Assembly (NCBI RefSeq): GCF_002834295.1
Contig: NZ_PISP01000003.1
Location: 1 to 64,000, forward strand
Reading direction: 5' to 3'
Source: Rhodohalobacter barkolensis
GTDB taxonomy: Bacteria; Bacteroidota; Rhodothermia; Balneolales; Balneolaceae
DNA length: 64,000 nucleotides
Within the stretch, counting starts at the first letter, position 1. Each line of letters opens with the position of its first letter. A program made the translations under genes and the position numbers. Of the stretch, positions 1 through 64,000 are shown one piece after another. Below the pieces are notes generated by a model. That model was not told the origin of the DNA. It did no database searches and saw only the letters and a program-made list of their open reading frames with translations.

Positions 1-2
1 CT

Positions 3-1190
3 TTAGTCAAGTATTTTAGTTACTACTCCGGCGCCTACGGTACGGCCACCCTCTCGGATCGCAAATCTCAACCCTGATTCCATCGCTACCGGCTGAATCA
101 ACTTCACATTCAGCTTCACGTTGTCGCCAGGCATGACCATCTCCACTCCGTCAGGAAGCTCACACGCTCCGGTTACATCCGTTGTACGGAAATAGAACTG
201 CGGACGGTATCCCTTGAAGAATGGAGTATGTCGTCCACCTTCATCCTTGCTCAGTACGTATACCTCACACTCAAACTCTTTGTGTGGAGTAATCGAACCG
301 GGCTTGCAAAGAACCATTCCGCGCTCGAGCTGTTCCTTGTTAATTCCACGAAGCAGAATACCGGCGTTGTCTCCGGCCTCTCCTCTGTCAAGCAGGCGAC
401 GGAACATTTCAATTCCGGTAACCACACTCTTCATCGGCTGCTCTACAATTCCTACAATCTCAATCTCGTCGTTCAGCTCCACAACCCCACGCTCAATACG
501 TCCGGTTGCTACTGTACCACGACCTGTAATGGAAAATACATCCTCAACAGGCATCAAAAATGGTTTGTCTACATCTCGCTCCGGTGTTGGGATCGTGTCA
601 TCCACAGCATCCATCAGCTCCACAATCTTCTCTTCCCACTCCGACTCGCCGTTCAGCGCGCCAAGGGCACTTCCCTGAATCACAGGAATGTTGTCCCCGT
701 CAAATTCATAGGATGACAAGAGTTCACGAACTTCAAGCTCTACCAGCTCCAGAAGTTCTTCGTCGTCCACCAGGTCTACCTTGTTCATAAAGACAACAAT
801 CTGTGGTACACCTACCTGACGGGCAAGCAGAATGTGCTCGCGGGTCTGTGGCATCGGACCGTCGGTAGCGGCAACCACCAAAATCGCTCCGTCCATCTGA
901 GCCGCTCCGGTCACCATGTTCTTCACATAGTCGGCGTGACCCGGGCAATCTACGTGAGCGTAGTGACGATCTTCGGTTTCATACTCCACGTGAGCCGTCG
1001 CAATGGTAATCCCACGCTCGCGCTCCTCAGGTGCATTGTCAATATCCGCAAACTGCTTGGCAACTCCACCGTAGGTCTTCGCCATTACCGTGGTAATCGC
1101 TGCCGTTAATGTCGTCTTACCGTGATCTACGTGACCAATCGTCCCTATGTTTACGTGCGGCTTACTCCGCTCAAACTTCTCTTTTGCCAT
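3..1190 (-). CDS. tuf: Elongation factor Tu
   Basis: GTPase that delivers aminoacyl-tRNA to the ribosomal A site. The 395-residue protein has the usual bacterial length, with the G1 loop GHVDHGKT near residues 19-26, the switch [10 protein letters not shown], the NKVD guanine-specificity motif and the SALGAL motif, followed by the two beta-barrel domains ending in [10 protein letters not shown]. The TAA stop lies at bases 3-5, so the gene is complete. It is the last gene of the rpsL-rpsG-fusA-tuf operon, 24 bp after fusA. By eye it is richer in G+C and in C-ending codons than fusA, as can happen in very highly expressed or gene-converted tuf copies. Confidence 0.98.
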
Positions 1191-1214
1191 GATTATATTC
1201 TTTTTTAGTAGTTA

Positions 1215-3359
1215 TTAAGCTTGTTGTTCAATGATTTCCTGAGCCTTTGAGTCAGGTACCGCTACATATTCAGAGAACTCCATAGAATATGCCGCACGGC
1301 CTTGTGTAAGTGATCGAAGATCTGTTGAATAACCAAACATTTCTGAAAGCGGCACTTTAGCCTTCACAACAGAGCCTTCTACATTATTATCCATTTTCTG
1401 GATGATTCCGCGCCGACCATTTACATCACCGATTACATCACCCATAAATTCTTCTGGTGTTGTAATCTCTACTGCCATAACAGGCTCAAGTAGCTGTGGA
1501 CCGGCTTTTTTTGCAGAATTTCTAAATGCTAATTTAGCACAGAGTTCGAAACTAACCTGATCGGAGTCAACATCATGATATGATCCGTCAAACAATCGCA
1601 CACCAATTTTCTGTGCGGGATAGTTTGCCTGGATACCATTTTTCATTGCTTGTCGGAATCCTTTTTCAACAGACGGGATAAATTCACGTGGAATATTACC
1701 ACCTACAATCTCATTTACAAATTTAAAATCCTCATCTACAGATACATTTTTGTCATCATCTGCATATTGCTCGAAATGCTCCATTGGACCAATTTCGAAT
1801 GATATATCAGCAAATTTACCACGACCACCCGTTTGTTTCTTGTAAACTTCCCGGTGCTCAAAAGGTTTAGAAATTGTTTCACGATAAGAAACCTGTGGCT
1901 GACCCACATTAGCTTCTACTTTAAATTCTCTTCTGAGTCGATCTACAATAATTTCAAGGTGAAGTTCACCCATTCCGGCAACGGTTGTCTGACCTGTTTC
2001 TTCGTCAGTAGTAACCTGGAACGTAGGATCTTCTTCCGCAAGTTTAACTAGTCCTGTCGTCAGTTTTTCGGCATCAGCCTTAGACTTAGGTTCAATAGCC
2101 AGTTTAATTACAGGCTCAGGGAATGTAATTTGTTCGAGAACAATCGGATTGTCCACATCACAGAATGTATCACCGGTATTCACCTTTTTAACACCTACAG
2201 CAGCAGCAATATCTCCTGCTCGTACAATGTCAATATCTTTCTTATCGTTGGCGTGCATCTCAAGGATTCGGCCAACTCGCTCACGATCACCTGTTGTTGA
2301 GTTCAAAATATATGAACCCTTCTCAAGCTGACCGGAATAAACGCGGAAGAATGTCAATTTACCGACGTATGGGTCAGTAGCAATCTTAAATGCGAGAGCA
2401 GAAAATGGCTCATCAACACTAGGATTACGTTTCATCTTCTTGGTTTCATCCTTTGGATCAACTCCATCTACCGCCTCTACATCGAGCGGGCTTGGCAGAT
2501 ATTCAATCACTTTATCGAGCAGCACCTGAACACCTTTATTCTTCAGAGCTGTTCCACAAAGTACCGGAGTAATATCGCGTGCCAGAGTAGCTTTTCTGAT
2601 CGCGCTATTAATTTCTTCTTCTGAAATCTCTTCTTCCATCAGATACTTTTCCATCAACTCATCATCATGATCAGCAATGTTTTCAAGCATCAACTTACGG
2701 AATTCATCTGCTTTAGATTTCAGATCTTCAGGTATTTCAACCACATCATATTTAGCACCCAAAGACTCATCATCCCATACAATAGCCTGCATGTTAATTA
2801 GATCTACAACACCTTTAAAGCCCTCTTCAGCTCCAATTGGAATCTGAATTGGGATAGGGTTTGCCTTTAATTTTTCACGCATCTGCTCAATCACGTTATA
2901 AAAATCTGCACCTGTACGGTCCATCTTATTTACAAACGCCATTCGAGGAACTTTATACTTGTTAGCCTGACGCCATACAGTTTCTGACTGCGGCTGAACA
3001 GCACCTACTGAACAGAAAACCCCAATCGCACCATCTAATACACGAAGAGATCGCTCTACCTCTACGGTAAAATCAACGTGACCGGGAGTATCAATAATGT
3101 TAATACGATGATCTTTCCAGATACAATGCGTAGCAGCAGATGTAATGGTAATACCTCTCTCCTGCTCCTGCTCCATCCAGTCCATTGTAGCAGCACCATC
3201 ATGAGTTTCACCCAATCGGTGACTTCTACCGGTGTAAAACAGAATACGCTCTGTTACAGTAGTTTTACCGGCATCAATGTGTGCCATAATACCGATGTTT
3301 CGCGTCCTGCGAATTCGGTCAATAATTTTCGGATCAGCTTTTGTCGTTGCTTCAGACAT
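1215..3359 (-). CDS. fusA: Elongation factor G
   Basis: Ribosomal translocase GTPase. The 714-residue protein starts with a G domain carrying AHIDAGKTT (P loop, about residues 26-34), the RGITI switch region, DTPGHVDF and NKMD, then the four further EF-G domains. The domain IV segment SYRETI, the late [20 protein letters not shown] segment and full length mark it as a canonical translocation factor rather than a RelE-like or tetracycline-protection paralogue. It lies between rpsG (28 bp gap) and tuf (24 bp gap) in the str operon, all on the minus strand. Confidence 0.98.
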
Positions 3360-3387
3360 GAAATTGTGTGTTTAAATACTAAATTTT

Positions 3388-3855
3388 TTAGAATCGGAAA
3401 TGAGCAAATGCTTTATTCGCTTCTGCCATTCGATGTGTTTCATCTTTCTTACGAACCGCACCACCTTCATTCTTTGATGCGTCAATTAATTCACGGCTTA
3501 ATCGAATCGCCATAGACTTATCATTTCTCTGTCTTGACGCACGAATCAACCATCTCATACCAAGAGCTGTGCCTCTTTCTGAGCGCACTTCCATTGGCAC
3601 CTGGTAAGTCGCACCACCTACACGGCGACTTTTCACCTCAACAACCGGCGATGCATTAGAGAGAGCCGTTCTAAAAACTTCAATTGGCTCTTCACCGGTT
3701 TTTTCTTCAATAATTTCAAATGCTTGATATAATATCTTTCTTGCAACGCCCTTTTTGCCGTCACGCATCAAGCTGTTCACAAACCGGGTGACTAACTTAT
3801 CATTAAATATCGGATCCGGTTGTACTTCTCTTTTTTCTGCTGTTTTTCTGCGCAT
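3388..3855 (-). CDS. rpsG: 30S ribosomal protein S7
   Basis: Primary 16S rRNA-binding protein that nucleates assembly of the 30S head. The 155-residue product has the S7 hallmarks: N-terminal MRRKTAEKR, the [13 protein letters not shown] helix, the [14 protein letters not shown] beta-hairpin that contacts rRNA and the C-terminal [19 protein letters not shown] helix. It is second in the str operon, 27 bp after rpsL and 28 bp before fusA. In several bacteria S7 represses its own operon, but no matching structure was identified here. Confidence 0.98.
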
Positions 3856-3882
3856 AATCTCTAAAGATTAAAAGTCCCTGTG

Positions 3883-4257
3883 TTAACCTTTTGGTTTCTT
3901 TGTTCCGTAATGGCTTCTTCCCTGCTTACGATCATCCACTCCGGCTGTATCCAGCGTTCCACGAACAATGTGATACCGAACGCCCGGAAGATCTTTCACT
4001 CGTCCGCCGCGAATCAACACAATACTGTGTTCCTGCAGATTATGGCCTTCACCAGGGATGTAAGCTGTAACTTCATAGCCATTTGTTAACCGAACTCTTG
4101 CTACCTTACGCAGAGCTGAGTTTGGCTTCTTAGGTGTTGTTGTATAAACACGGGTGCAAACACCACGTCTTTGTGGACAGTTTTGCAGTGCCGGTGAGGT
4201 TGTTTTCTTCACTTTGCTGCTTCTGCCGTTTCTAATAAGTTGTTGTATTGTAGGCAC
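3883..4257 (-). CDS. rpsL: 30S ribosomal protein S12
   Basis: Decoding-centre protein of the small subunit, 124 residues. The conserved [17 protein letters not shown] and [13 protein letters not shown] segments are present with the lysines at which streptomycin-resistance substitutions occur in other bacteria, so the sequence is of the streptomycin-sensitive type at those sites. C-terminal extension GTKKPKG is normal. First gene of the minus-strand str operon; a candidate promoter lies about 40-70 bp upstream. It diverges from recG. Confidence 0.98.
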
Positions 4258-4295
4258 GGGTTTTACCTGTTTGGTTTCGTAAAATCAAGAGCTGA

Positions 4296-4329
4296 TAAAG
4301 ATAGCAATTTAACTACGGCATATGCAAAA
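4296..4329 (-). promoter_or_regulatory. Candidate promoter of the str operon
   Basis: On the minus strand a TTTTG (4325-4329) is followed after 21 bp by TATCTTTA (4296-4303). This resembles the Bacteroidota vegetative promoter (TTTG, about 20 bp, TAnnTTTG) with the last G replaced by A. It would give a leader of roughly 30 nt before rpsL. The motif is short and inferred by eye. Confidence 0.35.
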
Positions 4330-4447
4330 TATTTATCCAAAATTTTTCCTTTTTGTTTCGAAAATCCTATATAGTGTACAAAACTGATCAAAAACGGCTG
4401 ATTCACCCAAAATATATAGATAAATTGTTATATAACATTATATCAAT

Positions 4448-6514
4448 TTGAAATTACTAGATCTCCATAATCTTAGCCAAAAAAGGCTCGCTGCGCTACA
4501 GTCTGCCGGAATCCATCACCCCGAAGACCTCCTGATGTTTTTCCCACGCAGATATATTGATAAATCCAATTTTAAACCGATTGGATTTTTGAGTGAAACC
4601 GGTGAACCTGTTTCTGTAGCTGGTAAAGTTCAATCCGTAAATGTTACCGGCTACAAAAATAAACGGCGGCTTGATGTGATTATTCGTGATGAATCGGGTT
4701 CGATGAAAGCTGTCTACTTTAAAGGGTGGAAATATTTTATCAATCGGTTTAAAAAAGGCAGCTGGGTTGCCCTTTATGGTACTGTAAAACAGTATGGCCG
4801 ATATATGAGCATGGCACATCCCGAAGTGGATGAAATATCCGGGCCAGATGATGTGGAAAAGTTTCAATCCCTGATCCCCATCTATCCGAGTAATAAGCAT
4901 TTTTCAAAAGCATATATTACCAATCAGCTGGTTACCGATTGGGTACAACAAATTTTATCAAGTACCACTGTACCGGAGTTTCTACCCAATCAAATCCTGG
5001 AGCGGCACAAATTTCCTATCAGAGATAAAGCTCTTCACTATATCCATCAACCTGAAAACATCAATCAGTCTGATCGGGCGTTAGAACGCTTTAAATATGA
5101 GGAGTTTTTTCTGTTTGAACTGAGTATGGCCAAAATCAAAAACATTCGCATATCAAGAGCAGAAGGTAAAATTTTAAAGCCCGGAGAACTCACTAAAAAT
5201 TTCTTTAACAATCAGCTTCCGTTTAAGCTGACCGAGGGGCAAAAGAATTCCTTGAAAGATATCCGTGTAGACCTTCAGTCGGGAAAGCAGATGAATCGGC
5301 TAATCCAGGGTGATGTTGGCGCCGGAAAAACAGTTGTGGCAATCGGCTCCATGCTTATGGCCGTGGATAACGGTATGCAGGCGGCACTCATGGCCCCAAC
5401 CGAAATACTTGCCGAGCAGCACTACCACACCATCAAAGAGTATCTGGAGCCTCTGGGTATTAATCACAGGTTGATTACCGGCAGCCAGTCTGCCCCCCTT
5501 CGCAGAGATATTTTAAGTGATATTGCCGGCGGAACTTGCCAGATTGCTGTAGGAACACACGCTATTTTTCAGGATAAGGTTGAGTTTAACCGCCTTGGGC
5601 TGGTAGTGATCGATGAACAGCACAGATTTGGAGTAAAACAGAGAAATGAGCTGCTTCTGAAGGGAAACAATCCTCACCTGCTTGTGATGTCGGCCACACC
5701 CATACCTCGCTCACTGGCTATGACCATCTATAGTGATCTTGATATCTCAATCATTGAGGGCTTACCCGGTGGACGCAAACCGATCAAAACAGCTGTAAGA
5801 ACAGATAAGGAGCGCCCGGGGGTTTACAATTTTCTCGAAGAAAGCATCAAGAAAGGAGATCAGGCGTACATTGTCTACCCGCTGATTGAAGAGTCTGAAG
5901 CGATGGACTTGAAAGATGCCACCATGGGTTTTGAAAAGCTAAAGCGGCGATTTCCCGATTTCCGGATCGGTCTGCTTCACGGAAGGTTGAAACCTGAGGA
6001 GAAGGATGGCATCATGAAACGTTTTTCCGAAGGTGAAATAGATATACTCGTCTCCACAACAGTAATTGAAGTGGGAGTAGACGTACCGAATGCATCCATC
6101 ATGATTATAGAACATGCCGAGCGATTTGGGCTTTCTCAGCTTCACCAGCTTAGGGGACGAATTGGCCGTGGCAGAAAACAGAGTTACTGCATTTTGATGC
6201 CCGGACAGAAACTGAGCAAAGACGGACGCTATCGCCTGAAGATGATGATCGACACCACCGACGGATTTAAAATTGCGGAGGCAGACTTAAAACTTCGTGG
6301 CCCCGGAGACTTTCTCGGCACGAAGCAGAGTGGACTCCCTGAATTTAAATACGGGGATATTCTGGAAGATCGAATCACATTGGAGCAGGCTAAAAATGAT
6401 GCGTGGCAAATTGTTCGAACAGACAACGAACTTTCCAAACCTGAACACAAGTCCCTGAAGAAAGTATTCGAGCCCTACTTTAAGACAAAAGCTGAGTTTT
6501 TTGGGATTGGGTAG
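4448..6514 (+). CDS. recG: ATP-dependent DNA helicase RecG
   Basis: Branch-migrating helicase that remodels stalled forks and Holliday junctions. The 688-residue protein has the N-terminal wedge/OB region (residues about 1-240) and two helicase domains: Walker A GDVGAGKT, DEQHRFG (motif II), SATPIPRSL (motif III) and QLHQLRGRIGRGR (motif VI), then the GPGDFLGTKQSG segment typical of RecG. The start is a TTG at 4448: an in-frame TAA lies five codons upstream and the next ATG would remove the start of the helix-hairpin-like N-terminus. Slightly short N-terminus compared with E. coli RecG. Single gene between rpsL and a convergent EVE gene. Confidence 0.96.
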   Translation: MKLLDLHNLSQKRLAALQSAGIHHPEDLLMFFPRRYIDKSNFKPIGFLSETGEPVSVAGKVQSVNVTGYKNKRRLDVIIRDESGSMKAVYFKGWKYFINRFKKGSWVALYGTVKQYGRYMSMAHPEVDEISGPDDVEKFQSLIPIYPSNKHFSKAYITNQLVTDWVQQILSSTTVPEFLPNQILERHKFPIRDKALHYIHQPENINQSDRALERFKYEEFFLFELSMAKIKNIRISRAEGKILKPGELTKNFFNNQLPFKLTEGQKNSLKDIRVDLQSGKQMNRLIQGDVGAGKTVVAIGSMLMAVDNGMQAALMAPTEILAEQHYHTIKEYLEPLGINHRLITGSQSAPLRRDILSDIAGGTCQIAVGTHAIFQDKVEFNRLGLVVIDEQHRFGVKQRNELLLKGNNPHLLVMSATPIPRSLAMTIYSDLDISIIEGLPGGRKPIKTAVRTDKERPGVYNFLEESIKKGDQAYIVYPLIEESEAMDLKDATMGFEKLKRRFPDFRIGLLHGRLKPEEKDGIMKRFSEGEIDILVSTTVIEVGVDVPNASIMIIEHAERFGLSQLHQLRGRIGRGRKQSYCILMPGQKLSKDGRYRLKMMIDTTDGFKIAEADLKLRGPGDFLGTKQSGLPEFKYGDILEDRITLEQAKNDAWQIVRTDNELSKPEHKSLKKVFEPYFKTKAEFFGIG

Positions 6515-6545
6515 AAAGAGCGCAAAGATCCATTACCCACAAATT

Positions 6546-6605
6546 TTGCCACAGAAGCACGGAACGTTTCATAATTTTCAGTGCACTTCCGTGATTCCGT
6601 GGCAA
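6546..6605. repeat. 19-bp imperfect inverted repeat between convergent genes
   Basis: Arms TTGCCACAGAAGCACGGAA (6546-6564) and TTCCGTGATTCCGTGGCAA (6587-6605) pair at 17 of 19 positions around a 22-bp spacer. It fills the gap between the ends of recG and the EVE gene and touches the latter's stop codon. No T-run follows on either strand, so it is a poor intrinsic terminator; it may be a dispersed palindromic repeat or simply a transcript-end hairpin. Confidence 0.7.
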
Positions 6606-7070
6606 TTATTCATCTGCCAATTTTAAAACCTTTTTATACTGCTCTTCAGTCACCTCGGTTATAGAAAGTCTGTTCCGTTTAAAAAGCTGCATTTCTAAAA
6701 GATCTTCATGCTCCTTAAGCTCATCACGCGTGACAGGTTTCTCAAATTTTTGAATAAATTTCACATCAATCAGCTGCCATCGCGGATCACTCTCACTGCT
6801 TTTTGGGTCGAAGTATTTGCTATCCGGATCAAACTGGAGCGGGTCGGGATATGGCTCTGTGCAAACTTCCATCTCGCCAGCAATCACAGGCGGTTTCACA
6901 TTCGAATGATAGAAAAACGCCCGGTCTCCGATGTTCATTTTGTCTCTCATGATGTTGCGTGCTTCGTAATTTCGCACGCCGCTCCAGCGAATCTGGCCAT
7001 CACGTTTAAGGTCGTCGATACTGTAGGCATCCGGTTCAGACTTCATTAGCCAATACTGTTTTTTACTCAT
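6606..7070 (-). CDS. EVE domain-containing protein
   Basis: Small EVE-domain protein of 154 residues, the length of stand-alone bacterial members (thymocyte nuclear protein 1 family). Seen: YWLMKSEPDAYSIDDL at the start, WSGVRNYEARNIMRD and GDRAFFYHSNVKPPVIAGEMEV, all hallmarks of this fold, which belongs to the PUA superfamily. Family members are thought to read modified bases in nucleic acids; the substrate here is not known. Monocistronic, convergent with recG and divergent from the PP-loop gene. No restriction or modification gene is adjacent, so a defence role is not supported. Confidence 0.9.
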   Translation of the reverse strand: MSKKQYWLMKSEPDAYSIDDLKRDGQIRWSGVRNYEARNIMRDKMNIGDRAFFYHSNVKPPVIAGEMEVCTEPYPDPLQFDPDSKYFDPKSSESDPRWQLIDVKFIQKFEKPVTRDELKEHEDLLEMQLFKRNRLSITEVTEEQYKKVLKLADE

Positions 7071-7151
7071 CGATAAATCTTTTTGTAGTTTGATATTTAA
7101 CTTTGTGATTCAAACAGGGGTATTAACCCGATCATTCCGTAGAAATTAGCC

Positions 7152-7748
7152 ATGCAATCAACAAATAAAAAGCCTGAAAAACCTGTACTGTTCTGGAGTG
7201 GCGGCAAGGATTCTTACCTGGCACTTTTGGAGTGGCAATCTAATGAAAATCCCGAGCCGATATTGATCACAACCTATGATGATGAAACAGGAGTGGTGCC
7301 ATTTCAGGAGATACCGATCAGCCGGATTCAACGACAGGCATTAAAACTTGAGCTTCCGCTCATCACCATTCCACTTTCTCACCCGGTTGATAATCGTTCT
7401 TATCTGTCAACACTTAAAATCGAGTTTACATCTGCCCCATACCGGGTTACTGATTTGATATTTGGGGATATTCATTTGCAGGATATCCGAGAGTGGCGGG
7501 TAAAAGAATTTGGAAATCTTGGATTCAAATGCCATTTCCCCATATGGAAAAAGTCCACTGAGGAGCTTTTAACTCTCCTTGAAAAACAGAAAAAAGTTAC
7601 CGTTAAGCTGCGATCTGTTTCTGAATCTCACCGAAACAGGATAAAACCCGGGATGACGTTCAATCGAAAATTTATTGAGTCACTCCCTGATGATATTGAT
7701 CCGTTTGGAGAGTATGGTGAGTTTCACACCGAGGTTATCTTTGATTGA
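7152..7748 (+). CDS. PP-loop ATP pyrophosphatase, DPH6-like
   Basis: Adenine-nucleotide alpha-hydrolase family protein of 198 residues. The PP-loop SGGKDSYLALLEW sits at about residues 15-28, followed by a TTYDDETGVVPFQEIP segment and FGDIHLQDIREWRV, which resembles the diphthine-ammonia ligase (DPH6) and MJ0570-type group. Bacteria lack diphthamide, so the natural substrate in this group is unknown; an ATP-dependent amidation or thiolation is an inference from the fold. It converges with rfbB with only 7 bp between stops. Confidence 0.8.
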   Translation: MQSTNKKPEKPVLFWSGGKDSYLALLEWQSNENPEPILITTYDDETGVVPFQEIPISRIQRQALKLELPLITIPLSHPVDNRSYLSTLKIEFTSAPYRVTDLIFGDIHLQDIREWRVKEFGNLGFKCHFPIWKKSTEELLTLLEKQKKVTVKLRSVSESHRNRIKPGMTFNRKFIESLPDDIDPFGEYGEFHTEVIFD

Positions 7749-7755
7749 GTGAATT

Positions 7756-8763
7756 TTACTTCTCTGAATATCGCCTGATATACCATCGAACCGTTTCTGC
7801 AAGTTCTTCTTCAAAGTCGGAAGAAGGAGCCCATCCCAGTTCACTGTTGATTTTTGAGATATCTACCGAGTATCGAAAATCATGCCCGGGACGATCGGTC
7901 ACAAAAGTAATCAGGTTTTTATAATCCCCATCGGGGCCTTCGCCAACTTCGTTATTCAAAATATCACATATCAGCCGAACCAGATCTATATTTTTCCACT
8001 CATTTTTCCCGCCGATATTATAGGGTTCACCCGCCTTTCCCTCTTCAAAGATTTTCATCAATGCTTTACAGTGGTCTCTCACAAAAAGCCAGTCCCGAAC
8101 ATTTTCTCCGGAGCCGTAAACCGGAATTTCTTCCTTCTCCAGTGCCTTTCTTATCACGGTTGGAATCAATTTCTCATCGTGCTGATGCGGACCAAAATTA
8201 TTTGAACAGTTTGTAATCACCGTGTTCATTCCATAGGTGTGAAAGTAGGATCGCACAATCATATCGCTGCCCGCTTTAGATGCAGAGTAAGGAGAATTTG
8301 GCGCGTACGGAGTAGTCTCCGTAAAGGATCCTTCATCGCCAAGCGTACCATACACTTCATCCGTAGATACATGTAGAAATCGCTTGGGACCTGAAACCGT
8401 TGATGCCTCACTATTCCAGAATTGCCTGCACTCTTCCAGAATATTGAATGTTCCTACAACATTAGACAGGATAAACGGCTCAGGGCCTTGAATGGAGTTA
8501 TCCACGTGAGATTCTGCCGCAAGATGAATCACACCGTCCGGTTTCCATGTTTTAACGGTCTCCATTACCGCTATCCGGTCAACAAGATCAAGTTTTTTGA
8601 AATGGTAACGACCCGATTGTTTCAGGGGAGTTAGATAGTTAATATCTGATGCATATGTGAGTTTGTCGAGATTCAAAATCTCAACATCGGGATAGTTTTC
8701 ATGCAGATAGAGTATCAGGTTTGAGCCGATAAATCCTGCACCGCCGGTTACAATTAATTTCAT
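7756..8763 (-). CDS. rfbB: dTDP-glucose 4,6-dehydratase
   Basis: Second step of dTDP-L-rhamnose synthesis: oxidation and dehydration of dTDP-glucose to the 4-keto-6-deoxy sugar. 335 residues of extended short-chain dehydrogenase: GGAGFIGSNL nucleotide-binding motif at the N-terminus, the STDEVYG segment supplying the catalytic Thr-Asp-Glu triad, and YSASKAGSD with the Tyr-x-x-x-Lys pair. Last gene of the rfbA-rfbD-rfbC-rfbB operon, 38 bp after rfbC. Confidence 0.96.
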   Translation of the reverse strand: MKLIVTGGAGFIGSNLILYLHENYPDVEILNLDKLTYASDINYLTPLKQSGRYHFKKLDLVDRIAVMETVKTWKPDGVIHLAAESHVDNSIQGPEPFILSNVVGTFNILEECRQFWNSEASTVSGPKRFLHVSTDEVYGTLGDEGSFTETTPYAPNSPYSASKAGSDMIVRSYFHTYGMNTVITNCSNNFGPHQHDEKLIPTVIRKALEKEEIPVYGSGENVRDWLFVRDHCKALMKIFEEGKAGEPYNIGGKNEWKNIDLVRLICDILNNEVGEGPDGDYKNLITFVTDRPGHDFRYSVDISKINSELGWAPSSDFEEELAETVRWYIRRYSEK

Positions 8764-8801
8764 TTCTCTTGGTTTATTTTCGAAAATTCACACTTGCCTA
8801 T

Positions 8802-9350
8802 TTAAAACAGATCATGTTCATCCATTTCACTTAATAACGGGAGATTTTTGTCTTTCTCTGAGAGAATAGGTGCTTCAACCTTCCAATCAATATTCAAGTC
8901 GGGATCATCCCACTTCACACCCCGTTCCAGTTTCTTGTTATAGTAATCGTTGCACTTATAGTATACGGTAGCTTCATCCGAGAGTACCGAAAAACCGTGT
9001 GCAAAACCGGTAGGGATAAACATCATATGCCGGTTCTCACTACTCAATATCGTTGCATAGTGTTGTTTAAAGGTTTGTGAATTTTGCCTCATATCAACTG
9101 CAACATCCAGTATTTTACCTTTCGGAACCATCACCAGCTTCCCCTGTGAGGCAGGAGGCAATTGATAGTGCAACCCTCTCACCGTCCCTTTTTTGGATAC
9201 AGAAATATTATCCTGGACAAACTCAAACTCCAGCCCGTGATCTTTAAACAACTCCACCCGGAATGTTTCCAGGAACTCTCCCCTTTCATCCTTAAATCTG
9301 TCGGGTTTGATTAGCCAGACGTGCTGCAGCGATGTCTCTTCAAATTTCAT
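8802..9350 (-). CDS. rfbC: dTDP-4-dehydrorhamnose 3,5-epimerase
   Basis: Cupin-fold epimerase, third step of dTDP-L-rhamnose synthesis. Seen: FKDERGEFLETFR, the RGLHYQLPP segment with the catalytic histidine, AVDMRQNS with the partner aspartate, and IPTGFAHGFSVLSDEA. The start is placed at the ATG at 9350-9348 because it overlaps the rfbD stop as ATGA, a translational-coupling arrangement, and gives the usual length of 182 residues. An upstream in-frame start at 9398 would add 16 residues lying wholly within rfbD and is less likely. Confidence 0.95.
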   Translation of the reverse strand: MKFEETSLQHVWLIKPDRFKDERGEFLETFRVELFKDHGLEFEFVQDNISVSKKGTVRGLHYQLPPASQGKLVMVPKGKILDVAVDMRQNSQTFKQHYATILSSENRHMMFIPTGFAHGFSVLSDEATVYYKCNDYYNKKLERGVKWDDPDLNIDWKVEAPILSEKDKNLPLLSEMDEHDLF

Positions 9351-10213
9351 AATGGATGATTTAGTTTCTTTAAAAGAACTGATAATCCTGCTTTCCAAGC
9401 AAGCACATTTAATCCCTCTTTTTCAAGTTTTTGATTGGACAGAAGCGAAAAAGCAGGGCGATTTGCTTTCGTAGGAAATTCTGATGAAGGAATCCGATTC
9501 ACTTTCACTTTTAAATCCGATTGATTGAATATTTCCTCCGCAAAATCGGCCCAGGAAATCTTTCCCTTTGAACTAATGTGATAGATTCCGGATTTACCAT
9601 CTTTCAACAACTGAAATGTTTTTTCAACCACATCAAACGTAAAAGACGGGCTTCCTTTTTGATCATCTACAACAGAAAGTTCATTCCGTGTTTCCGCGAG
9701 ACGAAGCATGGTTTTTACAAAATTGTTACCAAATGGTCCACATAGCCACGAAACCCGGATGAGCAGGCAGTCAAGTGGGCTCTTTTCAATAATAATTTCA
9801 CCTGCTCGTTTAGATCTGCCGTAAGCGTTGACGGGTCGCTTTTCAGCATCTTCAGGATAACCTTCGGGAAACTTACTCCCATCTTCAAAGTTACCGGGAA
9901 ACACATAGTCCGTGCTGAAGTGAACCAATTTACAGTTGTATTCCATACAGGCACTGACCAGATGCTCAACTCCAGTTTCATTTACAGAATATGCCAGCTC
10001 TGTCTGATCTTCAGCTTCGTCCACGTTAGTGTAGGCAGCACAGTTAATCACAACATCAGGCCGACACTCTTTGAGCCGATTTCTGACCTCTTCCCTGTTT
10101 GTGATGTCCAGCTTTGAGGAGCCAAAAGCATCAAAAGGCAACCCTTTCAATTCTAAAAAGCGAACCCACTCTTTTCCCAATTGTCCATTTGCACCTGTGA
10201 TGAGAAACTTCAT
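9347..10213 (-). CDS. rfbD: dTDP-4-dehydrorhamnose reductase
   Basis: NAD(P)H-dependent reductase, last step of dTDP-L-rhamnose synthesis. The 288-residue protein opens with the Rossmann motif FLITGANGQLG, contains NCAAYTNVDEAE, HFSTDYVFPG and AYGRSKRAGE (Tyr-x-x-x-Lys). The start at the ATG 10213-10211 places the glycine motif at the very N-terminus as in the family; the longer frame up to 10273 would run into rfbA. It starts one base after the rfbA stop and its stop overlaps the rfbC start, so the four genes form one tight operon. Confidence 0.95.
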   Translation of the reverse strand: MKFLITGANGQLGKEWVRFLELKGLPFDAFGSSKLDITNREEVRNRLKECRPDVVINCAAYTNVDEAEDQTELAYSVNETGVEHLVSACMEYNCKLVHFSTDYVFPGNFEDGSKFPEGYPEDAEKRPVNAYGRSKRAGEIIIEKSPLDCLLIRVSWLCGPFGNNFVKTMLRLAETRNELSVVDDQKGSPSFTFDVVEKTFQLLKDGKSGIYHISSKGKISWADFAEEIFNQSDLKVKVNRIPSSEFPTKANRPAFSLLSNQKLEKEGLNVLAWKAGLSVLLKKLNHPL

Positions 10214-10214
10214 T

Positions 10215-10922
10215 TCAAAAGGTTTTAGCGGCAAGCTCATTAGCTCTCTTGTAGGAATCCGGAGTGCCGGCATCGGTCCACCACCCTTTCAGTACCGAAT
10301 ATTTCATGCGCCCCTGTCGGATATAGTGATTGTTTACATCTGTAATTTCCAGTTCACCGCGATTGGATGGCTCGAGGGTTTCAATAATATCAAACACATC
10401 CGGCGGATAGATATAAATACCCGTTACAGCAAATTTGGATTTCGGATGGGCCGGTTTCTCTTCAATCCCTTTGATCTGATCCCCGTCAATTTCAGCAACT
10501 CCAAAGCGTTCAGGAGCATCAACCTCTTTGATCAGAATTTGAGCTCCGTGGCTATCGAATTTTTTCATGGCATCCTTTAAATCTGCCTCAAAAATATTAT
10601 CACCCAGAATTACAGTCATAGAATTATCCCCAACAAAATTCCTTGCCAAACCAAGCGCCTGGGCAATCCCCCCTGCTTCGTCCTGAACCTTATATGTAAA
10701 CCGGCATCCAAAATTCTTACCTGAACCCAACAAATTCACCACATCTCCCATGTTCTCGGTTCCCGTGACAATTAAAATTTCCTCAATTCCCGAATTCGTC
10801 AGTTTTTCAATCGGGTAGTAGATCATCGGCTTATTACCAACTGGCAATAAGTGCTTATTGGTTACTTTGGTCAGGGGATAAAGCCGCGATCCGGTTCCCC
10901 CCGCTAATATGATTCCCTTCAT
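10215..10922 (-). CDS. rfbA: Glucose-1-phosphate thymidylyltransferase, short form
   Basis: First step of dTDP-L-rhamnose synthesis, transferring dTMP to glucose-1-phosphate. Seen: LAGGTGSRLYPLTKVTNKHLLPVGNKP signature region (residues 6-32), VILGDNIFE, and EEKPAHPKS. At 235 residues it is shorter than the E. coli type (about 290) and lacks the C-terminal helical part; short RmlA-like enzymes are common in Bacteroidota. First gene of the rfb operon, divergent from the T9SS cargo gene. The activity rests on the neighbours as well as the motifs; other sugar nucleotidyltransferases share this core. Confidence 0.92.
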   Translation of the reverse strand: MKGIILAGGTGSRLYPLTKVTNKHLLPVGNKPMIYYPIEKLTNSGIEEILIVTGTENMGDVVNLLGSGKNFGCRFTYKVQDEAGGIAQALGLARNFVGDNSMTVILGDNIFEADLKDAMKKFDSHGAQILIKEVDAPERFGVAEIDGDQIKGIEEKPAHPKSKFAVTGIYIYPPDVFDIIETLEPSNRGELEITDVNNHYIRQGRMKYSVLKGWWTDAGTPDSYKRANELAAKTF

Positions 10923-11015
10923 AGATTTTTATTCCGTTTGAGTAGCTTTGAGCCTACAGTAATCCATTAAAATTAATTATATCTTTAACGATCAAATAAA
11001 ATCATTCTAATTCTG

Positions 11016-11042
11016 TTGAACAGGCCGTACTGTGTATCTTTA
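11016..11042 (+). promoter_or_regulatory. Candidate promoter of the T9SS cargo gene
   Basis: TTG (11016-11018) and, 16 bp on, TATCTTTA (11035-11042), the same -7-like octamer proposed for the str operon. It lies about 42 bp before the chosen ATG at 11084. The spacing is shorter than the Bacteroidota norm, so this is a weak inference. Confidence 0.3.
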
Positions 11043-11083
11043 AATATACCCATTTGCACTTGGGCTTCACTCTTTTAAAAGGT

Positions 11084-14000
11084 ATGAGAAACTCTCAGTC
11101 CATAAAAATTTTAATCTCTCTCTTCTCAATTCTGCTCATCGGAGGGCTTTTTAATCAAGCCAGCGCGCAGGACAGAGCCGTACAGGATACAATTAGCAGC
11201 TCCAGAAACTGGCAGCCAATGCCAGCTGAATTAAAAATCAGTACTGCTTCTAAGCAGATGAACCTGCAGGTCCCTACTACTCAATCTCTCACAACTCCGG
11301 TAAACGGTTTTGCAGACGAGTTTGCTCCGGCAAATTGGACCTTTGATCCTGATGGCGGTGACGGGAGTGTCGATACAGGTGATGCGCCGAATTCAATAAG
11401 CTTAATTAGTTCAGACGATCAGTCGGGTACAGAGAATAATTCTACTTACTGTATCACAATTCCGGGTGGAAATGAGGGGGTTTTGGAGTTTGACTGGAAC
11501 TATGAATCCGATGACGTTGACGGACCTCAATATGACCCGTTTGGTTACATCGTTAATGGAAATACAACTCAATTAACCGACGATAACGGTGCAGATATTC
11601 AGTCGGGCAATGTGAGTTTTTCCATAAATGCCGGAGATCAATTCTGTTTCCTGGCGCGATCTACAGATCAACAGTTTGGAAGAGCCGAAACCCAGGTCAC
11701 CAATTTTAGTTTCACACCACCCGCGCCCACTGAAGAAAACATATTTACCACCTCTGGCACATGGACCGCACCCGAAGATGTATTTGAGATCACCGTTGAA
11801 GTGTGGGGAGGCGGAGGTGGTGGTAGCATTGAAGCTGCAGGTAATTCCTCGAAAGGTGGTGGAGGCGGAGGTGCATATTCAACGCAAACAATCAGTGTAA
11901 TTCCGGGAAACACTTATAACTTTACGGTAGGTCTTGGCGGAACTCCCGGAAATGCAGGAGGTGACTCATTTTTTGGTGATGGAAATGAGGTTCTTGCCAG
12001 TGGAGGAAGCAGCGGGAATCAATCTGATGGCGGTGCAGGCGGTACCGCAACTTCAAGCATTGGTAGTGTATCTTTTTCCGGAGGTACCGGTGGAAATGGA
12101 CAGACCACTGGCAATCCACCACCTACAAGAGCAGGCGGCGGCGGCGGTGGGTCTGCGTTTACTAACTCTAATGGTGGTAATGGTGTAAATGGCGCGCAAG
12201 AGAATGGTGGAGATGGCGGTATAGGAACTGGTAATGGTGGTGAAGGAAGCGTAGGAGATCAAGAAGCTCAACCCGGCCAAGTCCCCGGCGGCGGCGGTGG
12301 GGGCGGTGGACGAAATGGAAACAGCGCCAGCGGAGCCGATGGCCAAATTATCATCACATTTGAGCTTCCTGCACAACCCGACCCAACTCAAACCACAATT
12401 ACAGCTGATCCCGACATCTTAGTAGCTGACGGTAGTTCAACTTCTAATATCACCGTTCAAGCCGTTGACGAAGATGGAGTTAATATCACGGATGGAGGGG
12501 CAACCGTTACTCTGTCTGCAACAGATGGAACCTTAAGTCCGGTAACCGACAACGCCGATGGGACTTACAGTTCTACATTTACATCATCAAATACCCCGGG
12601 CGTAGTCACAATTTCCGGAACTATTGACGGAGATACGATAACCGACACCGCTGAGATCGAACTAACTCCGGCCTCTGGAACTGTTTACTATAGCATTCAG
12701 AGCGGTGATTTCGACAATCCGAACGCCTGGTCTTTCACCGGCCATGATGGCGACCCCGCAGGATTTGCACCCGGTTCCAGCGACATCATCTTTATTGGTG
12801 GCAGCAATAGCACAGATCACAATATTTCACTCGTTCAAGATTTCACGCTCAACGAGCCCGGCGAGCTGAATGTGGTTAACACAGGCGACGGAGCCGGTAT
12901 TTTATCGACTGAAAATTTTGTGATTTCGGGTACGGGCGAATTTACTCTCGAAAATGGTTCAACTTTAGAAATTGGTTCAGCGGACGGTATTTCAACTACT
13001 GCTTCAGCCGGAAATATTCAAACCAACACCCGTACTTTTGGCGAAGAGGCAAACTATGTGTACAACGGCCAATCAGAGCAAATCACAGGGGATGCCCTCC
13101 CAACAGATGTGAACAATCTTACCATTGATAATAGCAACAACGTACTTGCCAATCAGTCATACCGGGTAAATGGTACGCTTAACCTGCTCGACGGTGCATT
13201 CGTAATTGGAGACGGACTTTCCTTAATCGCTAACAATAAAAATGTCACTTCCGGGGAGCTCACTTATCAACTGGAAATATACGGACAGCCCGGGTACCGA
13301 ATGCTATCCTCACCTATTGCTGCAGACTTTGATAATTTTTTAAACGGTGTTCTTACTCAAGGGTATACCGGTGCTTCACTCTCCGGCGATTTACAACCCA
13401 ACGTACTTTGGTATGAAGAATCATTTGAAGGCACGGATAACCAGAGATGGCGGGCTCCGACGAGTGCTTCAAATCAAATAGTGCCGGGCCGAGGCTATTT
13501 TGTCTACATGTTTGGTGATGTGGAAAGCGACAATCGATACAACGATCCGCTACCCTACCTTCTGGATGTAAATGGATTGGAAAATGAAGGCACCGGTGGT
13601 CAGATTGACCTGAACGTTACCTATACCGCAGAAGCAGATACCGGATGGAATATGGTTGGAAATCCATATGGAGCGGCTATCGACTGGGATCACCCCTCAT
13701 GGACAAAAACCAATATAGATCCTACAATTTATGTCTGGGATCCCAATACGAATCAGTATTTAACCTGGAACGGCAGTGTTGGGGATATCGACGATGGTAT
13801 TCTGGCACCTTTCCAAAGTTTTTGGATAAAAGCAGATGAAAATCCTGAGCTTATTGTAAGTGAAGATGCAAAAACGTTTGGCGGTTCATTTTCAGGAAAA
13901 GCTACTCAGCAGGAGAATGCACCTCTCATTAGTATCAACGCCAGATATTCCAGGAGATATCAGTCCACGGCACATTTTTCTTTCAGCGAATCTGCCAGTT

Positions 14001-14704
14001 ATGGTTTAGATGAATCCGATGCATACAAACTCTTACCACCCCCCGGAGTAAGCGATTACTTGGAGGTTTACTCCCTGACAAATCGTAACGATCGGCTTGC
14101 AACCAATCATTTGCCACGCCGCTTTGGATCTAGCATCACCATTCCATTCAGTGTTAACGCTTATAAAGATGGATTCCCAATATCTGATGACATCGAACTT
14201 AATTTCTCAAACTTTGAAAATATTCCGGAGGCTTGGGAAGTTGAGCTGGTAAATCTTCAAACAGGTCAAACGTACAATGTCAGAGAATCGAAAAAAGTTA
14301 GAGTAGACATGAGTCATCTTGCAGAACATTCAGATGGAACTCGTCATAAAACAGGATATGAAGTTATAACCAGAGACAAAGATAGCCACATACAATTCGA
14401 ATTAAATATAAATCCGGGATCTGACGCTGCAGATCTGCCAAACTCATTCGAATTAAAACAGAATTATCCGAACCCGTTTAATCCTTCAACCCGGATTCGG
14501 TTTGATCTTCCAATACAAAGTGAAGTTAAGTTTGAAATTTATGATATGCTTGGTCGTAAAGTAGCTACAATCATTGACGAAACCCTTTCTGCAGGTAGCT
14601 ATGAGAGGGTTTGGGATGCATCAAACTTATCAAGCGGTGTTTATATCACAAGATTAGTCACATCCAATGGAGTGTTCACAAATAAAATGACTCTGATCAA
14701 ATAG
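11084..14704 (+). CDS. Secreted Gly-rich multidomain protein with T9SS sorting domain
   Basis: Large surface or secreted protein, 1206 residues from the ATG at 11084; this start places a signal peptide (hydrophobic ILISLFSILLIGGLF, cleavage near ASA-Q) at the N-terminus, whereas the TTG at 11054 adds ten unlikely residues. Domains by eye: N-terminal beta-rich region; Gly-rich segment (about 240-425) with runs such as WGGGGGGS and AGGGGGGSAF, like the Gly_rich_2 family; an invasin-type Ig-like domain (about 430-525, from TTITADPDILVADGSS); beta-rich repeats; and at about 1118-1206 a T9SS type A sorting domain (NYPNPFNPSTRIRF ... GVYITRLVT). It should be exported by Sec, then by T9SS. An adhesin or matrix role is a guess. 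Confidence 0.85.
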   Translation: MRNSQSIKILISLFSILLIGGLFNQASAQDRAVQDTISSSRNWQPMPAELKISTASKQMNLQVPTTQSLTTPVNGFADEFAPANWTFDPDGGDGSVDTGDAPNSISLISSDDQSGTENNSTYCITIPGGNEGVLEFDWNYESDDVDGPQYDPFGYIVNGNTTQLTDDNGADIQSGNVSFSINAGDQFCFLARSTDQQFGRAETQVTNFSFTPPAPTEENIFTTSGTWTAPEDVFEITVEVWGGGGGGSIEAAGNSSKGGGGGGAYSTQTISVIPGNTYNFTVGLGGTPGNAGGDSFFGDGNEVLASGGSSGNQSDGGAGGTATSSIGSVSFSGGTGGNGQTTGNPPPTRAGGGGGGSAFTNSNGGNGVNGAQENGGDGGIGTGNGGEGSVGDQEAQPGQVPGGGGGGGGRNGNSASGADGQIIITFELPAQPDPTQTTITADPDILVADGSSTSNITVQAVDEDGVNITDGGATVTLSATDGTLSPVTDNADGTYSSTFTSSNTPGVVTISGTIDGDTITDTAEIELTPASGTVYYSIQSGDFDNPNAWSFTGHDGDPAGFAPGSSDIIFIGGSNSTDHNISLVQDFTLNEPGELNVVNTGDGAGILSTENFVISGTGEFTLENGSTLEIGSADGISTTASAGNIQTNTRTFGEEANYVYNGQSEQITGDALPTDVNNLTIDNSNNVLANQSYRVNGTLNLLDGAFVIGDGLSLIANNKNVTSGELTYQLEIYGQPGYRMLSSPIAADFDNFLNGVLTQGYTGASLSGDLQPNVLWYEESFEGTDNQRWRAPTSASNQIVPGRGYFVYMFGDVESDNRYNDPLPYLLDVNGLENEGTGGQIDLNVTYTAEADTGWNMVGNPYGAAIDWDHPSWTKTNIDPTIYVWDPNTNQYLTWNGSVGDIDDGILAPFQSFWIKADENPELIVSEDAKTFGGSFSGKATQQENAPLISINARYSRRYQSTAHFSFSESASYGLDESDAYKLLPPPGVSDYLEVYSLTNRNDRLATNHLPRRFGSSITIPFSVNAYKDGFPISDDIELNFSNFENIPEAWEVELVNLQTGQTYNVRESKKVRVDMSHLAEHSDGTRHKTGYEVITRDKDSHIQFELNINPGSDAADLPNSFELKQNYPNPFNPSTRIRFDLPIQSEVKFEIYDMLGRKVATIIDETLSAGSYERVWDASNLSSGVYITRLVTSNGVFTNKMTLIK

Positions 14705-14781
14705 ATGTATAGGAAGTATAAGTAAACAGAGCCCCTTAATTTTACTCTTTTACAGACTAAAAAGAGAAACACCACATAAAA

Positions 14782-15702
14782 TCACTCCATCAACTTTCTA
14801 TACTCCGAAGTATTGGCAGGATCTGCATCACTTAGAATATTATAAGCAGCTGTGCGCACTGAAGGCGTTGCATCCATCAAAGCGGCTGTTATTTCTACAG
14901 ACTTGGTTCCGAAGAAGATATCAAACAGGTAATTATTGCTTGTCACACGTTTGGTCTCCCGGATCTCATCCAAAGCCTCAACAATTTCATTTCTGGCCTC
15001 TTCCGGATTTTCAGTAAACTGATCAAGACCGAGCCGGTGATACCTGTAGTACGCCGCTCTTAAATTTCTATATGATGGGTTCGTAATATCATTAATTAAA
15101 CCAAATCGGTTTCTTTGCGCTCCGATGGACCTGCCCCATCCCTGAGCTCCCGTATTTTGAGCTATTTCAAAAATTTCTTGTGCATTGTTGAAAAATGAGG
15201 TTCCGCCAAGCTCTGAAAAACTATCGTAATCATAACCTAATAAGATGTAGGTATAAAAATCGATGAAGGTGGTTAACTCATCAAATTGCAGATCATCAAA
15301 AATCAGATTTTTATTTCTGGTGTAGTTGAACCTCCAGTTGCTGTCACTGATCACAAAAAGGTTCGTTTGCCGGTTGGAATTGTAAATAGGTCTGCTGGCC
15401 GTTATCACCGCTTCGGCCGTGAAATTCGAATTACTATCAGAGTCTGTAAGGATGATCTGAATATTGCAAAGAATACGTTCATGCTCTTGATAACGGTCGT
15501 CCGTCCACCTGTTTTCGTTTAGATATCTCTCCAGTGCCGGACCCAGTTCTGAAATGTAATCATAGGATGATCCACTGATCTGTCGATCATTTATCGAAAC
15601 GGTGCAATTCAGCTCCTGTGCATTTAAACTTTCCGAGCTGAGAGTTAAAGCCAACAGAAGCAGAAGTTTAACAATAATTATGATTTGAAGTTTATCCTTC
15701 AT
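14782..15702 (-). CDS. porD: T9SS protein PorD (DUF4835 family)
   Basis: Exported protein of the DUF4835/PorD family, implicated in type IX secretion and gliding in Bacteroidota. 306 residues from the ATG at 15702: signal peptide (IIIIVKLLLLLALTL, then SLNAQ-ELNC), the ELNCTVSINDRQISG N-terminal strand of the family, mid-region FIDFYTYILLGYDYDSF and the GAQGWGRSIGAQRNRFGLINDITNPSYRNLR core, ending with the expected helical tail. A TTG at 15735 gives 11 extra residues without support. Divergent from the PorV-like gene with 39 bp between starts, so the two may share a control region. Confidence 0.85.
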   Translation of the reverse strand: MKDKLQIIIIVKLLLLLALTLSSESLNAQELNCTVSINDRQISGSSYDYISELGPALERYLNENRWTDDRYQEHERILCNIQIILTDSDSNSNFTAEAVITASRPIYNSNRQTNLFVISDSNWRFNYTRNKNLIFDDLQFDELTTFIDFYTYILLGYDYDSFSELGGTSFFNNAQEIFEIAQNTGAQGWGRSIGAQRNRFGLINDITNPSYRNLRAAYYRYHRLGLDQFTENPEEARNEIVEALDEIRETKRVTSNNYLFDIFFGTKSVEITAALMDATPSVRTAAYNILSDADPANTSEYRKLME

Positions 15703-15741
15703 ATTCAGATAATATAAGTTGTAAAACGAAATCAATTGAGA

Positions 15742-16569
15742 ATGATAAAGAGGACTTCAATAATATCCCTTTTTATTTCAACAATTTCTGTGGCTTTATG
15801 GGTAATCTTTACTTCTCCTTTAAAGGCACAGTCTGTTATAGGGGCCAAAGCCATTTCAATGGGGCAAATCGGTGTGTCCATTCCAAATTCGGAATGGGCC
15901 GTATTTAACAATTCAGCCCTGTTACCAACGGATGGTAACCAATTTTCATTTTACGGTTTTCGATATGCAGGGATTGCAGAAATAACAGATATGGCTGCAT
16001 CCATCAATATGCCGTCAAAGATCGGTGTTTTTGGAATCGGAATACATCGATACGGATTCAATCTTTTCAGTGAAAATCGGTTTCGTATTGCCTACAAGAA
16101 TAGCGAAGGTAAAATCCACTATGGCACATCTCTCTCATATATTCATGTTTTTCAAGGTGAAAATTACGGTTCAGCCGGAGCCATAGGGCTAAACCTGGGA
16201 GTTGCAGCAGAGATAACTCAATCATTCTGGCTTGGAGCCCGGGCAACGAATGTAAATCAGCCGGCTTATGGAGACACCGATGAAGAACTGCCCAGAGAAC
16301 TTGCAGCAGGATTAAGCTACAACCCCACAGAAAAGGCTCAGATCGTTTCAGAAATTGTCAAGGATATCCACTTCCCCCTCTCCTTCAGAACAGGAATTGA
16401 GTATGAATTCTTCACTGCTTTTTATGCCCGGGCAGGTATTACAACCAAGCCTTCTACCTACTCATTCGGGTTCGGATACGGTTCCAATCGATGGGGAATA
16501 AATTTTGCGGTTCAGCAGCATAATCCGCTCGGTATGAGTCCTGCCCTTGATCTATCAATCCGAATTTGA
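15742..16569 (+). CDS. PorV/PorQ-like outer-membrane beta-barrel protein
   Basis: Predicted outer-membrane barrel of about 275 residues: signal peptide (SLFISTISVALWVIFTS ... KAQS), then GAKAISMGQIGVSIPNSEWAVFNNSALLP, the opening typical of PorV/PorQ and related FadL-like barrels, followed by alternating strands up to DLSIRI at the C-terminus. The ATG at 15742 is preferred to the TTG at 15736. In T9SS, PorV shuttles cargo to the attachment complex, but this protein is shorter than PorV and could be an independent paralogue. It is followed 4 bp later by the helix-hairpin-helix gene, so they are co-transcribed. Confidence 0.65.
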   Translation: MIKRTSIISLFISTISVALWVIFTSPLKAQSVIGAKAISMGQIGVSIPNSEWAVFNNSALLPTDGNQFSFYGFRYAGIAEITDMAASINMPSKIGVFGIGIHRYGFNLFSENRFRIAYKNSEGKIHYGTSLSYIHVFQGENYGSAGAIGLNLGVAAEITQSFWLGARATNVNQPAYGDTDEELPRELAAGLSYNPTEKAQIVSEIVKDIHFPLSFRTGIEYEFFTAFYARAGITTKPSTYSFGFGYGSNRWGINFAVQQHNPLGMSPALDLSIRI

Positions 16570-16573
16570 ATGA

Positions 16574-18688
16574 ATGCGGATGAAAAACACAAACAGAACA
16601 TATCGAACATTTGACAAACGCATAGTCGGTATATACTGCATTTCAATACTGATTTTTTCAACCGTTTTCTATCCATCTGAACCTGTAAAAGCCCAGCAAA
16701 AAGATTCTACACAAACTCGCATCGAACAAGATATTGAGCGAGCTCTTGACGAGTTTGACAGTGATGAATCAGAACAAAACCTTGAAGAGCTTCTTGAATT
16801 TCTTCAGAATCTGGCAAATAACCCCTTGAATATAAACCGGGCAGATGTAGATGATTTACTTCAGGTACCGGGCTTGAATTTTCGTCTGGCCCAAAATATT
16901 GTCGAGTATCGTGAAACAGAAGCACCATTTCAGTCTATCAATGATCTGTTAAATGTAACGGGAATTGGAGAGGCAACACTGGATCGAATCCTACCCTATA
17001 TCGCTGTCAGTTCGGGACTGGATCGCGGCAGAGATCTCTATTTAAATTCAAAATACTGGACTGAGAACAGCCGATTTGAAAATTTCACCCGATATCAGCA
17101 GACGCTTGAAGAGCAGCACGGTTTTCAGCGTCCTGATACTTCAGGAGGATTTGTAGGCAGCCCTTTTAAGTACTATCAACGGTTCAGATTCACCAGTAAT
17201 CATCTCTCCCTTAACCTAACCCAGGACAAAGATCCCGGCGAACCCCTAAATCATCCGGCAGATTTTGATTACTCTTCCTGGCACGTTGCACTCATGGATA
17301 ATGGCCGTCTTAAAAGTTTAGTGATAGGTGATTATAGTGTTTCATTTGGTCAGGGATTACTGCTATGGAGTGGTGGAGCATTTGGTAAGGGCAGTGAGGT
17401 GATCCGAACACCCAATAAAAACGATCGTGGAATTCGTCCATTTACTTCAGCCCAGGAGATGACGGGATTCAGGGGCGTAGCTGCAACATACGGCGGTCGG
17501 CTGCAGCTATCCGGTTTTTATTCTAATCGCAAGCGCACAGCATCAGAAATTAACGACACGTATGTACGCTTTCCGACTGAAAGCGGATATCACAGAACGC
17601 TCAATGAGAGAGAAAGGAGATTCAATCTTGAACAGGAAACAATCGGTGGTCGATTAAGAGTTCAGATTCCATATGGATTTTTCGGTATATCAGGTTATCA
17701 CAATCGATTCGACAAACCCATACAAACCGGGAACCTTCCCTGGCAAATCAACAATTTTGAAGGGCAAACAATTAGCGGCTATTCTGCTGACTATCGACTA
17801 CTGGCCGGTCCCGCTCTGCTTTTTGGCGAAGCCGCTTATACTGATAATGGCGGTTATGGTGTGATCAGCGGTGCCGAGCTGGAGCTTGGAAATCGAACCG
17901 ATGCTGTAGCCGTTTATCGGTATTACGAACCAACCCTGCAATCTATTTTTGGGGCGGGATTTGGTGAACAGTCCGGTGATCCAGGCAATGAAGAAGGTTT
18001 TTACTTTGGAGTACGACACGAACTGAGCTCCAAAGTTCAGGTTAGTGCCTACATTGATCAGTTTCGCTTCCCTTCAGCACGCTTTCAGCAGCGGCAACCC
18101 ACTTCGGGGTACGACTGGCTTTCACTATTCGAATTCAATCCGGTCCCATCATTGAAGTTCTATGCTCTTTTCCGACATAAAGTGAGAGAAGAAGAGTATG
18201 CAGATTTTGATGATTTTGGCCGAGAGTTTAGAATCTTGGGAGCAAACAGACGTACCGGAGCCAGATTTCAGGCAGAATATCAGGTTACTCCATCGGTGAG
18301 ACTTCGAACACGGTTTGATATGTCCCGTTCAAAATCGACCGGAAATGGGTCAAGCCGTGGCTACTTAGTCTTTCAGGATATTCGATTCTATGTATCCCAA
18401 AATCTTCGGGTTGACGCTAGAGCAACACTTTTTAATACCGATGATTTTAATTCCAGAGTGTATCAGTTCGAAAACGACCTGCTCTTTGTTTTATCCAATA
18501 CGATGCTGTTTGATCGTGGTCAGAGGATGTATATGCTGATAAATTACAGTGCATCGTCTTGGCTCGATTTCTGGTTGAAACTATCCACTACAGTCTATCA
18601 AAACCGGGATGTCATCAGCAGCGGTAACCTGCAGATTGACGGCAACCGGAAAAGTGATATTGGAATTCAAGCCAGAGTTAGATTTTGA
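16574..18688 (+). CDS. Outer-membrane protein with ComEA-like helix-hairpin-helix domain
   Basis: 704 residues. Signal peptide with a long n-region (hydrophobic IVGIYCISILIFSTVF, cleavage near VKA-Q at 40-41); an acidic helical stretch (45-82); tandem helix-hairpin-helix motifs at 83-145 closely resembling ComEA (PLNINRADVDDLLQVPGL, then LLNVTGIGEATLDRILPYI), the first hairpin being GLN rather than GIG; then about 550 residues of aromatic, alternating strands (YQRFRFTSNHLSLNL, GLLLWSGGAFGKGSEV, and a final IGIQARVRF) that look like a large beta-barrel. The family is widespread but, to my knowledge, uncharacterised. A DNA- or ligand-binding periplasmic plug on a barrel is inferred. Operon with the PorV-like gene. 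Confidence 0.75.
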   Translation: MRMKNTNRTYRTFDKRIVGIYCISILIFSTVFYPSEPVKAQQKDSTQTRIEQDIERALDEFDSDESEQNLEELLEFLQNLANNPLNINRADVDDLLQVPGLNFRLAQNIVEYRETEAPFQSINDLLNVTGIGEATLDRILPYIAVSSGLDRGRDLYLNSKYWTENSRFENFTRYQQTLEEQHGFQRPDTSGGFVGSPFKYYQRFRFTSNHLSLNLTQDKDPGEPLNHPADFDYSSWHVALMDNGRLKSLVIGDYSVSFGQGLLLWSGGAFGKGSEVIRTPNKNDRGIRPFTSAQEMTGFRGVAATYGGRLQLSGFYSNRKRTASEINDTYVRFPTESGYHRTLNERERRFNLEQETIGGRLRVQIPYGFFGISGYHNRFDKPIQTGNLPWQINNFEGQTISGYSADYRLLAGPALLFGEAAYTDNGGYGVISGAELELGNRTDAVAVYRYYEPTLQSIFGAGFGEQSGDPGNEEGFYFGVRHELSSKVQVSAYIDQFRFPSARFQQRQPTSGYDWLSLFEFNPVPSLKFYALFRHKVREEEYADFDDFGREFRILGANRRTGARFQAEYQVTPSVRLRTRFDMSRSKSTGNGSSRGYLVFQDIRFYVSQNLRVDARATLFNTDDFNSRVYQFENDLLFVLSNTMLFDRGQRMYMLINYSASSWLDFWLKLSTTVYQNRDVISSGNLQIDGNRKSDIGIQARVRF

Positions 18689-18708
18689 AGGAATCTGCCA
18701 AATATTAA

Positions 18709-18801
18709 AAACCCATTCATGGGTTTATCATACGAGCGCAGGATTTATCCTCGCGATAAAAAAATGGATAACATACGTGGCACGGTTTTAAACGTGCCAC
18801 G
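18709..18801. repeat. Cluster of three palindromes between convergent genes
   Basis: Three consecutive palindromes: AAACCCAT-TC-ATGGGTTT (18709-18726, perfect), an imperfect one around AGGA-TTTA-TCCT (about 18736-18755), and CGTGGCACG-GTTTTAAA-CGTGCCACG (18776-18801, perfect 9-bp arms). They fill the space between the stop codons of the helix-hairpin-helix gene and pgk. None has a proper T-run, so the arrangement looks more like REP/BIME-type dispersed palindromes than a terminator. Confidence 0.65.
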
Positions 18802-18811
18802 AATAGTTGGT

Positions 18812-20005
18812 TTATTTATCCGTCAATGCCACAACACCCGGCAGTTCCTTCCCCTCGAGATACTCAAGGCTTGCGCCGCCACCGGTTGAGACGTGAGATA
18901 CCTGATCCATCAAACCGGCTTTTTTAATTGCGGATGCAGAATCACCGCCGCCAATAATCGTTGTAGCGCCGGTTTTTGTCGCATCAGCAAGTGCCTGAGC
19001 TATTGTAAATGTCCCTTCTGCAAAGTTTTCCATTTCAAAAACACCCATAGGTCCATTCCAAACCACGGTTTGTGCCGCTTTGATTTTATTCCCAAATGCC
19101 AAGCATGCCTGCGGACCAATATCCAGGCCCATCCAGCCCGGTTCAATTTCGTCTGAATCCACAACTTTATGCTCTGCATCATTTTTGAACTCTTTGGCAA
19201 TTACCGAATCGAGCGGTAACATAAAATTCACACCTGCTTTTTCGGCCTTTTTCATTAACTCTCCGGCCAGCTCAACTTTATCTTCTTCGACCAATGAGTT
19301 TCCAATTTCCCAACCTTTCGCTTTCAGAAAAGTATACGTCATACCGCCGCCTATAATAATGGAATCCACTTTGGTGAGAAGATTTTCAATCACACCGATT
19401 TTGTCAGATACTTTCGCGCCACCCAGGATAGCCACAAATGGACGCTGAGGATTATTAACACTTTCTTCTAAGTATTTAATCTCTTTTTCCAGCAAGAACC
19501 CGGATACTGAAGGCTGTAAAAATTCAGTAACCCCGGCAACAGATGCATGTGCGCGGTGGCTGCTTCCAAAAGCATCATTTACAAAAAGATCGGCGTGCTT
19601 GGCAAGTTGTTTAGCAAATTCAGGGTCGTTTTTCTTCTCTTCTGCATGAAACCGAACATTTTCGAGCAGCACAATTTCTCCTTCACCTGCTGCTTCAATT
19701 ACGGCATCCGCTTCCTCACCGATACAATCAACGGCAAAATGAACAGGCACGTCAACCAATCCTTTTAAATGATCTGCTACCGGTTTTAGACTAAATTCTG
19801 GATCAGGCTCACCGGCCGGACGCCCCAAATGACTTGTCAGAATTAATTTCGCACCGTGTTCCACCACATAATTGATAGAATCTAAAGCCTGGGTAATTCG
19901 ATTGTCATCAGAAATTTTTCCTTCTTTAATAGGCACATTAAAATCCACTCTCATCAGAACTGTTTTGCCTTTCAGTTCTACATCCTTTAAAGTTAGTTTA
20001 GCCAT
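18812..20005 (-). CDS. pgk: Phosphoglycerate kinase
   Basis: Glycolytic kinase converting 1,3-bisphosphoglycerate and ADP to 3-phosphoglycerate and ATP. 397 residues, normal length. Seen: RVDFNVPIK near residue 20, LTSHLGRPAGEPDPEFSL, NDAFGSSHRAHAS, GGAKVSDKIGVIENLL with the nucleotide-domain hinge, and the C-terminal GGGDSASAIKK and STGGGASLEYLEGKELPGV. Monocistronic on the minus strand; gap, the usual partner, is not in the window. Confidence 0.98.
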   Translation of the reverse strand: MAKLTLKDVELKGKTVLMRVDFNVPIKEGKISDDNRITQALDSINYVVEHGAKLILTSHLGRPAGEPDPEFSLKPVADHLKGLVDVPVHFAVDCIGEEADAVIEAAGEGEIVLLENVRFHAEEKKNDPEFAKQLAKHADLFVNDAFGSSHRAHASVAGVTEFLQPSVSGFLLEKEIKYLEESVNNPQRPFVAILGGAKVSDKIGVIENLLTKVDSIIIGGGMTYTFLKAKGWEIGNSLVEEDKVELAGELMKKAEKAGVNFMLPLDSVIAKEFKNDAEHKVVDSDEIEPGWMGLDIGPQACLAFGNKIKAAQTVVWNGPMGVFEMENFAEGTFTIAQALADATKTGATTIIGGGDSASAIKKAGLMDQVSHVSTGGGASLEYLEGKELPGVVALTDK

Positions 20006-20177
20006 TGTTATCTATTTGTTTTTTTTTAATCTGATTTACTAAATTCTATTTATTCAAACTTGTTCACTGTTGCCACATTATAGAAATCAGAGAATTTATC
20101 TAAATCGTTCGCTTGATGACTGTGGCGTTCCTATTATTAAAATACAGTGAATCGGCGTTTAATCGAAACGATCGGCC

Positions 20178-20819
20178 ATGAAATTTCACTACTTTCTGCT
20201 ACTTTTCATATTAATTCCGTTGTATGAAGCGGCCGGACAATCCCACTCAGGTTTTAGTCTGAGTTTAACCGGAAGCTACGCTCCGAATCTGACCGTTAAC
20301 GACCGGAATTTCGCGAACAACAGATCGATCGGGTTGCAAGCCTCCTATTTTGATGAGGACTACACACGAATGGAATACAGTTTCCTCTACAGCCGCGGTT
20401 ACGATGCTGCCGTCTCTTATGTGATTGGACTCTCAGCCGCGGCGGTATTTCAGATAACCGATGATCTTCGTTTAAAACCGGGTGTGGGTATTCAGGAGTT
20501 TAAAATGGCGGATCGATCCTGCCGAACCACCTGGCGATCCATCCTCGACACAATCTTTGATGTAGACAATAAGTGCTCCGATGATACCCACGCATCGTTC
20601 ATCGGGTTCATTTCCCTGGAATATCAACTGGCAGATCCCTTTTCACTCTTTTTACAAACAACCTATAGAGCCGTTCTGAGCAGTGTCAGGCAGGAATCAA
20701 GCGTTGAGACAGTAGGCCCGAACGGAGAAACGTCTGAAAGGACATACTACACGACCGATCGATCCTTATATAACAGCGGATTAAGCGCCGGTCTCGGGTT
20801 TCGAATCTACTTCAACTAA
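20178..20819 (+). CDS. Small outer-membrane beta-barrel-like protein, unknown
   Basis: No specific family recognised. 213 residues: signal peptide MKFHYFLLLFILIPLYEAAG-Q, then alternating strands (GFSLSLTGSYAPNL, SIGLQASYF, FIGFISLEYQLADPFSLFLQTTYRAV) ending in GLSAGLGFRIYFN with a terminal aromatic-Asn pattern. Two cysteines (in DRSCRTTW and NKCSDDTH) could form a disulfide in a loop. An 8- to 10-strand outer-membrane barrel (OmpW/OmpX-like size) is the likeliest structure. Monocistronic and convergent with the YjjG-like gene. Confidence 0.6.
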   Translation: MKFHYFLLLFILIPLYEAAGQSHSGFSLSLTGSYAPNLTVNDRNFANNRSIGLQASYFDEDYTRMEYSFLYSRGYDAAVSYVIGLSAAAVFQITDDLRLKPGVGIQEFKMADRSCRTTWRSILDTIFDVDNKCSDDTHASFIGFISLEYQLADPFSLFLQTTYRAVLSSVRQESSVETVGPNGETSERTYYTTDRSLYNSGLSAGLGFRIYFN

Positions 20820-20887
20820 ATCGGGGTTTATAAATCAAGGTAGTTCAGCAGGCATTCGATTCTACTTTTTTTGAAAGATGTACTACA

Positions 20888-21598
20888 TCACATATCCAAA
20901 TAGTCAAGCAATTCTGCAAAATTGTCGAATTCAAAATCTGCTGATACATCTGTATTGCCATTTCGGGAGGCCTCTTTGTCGATTAATGCCGTAAACCAAG
21001 CTGTTTTCCAACCGGCATTATTTCCACCCACAATATCGGATGAAAAGGAATCTCCCACATAGAGAATCTCTTCTCGCGCAACCCCGGCTTTCTCCGTTGC
21101 CACATCAAACACAATTGGATGTGGTTTTAACTTACCGATCTCTTCAGTAATCAATAGAGGACTGCAGTAATCCTTCAGATTTAATTTCTCAAATTTTAGC
21201 TCCTGCGTCTCTTTAAATCCGTTCGTAATGATTCCGGATTTCACCTTCGAACTTACCTGTTCTAATACAGTTTGAGCGCCTTCAACCCAGGACCAAAACT
21301 CCCGATAGTTATTCATGTAGAAATGCCCAATCTCCTCACTTCTACCGGTATCCAGTTCAAGCTGTTCCATGGTATCCCTGAAACGAGCCTGCTGCAGCTC
21401 ATAACGGTTAATTTCATCTCTTTGATAACTTTCCCAAAGATTGTGGTTAACGATTTGATATCTCGCCAGCCAATCATCGATGGATACTTGCTGAAGTTCG
21501 GGGTATTTATCGTAAGTGGTTTGCTGTGCTTTTCCCTCCGCAGATATGTGATCTAAAAGTGTATTGTCGAGGTCAAAATAGACAAAAGATGGTTTCAT
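20888..21598 (-). CDS. HAD-family phosphatase, YjjG-like
   Basis: 236-residue haloacid-dehalogenase hydrolase. Motif I FDLDNTLLDH (residues 8-17) with the catalytic Asp pair, a helical C1 cap, motif II ITNGF, motif III lysine in EEIGKLKPHP and motif IV VGDSFSSDIVGGNNAGW. The cap and the TNGFKETQ ... LKPHP pattern match YjjG-type pyrimidine 5'-nucleotidases, which clear non-canonical nucleotides; related HAD enzymes with other substrates cannot be excluded. Monocistronic. Confidence 0.85.
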   Translation of the reverse strand: MKPSFVYFDLDNTLLDHISAEGKAQQTTYDKYPELQQVSIDDWLARYQIVNHNLWESYQRDEINRYELQQARFRDTMEQLELDTGRSEEIGHFYMNNYREFWSWVEGAQTVLEQVSSKVKSGIITNGFKETQELKFEKLNLKDYCSPLLITEEIGKLKPHPIVFDVATEKAGVAREEILYVGDSFSSDIVGGNNAGWKTAWFTALIDKEASRNGNTDVSADFEFDNFAELLDYLDM

Positions 21599-21766
21599 GA
21601 GTGAGGTAAAAGAAAATTTATTCTGTTAAGCAGTTTTTTAATTAGGCTGTAAGGTACGGCCTTTTATAACAAATTGATGATACAGTCAATTAACATGAAT
21701 CAAACCCAAATCAGTTTCGTATATTCGCATCTAATCTTGTAACCAGAAATTAAATACCTAAAATCA

Positions 21767-22354
21767 ATGAATATTAAGACTTGGATTGGAACTGGGGTTA
21801 TCGCTTTTATCGTGATTTACGCGGTTGGCTTGAATAACTCACTGATTGAAAAAGAAGAGGGAGTGAATCAGGCTTGGGCACAGGTTGAAAACCAATATCA
21901 GCGCAGGGCAGATTTGATACCAAACCTTGTCAGCACTGTCCGGGGAGCGGCTAATTTTGAGCAGGAAACCATCACACAGGTAATCGAAGCCAGAAGCCGT
22001 GCCACATCTATCAACGTGAGCGCCGGGGATCTGAATGACCCTGCAGCACTTCAGCAGTTTGATCAGGCACAGCAGCAGTTAAGCGGTGCACTTTCCAGGC
22101 TGCTTGTTACTGTTGAACGCTACCCGGAGCTAACGGCAACGCAAAATTTCCGTGATCTTCAAACTCAACTCGAAGGTACAGAAAATCGTATTTCTACTGA
22201 ACGAATGAGATTCAACAGAGCTGCTCAGGAATACAACACCTCCATTCGCCGTTTTCCTGCTAATCTGGTTGCAGGAATATTCGGCCACCAGCAAAAAGCC
22301 TATTTCGAAGCTATTGAAGGTGCGGAACAAGCCCCTGAAGTCTCATTTGATTAA
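21767..22354 (+). CDS. lemA: LemA family protein
   Basis: Membrane-anchored LemA protein of 195 residues: one N-terminal transmembrane helix (about 6-22, TGVIAFIVIYAVGL), then a periplasmic helical bundle with the family signature EEGVNQAWAQVENQYQRRADLIPNLVSTVRG (about 31-61) and YNTSIRRFPANLVAG near the end. Function is poorly defined; LemA genes are very often followed, as here, by TPM-domain genes. First gene of a three-gene operon (11 bp to the next). Confidence 0.93.
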   Translation: MNIKTWIGTGVIAFIVIYAVGLNNSLIEKEEGVNQAWAQVENQYQRRADLIPNLVSTVRGAANFEQETITQVIEARSRATSINVSAGDLNDPAALQQFDQAQQQLSGALSRLLVTVERYPELTATQNFRDLQTQLEGTENRISTERMRFNRAAQEYNTSIRRFPANLVAGIFGHQQKAYFEAIEGAEQAPEVSFD

Positions 22355-22365
22355 TCATTACTACT

Positions 22366-22827
22366 ATGCCTGCAAGAAAATTTCTATCCGAAGAAGATGA
22401 GAAACGGATTGTACAAGCAATTGAAAAAGCTGAAAAGAATACAAGCGGCGAAATAAGAGTACACATTGAATTCAAGTGTAAAAAAGATCCGCTTGAACGT
22501 GCAAAGGTACTATTTCATGAGCTGGGTATGGATCAAACAGAAGCCCGAAACGGAGTAATACTATACATTGCTACCGATGATAAAAAAGTAGCCGTTTTTG
22601 GGGATGAAGGAATCAGCAAGCTGGTTGACGACCATTTCTGGCAAGATGAGATTGACAGTCTGATTTCTGAATTCAAAAAAGAAAACTTTGAGCAGGGAAT
22701 TGAGCAGGTTGTCGGGGATATCGGGGAAAAGCTCAAAATACATTTCCCAAGTGCAGGAGATGATCCCGATGAACTGGGTAACGAGATAAGTTTTAAGGAT
22801 AACAGAGTTGATAAAGACGATGATTAA
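22366..22827 (+). CDS. TPM-domain protein, short form
   Basis: 153-residue TPM-domain protein (Psb32/MOLO-1 fold), lacking a signal peptide. Seen: ISEEDEKRIVQAIEKAEKNTSGEIRVHIE-like start (here RKFLSEEDEKRIVQAIEKAE), LFHELGMDQTEARNGVILYIATDDKKVAVFGDEGISKLV and FEQGIEQVVGDIGEKL. It is cytoplasmic-looking, with a charged C-terminal tail. It lies between lemA and the longer TPM protein and its stop overlaps the start of the latter by 8 bp. Phosphatase activity is reported for some TPM proteins; the role here is unknown. Confidence 0.85.
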   Translation: MPARKFLSEEDEKRIVQAIEKAEKNTSGEIRVHIEFKCKKDPLERAKVLFHELGMDQTEARNGVILYIATDDKKVAVFGDEGISKLVDDHFWQDEIDSLISEFKKENFEQGIEQVVGDIGEKLKIHFPSAGDDPDELGNEISFKDNRVDKDDD

Positions 22828-23632
22828 TCGACACCCCGCTGCAATATTCACCATTCTATTTTTGATTCTATTTTTGATTCTATTTTTCATAATCGGTAAT
22901 AGTGAAGTAACCGCTCAAAACTTTCCGCAGACACCCACCGGGCACGTCAACGACTATGCCGATGTTTTGAATTCGAATCAGGAACAGCAGCTCGAACGTA
23001 AATTGCGCGCCTATCGCGACAGTACATCCAATGTGATTGCCATTGCTATTTTGGATAATCTACAGGGAGTTACCCGTGAAGAAGCTGCCAATAGAATTTT
23101 CAACAGCTGGCGGATGTGGGAAGGTGAACGCCAAAACGGTGTGTTAATTCTGGTTGCCGTGGACGATCGACAGATGCAGATTGAGGTAGGTTACGGACTC
23201 GAGGGAGCCGTAACAGATCTCATGGCCGGACGAATCGTTGATCAAATTCTCAGGCCTAATTTCCGAAGAAACGACTTTTATAGCGGACTCGATGATGCAA
23301 GCACAACCATTATGCAGCTTGCCGCCGGTGAGTATGATGCCGTTGAAATGATGCAGAATGACGACTCTCCCGGCCTTGACATCATTGCCTTAATTATTAT
23401 TCTGCTCGTGATTTACACCATTGTCCGCGCTGTTGGCGGCCCACCGAAAAAAGGTATGCGCCGAAGAAAACGCCATACAATCGGCTCAGGCGGAGTTGTT
23501 GTTTGGGGAGGTGGATTCGGCGGAGGTGGTCGTTCTTCCGGTGGATTTGGCGGTGGAGGCGGAGGTTTTGGCGGTTTCGGGGGTGGAGGCGGTTTTGGTT
23601 CCGGAGGCGGTGGCGCCGGCGGAGGTTGGTAG
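22820..23632 (+). CDS. TPM-domain protein with Gly-rich C-terminus (YgcG-like)
   Basis: About 270 residues from the ATG at 22820 (a TTG at 22808 is also in frame). Order: signal or anchor helix built from a 12-bp tandem repeat, exported TPM domain (PTGHVNDYADVLNSNQEQQLERKLR, then MWEGERQNGVLILVAVDDRQMQIEVGYGLEGAV), a second transmembrane helix (DIIALIIILLVIYTIVRAV), a basic cytoplasmic stretch (KKGMRRRKRH) and a Gly/Ser/Phe-rich tail ending GGGGAGGGW. This layout is typical of YgcG/YdjH-type proteins. Third gene of the lemA operon; probably works with LemA at the membrane. Confidence 0.88.
   Translation: MINRHPAAIFTILFLILFLILFFIIGNSEVTAQNFPQTPTGHVNDYADVLNSNQEQQLERKLRAYRDSTSNVIAIAILDNLQGVTREEAANRIFNSWRMWEGERQNGVLILVAVDDRQMQIEVGYGLEGAVTDLMAGRIVDQILRPNFRRNDFYSGLDDASTTIMQLAAGEYDAVEMMQNDDSPGLDIIALIIILLVIYTIVRAVGGPPKKGMRRRKRHTIGSGGVVVWGGGFGGGGRSSGGFGGGGGGFGGFGGGGGFGSGGGGAGGGW
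22854..22889 (+). repeat. 12-bp tandem repeat, three units, inside a signal peptide
   Basis: Three adjacent copies of TTCTATTTTTGA (22854-22865, 22866-22877, 22878-22889; the last has one change, G to C). The unit is a multiple of three and encodes the Leu/Phe/Ile hydrophobic core of the downstream TPM protein, so slippage would lengthen or shorten the helix by four residues without a frameshift. Confidence 0.9.
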
Positions 23633-23688
23633 AAAGAAGGTAGCTTACTTATTTTCAAGCAGCCTGAATAAAATACAAAACCCTTTGC

Positions 23689-23732
23689 AAAAAAATACAA
23701 CCCCCGTTGTGACTATCGATAACGAGGGTTGT
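23689..23732 (-). terminator. Intrinsic terminator of the formamidase gene
   Basis: On the minus strand a stem ACAACCCTCGTT/AACGGGGGTTGT (one mismatch) with a 12-nt loop is followed by ATTTTTTT (23689-23696). It lies 35 bp after the stop of the minus-strand acetamidase/formamidase gene and between convergent genes. Confidence 0.8.
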
Positions 23733-23766
23733 AATATTTACACCGAGAGACTAATTGAAGTACTAT

Positions 23767-25047
23767 CTAATTTTGGTAGTGTCTCTCAACCATATCCAAA
23801 ATTCCGGCCTTATCAAGTAATTTTTTAGGCACCAGAAACGTAACCGTCACCACACCAGGATGCCGGCCTACCTCTATATTGCCGTTTACGGTTATCCTGT
23901 TCATTAATTCAGGTACTGAAATCCCAAGCAATTCGGATGCACGTTTCATGCCGTTATCGGTAGCATCATTCAGGTTTGCACCGGTTCCTACAAACTGAAG
24001 CGGCAGCGCCTCTTCCAGATCTTTCACTCCCCATTGTTCAGCAAGTCGTTTTGCGTTCAGTTTCTCCTTTTCGCTGAATGGCTTGGCCAAATGTGGCAGA
24101 TCTTCTTCAACAGGCAGGATGATCGGTCCATCTATTTTTACATTTTTAAGTACATCAACCTTCAACTGAACAACTCCGGATACATCTGTTGTGTGGCCGG
24201 CTATTTCGCTATCGCCCTGCATAGCGTGCATGTCACCCAGATAAACACCACCTCCCGGAACTTTCACCGGACAAATTACAATAGCACCTTCGCGGGCACG
24301 GCTGATATCCATGTGGCCATCGGTTCGATCTTCCAGCTCTTCGGCAGTCAGTGCATAATCGTGCGGTGCACCGATCAGGAACTGGCCGAAATCTCCTGCA
24401 TTGTGTGAATCGGGAAATGGCCTAGCGGGAGTTGTACCCAGCTGGCCCAAAAACGGACGCATTCTGGCAACCATGCCAACGATATCACTTGGAGCCAGTG
24501 ACACAATCGGGTTTTGAATGGAGTTTTCGGGAGTTTCCATGTAGTGATGACCATTTTTCGCCACTTTTTCTGAACCGGTCTTATCCAAAGTAATCCCTAC
24601 TGTTTTCTCGTCATTAAAAACCATGGTGTACCCATTGGTAAAAACGAAAGGAGTAATGACCGCACCACAATTTTTACAGTGAATTGCGTCTTTCCCAATC
24701 CCCTTAATCTCTGTATCTGGATTCATTTCTCCACATTCCGGACATTTAGCAGCAACAAACGGATCTCCCAAAAAATGCCCCTCAACGGTTTTATCATTTC
24801 CCGATGCAGTTGCAATGGATGTTACTTGAATCGACTGTATATGAATAGCAATCGCGTCACCCACTTCAGCTCCTTCAACATAAACCGGTTTGGTTACTTC
24901 GTGTCCGCCTTTTAGTTTTGGAGTGATCATTGGTCCCCAGCAACCGGGAGCCGTATTTGCAAGAATCAACCCTCCATCCTTCACTTTGTATCGCATCTCC
25001 TCATTGGGATTCAAAATTCCATCGGTAAACTCATTGACATAAATCAT
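23767..25047 (-). CDS. Acetamidase/formamidase family protein with zinc ribbon
   Basis: Hydrolase of the FmdA/AmdA family, which releases ammonia from formamide or short amides. 426 residues without a signal peptide. Seen: GPMITPKLKGGHEVTKPVYVEGAEVGDAIAIHI in the N-terminal beta-domain, a four-cysteine ribbon at C102-x2-C105 and C124-x2-C127, and the GGGVYLGDMHAMQGDSEIAGHTTDVSG metal-site region. The ribbon sits as an insertion in the N-terminal half. A divergent paralogue, the lipoprotein at 25230-26240, starts 182 bp away. The substrate is not determinable from sequence. Confidence 0.88.
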   Translation of the reverse strand: MIYVNEFTDGILNPNEEMRYKVKDGGLILANTAPGCWGPMITPKLKGGHEVTKPVYVEGAEVGDAIAIHIQSIQVTSIATASGNDKTVEGHFLGDPFVAAKCPECGEMNPDTEIKGIGKDAIHCKNCGAVITPFVFTNGYTMVFNDEKTVGITLDKTGSEKVAKNGHHYMETPENSIQNPIVSLAPSDIVGMVARMRPFLGQLGTTPARPFPDSHNAGDFGQFLIGAPHDYALTAEELEDRTDGHMDISRAREGAIVICPVKVPGGGVYLGDMHAMQGDSEIAGHTTDVSGVVQLKVDVLKNVKIDGPIILPVEEDLPHLAKPFSEKEKLNAKRLAEQWGVKDLEEALPLQFVGTGANLNDATDNGMKRASELLGISVPELMNRITVNGNIEVGRHPGVVTVTFLVPKKLLDKAGILDMVERHYQN

Positions 25048-25229
25048 GTTTGCTCCTTACTCATTTTTAATGACCGTTTCTATCTTTATACAGCTACTTT
25101 ATACATTAATAACCTTGATGAATATACGCTTCGTTCATGGCACGCATCGGTTTTACCGGGTTTTTACAATCTCTTCTTCTTTTTTCGCATATTCTCTCAT
25201 CAGACCAACCTTAATATAATTTATCAGCC

Positions 25230-26240
25230 ATGACACGACTTTTACTTTCCCTACTCATTGCGGGACTCCTTGCCGGTTGCAGAACTGAACAGAGTCAAAC
25301 AGAAAAGTCAGAAACAAGAGACTACCCCGAACCTCAATATTCACTGACGAATGATCAAACCCATAGTCGCTGGAGCCGGTTGATTGAACCTGTTTTAACC
25401 GTTCCTTCAGGTTCTGTTATTGAAGTGTACACCGAAGAGGCCTCCGACGGTCAGCTTACACCCGAATCCACTGTAGAGGATCTTGATAATCTCGATTTTG
25501 ATCCAATCCACCCGCTCACAGGTCCCGTGTATGTTGAAGAGGCCGAACCCGGCGATGTACTCAAAGTTACTCTTCACAACATTGAACTGGGCGATTGGGG
25601 CTGGACCGCCGTCATTCCCGGATTTGGTTTCCTGGCAGATGAGTTTGATCAGCCCTGGCTTAAAACATTCACGTTTGAAGATGGCGGCAGCAGCGCTCGA
25701 TTTTCAGATGAGATCAGCATTCCGCTCAAGCCATTTCCGGGCGTGATGGGAGTTGCACCTGATACAGACGAAATGCTCTCCACCATTCCTCCGCGCTACA
25801 ACGGCGGGAATATGGATGACCCACACATGGTAGAAGGGACTACAATCTATTTCCCGGTATTTGTTGAAGGAGCTCTTTTCTCCATTGGGGATACGCATGC
25901 GGCTCAGGGAATGGGCGAAGTTTGCGGAACAGCTATTGAAGCCCCCATGAGAATAGTCTATGAAGTTGAAGTTCTGAAAGGTGGACGATCCATTCCGGAA
26001 CCGGAATATGAATCGGACGACTACTATGCCGTAACCGCTTTTGGTGAAACAATAGACGAAGCCGCAGAAAAAGCCACCCGATATATGATCGACTACCTGG
26101 TGGCTGAACACGGTATGGATCGGTACGATGCATACGCGCTGGCATCACTTGCCGGAGATCTAAAAATCGCAGAAGTGGTGGATGTGCCACACATGCTGGT
26201 AACCATGCATATGCCAAAAGAAGTGATCGGGATGGAATAA
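25230..26240 (+). CDS. Acetamidase/formamidase family lipoprotein
   Basis: 336-residue FmdA/AmdA-family protein carrying a lipobox (LLSLLIAGLLAGC, Cys17), hence predicted to be exported and lipidated. The family core is visible: HPLTGPVYVEEAEPGDVLKVTLH, WGWTAVIPGFGFL, GGNMDDPHMVEGTTIYFPVFVEGALFSIGDTHAAQGMGEVCGTAIE and MHMPKEVIGME at the end. It lacks the zinc ribbon of the neighbouring cytosolic paralogue. The two genes diverge, suggesting compartment-specific versions of one activity. An exported amidase in this family is documented in various genomes but not characterised, to my knowledge. Confidence 0.85.
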   Translation: MTRLLLSLLIAGLLAGCRTEQSQTEKSETRDYPEPQYSLTNDQTHSRWSRLIEPVLTVPSGSVIEVYTEEASDGQLTPESTVEDLDNLDFDPIHPLTGPVYVEEAEPGDVLKVTLHNIELGDWGWTAVIPGFGFLADEFDQPWLKTFTFEDGGSSARFSDEISIPLKPFPGVMGVAPDTDEMLSTIPPRYNGGNMDDPHMVEGTTIYFPVFVEGALFSIGDTHAAQGMGEVCGTAIEAPMRIVYEVEVLKGGRSIPEPEYESDDYYAVTAFGETIDEAAEKATRYMIDYLVAEHGMDRYDAYALASLAGDLKIAEVVDVPHMLVTMHMPKEVIGME

Positions 26241-26256
26241 CAAGTTAATTAAATTA

Positions 26257-26293
26257 AAAACCCTCCAAGAGTTCCAAACTCTTGGAGGGTTTT
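26257..26293. terminator. Bidirectional terminator
   Basis: Perfect 17-bp stem AAAACCCTCCAAGAGTT (26257-26273) and AACTCTTGGAGGGTTTT (26277-26293) with a 3-nt loop CCA, between the convergent lipoprotein amidase and methionine gamma-lyase genes. Its CTCCAAG core recurs in the terminators at 51.1 and 54.2 kb. Confidence 0.85.
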
Positions 26294-26313
26294 AAAATTT
26301 GGATTAATAACTC

Positions 26314-27531
26314 TCACCCCAAAGCCTGCTCCAAATCCGCAATAATATCGTCGGCTGACTCGATCCCGACACTCAGGCGTACCAAACCATCGGTAATTCC
26401 TGCTTCCTCACGAATCTTCGGATCAACAACAGAGTGTGTCATCGAAGCCGGGTGTTGAATAAGTGAATCCACCGTTCCAAGGCTCACAGCCAGAGAGCAT
26501 AACTTCACACCGTTCATCAGCTCAACGCCGGCATCCAGACCGCCTTTCAATTCAAAGGCGATCATTCCGCCATAGCCGTTGATCATCAGCTTATCAATAA
26601 TCTCCTTGTCGGGATGATTCTCCAGACCGGCATGCCATATTTGATTCACTTTTGGATGATTATTCAAAAACTCGGCAACTTTCAACCCGTTTCTGTTGTG
26701 CTGCTTCATTCGCAGTGGAAAAGTTTTCAAACCCATCAGCGTCAGCCAGGCATCAAACGGTCCGGATATACCCCCGAAATTCTTCCGGTAGATATGCATA
26801 TCCGTTTCAGCAAAAAACCCCTCTTTGGCAACCAGTGCCCCGCCTACAACGGTTCCATGACCATTAAGATATTTCGTTGTTGAATGTGCCACCAAATCCA
26901 CACCCCAGTTCAGAGGTCGAATATGGTACGGTGTCGCAAAGGTGTTATCCACCATGACCATTGCACCGTTCTGATGGGCAATCTGAGTAATAATCTCCAG
27001 GTCACAAACTCTCATAGTTGGGTTGGCGATGCTTTCCAGGTAGACCAGCGCGATATCATCGTGTTCCTGAAATGCATCCATCAATTGATCCAGATTATTC
27101 GGATCAAGGTTGGTTACCGCCATATTATACCGTCCGGCCTCTTCCTGTAAAAACTGAGACGTGCATCCGTATAGCGCTTCCTGAGCCAGAATTCGTTTCC
27201 CTCCGGCAATCGCCATCAGTCCGGTTGTAATGGCTGCCATTCCGGAGCCGAACATCATTCCTTCCGTTTTCTCATCCAGATCGATTCCTTCCAGCTGCGC
27301 TATAACTTTTTCTGCTTTCTCCACAGTAGGATTTCCCAATCTCGAATAGCTGTGGGTTGCTCCACCCTCTTCGTGTGCAAAAAATCGCTTGCCGGCTTCA
27401 ACGTTTTTAAAAGTGAAGGTTGAAGTTTGATAAAGAGGCATTGCGTGCGAACCGTACGGATCTTTATCGGGATGATCCGCTTGTGCACAAATTGTTTCCA
27501 TCGTCGCTTTCTGTTTATACAGAGTCTCCAT
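26314..27531 (-). CDS. megL: Methionine gamma-lyase (PLP-dependent)
   Basis: Cys/Met-metabolism PLP enzyme, 405 residues from the ATG at 27531 (an alternative ATG lies at 27501, just after the lrp stop). The PLP lysine is in HSTTKYLNGH, with FGSGMAAI and VVDNT-type (MVDNTFATP) cofactor motifs. The LYGCT motif places a cysteine where methionine gamma-lyases have theirs (Cys116 of the Pseudomonas enzyme) and where cystathionine lyases have glycine. It would split methionine to methanethiol, ammonia and 2-oxobutanoate. Co-transcribed after an Lrp-type regulator, as with mdeA-mdeR in Pseudomonas putida. O-succinylhomoserine sulfhydrylase is the alternative. Confidence 0.85.
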   Translation of the reverse strand: METLYKQKATMETICAQADHPDKDPYGSHAMPLYQTSTFTFKNVEAGKRFFAHEEGGATHSYSRLGNPTVEKAEKVIAQLEGIDLDEKTEGMMFGSGMAAITTGLMAIAGGKRILAQEALYGCTSQFLQEEAGRYNMAVTNLDPNNLDQLMDAFQEHDDIALVYLESIANPTMRVCDLEIITQIAHQNGAMVMVDNTFATPYHIRPLNWGVDLVAHSTTKYLNGHGTVVGGALVAKEGFFAETDMHIYRKNFGGISGPFDAWLTLMGLKTFPLRMKQHNRNGLKVAEFLNNHPKVNQIWHAGLENHPDKEIIDKLMINGYGGMIAFELKGGLDAGVELMNGVKLCSLAVSLGTVDSLIQHPASMTHSVVDPKIREEAGITDGLVRLSVGIESADDIIADLEQALG

Positions 27532-28000
27532 TTTCCATCACCGTTATTTTAGATTGTTCTTTAATCACCGACAGAACAATGCCGGTATAAATTCTCTCTA
27601 CTCCGGGAATTTGAGTCAGTTTTGTCCGGAGGAATCGCTCATACTCATTTGTGTCTTTCACCACTACATGCAGCAGATAATCATATTCTCCTGTGGTATT
27701 GTAACAAGCCAGAATTTCGGGTACACCATGAATGTGCTTCGAAAACTCCTCCATCTTTCCAAGCTGATGAACAGAAAGTTTGATATTACAAAACACAGTC
27801 AGGCCCCTATCAATTGAGCTCTTATCAATCCAGGCCGTATATCCTTTAATTACGCCCTCTCTCTCAAGACGTTTTACACGCTCCAAGGTTGGAGTGGTAG
27901 TCAGGCCGACCCGTTTTGCCAGTTCATTATTGGGCATCCGGCCGTTCTCTTGCAGCAGATCTATGATCTGCCTGTCAATATCATCCAACTTTACAGACAT
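27515..28000 (-). CDS. Lrp/AsnC family transcriptional regulator
   Basis: 161-residue feast/famine regulator: N-terminal winged helix-turn-helix (LDDIDRQIIDLLQENGRMPNNELAKRVGL, then TPTLERVKRLEREGVIKGY) and a C-terminal RAM/Lrp effector domain (YDYLLHVVVKDTNEYERFLRTKLTQIPGVERI). Its coding end overlaps the start of the methionine gamma-lyase gene by 17 bp if the first ATG of the latter is used. A duplicated palindrome begins 4 bp upstream of its start codon, consistent with autoregulation. It probably senses methionine or a related amino acid and controls the downstream lyase; that is inference. Confidence 0.92.
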   Translation of the reverse strand: MSVKLDDIDRQIIDLLQENGRMPNNELAKRVGLTTTPTLERVKRLEREGVIKGYTAWIDKSSIDRGLTVFCNIKLSVHQLGKMEEFSKHIHGVPEILACYNTTGEYDYLLHVVVKDTNEYERFLRTKLTQIPGVERIYTGIVLSVIKEQSKITVMENGDSV

Positions 28001-28003
28001 AAT

Positions 28004-28050
28004 TAGAATTATATTCTTTGATATAAGTCAATTTAAAGAATATAATTCTA
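28004..28050. promoter_or_regulatory. Paired palindromic operator of the lrp-megL operon
   Basis: A perfect 16-bp inverted repeat, TAGAATTATATTCTTT (28004-28019) and AAAGAATATAATTCTA (28035-28050). Each arm contains its own palindrome, AGAAT-3-ATTCT (28005-28017 and 28037-28049), with centres 32 bp apart, about three helical turns. Lrp/AsnC proteins bind such short palindromes in helical phase. It lies directly in front of the lrp start codon. Confidence 0.75.
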
Positions 28051-28171
28051 AGTTAAAAAGGACGGAAAGGTATTAAATCTTCAGATTAGATTCTCCGGAA
28101 GGATAAAACTACAGTATATCACTCCCCAAATTCAGCTTTCAAGGGTTATTATAAGCTGTTTGATTTTTTAA

Positions 28172-29647
28172 TCAGAGGTCAAAATCATCTTCATCAAAAT
28201 CTCCCATGCCGCCAAGCATGCTTCCCAGCATATCGGAGTAGGAACGGTGGTCATCCACATCTTCCTTTCCAAGTTTTGAGAATTGATGAAGTGCTTCGAT
28301 GATCAAATCCATCACCGCATAGAGATCTTCTTCAGGCAACGAATTCTTTTCTGTTACCAATTTTTTAAGTCCGTCAACAGATTTAAGTACCTCTTGATAA
28401 GACTTTTCACTCATCAGATCAGGGATGCTTAGTTCATTGCCATCAGCAAACCAATCCAGGATCTCTTTGTAAGGGTTAATCTGCTTCTCGCTCTGTTTAC
28501 CCGATGGATCTTCAAAAACATCCAGAAATGCTCTTCGGATTGCTTTTCCTAACAGATGCTTTGCCACATTGACGGCTCCCTCCTGCTCTCCCTCATAAAC
28601 AAGCTCAAGCTTCCCGGTCAATGCCGGAATCATGTAGTAGAGATCAGTCACACGAAGTTTGGCTTTCGATTCTCCATTGCTTATCGCTCTTCGCTCCGCA
28701 GCAGAAACCACTTGTTCCATGGCTGTAATGGTCATCCGGGTAGAAACGCCACTTTTCTGATCAATATATTCACTGTCGCGCGCTTCGAATGCCACATATT
28801 CAAGAACATTTCGGTACAATTCGGGAATTTCCACCTCAACCTCACCGTTGCGCCGGCTCCACGATTCCTGTCGCGTGATCTCTGAAGCAATCTTCAGCTC
28901 TTTCGGATAGTGCGTGATAATTTGTGAATCAATTCGGTCTTTCAACGGTGTAATGATATTTCCGCGGTTTGTATAATCTTCCGGATTGGCAGAAAACGCG
29001 AGCGACACATCCAGGGGAATCCTGACATTAAATCCCCGGATCTGAATATCCCGTTCCTGCATGATATTGAGCAGTGCCACCTGGATTCGGGGCTGCAGAT
29101 CCGGCAGCTCATTAATTACAAAAATTCCGCGGTTGGTTCTCGGTATCAGTCCAAAATTGATCACCTCTTCATCGGCTAGGGTCAGTTTTTTGGAAGCCGC
29201 TTTAATCGGGTCCAGATCACCAATCAGGTCGGCAACGGTTGTATCGGGTGTGGCCAGTTTTTCACCATATCGCTGTTCCCGTGCAAGCCAGGAAATCGGA
29301 GTATCATCTCCATGCTTTGCCACCATCTCTTTCCCGTATTTCGAGATTGGATTCAGCGGGTCATCATTCACTTCTGAACCTTCAATCACCGGAACCTTTT
29401 CATCCAGAAAATTTACCAAAAGGCGAAGAATCCTGGTTTTTGCCTGCCCTCTCAGTCCAAGTAAAATAATATCATGGCGAGCCAAAATCGCATTTTGCAG
29501 CTGAGGAAGAACCGTTTTGTCATATCCCAAAATCCCCGGGAAGAGCTCTTCTCCACTCTTCATTTTGAGAATCATATTCTTTCTCAATTCATCTTTTACA
29601 GAAACAGGTTTATAACCGCTCTTCTTAAGTTCGCCGAGTGTCTTCAT
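28172..29647 (-). CDS. MoxR/BchI-like AAA+ ATPase
   Basis: 491-residue AAA+ protein of the magnesium-chelatase/MoxR clade. The phosphate loop is GLRGQAKT (64-71), lacking the second glycine of GxxGxGK[TS], and the Walker B is IFVINELPDL, with Asn before the Glu. LIGDLDPI, the helix-2-like insert and the sensor FSANPEDYTNRGNIITPLKDR are clear. The C-terminal 100 residues are helical with an acidic end. Such ATPases usually act with a von Willebrand A partner in chelation or complex assembly; no VWA gene is adjacent here. Gene stands alone between pabB and lrp. Mg-chelatase activity is not implied. Confidence 0.82.
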   Translation of the reverse strand: MKTLGELKKSGYKPVSVKDELRKNMILKMKSGEELFPGILGYDKTVLPQLQNAILARHDIILLGLRGQAKTRILRLLVNFLDEKVPVIEGSEVNDDPLNPISKYGKEMVAKHGDDTPISWLAREQRYGEKLATPDTTVADLIGDLDPIKAASKKLTLADEEVINFGLIPRTNRGIFVINELPDLQPRIQVALLNIMQERDIQIRGFNVRIPLDVSLAFSANPEDYTNRGNIITPLKDRIDSQIITHYPKELKIASEITRQESWSRRNGEVEVEIPELYRNVLEYVAFEARDSEYIDQKSGVSTRMTITAMEQVVSAAERRAISNGESKAKLRVTDLYYMIPALTGKLELVYEGEQEGAVNVAKHLLGKAIRRAFLDVFEDPSGKQSEKQINPYKEILDWFADGNELSIPDLMSEKSYQEVLKSVDGLKKLVTEKNSLPEEDLYAVMDLIIEALHQFSKLGKEDVDDHRSYSDMLGSMLGGMGDFDEDDFDL

Positions 29648-29759
29648 GCCTAATAATTTTATTTGATGAATTGTTTATCAGAAAAAGAATAATTCCGTTT
29701 CTTAACTCTACAGTGTTCTATAACTCAATTGAGCATTAAACAATTTCAACATCAGCTAA

Positions 29760-31031
29760 TTATTTTTTTGCAATCTGCGACATTGTACGGGCTTTAATAT
29801 GGGTCTCTTCCCACTCAGCTTCCGGATCAGAATCTCCTGTTATTGCCCCTCCAACGGGGTAGATCAGCTTCCCCTTTTTTATCATGGCTGAACGAATGAC
29901 AACATTGAAATCAAAATCTCCATCAGGAGTGATATAACCGATAGCCCCTGAGTAAATCCCCCTGCGATAGATTTCCAAATCTTCGATGGTTTTCATCACT
30001 TCAATTTTTGGAGCGCCGGTCATCGAACCCATCGGAAAGCAAGCCTTGATCACATCCACAGGGTGCACATAATCCAAAGTCCGTGCTTCAACTGAGGATA
30101 TGAGCTGATGAACCGTTCCAAACGTCTGAATATCAAAGAGCTTTAAAACCCGGACAGAACCCGTTTCAGCAATCATGGAGAGGTCGTGCCGAACCAGGTC
30201 CACAATCATCAGATTTTCTGCTTTATTCTTTTCGTTTAACAACTCCTCTTTGTATTGCTGATCCGTGGCCGGGTCATCAGAACGTGGTGCTGTCCCTTTA
30301 ATAGGCTCACTGATGATTTTGCTTCCCGATTTTTTTAAAAAGCGCTCCGGTGAAGCGCAGCAAACCTGAAAATCCCCTGCCTGAATATAAGCCCCGAATG
30401 GCACCGGATTGATCTCCCGGCTTTTTTGATATAACCAAAATGGATTACCTGTAATTGAGGCCTCCATAGGATAGGAATAGTTCAATTCATAAAAATCGCC
30501 TTCCCGAATCTTTTGCTGAATTTTCCTCACTTTCCGGATGTATGTACTCTTTCTCTCAAGAAGTTTAATCTCACTTATTGAACCGGTTGGTCTTGCAGGC
30601 TCATGGTCCTGCAAACGTTTCAGGTCGGCTTCTCCCCGGACCAAGCTTGCCTCACCGCCCTTCACCTGAATCAAAATTTCCGGCTCCATAAAATAGAAAT
30701 CCGGGACTTCGAGCAAGCTTATGTTTTTTGATTCAAGCGATTCAATATAATTTTTCAATTCGTATCCAAAATACCCAAAAACAGTTCCTTCACTTTCATC
30801 ATGATAGGTACGGATCGCTTGCCATGGATTATCATCGATTGCCTGCTCTGTATCTCCGCTTCTTTTCGTAATCACGCTTCCATAACCAAAAATCTCGCTT
30901 TTCGGCCTTATGGCTATATAACTTACTTCAGATGACGGATGATCCGGCATCTGAGACTCCAGCAAAATATACTTCTCGTCCCGGTAGTAGTCCGCAATTT
31001 TGTCGATAATATCCGAAGTCCTTTTTTCCAT
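29760..31031 (-). CDS. pabB: Aminodeoxychorismate synthase component I
   Basis: Chorismate-binding enzyme making 4-amino-4-deoxychorismate for folate synthesis. 423 residues; the C-terminal catalytic region has PIKGTAPR with Lys245, the residue that separates PabB from anthranilate synthase (PIAGT), plus EKNKAENLMIVDLVRHDL, FGTVHQLISSV, FPMGSMTGAPK and GAITGDSDPEAEWEE. The N-terminal domain is reduced relative to TrpE. No pabA or pabC lies next to it. Divergent from pyrD with 98 bp between starts. Confidence 0.9.
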   Translation of the reverse strand: MEKRTSDIIDKIADYYRDEKYILLESQMPDHPSSEVSYIAIRPKSEIFGYGSVITKRSGDTEQAIDDNPWQAIRTYHDESEGTVFGYFGYELKNYIESLESKNISLLEVPDFYFMEPEILIQVKGGEASLVRGEADLKRLQDHEPARPTGSISEIKLLERKSTYIRKVRKIQQKIREGDFYELNYSYPMEASITGNPFWLYQKSREINPVPFGAYIQAGDFQVCCASPERFLKKSGSKIISEPIKGTAPRSDDPATDQQYKEELLNEKNKAENLMIVDLVRHDLSMIAETGSVRVLKLFDIQTFGTVHQLISSVEARTLDYVHPVDVIKACFPMGSMTGAPKIEVMKTIEDLEIYRRGIYSGAIGYITPDGDFDFNVVIRSAMIKKGKLIYPVGGAITGDSDPEAEWEETHIKARTMSQIAKK

Positions 31032-31129
31032 TCAACAAGTATAAAAAGTTTTTCTGGCATTTTAATACCTGTTTCAATCCTCTTAATCTCTGTTTACCTT
31101 AGGCATCCCAATATTCATTAATTTGATGT

Positions 31130-32224
31130 ATGTATAAATTTTTAGTCAGGCCTTTACTATTTAAGCTTCCTGCAGATTATGCCCACGAACTTGCAGTGAA
31201 GACAGCCACTAATTATAGCAAAAGGGGGATGTTTCTTCGTGCTGCAAAAACCCTCTATTCATATTCCAATCCATCATTAAACCAAAATATCTGGGGTTTA
31301 AATTTTAAGAATCCGGTAGGTTTGGCAGCAGGATTTGACAAAAACTGCACCATGGCTCCCATCATGGAAAAGCTGGGGTTCGGTTTTCTGGAAATAGGCA
31401 GTGTTACCGCCTTACCCTCAACGGGAAATCCAAAACCAAGAAGTTTTCGTCTACCAGAAGATTCCTCACTAATCAACCGATTGGGATTAAACAACGATGG
31501 TGCTCAAACGATTTCAAAACGGTTAAAAAATCTTGATTTAAACATCCCTGTCGGAGTCAATATCGCCAAGACACACAATCCGGATATTTATGGGGAAAAA
31601 GCACTTGAGGACTACTATACCAGCTTTGAGCTTGTAAAGGAGATCGCTGATTACATCACCCTGAATATATCCTGCCCGAATACTGCTGAGGGAAAAACAT
31701 TTGAAGATCCTGAAGTGCTCGAATCCTTGCTACAAACACTGGAGCTCAATAAAGATTCCAGCCTTCCTCCGGTATTGATTAAGTTTTCAGTCGATTTAGA
31801 CGATGCTCAACTCTCTGAACTGATATCGGTAAGTGAAAATCACGCTATTAGCGGCTATGTGGCAACGAATACCTCGTCTTTGAGGGAGAACCTGAGAACT
31901 TCGTCTGATGAAATCAATTCCATCGGAAGAGGCGGTTTAAGCGGAAAAGCAATTCGTAAAAAAAGTACTGAAATCATCAGAAAGATTTACCGCCAAACCA
32001 AAGGAGAGAAAACTATTATTGGAGTTGGCGGAATCAGTTCAGGCAAAGATGCTATTGAAAAAATAAAAGCCGGGGCTGATCTGATCCAAATTTACACATC
32101 TTTAGTCTATGAAGGTCCATCTGTTGTAAAACAGATAAACCGAGAAATTGCTGATTATCTGTTAACACATGATCTGGAACATATCTATCAGATCAGAACA
32201 AAGTCTCCGGATTTACAGAGTTAA
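31130..32224 (+). CDS. pyrD: Dihydroorotate dehydrogenase (quinone), class 2
   Basis: Fourth step of de novo pyrimidine synthesis, oxidising dihydroorotate and passing electrons via FMN to quinone. 364 residues with the class-2 N-terminal membrane-association helices (YKFLVRPLLFKLPADYAHELAVK) and FMN-site motifs NPVGLAAGFDKN, FLEIGSVTALP, NRLGLNNDGA and GVGGISSGKDA. In the active-site loop NISCPNT the catalytic-base position holds Cys182, whereas class-2 enzymes normally have Ser (NxSSPNT) and class-1 enzymes have Cys. Membrane-linked on the cytoplasmic side. Convergent with the PorW-like gene (8 bp). Confidence 0.94.
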   Translation: MYKFLVRPLLFKLPADYAHELAVKTATNYSKRGMFLRAAKTLYSYSNPSLNQNIWGLNFKNPVGLAAGFDKNCTMAPIMEKLGFGFLEIGSVTALPSTGNPKPRSFRLPEDSSLINRLGLNNDGAQTISKRLKNLDLNIPVGVNIAKTHNPDIYGEKALEDYYTSFELVKEIADYITLNISCPNTAEGKTFEDPEVLESLLQTLELNKDSSLPPVLIKFSVDLDDAQLSELISVSENHAISGYVATNTSSLRENLRTSSDEINSIGRGGLSGKAIRKKSTEIIRKIYRQTKGEKTIIGVGGISSGKDAIEKIKAGADLIQIYTSLVYEGPSVVKQINREIADYLLTHDLEHIYQIRTKSPDLQS

Positions 32225-32232
32225 TTTGATTT

Positions 32233-34806
32233 TTAACGAATCGGGAAATTAACTTTACAGCGAATGGAGTGATCACCGCCAACCGGATCGAATACAAGAT
32301 TCTGAATTGCACGGTTTAAATCACCCTCGGCTTCAGGTGATACACCTTCTGTCAGTAAATTGAACTCTTCGATGGATCCATCAGGATTGATGGCAAACCG
32401 ATAGGAGATCGTATCCGGCAGACTATCTCTCACTTCTTTATTCCAGCTCATCTCATCTATTATCCGTGCCTCACCGCCTGCAAGATTTAGCTGTACTCCA
32501 ACATCTCTGCATACGGGCAATTCACCTGCAGGATCTGAAGGATAGCGATCTTCAGGAAATCGTTCGATTACAACACCTTCTTCACCCTGTTCGTAAGCTG
32601 CAGCCTCTTCAGTTTTCCGAATTTCTTCCAACAGCAAACCCGCCATTTTTGCCCGTTCGCTTTGAGGAGCTAATTCTTCAATTTGAAGAAGTAATTCCCC
32701 GGCTTCTTCCCAATATTCACTTTCGTAATCAAATTCCACGTTACCATTTTCAGACTCTTCCCGGGCAGCCTTCAAATAGTTTTCAGCAGCTTCAAACAGA
32801 ATGATAACTTTTTTCTCCTCATCCGGTGTTTCATCTGCGAGCTCTTTAAGCTGTTTGGCTTTCTCGGCATATGAAGTGTCTGCAATATTTCGACTTAGTG
32901 AAGAGTATAAAACTTCAGTCGTATTTAACGAATCCCGATTTTCATCCAATTGACCAATTCCCAATCTGTCGGCCAGTCTTTTTGAGAAAGTACTCTCGGG
33001 ATACTTTTGAAACAGTAAATCTGAGTACTCCTGAACCCGGTCCCGGTTTCCCTCTTCTATTTCCAATTCAATCATAGAATAGATCGCTCTGGGGGTTAAA
33101 TCAGGGTTGTGTTCAGATTCAATTACATCTGAAAAATAGACGCGAGCACTGTCCGGCATATTTAGTGACAGAAAAAATAAATTCCCAAGACGATAAGTTA
33201 AACCTTCCCGGTTTTGCTGCACAATCAGTTCCTCTTGGGGCGAAAAAGGAATTTCAGAAATATCTACACCTATTTCTGATGATAATCCCGCCGCACCGTT
33301 ATTATTTGCCGCCACAGCCTCTTGGGCTTGGTTTGTCTGTTCATCAACTTCATCAGCTATAGAAACAATCATGGCACTTTCGCGACGCCAGTTATCCGTT
33401 AAAGGCCGATCCCCCCAAATTGACCTAAAGCGCATGCTGGCCTGAGCCTGCCGCGTGGGATCATTGCTATTCAAAAATCCAAATTCTACGGATTCTGTTA
33501 CGTCTGCCAGCTGTTCACTTTCATTAGCCGACACAACCATGTTTGCCTGTTGATCTGCTTCGGTTTGAGCGAGTTGCTGTTCCTCAACCCGTTTCAAAAC
33601 AGAATCCAACTCAGCCGGATCAAGTGATGCCAGATGCAGAAGACTGTCAATTCTACTGATTTCCTGTTTTAATGAGGCATATTCGCCAAAAGCCCTTGCA
33701 ATATTTTCGGCATCAACATCTTCATACATCTCGGTGAGGTCTACCGATTGAGAGTTGGCCGAATCAAAATAAGCAGCCGCCATCTGAAAGTCGTTGTATT
33801 GATCGCGATAAATCTCTGCCAAACCATAGTAAGATTTAGCTTTTATACGATTCGAGGGTGGATCGAATCGATCATGTAGAACTCGCTTATATCGATTTAC
33901 AGATGCCTGCGCCTCTCCAATTTCCTGATATGTTCTGGCGAGTTCATACCGTAACTCAACATGATAGTCGATAAATTTATCGTCCCTCTCCAAACTTCTG
34001 AATTGTTGAAGGGCAGAATCAAAATCTCCGGTTTTACGATACATTTCAGCCAATTTTCGCTTCGAATTAAATTCGATATCGTATTCTGAAATGATCTCTG
34101 ACGACAGTCGATATGCAGCTAAAGCCTGAAAGTTGTTACCCATTCGCTCCAAAACCTGCCCATGTAAAAAATATGCTCTGGCTTTCAGACGATTCCCATC
34201 CAGACTACCAACAGAACTATGAAGTGCTTCTGAAGCTTCACCCCATTCACCGTTCGAGGCGTGTAACTGAGCCTTAACCGATCTTAGCTCGGCCAATATC
34301 GCCGGATTCCATTCATCAATAAAGTCCAGTTCCTGATTTATAAAACGAACTCCTTCACCATAGAGCTCGAGCTCCAGATAGGTTCGGGCTTGCCATAAAA
34401 TCGCCTTTTGAAGTTCTTCGCCATCAGACAATTGACTTAATTCCTGAAACTTTTCAAGTGCTGAAAAGTACTCCTGCCTATAAAAGTACGATTGCCCAAT
34501 TAACGAGACTGCACGGTTTACGTAACTCGATTGAGAATGATCACGAAGAATAGAAGCACCTTTTTCGATTGCGCGCTCAAACTCCGGGTGACCGGCATCG
34601 GTTGGAGAGGGATGGATTCGAATGGGCCGGGAAGGATCAATTTCCGGTTGTTGCCTCTTATTAAGTTCTACTCCTTCACTAAACGATTGTTTAGCATTAT
34701 AAAATGTATTGTAGTATGCAGTAAAGTTGTTCCAGCTCTGCTTTAACGGTGAAACACAGCCGGTTAGCAGGAAGGCAAACAGAACGATATATAGATGCTT
34801 TTTCAC
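32233..34806 (-). CDS. porW: PorW/SprE-like TPR lipoprotein (T9SS-associated)
   Basis: 857-residue lipoprotein from a GTG start at 34806: lipobox FAFLLTGC (Cys17), then FTAYYNTFYNAKQSFSEGVEL, an opening shared with SprE/PorW lipoproteins required for type IX secretion and gliding. Tetratricopeptide-like helical repeats run over about 75-370 (SYFYRQEYFSALEKFQEL; AYFLHGQVLERMGNNFQALAAYRLS; KAKSYYGLAEIYRDQYNDFQMAAAYF) and again at about 540-730. The C-terminal 90 residues (from CRDVGVQLNL to FPIR) resemble a TonB C-terminal-type domain, an addition not typical of SprE as I know it. Probable periplasmic scaffold. Confidence 0.6.
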   Translation of the reverse strand: MKKHLYIVLFAFLLTGCVSPLKQSWNNFTAYYNTFYNAKQSFSEGVELNKRQQPEIDPSRPIRIHPSPTDAGHPEFERAIEKGASILRDHSQSSYVNRAVSLIGQSYFYRQEYFSALEKFQELSQLSDGEELQKAILWQARTYLELELYGEGVRFINQELDFIDEWNPAILAELRSVKAQLHASNGEWGEASEALHSSVGSLDGNRLKARAYFLHGQVLERMGNNFQALAAYRLSSEIISEYDIEFNSKRKLAEMYRKTGDFDSALQQFRSLERDDKFIDYHVELRYELARTYQEIGEAQASVNRYKRVLHDRFDPPSNRIKAKSYYGLAEIYRDQYNDFQMAAAYFDSANSQSVDLTEMYEDVDAENIARAFGEYASLKQEISRIDSLLHLASLDPAELDSVLKRVEEQQLAQTEADQQANMVVSANESEQLADVTESVEFGFLNSNDPTRQAQASMRFRSIWGDRPLTDNWRRESAMIVSIADEVDEQTNQAQEAVAANNNGAAGLSSEIGVDISEIPFSPQEELIVQQNREGLTYRLGNLFFLSLNMPDSARVYFSDVIESEHNPDLTPRAIYSMIELEIEEGNRDRVQEYSDLLFQKYPESTFSKRLADRLGIGQLDENRDSLNTTEVLYSSLSRNIADTSYAEKAKQLKELADETPDEEKKVIILFEAAENYLKAAREESENGNVEFDYESEYWEEAGELLLQIEELAPQSERAKMAGLLLEEIRKTEEAAAYEQGEEGVVIERFPEDRYPSDPAGELPVCRDVGVQLNLAGGEARIIDEMSWNKEVRDSLPDTISYRFAINPDGSIEEFNLLTEGVSPEAEGDLNRAIQNLVFDPVGGDHSIRCKVNFPIR

Positions 34807-34840
34807 AATTTACGTAACGTTGCCATTCCTCTTTGCGTAT

Positions 34841-36280
34841 CTACTCCTTATCGATAGTACTAACCTTAATCATATTAGTACGGCCTTTTTTAGCTACAGG
34901 CATGCCGGTAGCGATAATCACCCGATCACCGCTGTTTACAAAACCATTTTCCCTGAGGTAATCCTCCATCAGTTTTACACTGATATCCGTGTCAAAAATC
35001 TCATTTAAGCGAACAGATTGCACGCCCCAAACAAGGTTAAGCTGTCGGCGAACAATGAGGCTTTCCGTAAACGCTACAATCGGTACACGGGGCCTGAATT
35101 TAGCGATGCGTCTGGCGGTATTCCCGGAATGTGTAATTGTACTGATCGCTTTCGCTTCAATATTATCCGCTATCATTACACATGAATAGGCTAGCGATTC
35201 AATAATCTGCTTCTCTTTCCAATCCGGTTTTCTGTATTTAAGGCTGTAATACAAACCTGCCGCATTTCCTTCAACAGACTTGATGATTTTATCCATGGTT
35301 TTAACCGCCTCTACAGGGTATTTACCTGCAGCTGTCTCTCCTGAAAGCATAACCGCATCCGTCCCATCCAGAACGGCATTTGCAACATCCGAACTTTCGG
35401 CTCGTGTTGCTCGAGGGTTGTTAATCATGGAGTCCAACATCTGAGTGGCTGTAATGACCGGCTTACCGGCAACCCTGCACTTCTCAATAATTTTCTTTTG
35501 AACCAGCGGAACCTGCTCACTGGGTATTTCAATTCCCAGATCTCCGCGAGCTACCATAATGCCATCTGTCTCTTCAATGATGTCATCAATTACATTGACC
35601 GCTTCAGGCTTTTCAATTTTGGCAATGATAGCAGCATTACTGCCCGCAGCTCTGATTCTTGAAATGACATCCTGAATATCCCGTGCAGATCGCACAAAGG
35701 ACATCGCGACATAATCCACTCCTACTTTCAAGCCAAATTCAAGATCCTTTTTATCTTTTTCAGTCAACGAAGACATCGAAATATCAACATCCGGAAGGTT
35801 AACACCCTTTCGAGATTTAAGCACACCACCGACAACCACTTTGGCTAATATACCATCACTCCCCTTTTTCACAATTCGCAACTCAAGCAGTCCGTCATCT
35901 ATCAAAATTTGATTCCCTACCTGAGAGTCATCCGCCAGGTTCGGATAATCTATAGGCACCAAATCTGATGTTCCTACCACTTCTTCGGAAGTTAGCCTGA
36001 CCATGTCGCCGGTTTTGATAACCTGAGCGCCATCCTTCATTTGACCTACCCTTATTTTCGGACCCTGCAGATCCATTAAAACAGGAATAGCGTAACCTAC
36101 CTTTTCGGCAACTTCTCTAACATAGCCAATGGTCTGTTTGTGTCCTTCGTGAGTTCCATGAGAAAAGTTAATTCGTACAACATTCATCCCAGCCCTGTAG
36201 AGTCTTTCGATATCCTCTTTGGTATTACTGCTGGGACCTAACGTGCATACAATCTTCGTTCTGCGCGCACCGCTTAGCAT
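34841..36280 (-). CDS. pyk: Pyruvate kinase
   Basis: Last step of glycolysis, phosphoenolpyruvate plus ADP to pyruvate plus ATP. 479 residues, normal length: RRTKIVCTLGPSS at the start, RINFSHGTHEGH, LMDLQGPKIRVG, the catalytic-lysine region IIAKIEKPEAV, MVARGDLGIEIP, ATQMLDSMI and MLSGETAAGKYP. C-terminal allosteric domain present (TITHSGNTARRIAKFRP; GDRVIIATGMP). Monocistronic, 34 bp before the PorW-like gene on the same strand. Confidence 0.98.
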   Translation of the reverse strand: MLSGARRTKIVCTLGPSSNTKEDIERLYRAGMNVVRINFSHGTHEGHKQTIGYVREVAEKVGYAIPVLMDLQGPKIRVGQMKDGAQVIKTGDMVRLTSEEVVGTSDLVPIDYPNLADDSQVGNQILIDDGLLELRIVKKGSDGILAKVVVGGVLKSRKGVNLPDVDISMSSLTEKDKKDLEFGLKVGVDYVAMSFVRSARDIQDVISRIRAAGSNAAIIAKIEKPEAVNVIDDIIEETDGIMVARGDLGIEIPSEQVPLVQKKIIEKCRVAGKPVITATQMLDSMINNPRATRAESSDVANAVLDGTDAVMLSGETAAGKYPVEAVKTMDKIIKSVEGNAAGLYYSLKYRKPDWKEKQIIESLAYSCVMIADNIEAKAISTITHSGNTARRIAKFRPRVPIVAFTESLIVRRQLNLVWGVQSVRLNEIFDTDISVKLMEDYLRENGFVNSGDRVIIATGMPVAKKGRTNMIKVSTIDKE

Positions 36281-36327
36281 AAATATGTGGTTGTTTAAGA
36301 ATGATTTTTTATATAGATATTAAAACG

Positions 36328-36344
36328 TTGCTTAATGTAAGCAA
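36328..36344. promoter_or_regulatory. Palindrome between pyk and the GWxTD gene
   Basis: TTGCTTA-ATG-TAAGCAA, a perfect 7-bp palindrome with 3-nt centre in the 147-bp divergent intergenic region, 48 bp upstream of pyk. It could be a regulator binding site for either gene. Single occurrence, so the call is tentative. Confidence 0.3.
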
Positions 36345-36427
36345 TTATAAACCCATTTTGATGTTATTAACGTGAAAGTTAAGAACGATTCAAGAATTCG
36401 TCGGGTTAAAAAGAAAAATATAAGTCT

Positions 36428-37852
36428 ATGAATACGCATCTTAAAAAATTACTTACGGGACTACTACTATTTTTGGGGATTATGCTGTCAGGATGTGTTC
36501 GTTCATCAAATCCCGATGTGGAGAGAGGTTCATTATTTCAATTTCAAGATGGTTACCCGGAGTTAAGAAGTTCTTCCATAGGTTTTTTAAGTGAACAGGA
36601 TCAACCCTTAATCAATGTTACCACAGATGTAGTTCTGGGCAGTTTGATCTACAGCACAGAAGATGATAAACGTCTGGCAAATATCACTCTCGAAATCCGG
36701 ATACTTCAATTAGATGGCGATTTCACAAAAACAGTTCGGCGTGATTTTGAAATTGAATCAGATTTTGAAGGGACATATATCAGTCAGGAAGTCTTTACCA
36801 ATGAAGAGATCATCGAAGTAGTACCCGGCACATTTGAAGTTAATATTACAGTATTGGATCAATCCTCAGGAAGAGCTTCGAGCCAAGAAAGCGAAGCAAC
36901 TATACCCAATCCAGAGGATCCTGAAATCAACCTTACAACCATCAGATTGTCCGGTAAAAATCTGGAACTAGTTCAAGAGCAATTTTCTCCAATAACCACG
37001 TATACCATCCCTGCCAAGATTGACAGTTTGAAATTTGAGTTTCAGGTTACAAATAATGATTTGGACGATCCTTTAACCATTGATGCCCGTTTGCTCAAAT
37101 ATCCTGCCGACACATCGTATGCCCGGCCTATGAATTTCAACAACTACAGTCCTTCATCGCTTCCATATATTGGTGTAGACATGCGGCGTGCTGAGGAAAT
37201 TGATTCCAACGTTAGAAGGCTGGATCAGCCCGGCAGCGTACTCATAGAATTTAAATATCCACTTCTTGAGCGAGGTACCTATCGTTTTGAAGTTGAAACC
37301 ACAGATATTGATGGCGAGACACTGTATCGCGGGCGCGACTTTTCGGTTGTAGGTGAAAATTATCCTTCTGTAATGTCTGCCCGTGAGCTTGCAGAGCCGC
37401 TAATCTATCTGATGGATCGGCGAGACCATGAACGAATGATGGAAATTCAAGATCCGGATTCTTTAAAAGAAGCCGTTGATCGTTTCTGGCTCTCTAATGT
37501 CAGAAATATGAATCAGGCCCGGTCTGTCATTAATCTTTACTACGACCGGGTAGAACAAGCCAATAAACAGTTCACCACGTTCAAAGAGGGCTGGAAAACA
37601 GATATGGGAATGATATACGTACTATTTGGCCCACCCTGGTATGTAGACCGATACCTGAACACCATGCAATGGTCCTATTCCTACGATAGAAACGACCCCC
37701 AGTATAACTTTACATTTCAGAGACCTAATTTGAAAAACGAGTTTTTCCCATTCGACAACTATTTGCTTCAGAGAAATCAGGGGTACTTTAATGTGCAGTA
37801 CAGGCAAGTTCAATTATGGCTTACAGGCGGCATATTAACAAATCGCTTATAA
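36428..37852 (+). CDS. GWxTD domain lipoprotein
   Basis: 474-residue lipoprotein (lipobox GIMLSGC, Cys23) with two beta-rich domains (about 60-150 and 165-310) and a C-terminal GWxTD domain: the name-giving motif is GWKTD at 388-392, followed by MGMIYVLFGPPWYVDR and WSYSYDRNDPQYNFTFQR. GWxTD proteins occur across Bacteroidota-related phyla with unknown role. Predicted periplasmic, lipid-anchored. A stand-alone response regulator follows after 131 bp on the same strand. Confidence 0.9.
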   Translation: MNTHLKKLLTGLLLFLGIMLSGCVRSSNPDVERGSLFQFQDGYPELRSSSIGFLSEQDQPLINVTTDVVLGSLIYSTEDDKRLANITLEIRILQLDGDFTKTVRRDFEIESDFEGTYISQEVFTNEEIIEVVPGTFEVNITVLDQSSGRASSQESEATIPNPEDPEINLTTIRLSGKNLELVQEQFSPITTYTIPAKIDSLKFEFQVTNNDLDDPLTIDARLLKYPADTSYARPMNFNNYSPSSLPYIGVDMRRAEEIDSNVRRLDQPGSVLIEFKYPLLERGTYRFEVETTDIDGETLYRGRDFSVVGENYPSVMSARELAEPLIYLMDRRDHERMMEIQDPDSLKEAVDRFWLSNVRNMNQARSVINLYYDRVEQANKQFTTFKEGWKTDMGMIYVLFGPPWYVDRYLNTMQWSYSYDRNDPQYNFTFQRPNLKNEFFPFDNYLLQRNQGYFNVQYRQVQLWLTGGILTNRL

Positions 37853-37983
37853 AAGATGGAATAAGCTTAATTAGTCTCTTTTCTCTCAATAACTTATTAA
37901 TAAAATTCTTTACCTTTTTTCTGTATAAAAGAATTTTATATTAGCTTACAATCTTTGGATAATCTCAATAAACGTATCTGCGC

Positions 37984-38364
37984 ATGTCTGATAAGAAAAA
38001 GGTTCTAATCGTTGAGGATGATCTCATCTTAAGCCTCCTCTATGAAAATTATATGGACAAACTTGGCTTTGAAACGGAAGGAGAATTGGTTTATGGAAAA
38101 ACAGCCATTGAAGTAGCAAAGGAAGTGAATCCCGACCTTATACTCATGGATATTTCACTGGAAGGAGAAATGGACGGTATAGAAGCAATGCTCGAAATCC
38201 GAAAATTCTCTTCAGTACCGGTTATCTATATTACGGGTAACTCCGATAAAGTCCATCAAGAACGTGCAAAACAGACCGATTACGCTGACTATTTAATCAA
38301 ACCCATTGAATATAATGAACTGAAGGCCAGCTTGGCTAAAGCGGGAATCCTTTCTGATTCATAA
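37984..38364 (+). CDS. Single-domain response regulator
   Basis: 126-residue CheY-like receiver with no output domain. Acidic pocket ED-D (residues 11-13), phospho-acceptor Asp56 (LILMDISLEG), Thr of VIYITGNSD and Lys-Pro (YLIKPIEY). The GEMDGIEAM segment after Asp56 resembles receivers that pair with hybrid or PAS-type histidine kinases. No kinase is directly adjacent (the nearest is 2.2 kb away with its own OmpR partner), so the cognate kinase is unknown. Confidence 0.92.
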   Translation: MSDKKKVLIVEDDLILSLLYENYMDKLGFETEGELVYGKTAIEVAKEVNPDLILMDISLEGEMDGIEAMLEIRKFSSVPVIYITGNSDKVHQERAKQTDYADYLIKPIEYNELKASLAKAGILSDS

Positions 38365-38415
38365 GATTCAAAAGTATACCTTTTACCATCATTGCAACTC
38401 TTAAGCAGTATTAAC

Positions 38416-40440
38416 ATGATCAAGAAATCTCTTTTTAGTGCACTGTTTTCTGCACTTTTTATCTTCAGCCTTTCCTGTGCAACTTCCGAACAAGTTCAAT
38501 CCCCATCTGAAGACACTTCAGAATCATCCAAAATAACGGTATCGGAAGCAGAAAGGCCTATCCCGTACCCAATTGAAGTTCCGGATGCTTATCTGCAAGC
38601 AGTAGAAAACGGTACTCGAACCAGTAGTGGCCAACCCGGTGAGAATTATTGGCAAAATTACGCTACCTACGATCTCTCGGCTGAAATCGATCCCGAATCG
38701 CATACACTTTATGGAGAGTCCAGTGTAGAGTACATCAATAACTCACCTGATGATCTTGAAGTAATTGTTGTAGAATTAGCACAAAACCTTCATAAAGAGG
38801 GTACTCCAAAAAAAGAAATGACTGAAATCACCGGTGGAAGTGATTTATCCAGGGTTCATGTAAATGGGCAGGACTTTGAGCCAATTTCCATGTTCCAGAG
38901 GTGGACTCAAAACGCATCCGGTTACATTTTAGAAGGAACACGTCTTTACATCTTTCCTGATGGTGTATTGGAATCAGGTCAATCCATGAATTTTGAGTTT
39001 GAATGGTCATTTGAAATACCTCAGGAAGGCGCTTCCGGCAGAATGGGGAGAAGCCGGGATAATCTATATTTCATAGCTTACTGGTATCCGCAAATTGCCG
39101 TTTATGATGATGTCTATGGCTGGATGGAAGATCCGTTTGTTGGAAATGCGGAGTTCTATCATGGCTTTGCCAACTATGAACTATCAGTAACCATGCCGAA
39201 AGAGTGGCTGGTAATGGGAACAGGTGAGTTTTTGAATCCCGAAGAAACCCTATCGCAAAGGACACTTGAGCGATACAATCAAGCCGGTAATAGCGATGAA
39301 CCCATAATTATTGCAGATTTTGATGAGCTGTCTGATGCCACAATTCAAACAGATGAGGACATGCTCACCTGGGAGTTTTCGTCCAAACAGATCAGAGATG
39401 TTGCCTTTAGTGCTACACTGGAATCTCGCTGGGACGCTACCCGAACAGATGTTGGAGATCTTGACGATGATGGACAAACAGATTACTCCAGAATAAATAC
39501 GTTTTTTAGAGAAGAAGCACCTCTTTGGAAAGAGCAGGCCACTTATGCACAACACTCTATTCAGTTCCTGTCTGATTACACCACGGTTCCATATCCCTGG
39601 CCGCATATGACTTCCGTTGAGGGAGCTGATATTATCGGAGGAGGTATGGAGTTTCCTATGATGACTATCATCGGAGATTATAATAATGCAGGTGCTGTTC
39701 CGCTCTATGGTGTTACTGCTCATGAATTGGCGCACATGTGGTTCCCTATGATTCTTAGCACGAATGAACGGCGCTATACATGGATTGATGAAGGTTATAC
39801 TACCTTCCATACAAACGAAGCAAATAAAGATTTTTACGGAGACAGATTCGATAACAATGACATCTTTGGTGGATATCTGCAGATTGCAGGCTCCGATCTT
39901 GAAGGTGAAATGATGCGATGGTCTGATTTCCACTATCCCGGACCTGCATATGGCGTAGCATCCTATCCTAAGCCGGCATCCGTTTTAGCTGCTCTTCGGG
40001 GAGTTTTGGGTAACGAGCTGTTTTTAGAAGCTCATCACGAGTTAATTGAAAGATGGAAATACAAGCACCCCTACCCTTGGGACATATTCAGAACGTTTGA
40101 AGATGTATCCGGAAGAGACTTGTCGTGGTTCTGGCGAGCATGGTACTACGAAACGTGGACTCTTGATCAATCTGTAGCAAACGTTACATCTTCAGGTAAT
40201 CAACATACCATTACCATTGAAGACAAAGGAGATGTACCCATGCCGGTTTTGCTTGAAATTACGCTTTCGAATGGAGATGTACTTCAAGAACGAATAGACG
40301 TGGACCATTGGCTTGATGGCTACAGAACGAAAGAAATTACGATTGAATCAGATTCTGAGATCACAAGAGTTGAAATTGACCCTCAAAATCATTTCCCTGA
40401 TGTTAATTCATCAAATAATGTCTGGAAAGCTTCACAGTAA
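38416..40440 (+). CDS. M1 family metallopeptidase, lipoprotein
   Basis: Zinc aminopeptidase-type enzyme, 674 residues from the ATG at 38416 (a TTG at 38392 gives eight more). Signal peptide with lipobox-like FSLSC (Cys21). The M1 site is HELAH at 436-440 with the third zinc ligand Glu459 in WIDEGYTTFHTNEA; the substrate-binding motif is GGMEFP instead of GAMEN, as in many exported M1 proteins of this phylum group. N-terminal beta-sandwich 60-300 and a C-terminal beta-domain follow. Probably periplasmic or surface peptidase. Monocistronic. Confidence 0.93.
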   Translation: MIKKSLFSALFSALFIFSLSCATSEQVQSPSEDTSESSKITVSEAERPIPYPIEVPDAYLQAVENGTRTSSGQPGENYWQNYATYDLSAEIDPESHTLYGESSVEYINNSPDDLEVIVVELAQNLHKEGTPKKEMTEITGGSDLSRVHVNGQDFEPISMFQRWTQNASGYILEGTRLYIFPDGVLESGQSMNFEFEWSFEIPQEGASGRMGRSRDNLYFIAYWYPQIAVYDDVYGWMEDPFVGNAEFYHGFANYELSVTMPKEWLVMGTGEFLNPEETLSQRTLERYNQAGNSDEPIIIADFDELSDATIQTDEDMLTWEFSSKQIRDVAFSATLESRWDATRTDVGDLDDDGQTDYSRINTFFREEAPLWKEQATYAQHSIQFLSDYTTVPYPWPHMTSVEGADIIGGGMEFPMMTIIGDYNNAGAVPLYGVTAHELAHMWFPMILSTNERRYTWIDEGYTTFHTNEANKDFYGDRFDNNDIFGGYLQIAGSDLEGEMMRWSDFHYPGPAYGVASYPKPASVLAALRGVLGNELFLEAHHELIERWKYKHPYPWDIFRTFEDVSGRDLSWFWRAWYYETWTLDQSVANVTSSGNQHTITIEDKGDVPMPVLLEITLSNGDVLQERIDVDHWLDGYRTKEITIESDSEITRVEIDPQNHFPDVNSSNNVWKASQ

Positions 40441-40600
40441 AAGATAATGGCTCAGTGAATATTTTCACTCCCATTTCGTTTGAATAAAGAGGTTCTCGAT
40501 CTTTTTTGATGAATCTGTCATTTGTAAAAATGTATTATATCTTGTGTAGAATAGAACCGTTGTTTCTATTTTGACTAAGTTCTGAAAACAATCATAAACT

Positions 40601-42325
40601 ATGCCGTTTTTTAATAAAATGCGTAAACGCAATACTGTGAGGTGGCTGTTCCTGAGTTTGGGAATTGTAGCAGTGCTGGCACTTACCGTAATGAACGTTT
40701 ACTCCCTTTACGCCCTGCGAGAGTCTACCATTGAGTCTGCAAAAGACAATAAAAAGAGTCAGCTTGACGAGTTCACGCTACAGGTTCGTCATCAGTTTGG
40801 CGGTCCCTTCAGAGAGCTTCGAAAATTAGATATCGAAAAACTCGAAAACAGCTGGTCGGTCAGCGGAAATTTCCCAACTCATTTTATTGAAGTATTGGTC
40901 ATGGCTTCAGAAGAGCCTTTGTATGACGATATTTACTACAACCCCAGCGACTCTGATGCTTGCTATGATAGCGATCAGCCGCTTTACAAATTTGATGCAG
41001 ATTTAAAAATGTTCACCCTGGTTCAGGATGTACCCGATTTAGTTTGTGACGGCTTTGGGATCTCCAATTCCAGGGTAAAAGCATTGATTGATGATTACCG
41101 TTTCAACAATAAAGTAACCTTCGATGCTCATCGCAGTATGAACCTCGCTCTCATTAATTTAGAAAAGCGATCCGTAATCGGGCATTTAAACTTTACAATC
41201 AACAGAGATTATCTGATCAATGAAGTGATTGCAAAACAGTTAAAAGAGCAGTTTGGGCCAACAGACAAAACCGGTATCGTTGTGTGGCTTCGCGACTGGA
41301 TTCAGGATGATATTTTATCCAGCAGTGACGATCAGTTTACCTACAACCGGGATGTTCATGAAATTGATATGAGACAACGTTTTCCTGAAATGCTGGAAAA
41401 CTGGGTTCTCCATGCGTCCTTTTTACAGTCGCCTACCGTTGCAGCAACCAACGCTTCTCTTACCCGTAACTTGATAGTATTGGTATTTGCTGTTGTTGTT
41501 TTATTTGGAGCTTTGGTATTCATGTTTATAAACGCTCAGCGCGAACGGGAACTTGCTCAACGTCAGGCTGGCTTTTTGGCAAACATTACACACGAACTAA
41601 AAACACCGCTTGCCGTTATGCAGGCAGCCGGCGAAAATATATCTGACGGGCGGGTTAAAGATGGAGAGCGACTAAAAAGTTACGGTGAGCATATTTATAA
41701 TGAATCGGTCCGACTACGGAAAATGATCGAGAAATTACTGGATGTTGCAAAAGTTGACTCCGGACAATCCGTTGTTGAACAGGCACCCCACCAGTTACAT
41801 GCTCTTGTCACAGATTTTGTGCAATCCAATAAAAACTACATTCAATCCAAAGGATTTGAGATTAATTTAAACAGCGATCCAAATCTTCCACTGGTTATGA
41901 TCGATCCGGATCATCTTGAAACGATCCTGAACAACTTAACTGAAAATGCTATTAAGTACAGTTCAGACAAAAAACAGATTGATATCAGCCTGAAAGAGAA
42001 GAATGATTTTGTAGAAATATCCGTAGCGGATCAGGGCGATGGGATTGCTAAAAAATCTCAACGACTCATTTTCGAAAAATTTTACCGTGTTGAAAATAGC
42101 CTGACTGCAAAAACTAAAGGTCATGGATTGGGTTTGGCCATTGTAAAAAATATGGTTGAATTGAATGGCGGTACAATCCAGGTTAAAAGTACTGAAGGAA
42201 AAGGCTCAACATTTATAGTTAGTTTTCCGGCGCTCATTAAAGGTCAGGACGACTTTGACACAAGCTTCAGCACCGGTTCTGTCGGCGATGAAATTAAAAA
42301 CATAGACTCAAAACAATATGTCTGA
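40601..42325 (+). CDS. Sensor histidine kinase
   Basis: 574 residues. Two transmembrane helices (about 14-36 and 287-308) bracket a periplasmic sensor domain of some 250 residues with a possible disulfide pair (DACYDSD; LVCDGF). HisKA phospho-acceptor His331 in ANITHELKTPLAV; ATPase domain with N box NNLTENAIKYSS, G1 ADQGDGI, F box FEKFYRV and G2 GHGLGLAI. The C-terminal tail is acidic and extra. Its stop overlaps the next gene, an OmpR-family regulator, by 8 bp: a classic two-component pair. Signal not known. Confidence 0.95.
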   Translation: MPFFNKMRKRNTVRWLFLSLGIVAVLALTVMNVYSLYALRESTIESAKDNKKSQLDEFTLQVRHQFGGPFRELRKLDIEKLENSWSVSGNFPTHFIEVLVMASEEPLYDDIYYNPSDSDACYDSDQPLYKFDADLKMFTLVQDVPDLVCDGFGISNSRVKALIDDYRFNNKVTFDAHRSMNLALINLEKRSVIGHLNFTINRDYLINEVIAKQLKEQFGPTDKTGIVVWLRDWIQDDILSSSDDQFTYNRDVHEIDMRQRFPEMLENWVLHASFLQSPTVAATNASLTRNLIVLVFAVVVLFGALVFMFINAQRERELAQRQAGFLANITHELKTPLAVMQAAGENISDGRVKDGERLKSYGEHIYNESVRLRKMIEKLLDVAKVDSGQSVVEQAPHQLHALVTDFVQSNKNYIQSKGFEINLNSDPNLPLVMIDPDHLETILNNLTENAIKYSSDKKQIDISLKEKNDFVEISVADQGDGIAKKSQRLIFEKFYRVENSLTAKTKGHGLGLAIVKNMVELNGGTIQVKSTEGKGSTFIVSFPALIKGQDDFDTSFSTGSVGDEIKNIDSKQYV

Positions 42326-43022
42326 AAAACAAAAGAAAATTGTCATCGTAGAAGACGAGCCCAGCCTCGTATTTACACTTAGAGACACTCTGGAAACTGA
42401 GGGTTATGATGTGACTGTTGTCCAAGAGGGAGATAAAGCCGTAGACACTGTCAAATCCGTTGAACCTGATTTAATGCTGTTGGACATCATGCTGCCGGGG
42501 ACAAGCGGTTATGACATCTGTAAAGAAGTTCGGGAGTTGAAATACACCTTTCCCATTATCATGCTTACAGCTCGTGATCAGGAGATCGATAAAGTAGCGG
42601 GTTTAAATATCGGAGCTGATGATTACATGACAAAACCATTCGGGGTTAAGGAGCTCTTAGCCAGAATTAAAGCCCGTCTTCGTCGCGCCAATGCATATTC
42701 CAAAACAGGTCCCGTCGAAATGCTGAAGCTGGGAGATGTAAAAATAGACCTGAAAGAGTCAAAAGTCATCAAACCAAACGGTGTTGAGCATGAACTTTCC
42801 ACCAGAGAAGTTGAGCTGATCCAATATTTAGTCTCTAAAGCAAATAAGCCAATTTCCAGAGACGATCTACTGGAAAATGTATGGAGATATGAATACAGTA
42901 CCAACACACGTACTGTAGATGTTCATATTTCAAAATTGAGAGCTAAAATTGAAATGCAGCCCGATGACCCACGTTACCTGGTAACTCTTCACGGAGTAGG
43001 TTACATGCTACGCGTCAACTGA
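42318..43022 (+). CDS. OmpR-family response regulator
   Basis: 234 residues: receiver domain with acidic pocket EDE (12-14), phospho-acceptor Asp56 in LMLLDIMLPG, TARDQEID and Lys-Pro (YMTKPFG), then a C-terminal winged helix (about 130-232; LSTREVELIQYLVSKANKPISRDDLLENVW, then RTVDVHISKLRAKIE). Cognate partner of the overlapping histidine kinase. Its 3' end overlaps the convergent FMN reductase gene by 15 bp. Confidence 0.96.
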   Translation: MSEKQKKIVIVEDEPSLVFTLRDTLETEGYDVTVVQEGDKAVDTVKSVEPDLMLLDIMLPGTSGYDICKEVRELKYTFPIIMLTARDQEIDKVAGLNIGADDYMTKPFGVKELLARIKARLRRANAYSKTGPVEMLKLGDVKIDLKESKVIKPNGVEHELSTREVELIQYLVSKANKPISRDDLLENVWRYEYSTNTRTVDVHISKLRAKIEMQPDDPRYLVTLHGVGYMLRVN

Positions 43023-43571
43023 TAAGCCCAAAGAATTTATTCTTTCCACAAAGTCAGGAAAACTGTCTAACTGGCTTAAAAGAAGCTTCTGAAGCACATC
43101 GTTATTTAAACCTTCATCAGGGTCGAATGTATCATTTACACGCTGAATGAACATTCTTTCAGGATAGATATAAGCTTTTCTATACTTTAAAAGTTGCTCA
43201 AACTGCTCTACCGGCCTGAGGGCGCCAAAAGCTCCGGCCGCCTCACCAATTAAGCTTACCGGAACCATCTCCATCGCGTCGGGAAATGGAAGATAGTCGA
43301 AAAATAACTTCAAGACACCCGGAAAACCTCCGTTATACTCCGGAATCACAAAAAGAAAACCGTCAGCTTTTAAAAATTCCTCATTAAACTCTTTAACGGA
43401 ATCGGGTGTTTGTCCATACTTCCCACCAACAACATCCTCAAAAGGATAATCCATCAGGGAAAAGATTTTCGTTTCTGCTTTTTCAGCCAAATAATTTTCT
43501 ACATACCCTGATACTTTAAGTGCGTTAGAATTTGGTCTGTCTGTTGAAGACAAAATGTGTATTAAACTCAT
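43008..43571 (-). CDS. NADPH-dependent FMN reductase family protein
   Basis: 187-residue flavodoxin-fold oxidoreductase of the NADPH-dependent FMN reductase / chromate-azoreductase type. Seen: phosphate-binding N-terminal SSTDRPNSNALKV, FVIPEYNGGFPGVLKLFFDYLP (the PEYN/G motif around the flavin) and GAFGALRPVEQFEQLL. Substrate may be flavin, quinone or azo compounds. Its 3' end overlaps the convergent response regulator by 15 bp. Confidence 0.87.
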   Translation of the reverse strand: MSLIHILSSTDRPNSNALKVSGYVENYLAEKAETKIFSLMDYPFEDVVGGKYGQTPDSVKEFNEEFLKADGFLFVIPEYNGGFPGVLKLFFDYLPFPDAMEMVPVSLIGEAAGAFGALRPVEQFEQLLKYRKAYIYPERMFIQRVNDTFDPDEGLNNDVLQKLLLSQLDSFPDFVERINSLGLSVDA

Positions 43572-43689
43572 GTGTATTTGTTGTTGAAACTTTTATTTAA
43601 GTCTTCAACATATCTGTTTCAAATTTGGTTCAATAGTCTCGCACAGATTAAACCAATCTGCTGATAATTCACCTCTTATATTTGCCATA

Positions 43690-43950
43690 AATCAGTATTG
43701 AAACCTATGAGCGAGAACTTTTTTAGACTTAAAAAAAGCGCTTTTCTGATCCATATAACTAAATAATAATTGCGTAATGATTTTTTAACTTAATTTAATT
43801 TGTATAACAGGCTATTTCACTTTATCATTTGACTGAAGACTTGATAAGTTATATCAGAAATTATTCAAGAGCTCATGTTATGGTAGACATCGAGCAATAG
43901 CTCCAATACTCAGCAAAGCCGGAATGGATAATTCCGGCTTTGCTATTTTT
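43690..43950 (+). ncRNA. Candidate small RNA or short-peptide transcript
   Basis: The 387-bp gap 43572-43958 has no gene-size frame but ends in a strong plus-strand terminator that no upstream plus-strand gene explains. A TATATTTG box (43677-43684) matches the Bacteroidota -7 consensus TAnnTTTG and would start an RNA near 43690. A second weaker pair (TTTG at 43799-43802, then TATCATTTG about 20 bp on) could give a shorter RNA of about 110 nt. The longer RNA contains a 19-codon frame (43707-43766) starting MSENFFRLKK. No match to 6S, tmRNA, SRP or RNase P RNA was recognised. Confidence 0.3.
43912..43950 (+). terminator. Strong intrinsic terminator, plus strand
   Basis: Perfect 14-bp stem AGCAAAGCCGGAAT/ATTCCGGCTTTGCT with a 5-nt loop GGATA, followed by ATTTTT (43945-43950). 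On the minus strand no T-run follows, so it is oriented for plus-strand transcription. Confidence 0.8.
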
Positions 43951-43958
43951 AAAACCCC

Positions 43959-45305
43959 TTACTCTTCGCCCTTAATTTTCTTAAGCCTTTCCCAAAGTTT
44001 TTTCTCTCTACCTGAACCATCCGCGCTGTACCAGGATTTGTCTTTCAGATCATCGGGAAGATATTGCTGAGGAACCCAGTTGTGTGGAAAATTATGAGGG
44101 TATTTATAATCTTCTGATGAATTTTTTACATCCAAATATCGAGAAGCCAGTTTATTTGCTGTTTTATCTTTAAGATGATCAGGGACACTCAGTACACCTT
44201 TATTTTCAATGATGCTGTTTATCTCAAAAATTGACTTGGTGCTGTTACTCTTGGCAGATAAAGCCAAAAATATTGCTGTGTGCGCCAGAAAGTATAACCC
44301 CTCGGGCATCCCTGTTTTCATGAAGGATTCGTGTGCAGCATTTACGACTGTAAGTGCATAGGGATCTGCCATTCCAACATCCTCTGATGCAAAAATGAGC
44401 ATTCGCCTAAAGATAAAGTTGGGATCTTCACCTCCATCCAGCATTGCACTCATCCAGTATAGTGCAGCATCCACATCAGAGCCCCTCATCGATTTTATAA
44501 ATGCTGAAGCATAGTGATAGTGTTCATCACCTGATCGATCATACCGAACACTTCTTCTCTGAATGGACTCCCTGGCGATATCTAATGTGATATTTACAAC
44601 ACCACCCTCGTCCCTGGCTGTTGATAGTGCCGCCACTTCGAGGGCATTGAGTGCATTCCTTACATCACCCCCTGCGTACTCAGCAAAATGCTCTTTCGCT
44701 TCTGCTGCAACGTTTATCTTCATATAGCCCAACCCTCTTTCTTGATCAGTCAATGCCCGATCAATCATAACCATCACATTCTCCTTCGTTAAAGGATGCA
44801 GCTCAAATAGCTGACAGCGCGACAATAATGGATTGACAAGTGAATAGAATGGGTTTTCTGTTGTAGCTCCAACCAATGTTATAATTCCTGACTCCAGGTG
44901 TGGCAGAAGGGCATCCTGCTGTGCTTTATTCCATCTGTGAATTTCATCCACAAAAAGAATCGTTTTTCGTCCGTTTGCTTTTTTTTGATGCTCTGCCTTT
45001 GCCACCACGTTTCTCAACTCCTTAATCCCATCCAATACAGCGTTGATTACCTCAAAACGGGCATCTATCTCTTTTGAAATAACATTAGCAAGAGTTGTTT
45101 TTCCGGAACTTGGAGGACCGTAAAAAATTAATGACCCTATGACACCACTCTCAATCATTCGCCTAAGCATCTTACCCTCACCTACCAAATGATCCTGTCC
45201 TGTAAACTCCTTCAGCGATACCGGACGCATTCGGGTTGCCAGAGGTTGATTTTCATAATCAGGTTTTTCGTCCGCCTTACCGGAGTCATCTTCAAATAGA
45301 TTCAT
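43959..45305 (-). CDS. rarA: Replication-associated recombination protein A
   Basis: AAA+ ATPase of the RarA/MgsA/WHIP family that acts at stalled forks. 448 residues: LKEFTGQDHLVGEGKMLRRMI, Walker A GPPSSGKTT, Walker B ILFVDEIHRWNKAQQDALLPHLE, sensor GATTENPFYSLVNPLLSRC, and the C-terminal tetramerisation domain (RSDGDEHYHYASAFIKSMRGSD-like region and ASEDVGMADPYAL). Normal length. Monocistronic on the minus strand, divergent from the CBS gene. Confidence 0.95.
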   Translation of the reverse strand: MNLFEDDSGKADEKPDYENQPLATRMRPVSLKEFTGQDHLVGEGKMLRRMIESGVIGSLIFYGPPSSGKTTLANVISKEIDARFEVINAVLDGIKELRNVVAKAEHQKKANGRKTILFVDEIHRWNKAQQDALLPHLESGIITLVGATTENPFYSLVNPLLSRCQLFELHPLTKENVMVMIDRALTDQERGLGYMKINVAAEAKEHFAEYAGGDVRNALNALEVAALSTARDEGGVVNITLDIARESIQRRSVRYDRSGDEHYHYASAFIKSMRGSDVDAALYWMSAMLDGGEDPNFIFRRMLIFASEDVGMADPYALTVVNAAHESFMKTGMPEGLYFLAHTAIFLALSAKSNSTKSIFEINSIIENKGVLSVPDHLKDKTANKLASRYLDVKNSSEDYKYPHNFPHNWVPQQYLPDDLKDKSWYSADGSGREKKLWERLKKIKGEE

Positions 45306-45444
45306 ATTCCAAAAATTTTATTCTTTAGCAGATGATAGTAAAATTACACTGCAAATTCGCTGAGCAGATATTCAACTAAAAATGAGTAAATCCTTGCATA
45401 ATGGATAAAATCTGCTTATTGATAGTTAGTACTTAACTTAAAAA

Positions 45445-45450
45445 GGGAGG
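45445..45450 (+). promoter_or_regulatory. Strong Shine-Dalgarno site of the CBS gene
   Basis: GGGAGG lies 4 nt before the ATG at 45455. Strong sites of this kind are uncommon among the window's genes, so it helps to fix this start and suggests high translation. Confidence 0.6.
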
Positions 45451-45454
45451 TTAT

Positions 45455-45892
45455 ATGACAGTTAAAGATATTTTAAACCGAAAGGGTTCAAAGGTTTACT
45501 CCGTTCATCCTAATGAAACGGTTTATGATGCCATCAAAAAAATGGCCGATTTAAATATCGGAGCTCTTTTGGTTGTTGATGAGGGTAAAATAAAAGGGAT
45601 CATATCTGAACGGGATTACCGAAACAAAATCATACTGAAAGGAAGAACATCCACATCTACACCTGTAAAAGATATTATGGTTCGGTCCGTTTTTTGTGTT
45701 AACAGTTCAGACAGCATCAACCTCTGTATGCAGCTTATGACTGAAAAAAAGATCCGCCATTTACCTGTATTAGACAATGGCGACCTGGCCGGTATTATTT
45801 CGATTGGTGATGTTGTAAAGTCGGTAATTGATAACCAAAAAGTTGAAATCAACTCACTTCGAAATTATATCGCCGGCAACTACCCGGGCTAA
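45455..45892 (+). CDS. CBS-pair domain protein
   Basis: 145 residues made almost wholly of two CBS motifs (about 7-60 and 75-130): YSVHPNETVYDAIKKMADLNIGALLVVDEGKIKGIISERDYRNKI and the matching second half ending LAGIISIGDVVKSVI. Such proteins bind adenosyl nucleotides and act as energy or redox sensors; the partner is unknown. Preceded by a strong GGGAGG ribosome-binding site. Converges with the carboxylase gene (10 bp apart). Confidence 0.92.
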   Translation: MTVKDILNRKGSKVYSVHPNETVYDAIKKMADLNIGALLVVDEGKIKGIISERDYRNKIILKGRTSTSTPVKDIMVRSVFCVNSSDSINLCMQLMTEKKIRHLPVLDNGDLAGIISIGDVVKSVIDNQKVEINSLRNYIAGNYPG

Positions 45893-45902
45893 CTGAATTC
45901 AA

Positions 45903-47453
45903 TTAAAGAGGCAGGTTGTCGTGCTTTTTCTTAGGCACACGATCTGCTTTATTATGACACAGCTCAAACGCCTTGATTAATTTAACCCGGGTTTCCGAAG
46001 GCAGTACCACATCATCGATAAAGCCCCTGGCTGCCGCTTTGTAGGGATGAGCAAACTCTTCACTGTAACGGTCTTCAAGTTCTTTCTGCTTCTCTTCAGG
46101 ATTATCAGCTTTCGCAATTTCTCGTCTGAATATAATTTCGACAGCCCCTTTGGTTCCCATCACGGCAATTTCTGCAGTTGGCCATGCAATATTGTAATCT
46201 GCCCGAATATGTTTCGAGTTCATTACATCATACGCGCCGCCATAGGCTTTACGCGTAATAACCGTCATTTTGGGCACAGTTGCCTCGCAAAACGCATAGA
46301 GTAATTTAGCTCCATGCTTGATGATTCCACCCCACTCCTGGTCCGTACCGGGCAAAAATCCGGGTACATCCTCAAACACAACCAATGGAATGTTAAAAGC
46401 ATCACAAAATCGTACAAATCTAGCACCCTTAAGTGATGCATCAATATCTAATACTCCCGCCAATGAAAGTGGCTGATTAGCCACAATCCCTACCGTGCGA
46501 CCATCCAGTCGCGCAAAACCGACCACAATGTTATCCGCATACCGTTCGTGAACCTCATAAAATGTATCCTTATCCATTACCCCATCAATCACATCTTTGA
46601 TGTCGTATGGCTTATTAGGGTTAAGAGGCACCAGATCATCCAATGCACCGGCCTTGGCAGCATCGGGCTCCTTAGACGGCATACCGGGGACTTTCTCTTC
46701 GCAGTTTTGCGGAATATAGCTGATCAGCTTTCGAATATTTTTCAAACAAACGGCATCATTCTCTTCTGCAAAATGTGCCACTCCTGATTTTACACCGTGG
46801 GCCGAAGCTCCTCCAAGCTCTTCGGAAGTAACCTCTTCATGAGTTACGGTTTTGACCACGTTTGGACCGGTTACAAACATATAACTGGTATTTTTCACCA
46901 TCGATACAAAATCTGTCAGTGCAGGACTGTAAACCGCCCCGCCGGCACAGGGCCCCATAATCGCTGAAATTTGAGGAATAACACCGGAGGCCATTGAGTT
47001 TCTCCAGAACACCTCTGCATATCCACCAAGTGAACTCACGCCTTCCTGAATTCTCGCACCGCCAGAATCATTCAATCCAATAACAGGAACGCCATTTTTC
47101 ATAGCCAAGTCCATTACTTTACAGATCTTTTCGGCATGTGTTTCTGAAAGTGATCCGCCAAAAACTGTAAAATCCTGACTGAATACATAAACTGGCCGGC
47201 CGTCAATCTTCCCGTACCCGGTTACTACACCATCGCCCAGAAACTGTTGATCTTCGAGCCCAAACGCAGAACTTCGGTGAGTTACAAAGGCGTCTATCTC
47301 TTCAAAACTATTTTTATCGAGCAGAATATCTATACGTTCACGGGCAGTGAGCTTTCCCTTCTCATGCTGCTTTTCGATCCGCTTTTCTCCGCCACCCTTT
47401 TTTGATTCTTCCCTAAGTTTGAATAGCCGTTCTACTTTTTCGTTTTCAGACAT
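45903..47453 (-). CDS. Acyl-CoA carboxylase beta subunit (propionyl-CoA type)
   Basis: Carboxyltransferase subunit of about 516 residues, start at the ATG 47453 (a TTG three codons upstream is also open). Family signs: [99 protein letters not shown], then the second crotonase-like domain with [29 protein letters not shown] and [23 protein letters not shown]. Length and motifs fit propionyl-CoA carboxylase beta or methylmalonyl-CoA decarboxylase alpha. No biotin carboxylase or biotin carrier is in the window. Follows the acidic unknown gene by 22 bp, so probably co-transcribed. Confidence 0.93.
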
Positions 47454-47475
47454 TATCTGCAATTAAAATTCTTTA

Positions 47476-49182
47476 TTATTTTCGCTCCTTGAAAAAGGTA
47501 TGAAGTCTGTCGGTAAAATCAACAGCAACTTCATCGAATATATCGATATGGTTACGATTGAAAATCTCATCTTTAATAAACTTCGATGCACTTTTCCAAT
47601 CATCTAAAAGCGCAATGTCTTCAAGAGACTCTTCGTAAGCCTTTTCTGATCCGCTAAAGATTTCACTTATAAACCGATTTTTCTCATCAGATAAAAACTC
47701 AATCAACGCTTCTGCCGTTGCTTCCAGACTTTCGTCAGCGTCTTCATCGTAACTGCCAAAAAAGCGATCCGCGAGTTTATCAGCCATTTCAAGCTTGTCA
47801 TCTCTATCCGATTTTTTCTTCCTGCGATCTTCTTCTGAAGCAACACTGCTGAGATCTTCTCTTTCTAAAAACGCTCTCCAGATTGGCACGTCTTCTTCAT
47901 CATCGGTTTCGTTGTAAAGCTCAATCGACTTCACACCTGTATCATCTTCGTCATCAGGTCTATCGGTTTCGGCCAAGTCTTCTACTTCAGATTCTGATGT
48001 AGTTTTATCCTCATCCACATGATCTTCATCATCGTTATCATCGCCGGAAATAGCCTTCCACTTACTTAAAAGATCGGTGTGAAGTTTTTTGGGATCCTCA
48101 TCTTCCTCCTCTTCATCAAGGGTAAGATTCCCACTTCTGTAGTCGGAGGATGATTTCTTCAAATTCATCTCTTTATAGAGATTCTCCTCCTCATTCTCCT
48201 GATCTTCCTGATCTAATCGAAATTTTGAGTGAAGCTCCTCTTCTGACTCATCACTGTCTTTGGAAATTTCTGCCTCTTCGTCTTCTTCCGGCAGTGAATC
48301 CCCTCTTCGTTTCTGAAATGAGTTCAGAATAGAATCTTCGGCATCTTCGTTCTCATCATCTCCTTTCTCAGTAACCTGCGTTTCCTGAACCGGAGGTTTA
48401 GGTCCAGTCTTTTTGTCGGTATCAGGTTTTTGAGTTTTTACAACATCTTCATCCTCATCAAGCAGCTGCTCGGGTGAAGACATAACTTCAATAAATTCGG
48501 TACGATTCAGTGACTTATTCAGCCGATCAAAAACCCTGGAGATTTTTTTACGCCCTTTATCTTCAAAATAGACCCGAAACAGATCTGTATCTACGGATGG
48601 GCCGGCCAGAACAAAAAGAGGCTCCAGTTCCTTTGCCCAATCCAGGGAATTAAAGGAGGAGATTAATTTTTCATCAATCTGGCCAATGATTTTTTTACAA
48701 TCATCTATAACCAACTCGGTTTTATTCTTCTTTTCCATGTAACGGATCAATGCGGCCGCAAGCGGTCTGCCGATTGTTACATATCGAATTCTCTTTTTCA
48801 GTTTTTCAATCGAGAGTGAGGTGTCGCTGCCAAATAGAATTTCCGGAATAGCTTTGCGAGGTTGTGTTGCCAGTTCCAATGCATCGGCAACAGCGGTTTC
48901 CAAAAGAGGAGCCGCATAAGATGAAGGCATTCGTACTTCTGCTTTAATCGCTTCCAGAAAGTTTTTCCATGCAAATCGAACTGAATCACCATCCATATCC
49001 GCCCATTCTGTTTCAGGCGGACCTACGGATTCACTCAAATTTTGGTGCATTTCAAGGATCACTCTCTCTGTGATAAAAGGAGGAATGTCCAGAACCTGAA
49101 GATCGTCCGGGGTGTAAAACTCTCTGAATCGGGGTAGCTGAGCTGTCAGCTTCTCAGTGATGTGGCGTACTATTCGCTCCAT
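47476..49182 (-). CDS. Unknown protein with long acidic linker
   Basis: Not recognised. 568 residues in three parts: a helical N-terminal domain (1-235, no signal peptide; many Ile/Leu/Lys heptads), an acidic low-complexity linker (236-455, rich in Asp/Glu/Ser), and a helical C-terminal domain (462-568). Inside the linker short basic-hydrophobic islands recur: around ILNSFQKRRGDS (285-296), LHSKFRL (317-323), LYKEMNLKK (335-343), LHTDLLSKWKAIS (367-379) and IWRAFLEREDL (434-444). They look like linear interaction motifs on a string. The gene precedes the carboxylase beta gene by 22 bp on the same strand. Cytoplasmic; function unknown. Confidence 0.9.
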   Translation of the reverse strand: MERIVRHITEKLTAQLPRFREFYTPDDLQVLDIPPFITERVILEMHQNLSESVGPPETEWADMDGDSVRFAWKNFLEAIKAEVRMPSSYAAPLLETAVADALELATQPRKAIPEILFGSDTSLSIEKLKKRIRYVTIGRPLAAALIRYMEKKNKTELVIDDCKKIIGQIDEKLISSFNSLDWAKELEPLFVLAGPSVDTDLFRVYFEDKGRKKISRVFDRLNKSLNRTEFIEVMSSPEQLLDEDEDVVKTQKPDTDKKTGPKPPVQETQVTEKGDDENEDAEDSILNSFQKRRGDSLPEEDEEAEISKDSDESEEELHSKFRLDQEDQENEEENLYKEMNLKKSSSDYRSGNLTLDEEEEDEDPKKLHTDLLSKWKAISGDDNDDEDHVDEDKTTSESEVEDLAETDRPDDEDDTGVKSIELYNETDDEEDVPIWRAFLEREDLSSVASEEDRRKKKSDRDDKLEMADKLADRFFGSYDEDADESLEATAEALIEFLSDEKNRFISEIFSGSEKAYEESLEDIALLDDWKSASKFIKDEIFNRNHIDIFDEVAVDFTDRLHTFFKERK

Positions 49183-49330
49183 ATCCTTTTATATTTACTT
49201 ATTCTGTAAATGTATTTAGATCTCTATTATAAAAACTTTTCTTCAATAACTTTGCAACCAATTTTGATTCAATTTCATAAAACCTCTCTTTTTTCTTCAT
49301 TTTGCATCTCTTTAAATTTACCTTCCAATC

Positions 49331-49954
49331 ATGATTGAGATTAAAGCGCAAAATATTGAAAAAAAATATGGTACAAAGCGTGTACTTACGGGCATCGACT
49401 TTCACTACCAATCCTCCGTTTTGGGGATCGCCGGTTCAAATGGGTCCGGTAAATCAACACTTTTAAAAATGTTATCCGGTTTATTAAAACCTACATCCGG
49501 AAATATTTTCTGGAATATAGATGGTGCTGATTTTTTACCTAAAGCAATTAGTCCCTATCTCGGTTTTGCAGCTCCATATATTCAACTATATGAAGAACTA
49601 ACCGTCGAAGAAAATTTACGTTTTTTAGTGAATCTTCAAAAAAACTCTGTTATAGAAGATCTTAATGCCCTATTGAGCCGATTCGAAGTAAAAAAGTTTC
49701 GTAATTCCCTCTACGGTAACCTTTCAACAGGTCAGCAGCAACGGGTAAAATTAGCATCAACCGTAATAAAAAATCCATCCATTCTAATGCTGGATGAACC
49801 CGGTTCAAACCTGGATGAAAAAGGTAAAGTTTTAATTCAATCCCTTGTTCAATCTTTTCGTGAAGATGAACGAATGGTTATCATCGCCTCCAATCAAACG
49901 GATGAACTCGACATGTGCGACCATCAAATCGACCTGAACAATCTTAAAAATTAA
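49331..49954 (+). CDS. Orphan ABC transporter ATPase, CcmA-like
   Basis: 207-residue ATP-binding subunit. Walker A GSNGSGKST, signature NLSTGQQQRVKLAS, Walker B SILMLDEPGSNLD. The switch (H-loop) position reads ASNQTDE, with Asn where His is usual. Short single-domain ATPases of this kind include CcmA, the heme-export ATPase of cytochrome c maturation, but ccmB is not adjacent, so the assignment is loose. It is followed 4 bp later by an M29 aminopeptidase gene, an unlikely functional partner. Confidence 0.82.
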   Translation: MIEIKAQNIEKKYGTKRVLTGIDFHYQSSVLGIAGSNGSGKSTLLKMLSGLLKPTSGNIFWNIDGADFLPKAISPYLGFAAPYIQLYEELTVEENLRFLVNLQKNSVIEDLNALLSRFEVKKFRNSLYGNLSTGQQQRVKLASTVIKNPSILMLDEPGSNLDEKGKVLIQSLVQSFREDERMVIIASNQTDELDMCDHQIDLNNLKN

Positions 49955-49958
49955 CTCT

Positions 49959-51059
49959 ATGTATACTTCAGAAGACCGAAAATTAGCTCTGCAACTTCTT
50001 AACCACAGTGTAGAACTGAAAAAGGGAGAAAATATTATGCTTCAGCTTGTGGGGCTGAACGGTATCGGATTAATTCGGGCGCTCACCGAAGAGGTTAGAA
50101 ACAAAGGAGCGCATCCCTTTATCAAAATTGAGGATCCTGAAATTAACCGATTGCTGCTTGAAAAGGGTGATGATCATTTTTGGGAAAATCAAACCGAGAC
50201 CGACCAGCTGCCTTTGATGAAACAGATGGATGCTTTTATCGGTATCCGGGCAGCTGAAAATATCTACGAAAATTCTGAGGTACCTAAAGAATCGAACCGA
50301 GCCTATTCACAGAAATTCCTGAATCCGGTTCACTTCGAAGAGCGTGTAAATCACACAAATTGGGCTGTACTGAGATATCCATCCGCAGCTTTTGCCATGA
50401 ACGCCAAAATGCCCACCGAGAAGTTTCGAGAATTTTACTATAAAGCCTGCCTTTTCGATTACAACAAACTGGAGCAGGCTATGAAGCCGCTCGAAGAACT
50501 TCTTCGGAAAACAGATCTCATTGAACTTAAGGGAGAAGGAACAGATATCAGTTTCTCAGTAAAAGGGCAAAACTGGATTCCCTGTTTCGGGAAACGGAAT
50601 ATTCCGGACGGCGAACTGTTTTCGTCACCCATCATCGACTCTATTAATGGCCACATCACTTATGCCCCATCCGTCTACCAAGGAAAGCCGTTTGAATTTG
50701 TAAAGCTTGAAGTTGAAAATGGTGTCGTCACAGATTTTGATTCATCAAATAACTCTGCCCTTGAAGAAATTCTCGACACGGATGAAGGTGCCAAACGATT
50801 CGGTGAGTTTAGTTTTGGGCTGAACCCGATTATCAGCGAGCCGATGTACGACATCCTGTTTGATGAAAAAATCTATGGATCAAATCACCTTACCCTTGGA
50901 AATGACTACGAAATTGCTCCCAATGGAAATGAGAGTAATATCCATTGGGATCTGGTCTGCATCGGAGCGGATGTGTACCTGGATGGAGAGCTGATTCGAA
51001 AAGGAAGACAATTTGTAAAGGACGAACTGAAAGGGTTAAATCCTGAATCTTTGGTTTAG
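49959..51059 (+). CDS. M29 family aminopeptidase
   Basis: 366-residue zinc/cobalt aminopeptidase of the AmpS/PepS/AmpII family. Seen: YTSEDRKLALQLLNHSVELKKGENIMLQL N-terminus, LKGEGTDISFSVKGQNW, NIPDGELFSSPIIDSINGHITY with the first metal ligand Glu, and the C-terminal ligand cluster in NESNIHWDLV. Cytoplasmic, releases N-terminal residues from peptides. Follows the ABC ATPase by 4 bp; ends in front of a strong terminator. Confidence 0.93.
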   Translation: MYTSEDRKLALQLLNHSVELKKGENIMLQLVGLNGIGLIRALTEEVRNKGAHPFIKIEDPEINRLLLEKGDDHFWENQTETDQLPLMKQMDAFIGIRAAENIYENSEVPKESNRAYSQKFLNPVHFEERVNHTNWAVLRYPSAAFAMNAKMPTEKFREFYYKACLFDYNKLEQAMKPLEELLRKTDLIELKGEGTDISFSVKGQNWIPCFGKRNIPDGELFSSPIIDSINGHITYAPSVYQGKPFEFVKLEVENGVVTDFDSSNNSALEEILDTDEGAKRFGEFSFGLNPIISEPMYDILFDEKIYGSNHLTLGNDYEIAPNGNESNIHWDLVCIGADVYLDGELIRKGRQFVKDELKGLNPESLV

Positions 51060-51080
51060 CAAAAGGTCAGCTTTAAAAAC

Positions 51081-51163
51081 AAAAACCTCCAAGGATTCAG
51101 AATCCTTGGAGGTTTTTTATTGAATTTAATTTTCTCGTCAGCACGCTTTAGGCGGTCAGACGG
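51081..51163 (+). repeat. Composite repeat, copy 1 (terminator plus palindromic tail)
   Basis: First half: perfect 17-bp terminator stem AAAAACCTCCAAGGATT/AATCCTTGGAGGTTTTT with loop CAG (51081-51117), serving the aminopeptidase gene. Second half: CGTCAGCACGCTTT (51136-51149) and GGTCAGACGG (51154-51163), an imperfect palindrome. The same two-part unit recurs at 54227-54307, in the same orientation, on the other side of the TonB-dependent receptor gene. Confidence 0.8.
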
Positions 51164-51449
51164 ATAAAGGAATTTCAACCCCCACTTTAAATCCGGCTGA
51201 ACAGATTTCCTTACGCACCCTCTTTGCTTATTTTTATTAACTACTTCTTTCAAGCCCCTAACCTTATTAGTCTTTATACGCTTTTGGATTGAACGATTTA
51301 TCTTGAAATCTGCTTTTTATAAAAATACCGGCTGCATCAGGGTACATTTCTGCAGTCTGTATAGAAGAAGTAAGACCATTTGGGAGTTGCCTCATCTGTA
51401 TTCCAATAGTCTGCTTCAACAGATAAATCGCAATTAAATATCTCTTCAT
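51164..51449. other. Intergenic region before the TonB receptor
   Basis: No convincing gene or RNA. An open 60-codon frame on the minus strand (51267-51449) begins at the CATATG that also holds the receptor's start; it has no recognisable domain and is not annotated. No clear promoter motif was identified; the receptor's own promoter must be here. Confidence 0.5.
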
Positions 51450-54203
51450 ATGATACCAAAGCTCTTACAAAACAAAACGTATCGCACTTATTTAAAGGTA
51501 GTTAGTTCCTTGGCATTCCTGTTTGTGTTTACAGCTACACAAGCATTTGCTCAACGCGGAACCGTAGAAGGTGTCGTTTCAGATACCGACAATAATCCGT
51601 TACCGGGTGCCAATGTAGTGTTGGTTGGTGAAAATATTGGTACATCAACAAATCCCGATGGTGAATATTCAATTAACGCGCCGGCCGGCGATTACACACT
51701 GCAGGTCAGCTTTCTGGGATATCAAACGAATCGTCAGTCTATCTCAATATTGTCAGGTGAAACACTCACGGTAAACATCACTCTAGAAACGGCTACTGTG
51801 GGCGGGGATGAAGTCGTTGTTTTGGGTACACGTCGTCAGGGCCGAACCATCACACAATCACCCGTACCTGTTGATGTAATCAGTGCCGAAGAAGTGCAGG
51901 CGACTGGTTTTTCTCAAACTACAGCCGTGATTCGCGCGCTGGTTCCATCGTTTAACTCCCCTGAATCTTCCATTACAGACGGTACAGATCATGTTCGTCC
52001 GGCCACACTTCGCGGTTTAGGACCGGATCAAACCCTGGTTTTGATTAACGGGAAAAGACGACATACAAGCGCCATTCTTCATGTAAATGGTTCTGTAGGT
52101 CGCGGTGCTACCGGTGTTGACTTGAACTCCATACCTGTGAATATGATTGAACGAATTGAAGTTTTACGGGATGGAGCGGCGGCTCAATACGGATCTGATG
52201 CCATTGCGGGTGTAATCAATATTGTTCTTAAAAATTCTACAGGGTTGGATGCCTCTTTCTCTTACGGGCAAAACCTGACTCAGGAAGAGAGAGGCTACGC
52301 CCCTAATCAAGCTCTGCCAGATGGTGGATCAACTGCCGGTTTTCAAAGTTCTCCATACTACCCGGGCCAAGAAGATGTATGGCATCATGATGGAAAAACT
52401 GTAAACCTCCATCTTGGATACGGTTTTGAACTCCCAAACAATGGTCAGCTCTATGTATCAGGCCAGTATCGTGATCGGGGAATTACAAATCGGGCCGGAA
52501 TTGACCCAAGACCAAATTATCCGGAAGTGAATGGTGATCCCGATCCACGTGAATTTACGTTTGATCGCATCAACCACCGTTATGGTTCAGGTGATCTTCT
52601 GGATGTGAGTGGATTTTTTAGCGGTAATATGGAAGTTGCCGATGATGTTGAACTTTATGCCTTTGGCGGGATCAGCCTGCGTGAAGGTGAAACCGGAGGA
52701 TTTTATCGGCGTGCTCTGGACGGCAGAAATGTCCCCGAATACTATCCCGATGGATTTCTACCTTTAATCACATCCAATGTATATGATGGATCTTTTGCTG
52801 CCGGTTTAAAAGGACGAGCCGGTGACTGGAGTTACGACTTCAGTCAGGTTTATGGCCATAACTCTCTGGAATACGGTGTAACCAACTCGGTGAACACATC
52901 CATTGGAGTTGGCAGCCCTACCACGTTCAAAGCCGGAACACTGGCATTTGATCAGGCAACCACAAATCTTGATTTTGTGAGAACAGCTGATATCGGAACC
53001 GCCCAGCCATTGAGTATTGCTTTGGGTAGTGAATTTCGATACGAACTCTATAGAATCATCAGAGGTGATGCAGAATCATATGCCGATGGCGGGAACGGAG
53101 CTGCACCCGGTGCACAGGTATTTCCAGGATTCTCACCGCGTAATGAACAGAATGAAGATCGTTACAGTATCGCAGCCTATGCCGATCTGGAAACGGACAT
53201 CATTGATCCGTGGACTCTGGGATTAGCCGGACGATTTGAAAGCTACAGCGATTTTGGAAATACACTTACAGGTAAGCTTTCGACCCGGTTTGAACTTGTG
53301 GAAGGACTCGCTGTAAGGGGAGCCGCCAGCACAGGGTTCCGTGCTCCATCGCTTGCCCAATCGTACTTTACATCCATCGCTACCGTATTCATTGATGGAA
53401 CACCTTTTGAAGTGGGAACTTTCCCTGTAAATTCTACTGCCGCGCAAGCTTTGGGAGCCGAATCTTTAGAGGCTGAAACTTCTGTAAACCTGAGTGCAGG
53501 TGCCACGTTCGAACGCGGTAATTTCTCTCTAACAGCCGACGTCTATCGCATTACCATAGACGATCGAGTAGTATTCACCGAAAACTTTACCGGTGAAGAC
53601 CTGGCAACATTCCTGCAGAATCAGGGAATTAATGCAACAGGCGGGCGATATTTCACAAATGCTGTGGATACGGAAACACAGGGTATAGATATCATCGCTC
53701 GATACGGTTTCAATCTCGCCGATAATTCAACCCTGCGCTTTACACTGGGGATGAATTTCAATGAGACTGAAATTACCAATAAAGATGAAATCGATACGCC
53801 CTCCGAACTTCAGGGCCTTACAGACGTACCGTTGTTTGGGCGTGTAGAGATTGGGCGGTTCGAGGTAGGTCAGCCAAGCAGCAACATCAACTTTATGGCC
53901 AACTACTCTCGTGACCACTGGTCGGTGATGCTTCGCGCTGTCCGATACGGTGAAATTGAAGTGCTTCGAGCAAACCCTGATGAAGACCAGGTGTACGGAA
54001 ATGTATTTTCGACAGATCTGGAGTTCACTTATAACATCAGTGAAACCGTTCGATTCTCATTAGGCGGAAACAACATCTTTGATGTCTATCCGGACAAAAC
54101 ATTCCAGGGTAACAGCTTTAACGGAATCTTCCAGTATTCCGGATTTTCGCCTTCAGGATTTGAAGGACGTTATGTCTATTCCCGACTTACAATTAATATC
54201 TAA
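51450..54203 (+). CDS. TonB-dependent outer-membrane receptor
   Basis: 917 residues: signal peptide (SLAFLFVFTATQAFAQ), a carboxypeptidase-like regulatory domain at about 37-115 (GVVSDTDNNPLPGANVVLVG ... LQVSFLGYQT), a plug domain (about 130-265; QSPVPVDVISAEEVQATGF, LRGLGPDQTLVLINGKRRHTS, IERIEVLRDGAAAQYGSDAIAGVINIVLKN) and a long 22-stranded barrel ending GRYVYSRLTINI. Energised by TonB-ExbBD to take up iron complexes, vitamins or oligomers; no SusD-like partner follows, so a SusC role is unlikely. Flanked by two copies of a composite intergenic repeat. Confidence 0.95.
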   Translation: MIPKLLQNKTYRTYLKVVSSLAFLFVFTATQAFAQRGTVEGVVSDTDNNPLPGANVVLVGENIGTSTNPDGEYSINAPAGDYTLQVSFLGYQTNRQSISILSGETLTVNITLETATVGGDEVVVLGTRRQGRTITQSPVPVDVISAEEVQATGFSQTTAVIRALVPSFNSPESSITDGTDHVRPATLRGLGPDQTLVLINGKRRHTSAILHVNGSVGRGATGVDLNSIPVNMIERIEVLRDGAAAQYGSDAIAGVINIVLKNSTGLDASFSYGQNLTQEERGYAPNQALPDGGSTAGFQSSPYYPGQEDVWHHDGKTVNLHLGYGFELPNNGQLYVSGQYRDRGITNRAGIDPRPNYPEVNGDPDPREFTFDRINHRYGSGDLLDVSGFFSGNMEVADDVELYAFGGISLREGETGGFYRRALDGRNVPEYYPDGFLPLITSNVYDGSFAAGLKGRAGDWSYDFSQVYGHNSLEYGVTNSVNTSIGVGSPTTFKAGTLAFDQATTNLDFVRTADIGTAQPLSIALGSEFRYELYRIIRGDAESYADGGNGAAPGAQVFPGFSPRNEQNEDRYSIAAYADLETDIIDPWTLGLAGRFESYSDFGNTLTGKLSTRFELVEGLAVRGAASTGFRAPSLAQSYFTSIATVFIDGTPFEVGTFPVNSTAAQALGAESLEAETSVNLSAGATFERGNFSLTADVYRITIDDRVVFTENFTGEDLATFLQNQGINATGGRYFTNAVDTETQGIDIIARYGFNLADNSTLRFTLGMNFNETEITNKDEIDTPSELQGLTDVPLFGRVEIGRFEVGQPSSNINFMANYSRDHWSVMLRAVRYGEIEVLRANPDEDQVYGNVFSTDLEFTYNISETVRFSLGGNNIFDVYPDKTFQGNSFNGIFQYSGFSPSGFEGRYVYSRLTINI

Positions 54204-54226
54204 TTCCCGGGCCTGACCCATAAAAC

Positions 54227-54307
54227 AAAAACCTCCAAGGTTTCGAAAACCTTGGAGGTTTTTTATTGGATCAAACTCCCGTCAGCACGCTTTGTGCGGG
54301 CAGACGG
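54227..54307 (+). repeat. Composite repeat, copy 2 (terminator plus palindromic tail)
   Basis: Terminator stem AAAAACCTCCAAGGTTT (54227-54243) and AAACCTTGGAGGTTTTT (54247-54263) with loop CGA ends the receptor transcript. The tail CGTCAGCACGCTTT (54280-54293) with GGGCAGACGG (54298-54307) matches copy 1 and here forms a better palindrome: CCCGTC and GACGGG at the ends, GCAC and GTGC inside. Confidence 0.8.
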
Positions 54308-54360
54308 GTGACCCTAAATCTATATCATTATATCCGCGTATAGCGGTCTGCCGGGTTTAT

Positions 54361-56997
54361 TTAATCTGCCCACGCTTCCGCGTCACTGTATACTTCAGCG
54401 AACTCCAGTTTATTCCCGTCTTTACTTACTGTAGCTTCAAACTCAACTCCCTGCGAGTCATCCTCCCGCTGAATCAACTGTTTAGCCAGCTGATTTACGA
54501 TTTGAGTTTGGATCACTCTCTTCAATGGTCTGGCACCGTATACCGGGTCATAACCGCGAACAGCCAGCCAGTCTTTCACATTATCCGATACAGAAAGGGA
54601 TACGTTATTCTTAGTCAGCATACCCTCAACCCTTTTAAGCTGAATATCCACAATTTGTCGGATATGTCGCTGATCGAGCGGATGGAAAACAACCACATCA
54701 TCAATCCGGTTCAAAAATTCAGGCCGTATGGTTTTCTTCAGCTGCTCAAACAACCTGTCCTGCAGTTCTGTGTACGTTGAATCATCCATTTCTCCCCCGC
54801 TCTTCTCAATCTGCTCAGAGATCAGGTGAGAACCGATATTGCTGGTCATGATCACAATGGTATTCGTGAAGTCGACCGTTACACCTTTATTATCGGTCAG
54901 GCGTCCATCGTCCAAAACCTGTAGCAGAATATTAAAGGCATCAGGGTGTGCTTTTTCAATTTCATCAAGCAGCACAACAGAATATGGCTTTCGGCGAACC
55001 GCTTCGGTCAGCTGACCACCTTCATCATAACCGACATAGCCCGGAGGCGCACCAATCAAACGACTGACGCTGTGTTTCTCCATATATTCACTCATATCAA
55101 TCCGAATCATGGCATCCTCATCATTGAAGAGGAAATCAGCCAATGATCGGGCAAGCTCTGTTTTACCCACACCGGTAGATCCCAGGAACATAAATGAACC
55201 GATCGGGCGATTCTCATCCTGCAGACCTGCTCTTGCACGTCGTACGGCGTCAGAGACCGCCTCAATGGCCTGATCCTGACCAATCACCCGTTTATGGAGT
55301 TCTTCCTCCAGCTTGAGTAGTTTTTGCCGTTCGCTGGAAAGCATCTTGGTAACCGGAATACCGGTCCATCGCGAAACAATATCTGCAATTTCCTCAGCCT
55401 CAACTTGCTCCTTCAGAAGAGACCGACCTTCCTGAACATCATCCAACTTGGCTTTTGTTTCTTCAAGATCCTTCTCCAACTGTGTAATGGTTCCGTAACG
55501 CAGCTCTGCCACTTTCTCATACTCGCCTTCACGTTCTGCTTTATCGGCTTGATTACGTGCAGTTTCGATGGCCTGTTTCAGCTCCCGGGTTTTCTGGATC
55601 AATCCTTTTTCATGATCCCACTGTGCCCGCATCGATTTGCGTTTCTCTTCCAGATCGGCCAGTTCTTTCTCATTCGATTTCAGTTTGGCCTCATCCTTTT
55701 CGCGCTTCAATGCCTCACGCTCAATTTCGAGCTGACGAATCTGCCGCTCGATACTGTCAAGCTCTTCAGGCATAGAGTCAATCTGTAACCGAAGTCTTGA
55801 TGCGGCTTCATCGATCAGGTCAATGGCCTTATCAGGCAGAAACCTGTCAGATATGTACCGGTGTGATAGTTCGGCCGCTGCAACAATGGCCGCATCCGTA
55901 ATTCGCACACCGTGGTGAACTTCATATCGCTCCTGAAGTCCGCGTAAAATCGACACCGTATCTTCAATTGATGGCTCACCGACAAATACAGTTTGAAGTC
56001 GGCGCTCCAATGCTTTGTCTTTCTCAATATACTTTCTGTACTCGGTTAGCGTGGTGGCACCAATTGCATGCAGTTCGCCCCGGGCCAGTGAAGGTTTCAA
56101 AATATTTGCCGCATCCATTGAACCCTCAGTGGCTCCTGCCCCTACCAGGGTATGAATCTCATCAATAAAGAGAATCAGTTCACCGTCTGAATCCATCACC
56201 TCTTTAACCACAGCTTTAAGGCGCTCCTCAAACTCACCGCGGAACTTAGTCCCGGCCACTAGCGCTCCCATATCCAGGGCAACAATCTGTTTCGTTTTCA
56301 ATCCTTCAGGTACATCACCTCGAACAATTCGCAGGGCAAGTCCTTCAGCAATTGCTGTTTTACCAACACCGGGTTCACCAATCAGAACCGGATTATTTTT
56401 AGTCCGGCGGGAGAGAATCTGCATCACACGACGTATCTCCTGATCGCGGCCAATTACCGGATCCAGTTTATTTTTCTCTGCCAGTTCATTTAAATTCCTG
56501 GCATACTTTTTCAACGCCTGATAGCGACTCTCTGCATTGGGATCGTCTACGGTTTGACTGCCCCGAACATCTTTCAAAATCTTTAAAATTTGATCTTTTT
56601 TTACTCCCTGCGATTTCAGCAAATCACTGCTTTCGGAAGAGGTTCCAATCAGACCCAGAAGGATATGCTCTGAACTGATATACTCATCACCAAGATCTGT
56701 CGCTTCTGTTTGAGCTTTGTCGAAGAGTGCCTTTGTGTTATTGGAAAGATATTGCCCGGATACCGATGCACCTTTTACAACCGGGAAGGTTTTAATTTTC
56801 TTCTCAAGCTGTTCCAGCAATCCTGATGTGGATACACCTATCTTCTTCAGAACCTGGATGGTAACATTCTCCGAATCGGATAGGAGCGCTTTTAAAATAT
56901 GCGCCGGCTCCACAGCCTGATGGTTCGCATTTTGAGCGATCTCCAATGCCGCCTGAACAGCTTCCTGAGCTTTTATCGTAAATTTATTGAAATTCAT
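54361..56997 (-). CDS. clpB: ATP-dependent disaggregase ClpB
   Basis: Hsp100 disaggregase that works with DnaK-DnaJ to resolubilise proteins. 878 residues: Clp N-domain (1-145), first AAA+ with GEPGVGKTA and [10 protein letters not shown], the coiled-coil middle domain (about 410-530) that distinguishes ClpB from ClpA/C, second AAA+ with [12 protein letters not shown] and LLDEIEKAH, and a C-terminal D2-small domain. AGGAG lies 7 nt before its ATG. Monocistronic; the first gene of a quality-control-rich stretch that includes dnaJ-like, degQ and hsp20 genes. Confidence 0.97.
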
Positions 56998-57164
56998 CTA
57001 TGCTCCTGTTTGAACTTTCTTTTTATAAAGATGTGAAGCTAAAACCGTACCTGCAGCATAGAACCTGTCGGAATTACAGTTCACACATTTTGAATGAGCT
57101 TAAATGACCGTTTTGAGAGATGAATGGCAGGATTCTCTTAAACAGTCCTGCCTCAATTTCATTT

Positions 57165-57213
57165 AAAAAAAGAAACCGCCTGCCACAATCGAGTCGAAAG
57201 CAACAGGCGGTTT
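57165..57213 (-). terminator. Intrinsic terminator of the small secreted-protein gene
   Basis: On the minus strand AAACCGCCTG pairs with CAGGCGGTTT (57204-57213 with 57173-57182) and is followed by CTTTTTTT (57165-57172). It lies 38 bp after the stop of the 57251-57700 gene. Confidence 0.85.
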
Positions 57214-57250
57214 GGATTACCCCAATAAATTATGACCAAAGATTAGGCTA

Positions 57251-57700
57251 TTACTCTTGAGTAGTAGTATACCGGCCGGAATTTTCACCGTTTCTCAGGT
57301 ATTCAAATATTTTATCTTTGTTCAAATGATCAACTTCCGCCAGTAGCTTTTCCGAATCCGGGAAGCTGTTTTGATTTCTATAAAAATAGATCACCATTTC
57401 TGCTTTGGATTCCAGTACACCTGATTCAGTACTTTCAGAAATTTCCTGTGCTCTGTTCAATACTTTTTCAGAATAAAACTCCGGATAGACAATTCTATAA
57501 TGCAACATATCGAATAGCGCGGACTCTACCACTCCATTTACATCAGAGGACAGGCCATAAACCAGGCTGGTTTCTAATTTTTCAGATAACTCTTCAGTAA
57601 ATACTTTGTAACCTGAATGTTGAGAAAAAGCATCACCTGCCATAACAATGGAAAAAATGACTGCGAGTACAATAGAAAGTATGTTTTTGAATTTAAACAT
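57251..57700 (-). CDS. Small secreted helical protein, unknown
   Basis: Not recognised. 149 residues from the ATG at 57700; an ATG 13 codons upstream is also open but would place a polar stretch before the signal peptide. Signal peptide MFKFKNILSIVLAVIFSIVM, cleavage near AFSQ. The mature part is helical and acidic: LSEKLETSLVYGLSSDVNGVVESALFDMLHYRIVYP and AEMVIYFYRNQNSFPDSEKLLAEVDHLNKDK, resembling HEAT-like pairs of short helices. Ends in its own terminator and faces a 440-bp regulatory-looking intergenic region. Confidence 0.65.
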   Translation of the reverse strand: MFKFKNILSIVLAVIFSIVMAGDAFSQHSGYKVFTEELSEKLETSLVYGLSSDVNGVVESALFDMLHYRIVYPEFYSEKVLNRAQEISESTESGVLESKAEMVIYFYRNQNSFPDSEKLLAEVDHLNKDKIFEYLRNGENSGRYTTTQE

Positions 57701-57739
57701 CGTGTTGTTTGATTTATGCTTACTTGAATGATTGAGCAT

Positions 57740-58142
57740 AAATATATCTCCAAATCAAAATGACAATCAATCGTTAAATTGATGTCTTAAAACAATTTAA
57801 AATGTATTATTGTGACATTTTTTCATGAAAGCGTTTTTAATTTTATTGAAAATTATTTTCCATAAAAAGACTTTTTTATCCCATTTATAATCTATATTAG
57901 AAAAGCCCTTACAAATTCCATTTTTTTGGAAAGCGCTTCGTTACATTTTTTCCTATAACTGACAATTAAACACACAAAAATCTTGTTGTAAAAGAATCAG
58001 AAGCGCTTTTCGATAGACGGTTTTTGTCGATTTGACGGCCCCGATATCCTCATTTTGAGAGTAAAAAGACATTTTGTGCTCTCTGTTATAACCTATAGCT
58101 TAGAATCGTTGATTGAATGAATCGCAACACAAACTCACCATC
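57740..58142. promoter_or_regulatory. Intergenic region with three AAGCGYTT sites
   Basis: AT-rich region between divergent genes. AAGCGTTT at 57829-57836, AAGCGCTT at 57931-57938 and again at 58001-58008 (the latter two perfect palindromes). The core resembles LacI/CcpA-type operators (AARCGCTT), the first copy being in a TGAAAGCGTTTTTA context. No regulator gene is nearby. No gene or RNA is apparent otherwise. Confidence 0.35.
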
Positions 58143-58670
58143 ATGCATGTAGAATTTAATGAAGTAATGGTAGAACTCGTATCAGGTAATATTGCCGACC
58201 AGCCTGATTGTGATGCTATAGTTAATGCAGCCAATGCGGAATTAAGAATAGGTGGTGGTGTTGCCGGTGCAATTCATGGCGTGGGAGATCCAGAACTGGA
58301 AGAGTTAACACGTCCCCTTGCACCCATCAAACCGGGTGAGGCTGTCATAACGGAAGCCCCAAACTTGCCAAATAAGTTTGTTATACACTGTTTAGGTCCT
58401 GTTTATGGAAAGGATAAACCTGAAGATAAGCTGTTGGCAAACTGCTATTACAATGCATTAACCCTTGCGGAAGAGAATGGTATAGAATCGATTGCATTTC
58501 CTGCACTATCTACCGGAGCGTTTGGATACCCCATGAAAGAAGCCGCACAAATAGCGTTTAACACCGTAAAGAAGAAAACCGCGGAGCTAACTAATGTAAA
58601 ATATATTCGCTTTGTACTGTTCAGTGCAGCTGACTATAATCTGCACCTAAGTGTATTGAAAGAGTACTGA
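58143..58670 (+). CDS. Macro domain protein
   Basis: 175 residues from the ATG at 58143 (a TTG at 58113 is open too). Stand-alone macro domain: VELVSGNIADQPDCDAIVNAANAELRIGGGVAGAIH binds ADP-ribose, then KPGEAVITEA, FVIHCLGPVYG, ENGIESIAFPALSTGAFGYPMKEAAQIAF and FVLFSAADYNLH. Most similar in layout to YmdB-type O-acetyl-ADP-ribose or mono-ADP-ribosyl hydrolases. Monocistronic; its stop is 4 bp from the end of the convergent nuclease gene. Confidence 0.93.
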   Translation: MHVEFNEVMVELVSGNIADQPDCDAIVNAANAELRIGGGVAGAIHGVGDPELEELTRPLAPIKPGEAVITEAPNLPNKFVIHCLGPVYGKDKPEDKLLANCYYNALTLAEENGIESIAFPALSTGAFGYPMKEAAQIAFNTVKKKTAELTNVKYIRFVLFSAADYNLHLSVLKEY

Positions 58671-58674
58671 AATT

Positions 58675-59463
58675 CTATTCAGCTCCGTAGATTTCATTCA
58701 GAACACCCGCCGTGCGAATTCCGGCTTGCAGTAACCTTTTAAACACCAGATCTCTGTTTTGGTATCGGTACTCATAGCCAATTCGCATATCATCAGGCAG
58801 ATCGTAGGTTCGATCGCGATAACTGACAGACTCATATGCCCAATCCCGAACGGTTGCATTTTGCCACTCCGCAATTTCTTCATCCGTTGCAACATCAATT
58901 TCCCAGGCTATTTCGGAATAACTCATTTCAAGTGAATTAATGATATCACTATCCCAAACTCTGTGCAGGTTCGAGTTTTCACCCATCCACTGCAGGCGTA
59001 CCTCATTTCCTCCCAAGTCTTCACCGGTTCCTACGTGCATCGGCTGATGAATGTCGCCAATCATATGAATCACGAATCTGAGCTTATCCTTCTCTTCTTT
59101 CTCTGTTAGGTCGCCCCTTTTCAGTTCATCAATTAATGTTTCAAGTGCCCAAATAATATCCCCGCCTTCATCCTGCTCGGCCTCTTCGTAAGTCATTCCA
59201 TCCGGAATGGTGGCCCAGTGCCAGGTTCTGGTATAGTCGTATTCGCTGTCTGATCGAATATCATCCATCCAAACTGCAGATAGAGATAACGATCGATCTC
59301 CTAAAATTTCATATACCCGCTCTCTGGCTTCATCAGTTAGATATACATCCGCTATTTCGCCGGTTACATAGTGGCCAATTTGCCCCCACTTTTGGTGCTC
59401 TTGATGATCAACGGCAGACGTATTAAAGAATAGTGCAGCTGCAAGAATTAACAAACCTTTCAT
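58675..59463 (-). CDS. S1/P1-type nuclease
   Basis: Zinc-dependent exported nuclease of the S1/P1 (phospholipase C-like) family, 262 residues. Signal peptide MKGLLILAAALFFNTSA. All tri-zinc ligands are visible in order: Trp/His of WGQIGHYVTGEIA, WMDD, TWHWATI, VIHMIGDIHQPMH and NLHRVWDSDI. The Trp is expected to be the N-terminus of the mature protein, but here it lies 10 residues after the likely cleavage site, preceded by HQEHQK. Degrades single-stranded nucleic acids and frees 3'-phosphates in characterised members. Confidence 0.92.
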   Translation of the reverse strand: MKGLLILAAALFFNTSAVDHQEHQKWGQIGHYVTGEIADVYLTDEARERVYEILGDRSLSLSAVWMDDIRSDSEYDYTRTWHWATIPDGMTYEEAEQDEGGDIIWALETLIDELKRGDLTEKEEKDKLRFVIHMIGDIHQPMHVGTGEDLGGNEVRLQWMGENSNLHRVWDSDIINSLEMSYSEIAWEIDVATDEEIAEWQNATVRDWAYESVSYRDRTYDLPDDMRIGYEYRYQNRDLVFKRLLQAGIRTAGVLNEIYGAE

Positions 59464-59537
59464 AACTCAATAAAACTTAAAATTTGTATTTACAGAAGGT
59501 ACGATCTTTTCCCTGAACAGTCTATCCATACAGAGAT

Positions 59538-60530
59538 TTATTCAGACCGTAATTCGGATAGTTTCTTATAAAGTTCTTTCTCTTTTGATGTCAGTTGATC
59601 CGGAAGTTGGAGGGACACTTTCACATAGTAGTTACCTCTGCTACCGGGTTTATTAAATTCCGGGACTCCTCTCTCGGCCAGTCTGAACATTTTACCATTC
59701 TGGGTGCCCTCCGGTATATTAAGCTTCACTTTTCCTTCTAAGGTATCTACCGTTAAAGCACCTCCCAATGCTGCTTTATGAACCGGAAGATCTACAGTTT
59801 GAATAATATCCTTTCCTTTTCTTTCGACTCCTTCAGGTTCTGTAATTTTTATTTTAAGATAGAGATCTCCCCTGCGTCCACCCGGTCCGGCCTGACCTTT
59901 TCCTTTCAACTTCAAACGTTTACCATCCTCAATACCGGCGGGGATTTTTACCTTCATTTTTTCACCCCCAATTCTCAGCTGCTTTTCAGCACCGGTTAAA
60001 ACATCGGCCAGATCCACTCTTACCACAGCTTCTGAGTCCGCTACAGGAGTTGCACGTCTTCTTGTACCTGTTGAATATCCCTGACGTGTTTGCGCACCAC
60101 CAAAAGGATCACCTCCATTACCATATTGCCCGCCTCCAAAAAGCGTTTCAAAAAAACTGGAAAACGGACTACCCCCACCGGCAGACTGACCGCCGGCACC
60201 AAATATGTCATCCATATTGATGTTTACATGCTGACGGCCGCCGCCACTTCTCCCGGCATACTGCTGCCAGTTAAAATCGTCGGCACTTGCGCCGGCTTGT
60301 TCATACTTTTTCCAATCAGATCCGACTTTATCGTATAGTTTCCTCTTCTCAGGATCTTTTAGAACCTCATACGCCTCACCTACTTCTTTAAATTTTTTCT
60401 CTGCTTTTTTGTTACCGGGATTTTTATCGGGATGAAATTTAGCCGCCATCTTACGATACTTCTTCTTGATTTCATCCTGCGATGCATCCCTGGGTACGCC
60501 TAACGTCTTATAGTAATCTTTGTATTCCAT
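59538..60530 (-). CDS. DnaJ-like co-chaperone without zinc finger (CbpA type)
   Basis: 330 residues. J-domain 1-70 with HPD in [11 protein letters not shown], a Gly/Phe-rich linker (about 90-155, with [17 protein letters not shown] and a [16 protein letters not shown] motif), and the two C-terminal peptide-binding beta-domains ([62 protein letters not shown]). The four CxxCxGxG zinc motifs of DnaJ are absent. Stimulates a DnaK-type Hsp70 not in this window. Separated from degQ by the terminator at 60659-60692. Confidence 0.95.
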
Positions 60531-60658
60531 AACTATAGCATCCTTATTTTTGCTTTAATATTTGCAAAAGTAATGCCATGCCCTTCTCAAATTGCTGTAT
60601 TGACAGTAAACCTGACGGAATGGACGAGTTGCAGGTCACAGGAAGACTGTTACCAAAT

Positions 60659-60692
60659 AAAAAAGCCTCTGCCTGAATTCAGACAGAGGCTT
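60659..60692 (-). terminator. Intrinsic terminator after degQ
   Basis: On the minus strand AAGCCTCTG/CAGAGGCTT (60684-60692 with 60663-60671) enclose a self-complementary CTGAATTCAG loop region and are followed by TTTTTT (60659-60664). Confidence 0.85.
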
Positions 60693-60716
60693 AACCTTAA
60701 CCATTCGTTCAATTTT

Positions 60717-62198
60717 TTAGAGCTCAAACGCTACGAAGATATTTCGTCCTTGACGATTTACTCTCAGCAAGGCCACTTCTGTGCCATCTTCAATTAATGA
60801 CTGAACCGCACCATAGAACTCCTCCGGTTGAGTAACTGAAGCACCGGCAACCTGAGAGATTACATCGCCTCTTCGAAGTCCTTGAGAGTACGCACCGCTT
60901 GCTTCGCTGATTTCACTTACAACCACTCCAAATGCCTGCGATTGTAAATTTAACTGTCGGCGAATAGAGTCTGTTAACTCCTCAACAGCGAATCCCAGTC
61001 TTTCACGAAGTTCTTCCCGATCAGAAGTACTCATATCAGCTGCAATTTCTTCAGTGTCTAATTCACCCAATTCAACTGTGAATTCTTTTGTTTCTCCATC
61101 ACGGAACACCTCAATATCTACTTCAGTACCCGGCGCTGAACTGGCAATCGTTACTCGGAAATCATAAAAATCGCGCACGATGTTTCCATTCAAGCGAACA
61201 ACCACATCGCCTTCCTGGAGTCCGGCTTTGGCCGCCGGTCCGTCTTCAACCACATCGCCTACCACAAAACCACGTGGATTATCCATTCCCAAAGCACGCG
61301 CCATGGTTCGATCCACTTCGCCGCCCATAGAAATTCCCAGGTAACCTCTGGCAACACGACCGTCTGTGATTAGCGACTCCATCACATTTCGGGCCATGTT
61401 TATCGGAATGGCAAAACCGAGTCCCTGGTTTCCGCCACTTCGGCTGGCAATAGCTGTATTGATACCAATCAATTCGCCATCCACATTAATAAGCGGACCA
61501 CCCGAATTACCGGGATTAATCGCCGCATCGGTTTGAATATAATTTTCAAAATCATTCAATTGTAGTCCCGAACGACCGCTTGCACTCACAATACCCATCG
61601 AAACAGAGTGTGCAAACTGGTTACCCAGCGGGCTCCCGATCGCTAATACCATCTCGCCTACACGTAAATCGTCACTATTGCCCATCGGAATTGCCTTTAA
61701 ATCCTCCTGATCAACTTTCAGTACGGCAATATCACTTGCAGGATCGGCACCCACAATCTCCGCATCCAGCTCTATACCATCAAAAAGTGTAATTTTAATG
61801 TCGTCTGCATTATCTATCACATGGTTATTAGTGATGATATATCCTTCTTCGGATACGATCACACCGGAACCGAGCCCCTGACGCTGAAACTCTCTCTCCT
61901 GGTCGAATCGGGGATCATCAAAAAAGAAGGAGAAGGGAGACTGCTGTCTTTGGCGAACCGTTTGGGTTGTATTGATTGTAACCACAGTTGGATTGGCCTG
62001 CTCAGCAATATCAACAATAGCGTTGTTAAAATCTCTCAATGTACTTACCCGCTGAGTATCTTCAGTCTGATTTGATTCATTAAACGCTGGAAGTCCTGAA
62101 GAGGTCGAATCTGAATCGGTTTCATTTCCAAAGTTCAAACCGATAATAAAAAATGCCACAGCAACTGCAGCAATCACACTTTTTGTTATTCTATCCAT
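60717..62198 (-). CDS. degQ: Do/DegQ-type serine endoprotease
   Basis: Periplasmic HtrA-family protease-chaperone of 493 residues. N-terminal signal or anchor (SVIAAVAVAFFIIGLNFG), a chymotrypsin-fold domain with the triad His in ITNNHVIDNADD, Asp in DPASDIAVLKV, and Ser in NPGNSGGPLINVDG, then two PDZ domains (about 290-375 and 400-490; GYLGISM, KAGLQEGDVVVRLNG, VSEISEASGAYSQGLRRGDVI). Degrades or holds misfolded envelope proteins. Ends in a strong terminator. Confidence 0.95.
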   Translation of the reverse strand: MDRITKSVIAAVAVAFFIIGLNFGNETDSDSTSSGLPAFNESNQTEDTQRVSTLRDFNNAIVDIAEQANPTVVTINTTQTVRQRQQSPFSFFFDDPRFDQEREFQRQGLGSGVIVSEEGYIITNNHVIDNADDIKITLFDGIELDAEIVGADPASDIAVLKVDQEDLKAIPMGNSDDLRVGEMVLAIGSPLGNQFAHSVSMGIVSASGRSGLQLNDFENYIQTDAAINPGNSGGPLINVDGELIGINTAIASRSGGNQGLGFAIPINMARNVMESLITDGRVARGYLGISMGGEVDRTMARALGMDNPRGFVVGDVVEDGPAAKAGLQEGDVVVRLNGNIVRDFYDFRVTIASSAPGTEVDIEVFRDGETKEFTVELGELDTEEIAADMSTSDREELRERLGFAVEELTDSIRRQLNLQSQAFGVVVSEISEASGAYSQGLRRGDVISQVAGASVTQPEEFYGAVQSLIEDGTEVALLRVNRQGRNIFVAFEL

Positions 62199-62381
62199 AA
62201 ATATTGACTCATTTTATTTGAATTCAATCAGCAGATGATTTTTTCTGCCTTGCCCTTTATCCGGACGGTATTTAAAAGCATTTTTATTTTCTGATAACGT
62301 ACTGCTGTGCCATTCCTTATGTGAAGAAATTGTTTACAGACAGCCGTTTTTTAAACTTTTCAACTATCCGATTTATTGCGC

Positions 62382-62419
62382 AAAAAAATGCCGGAGACAC
62401 TTGTCAAAGGATCTCCGGC
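62382..62419 (-). terminator. Intrinsic terminator after hsp20
   Basis: On the minus strand GCCGGAGA/TCTCCGGC (62412-62419 with 62390-62397) is followed by ATTTTTTT (62382-62389), 57 bp after the hsp20 stop. Confidence 0.85.
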
Positions 62420-62475
62420 GCTAACTAACCTGCTCTCTTAGGGGACAAATGAGAACAGCTCTTACTACTAACTAC

Positions 62476-62904
62476 TTATTTAATTTTAATCTGTCTTTTC
62501 ATCTTCTCTTCGCTCTTATCGATGGTGATATTCAAGATTCCATCGTTATACGAAGCATTAATACTGTCGTCTTTCACATCATCCGGAAGCTGGAAAGATC
62601 GGGTAAATGTTCCATAATGGCTTTCCACTCTGTGGTATGTTTTACCTTCTTCCTCTTTTTCAAACTTACGTTCTCCGCTGATGGTTAATCGTCCTTTTTC
62701 AAGGTCGATCTGAATATCATCTTTCTTCATTCCGGGAAGAGTTACATCTATAACGTATTTCTTCTCGGTTTCTGATATATCAATTTTTGGAGCAAATGTA
62801 TTTTGTCGATTTGCGACTGCATCATTGAAAAATTCGTCCATGATGTCTGTAAATCGTTTACCAAATACATCTGTACCGGGTTGAGAATATCTTACGAGTG
62901 CCAT
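62476..62904 (-). CDS. Small heat-shock protein Hsp20
   Basis: 142-residue ATP-independent holdase. Alpha-crystallin domain at about 40-130: FAPKIDISETEKKYVIDVTLPGMKKDDIQIDLEKGRLTISGERKFE, followed by the SFQLPDDVKDDSINASYNDGILNITIDK region with the conserved A-x-x-x-n-GvL; ends KRQIKIK. N-terminus (YSQPGTDVFGKRFTDIMDEFFNDA) typical. Strong Shine-Dalgarno GGAGGT 4 nt before the ATG. Several inverted repeats lie upstream and may serve stress control. Confidence 0.95.
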   Translation of the reverse strand: MALVRYSQPGTDVFGKRFTDIMDEFFNDAVANRQNTFAPKIDISETEKKYVIDVTLPGMKKDDIQIDLEKGRLTISGERKFEKEEEGKTYHRVESHYGTFTRSFQLPDDVKDDSINASYNDGILNITIDKSEEKMKRQIKIK

Positions 62905-62997
62905 AATGACCTCCGTTTATTTAAAGTTATTTGTTACAAATTGTTTTCATGAATTCACTTTAATGTGTTGCAACAGGAGTGCCAATCGGCTTTTTAC

Positions 62998-63011
62998 TGA
63001 CATGGCTGTCA
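62998..63011. promoter_or_regulatory. Inverted repeat upstream of hsp20
   Basis: TGACA-TGGC-TGTCA, 94 bp upstream of the hsp20 start, the clearest of several short palindromes in 62990-63120 (also ACCGG/CCGGT around 63063-63080 and AGACAG/CTGTCT near 63082-63117). It is compatible with a regulator site but matches no named heat-shock element I can identify. Confidence 0.3.
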
Positions 63012-63170
63012 CCTCTGGCAGATTTAACATGCAGTTGTTTCAGAGTGTGTTAAACCGTGTGACCGGCTGTCATTTCCGGTTAGACAGACTGACTTACCTA
63101 ATCTGTTATTCTGTCTGATCGAATTGATCTGTTCATTTTTTTGGTAATTATAATCAGAATCGGAGCCCCC

Positions 63171-63760
63171 CTGTCGCAGGCTTTCAGCCTGCTTTTTGAT
63201 TCAATTCATACTTTGGTCTCGGGGCGGTGCCCCAAGCTGGGTTATTTTAGGCTTTCAGCCTTTTGTATTTTTGTGAACCAATTGGAGGCTGATTTCCAAA
63301 TATAGTCAGTCTTAGACCTTAATTACCTCCCTGTTCATAAACATCAACTTCAACTTCCGATTCCTCTAAATCTCTTCCATTCTTATAATCCTCTTTAGAT
63401 AGTTTTCCGCTGACGTTCAGAAGAAGGAATCTTTTAATTAGGAGAATATTTAGACTGGCTGGTAGAAGATCTGTGTCTCAAATTGGGATATTGAAGACTT
63501 TCAGCCTTTGGGTTTAATGAAACCGTTTATCGCTCGATTGCCCAATACAATTCTACTCAGGAGTTCAATGTTAATCCTCACCACTATAAATCTAATTCAA
63601 CTACTAACTTCTATCATTCAACCTTTATTCCTTTTCGGGATATTTCCCCCTACCACTTAGAATTTGGATTGATAAAGACTGAAAGCCTTTGACAATCCAG
63701 CCCGGGGCAACGCCCCGGGAATCAATCACCCATCAAGTCGGGCAGGCTGAAGGCCTGCAA
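63171..63760. mobile_element. Inverted pair of three-palindrome modules (REP/MITE-like)
   Basis: Left module: GCAGGCTTTCAGCCTGC (63176-63192), GGGGC-GGT-GCCCC (63221-63233), GGCTTTCAGCC (63250-63260). Right module, same order when read on the minus strand: GCAGGC..GCCTGC (63742-63758), CCCGGGGC-AAC-GCCCCGGG (63701-63719), then the complement of GACTGAAAGCC (63677-63687). The stretch from the GC palindrome to the last one aligns at roughly three positions in four. A degenerate half-copy sits at about 63478-63511. No transposase is encoded; the 400 bp between modules has no gene. Resembles non-autonomous REP elements moved by RAYT transposases. Confidence 0.6.
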
Positions 63761-63765
63761 TAGAT

Positions 63766-64000
63766 CTAACCATTTTTAAAAAATATTTCTGTAAGTAGAC
63801 CTCGATTCCTGGTCCATAACGATAGATACTTCAGTATCACATCATCAAAACGGAACAGAGCCATGAGCCAATCTTTATCAAAACTATACATACACCTGAC
63901 TTTTTCTACCAAAAACCGGCTGCCATTAATCCCCAAATCCACCAAAACCAATTTACACTCATATTTGGCAGGAACCTTCAAAAAACTGGAAAGCCCGGCA
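63766..64000 (-). CDS. Partial protein at the window edge, possibly PilZ-like
   Basis: The minus-strand frame ends at a TAA near 63766 and stays open to base 64000, so only the last 78 or so residues are visible and the true start lies outside. The tail includes AGLSSFLKVP, VDLGINGSRFLVEKVRC, WLMALFRFDDVILKYL and LWTRNRG. The G-x-S-F near the start and the beta-strand/helix order resemble the second half of a PilZ domain, but the evidence is thin. A chance open frame next to the repeat cannot be excluded. Confidence 0.35.
   Translation of the reverse strand, partial: AGLSSFLKVPAKYECKLVLVDLGINGSRFLVEKVRCMYSFDKDWLMALFRFDDVILKYLSLWTRNRGLLTEIFFKNG

Follow-up and report, generated by a model that had tools for sequence, protein, structure and literature searches.

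A conserved helix-hairpin-helix barrel protein of Rhodohalobacter barkolensis and its FadL-fold partner as candidates for outer-membrane DNA uptake in Bacteroidota

A 704-amino-acid protein of Rhodohalobacter barkolensis, here called HHB (HhH-barrel outer-membrane protein), probably acts together with PVL, the FadL/PorV-fold product of its operon neighbor, as an outer-membrane DNA-uptake channel that feeds ComEC; we place this reading at a probability of about 0.57, on the strength of genome context and predicted folds. The two genes were found in a 64,000-nucleotide stretch of the genome (contig NZ_PISP01000003.1, positions 1 to 64,000, referred to as the window). HHB is a conserved, real protein that has carried no name, and a search of the literature on HhH-barrel proteins in Bacteroidota found no description of, or experiment on, the family. 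The architecture of HHB, its predicted barrel and HhH folds, its operon with PVL, an operon with comEC in family f19, and its independence of the T9SS were all obtained by computation. The interpretation in the initial annotation was supported in part: its inference of a role in DNA uptake is strongly backed by the PVL-HHB-comEC operon of f19, by the absence of HHB from the comEC-less family f13, and by the enrichment of DUF5689, the mark of another transformation locus, in genomes without HHB.

Architecture and conservation of HHB and PVL

The HHB gene lies at positions 16574 to 18688 of the forward strand, where the initial annotation had placed it, and starts with ATG; the assignment draws on the open reading frame, Pfam, a structural model, and orthologues. 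It encodes a signal peptide region (residues 1 to 41; 16574 to 16696, plus strand) that was recognized from the sequence and from a hydrophobic helix at residues 15 to 31 of the model and has a putative cleavage site, a ComEA-type double HhH (residues 83 to 145; 16820 to 17008, plus strand), and a beta-barrel (residues 162 to 704; 17057 to 18685, plus strand). The convergent gene behind HHB is pgk, as read from its own sequence, and a consensus scan alone placed a terminator-like palindromic hairpin between the two genes (18776 to 18801, listed without a strand; nine pairs, scored on the minus strand).

The roughly 550 residues outside the HhH pair matched no domain in a Pfam scan, and comEA models alone were matched in NCBIfam, all of them below threshold. 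An AlphaFold2 model built on a 27-sequence alignment (A1; mean pLDDT, 78; pTM, 0.75) placed about 24 long strands between residues 167 and 703, and the protein ends in QARVRF, a last strand with the aromatic final residue of outer-membrane beta-barrels. The barrel that had been expected behind the HhH pair was thus borne out by the model, with about 24 strands in place of the predicted 16 to 20. Its top structural matches were the usher pores FimD and PapC (FimD 9fxs_D against residues 162 to 704: Z, 15.9; rmsd, 3.7 Å over 353 residues); since other barrels, including TonB-dependent receptors, scored only slightly below the ushers, the conclusion was confined to a large barrel of about 24 strands. 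HHB resembles the ushers, the nearest solved barrels, in strand number and wide pore, but it has no Pfam usher match, no nearby pilus genes, and about 8% identity to them, so that the shape alone is shared. The description of HHB as secretin-like did not hold, because the Secretin domain (PF00263) was absent from HHB in the Pfam scan and one chain makes up the whole barrel; with PilQ-type secretin pores HHB shares the proposed role but not the multimeric secretin domain.

The ComEA-type double HhH recognized in the initial annotation was confirmed. Residues 83 to 143 matched Pfam HHH_3 far above chance (67.3 bits; E, 1.3e-18), and the modeled pair superposed on Geobacillus ComEA (8dss_B) with a Z of 13.0 and an rmsd of 1.0 Å over 65 residues at 45% identity. 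ComEA itself (Geobacillus stearothermophilus 8dss; TIGR01259) has the same tandem HhH but is small and periplasmic or anchored in the inner membrane, whereas in HHB the domain is fused to a roughly 550-residue barrel, and HHB scored below the curated comEA cut-off (TIGR01259; 51.2 versus 152.35 bits). The possibility that HHB is simply the ComEA of its genome was rejected because a separate, true ComEA of 175 amino acids is encoded there; the other HhH match in that genome was Tex. Riemerella RA0C_RS02645 was also rejected as an HHB, since its published description, with an HhH at residues 236 to 301 and a periplasmic prediction (PMC8459023), gives a different architecture. Porphyromonas gingivalis PGN_0421, whose published description places an HhH at residues 94 to 165 (PMC11532111), is on that description probably an ordinary ComEA.

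PVL (277 amino acids; 15736 to 16569, plus strand; likelier start, the ATG at 15742) ends 4 bp upstream of the HHB start at 16574, in agreement with the earlier report of a PorV-like gene at that distance. Its model (pLDDT, 88.5) has 14 strands in a FadL fold and superposed on FadL (Z, 30.6), on the T9SS protein PorV (8gl6_F; Z, 29.8), and on a FadL-like chain from Bacteroidota BAM complexes (9hjm_F; Z, 26.4). PVL thus shares the 14-strand fold of the PorV/FadL family but differs from it in its length of 277 residues, in having no Pfam match, and in scoring 26 bits against the NCBIfam PorV/PorQ cut-off of 90.

Full-length relatives of HHB were found in the whole order Balneolales, in Saprospiraceae, Prolixibacteraceae, Ignavibacteria, and Melioribacteraceae, and in candidate division KSB1; the loci of two close relatives (L034 and L073) belong to Rhodohalobacter species. 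Since the HhH part of the full-length profile also picks up ComEA and Tex, that profile gives too high a count of HHB; a barrel-only profile (A3) was therefore built, with which HHB was detected in 61 of 80 genomes (51 families), one of the 61 (G150) having a 194-amino-acid remnant. The open reading frame, the architecture, and the operon were kept in nearly all Balneolales relatives, where the order porD (minus strand), PVL (plus strand), HHB (plus strand) is nearly invariant; this order was found out to KSB1 and Ignavibacteria. When conservation of the PVL neighbor was checked, as the initial annotation had suggested, PVL was the same-strand gene at position -1 in nearly all Balneolales relatives and in 30 of 60 phylum-wide loci; porD was the opposite-strand gene at position -2 in 18 of the 60.

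A few loci depart from this arrangement. PVL and HHB are about 5.3 kb apart in Rhodohalobacter sulfatireducens (L073:3-6007) and about 0.7 kb apart in L015, unlike in any other close relative, and these spacers may be insertions into the operon. In an uncultured Aliifodinibius MAG (L083:5096-7996) and in L026, the reading frame of PVL, of HHB, or of both is broken in two, with pieces that overlap or adjoin each other; these are either pseudogenes or assembly errors.

Association with comEC and with a second transformation locus

The gene comEC encodes the known inner-membrane DNA importer. In phylum-wide clustering of gene contexts, comEC was the next gene after HHB in each of the four f19 loci. 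Of 71 genomes (25 genera) searched in this family, 60 carried HHB and comEC together, and in 56 of the 60, representing 22 genera, comEC lay directly 3' of HHB in the same orientation. The gap between HHB and comEC ranged from -19 to +44 bp in the 24 loci that were read fully and from -4 to +5 bp in 18 of them; in G041 the two frames overlap by 10 bp. The order was PVL-HHB-comEC, with PVL ahead of HHB in 21 of the 24 loci and mostly overlapping the HHB start. The next commonest flanking family occurred in just 10 of the 24 loci, so the adjacency goes beyond a general preservation of gene order. The four genomes in which both genes were present and not adjacent (G348, G363, G374, and G385) all belong to genus g148. 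An operon with a dedicated competence gene was found in f19 alone; elsewhere, the window included, HHB and comEC lie apart, and the genome of the window encodes ComEC, the separate ComEA, and DprA.

In the phylum sample, comEC (PF03772) was present in 288 of 296 genomes, and this near universality leaves a co-occurrence test with little power. Seven of the eight genomes without comEC belong to family f13; against the full HHB profile four of them gave no match and three gave weak HhH-type matches, and the barrel-only profile found no HHB in the two f13 genomes that were checked. The eighth (G289), a fragmented assembly of 290 contigs, had HHB and no detected comEC. Within f19, four genomes (G328, G349, G350, and G352) lacked HHB and comEC while their congeners had both, and the genera g149, g150, and g152 each include genomes without either gene. 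In G150, where HHB is reduced to the remnant, comEC has two in-frame stops, and the two genes have apparently decayed jointly. The joint losses in f19 concern adjacent genes and few events, and the absence in f13 concerns a single lineage; both points count against the association.

Other Gram-negative bacteria take up DNA by a route composed of a pilus and a secretin. A secretin was missing from 44 of the 80 sampled genomes, and comEC was present in 42 of the 44; among these 42, HHB was found in 33, a DUF5689 locus only in 6, and neither in 3. The genome of the window has one secretin-domain protein (G000:C1:916944-917417; E, 1.3e-29; 638-amino-acid frame), so that the organism may have a Tad, T2SS, or T4P-like system, and another outer-membrane route is possible there.

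The DUF5689 locus is known from Riemerella anatipestifer, a member of Bacteroidota without pili, in which the outer-membrane barrel RA0C_RS04915 and its DUF5689 neighbor RA0C_RS04920 are both essential for transformation (PMC8459023). Like HHB and PVL, the two Riemerella genes pair a non-secretin outer-membrane barrel with a partner; they differ in that RS04915 has a carboxypeptidase-regulatory-like domain and RS04920 is the DUF5689 protein, whereas HHB has an HhH and its partner is of FadL type. Since DUF5689 weakly matches unrelated multidomain proteins, only strong matches (E below 1e-40) were counted. These occurred in 9 of 19 genomes without HHB versus 3 of 61 with it (Fisher p, 5.8e-5, uncorrected for phylogeny), one of the three being the genome with the HHB remnant, and in five of six loci that were read the preceding gene coded for an outer-membrane barrel-like protein. 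The two types of locus are thus largely complementary in their distribution. The genome with the HHB remnant and the interrupted comEC (L198:7884-8465 and G150:C1:162198-162944) has three strong DUF5689 matches.

The HhH pair and the substrate of the channel

In a DNA-uptake pathway for natural transformation whose outer-membrane components are HHB and PVL, HHB would supply a wide barrel made of one chain, its N-terminal HhH pair lying in the periplasm, and PVL would assemble with HHB or plug it. Double-stranded DNA would pass through HHB into the periplasm, where ComEA, a separate protein, would receive it; one strand would then cross the inner membrane through ComEC, and DprA and RecA would act thereafter. 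A broader claim, which we hold at slightly less than even odds, is that HHB and PVL represent a novel type of translocon for DNA in the outer membrane, made of a single chain of about 24 strands, an HhH pair, and a FadL-type partner, that replaces the pilus and secretin route across most Bacteroidota and neighboring phyla.

The initial annotation had further suggested that the HhH pair binds incoming DNA. In the HHB of the window, hairpin 1 is G-L-N (PGLN), degenerate as had been noted, and hairpin 2 is a canonical G-I-G, so that the G-h-G motif for the DNA backbone is not present in both hairpins. Among 126 HHB members below 70% identity, positions of the HhH fold persist (P84 in 111, N88 in 109, L95 in 113, R113 in 95, L125 in 109, and P141 in 90), and the hairpin glycines are poorly kept (G100 in 49, G102 in 6, G130 in 80, and G132 in 42); hairpins such as F-L-S-P and G-F-D occur in many diverged members, including comEC-linked ones. 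The HhH of the window's HHB is acidic, with 4 K/R versus 9 D/E residues, compared with 8 versus 8 in the ComEA of the same genome. Because the hairpin glycines are mostly lost, even in members linked to comEC, these sequence comparisons make DNA binding by the HhH pair doubtful. Loss of HhH residues had been named beforehand as evidence against the annotation, and it weighs in part against DNA binding by the HhH, not against DNA uptake by HHB. The pair would most likely have a gating or docking role in the periplasm, and in Balneolota, where hairpin 2 is canonical, it possibly still touches DNA.

The HhH fold is a structural plug or docking module in PsbU or GspK, and weak matches to PsbU and T2SSK were obtained. 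These matches, together with a family in which N88, L95, R113, L125, and P141 outlast the hairpin glycines, fit an explanation in which HHB serves some substrate other than DNA as a general channel or receptor in the outer membrane, the HhH is a structural plug or docking element, and the comEC operon of f19 reflects local co-regulation. The FadL-type partner, which suggests hydrophobic substrates, and the confinement of comEC adjacency to one family agree with this explanation as well. Less easily reconciled with it are the distances close to zero that separate HHB from comEC in 22 genera, the shared absence and decay of the two genes, and the enrichment of the Riemerella transformation locus in genomes without HHB. 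We regard this explanation as unlikely, although it is the best of the alternatives to a DNA-uptake channel.

Relation to porD and the T9SS

The gene porD (DUF4835; 14782 to 15735, minus strand; NF052317 E, 6.9e-92) belongs to the T9SS. PVL had been described as facing it, but the two genes are divergent and stand back-to-back. Next to porD, positions 11054 to 14704 (plus strand) encode a secreted protein of 1,216 amino acids with a glycine-rich domain, Invasin_D3/Big_1, and a T9SS C-terminal tail (Pfam Por_Secre_tail; E, 2.7e-10), a probable cargo adhesin of the T9SS.

The adjacency of porD to the HHB locus is old and widespread, and it counts against the DNA-uptake reading; with porD as the divergent neighbor in Balneolales, Rhodothermia-type genomes, KSB1, and Ignavibacteria, and with PVL superposing on PorV as described above, HHB and PVL could be a T9SS accessory related to SprA-PorV, in which HHB is a second barrel of the outer membrane and PVL its PorV-like partner. 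When the T9SS markers SprA (TIGR04189) and PorD (PF16119) were profiled in the 80 genomes, both were found in the same 74; all six genomes without them (G041, G082, G101, G113, G213, and G260) kept HHB, and 19 of the 74 with both lacked it, which indicates that porD follows the T9SS and HHB does not. The partner of HHB in f19 is moreover comEC, and one of the six, G041, has a comEC-coupled HHB; PVL also fits FadL equally well, as it does the FadL-like chains of Bacteroidota BAM complexes. On the SprA and PorD profiles HHB was rejected as a T9SS member, the T9SS link offered as an alternative in the initial annotation was set aside, and an accessory role is improbable; porD probably does not belong to the uptake system. 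A role for HHB as a DNA receptor, on the surface or in the periplasm, that serves nutrition or biofilm attachment instead of transformation would be expected to show the same anatomy and comEC link, as ComEC could import DNA for either purpose; such a role is more improbable still, given that the genome of the window encodes DprA, a transformation-dedicated protein.

The reading of HHB and PVL as a DNA-uptake channel bears on naturally competent Bacteroidota such as P. gingivalis, which according to a 2024 paper needs ComEA and ComEC for transformation, has no identified type II or IV secretion system, and does not involve its pilus, and whose outer-membrane crossing of DNA is there called unclear (PMC11532111). 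Through the operon tie to comEC, HHB and PVL offer a concrete candidate pair for this missing outer-membrane step in Bacteroidota, a step that would bear on the movement of resistance genes among gut and oral bacteria.
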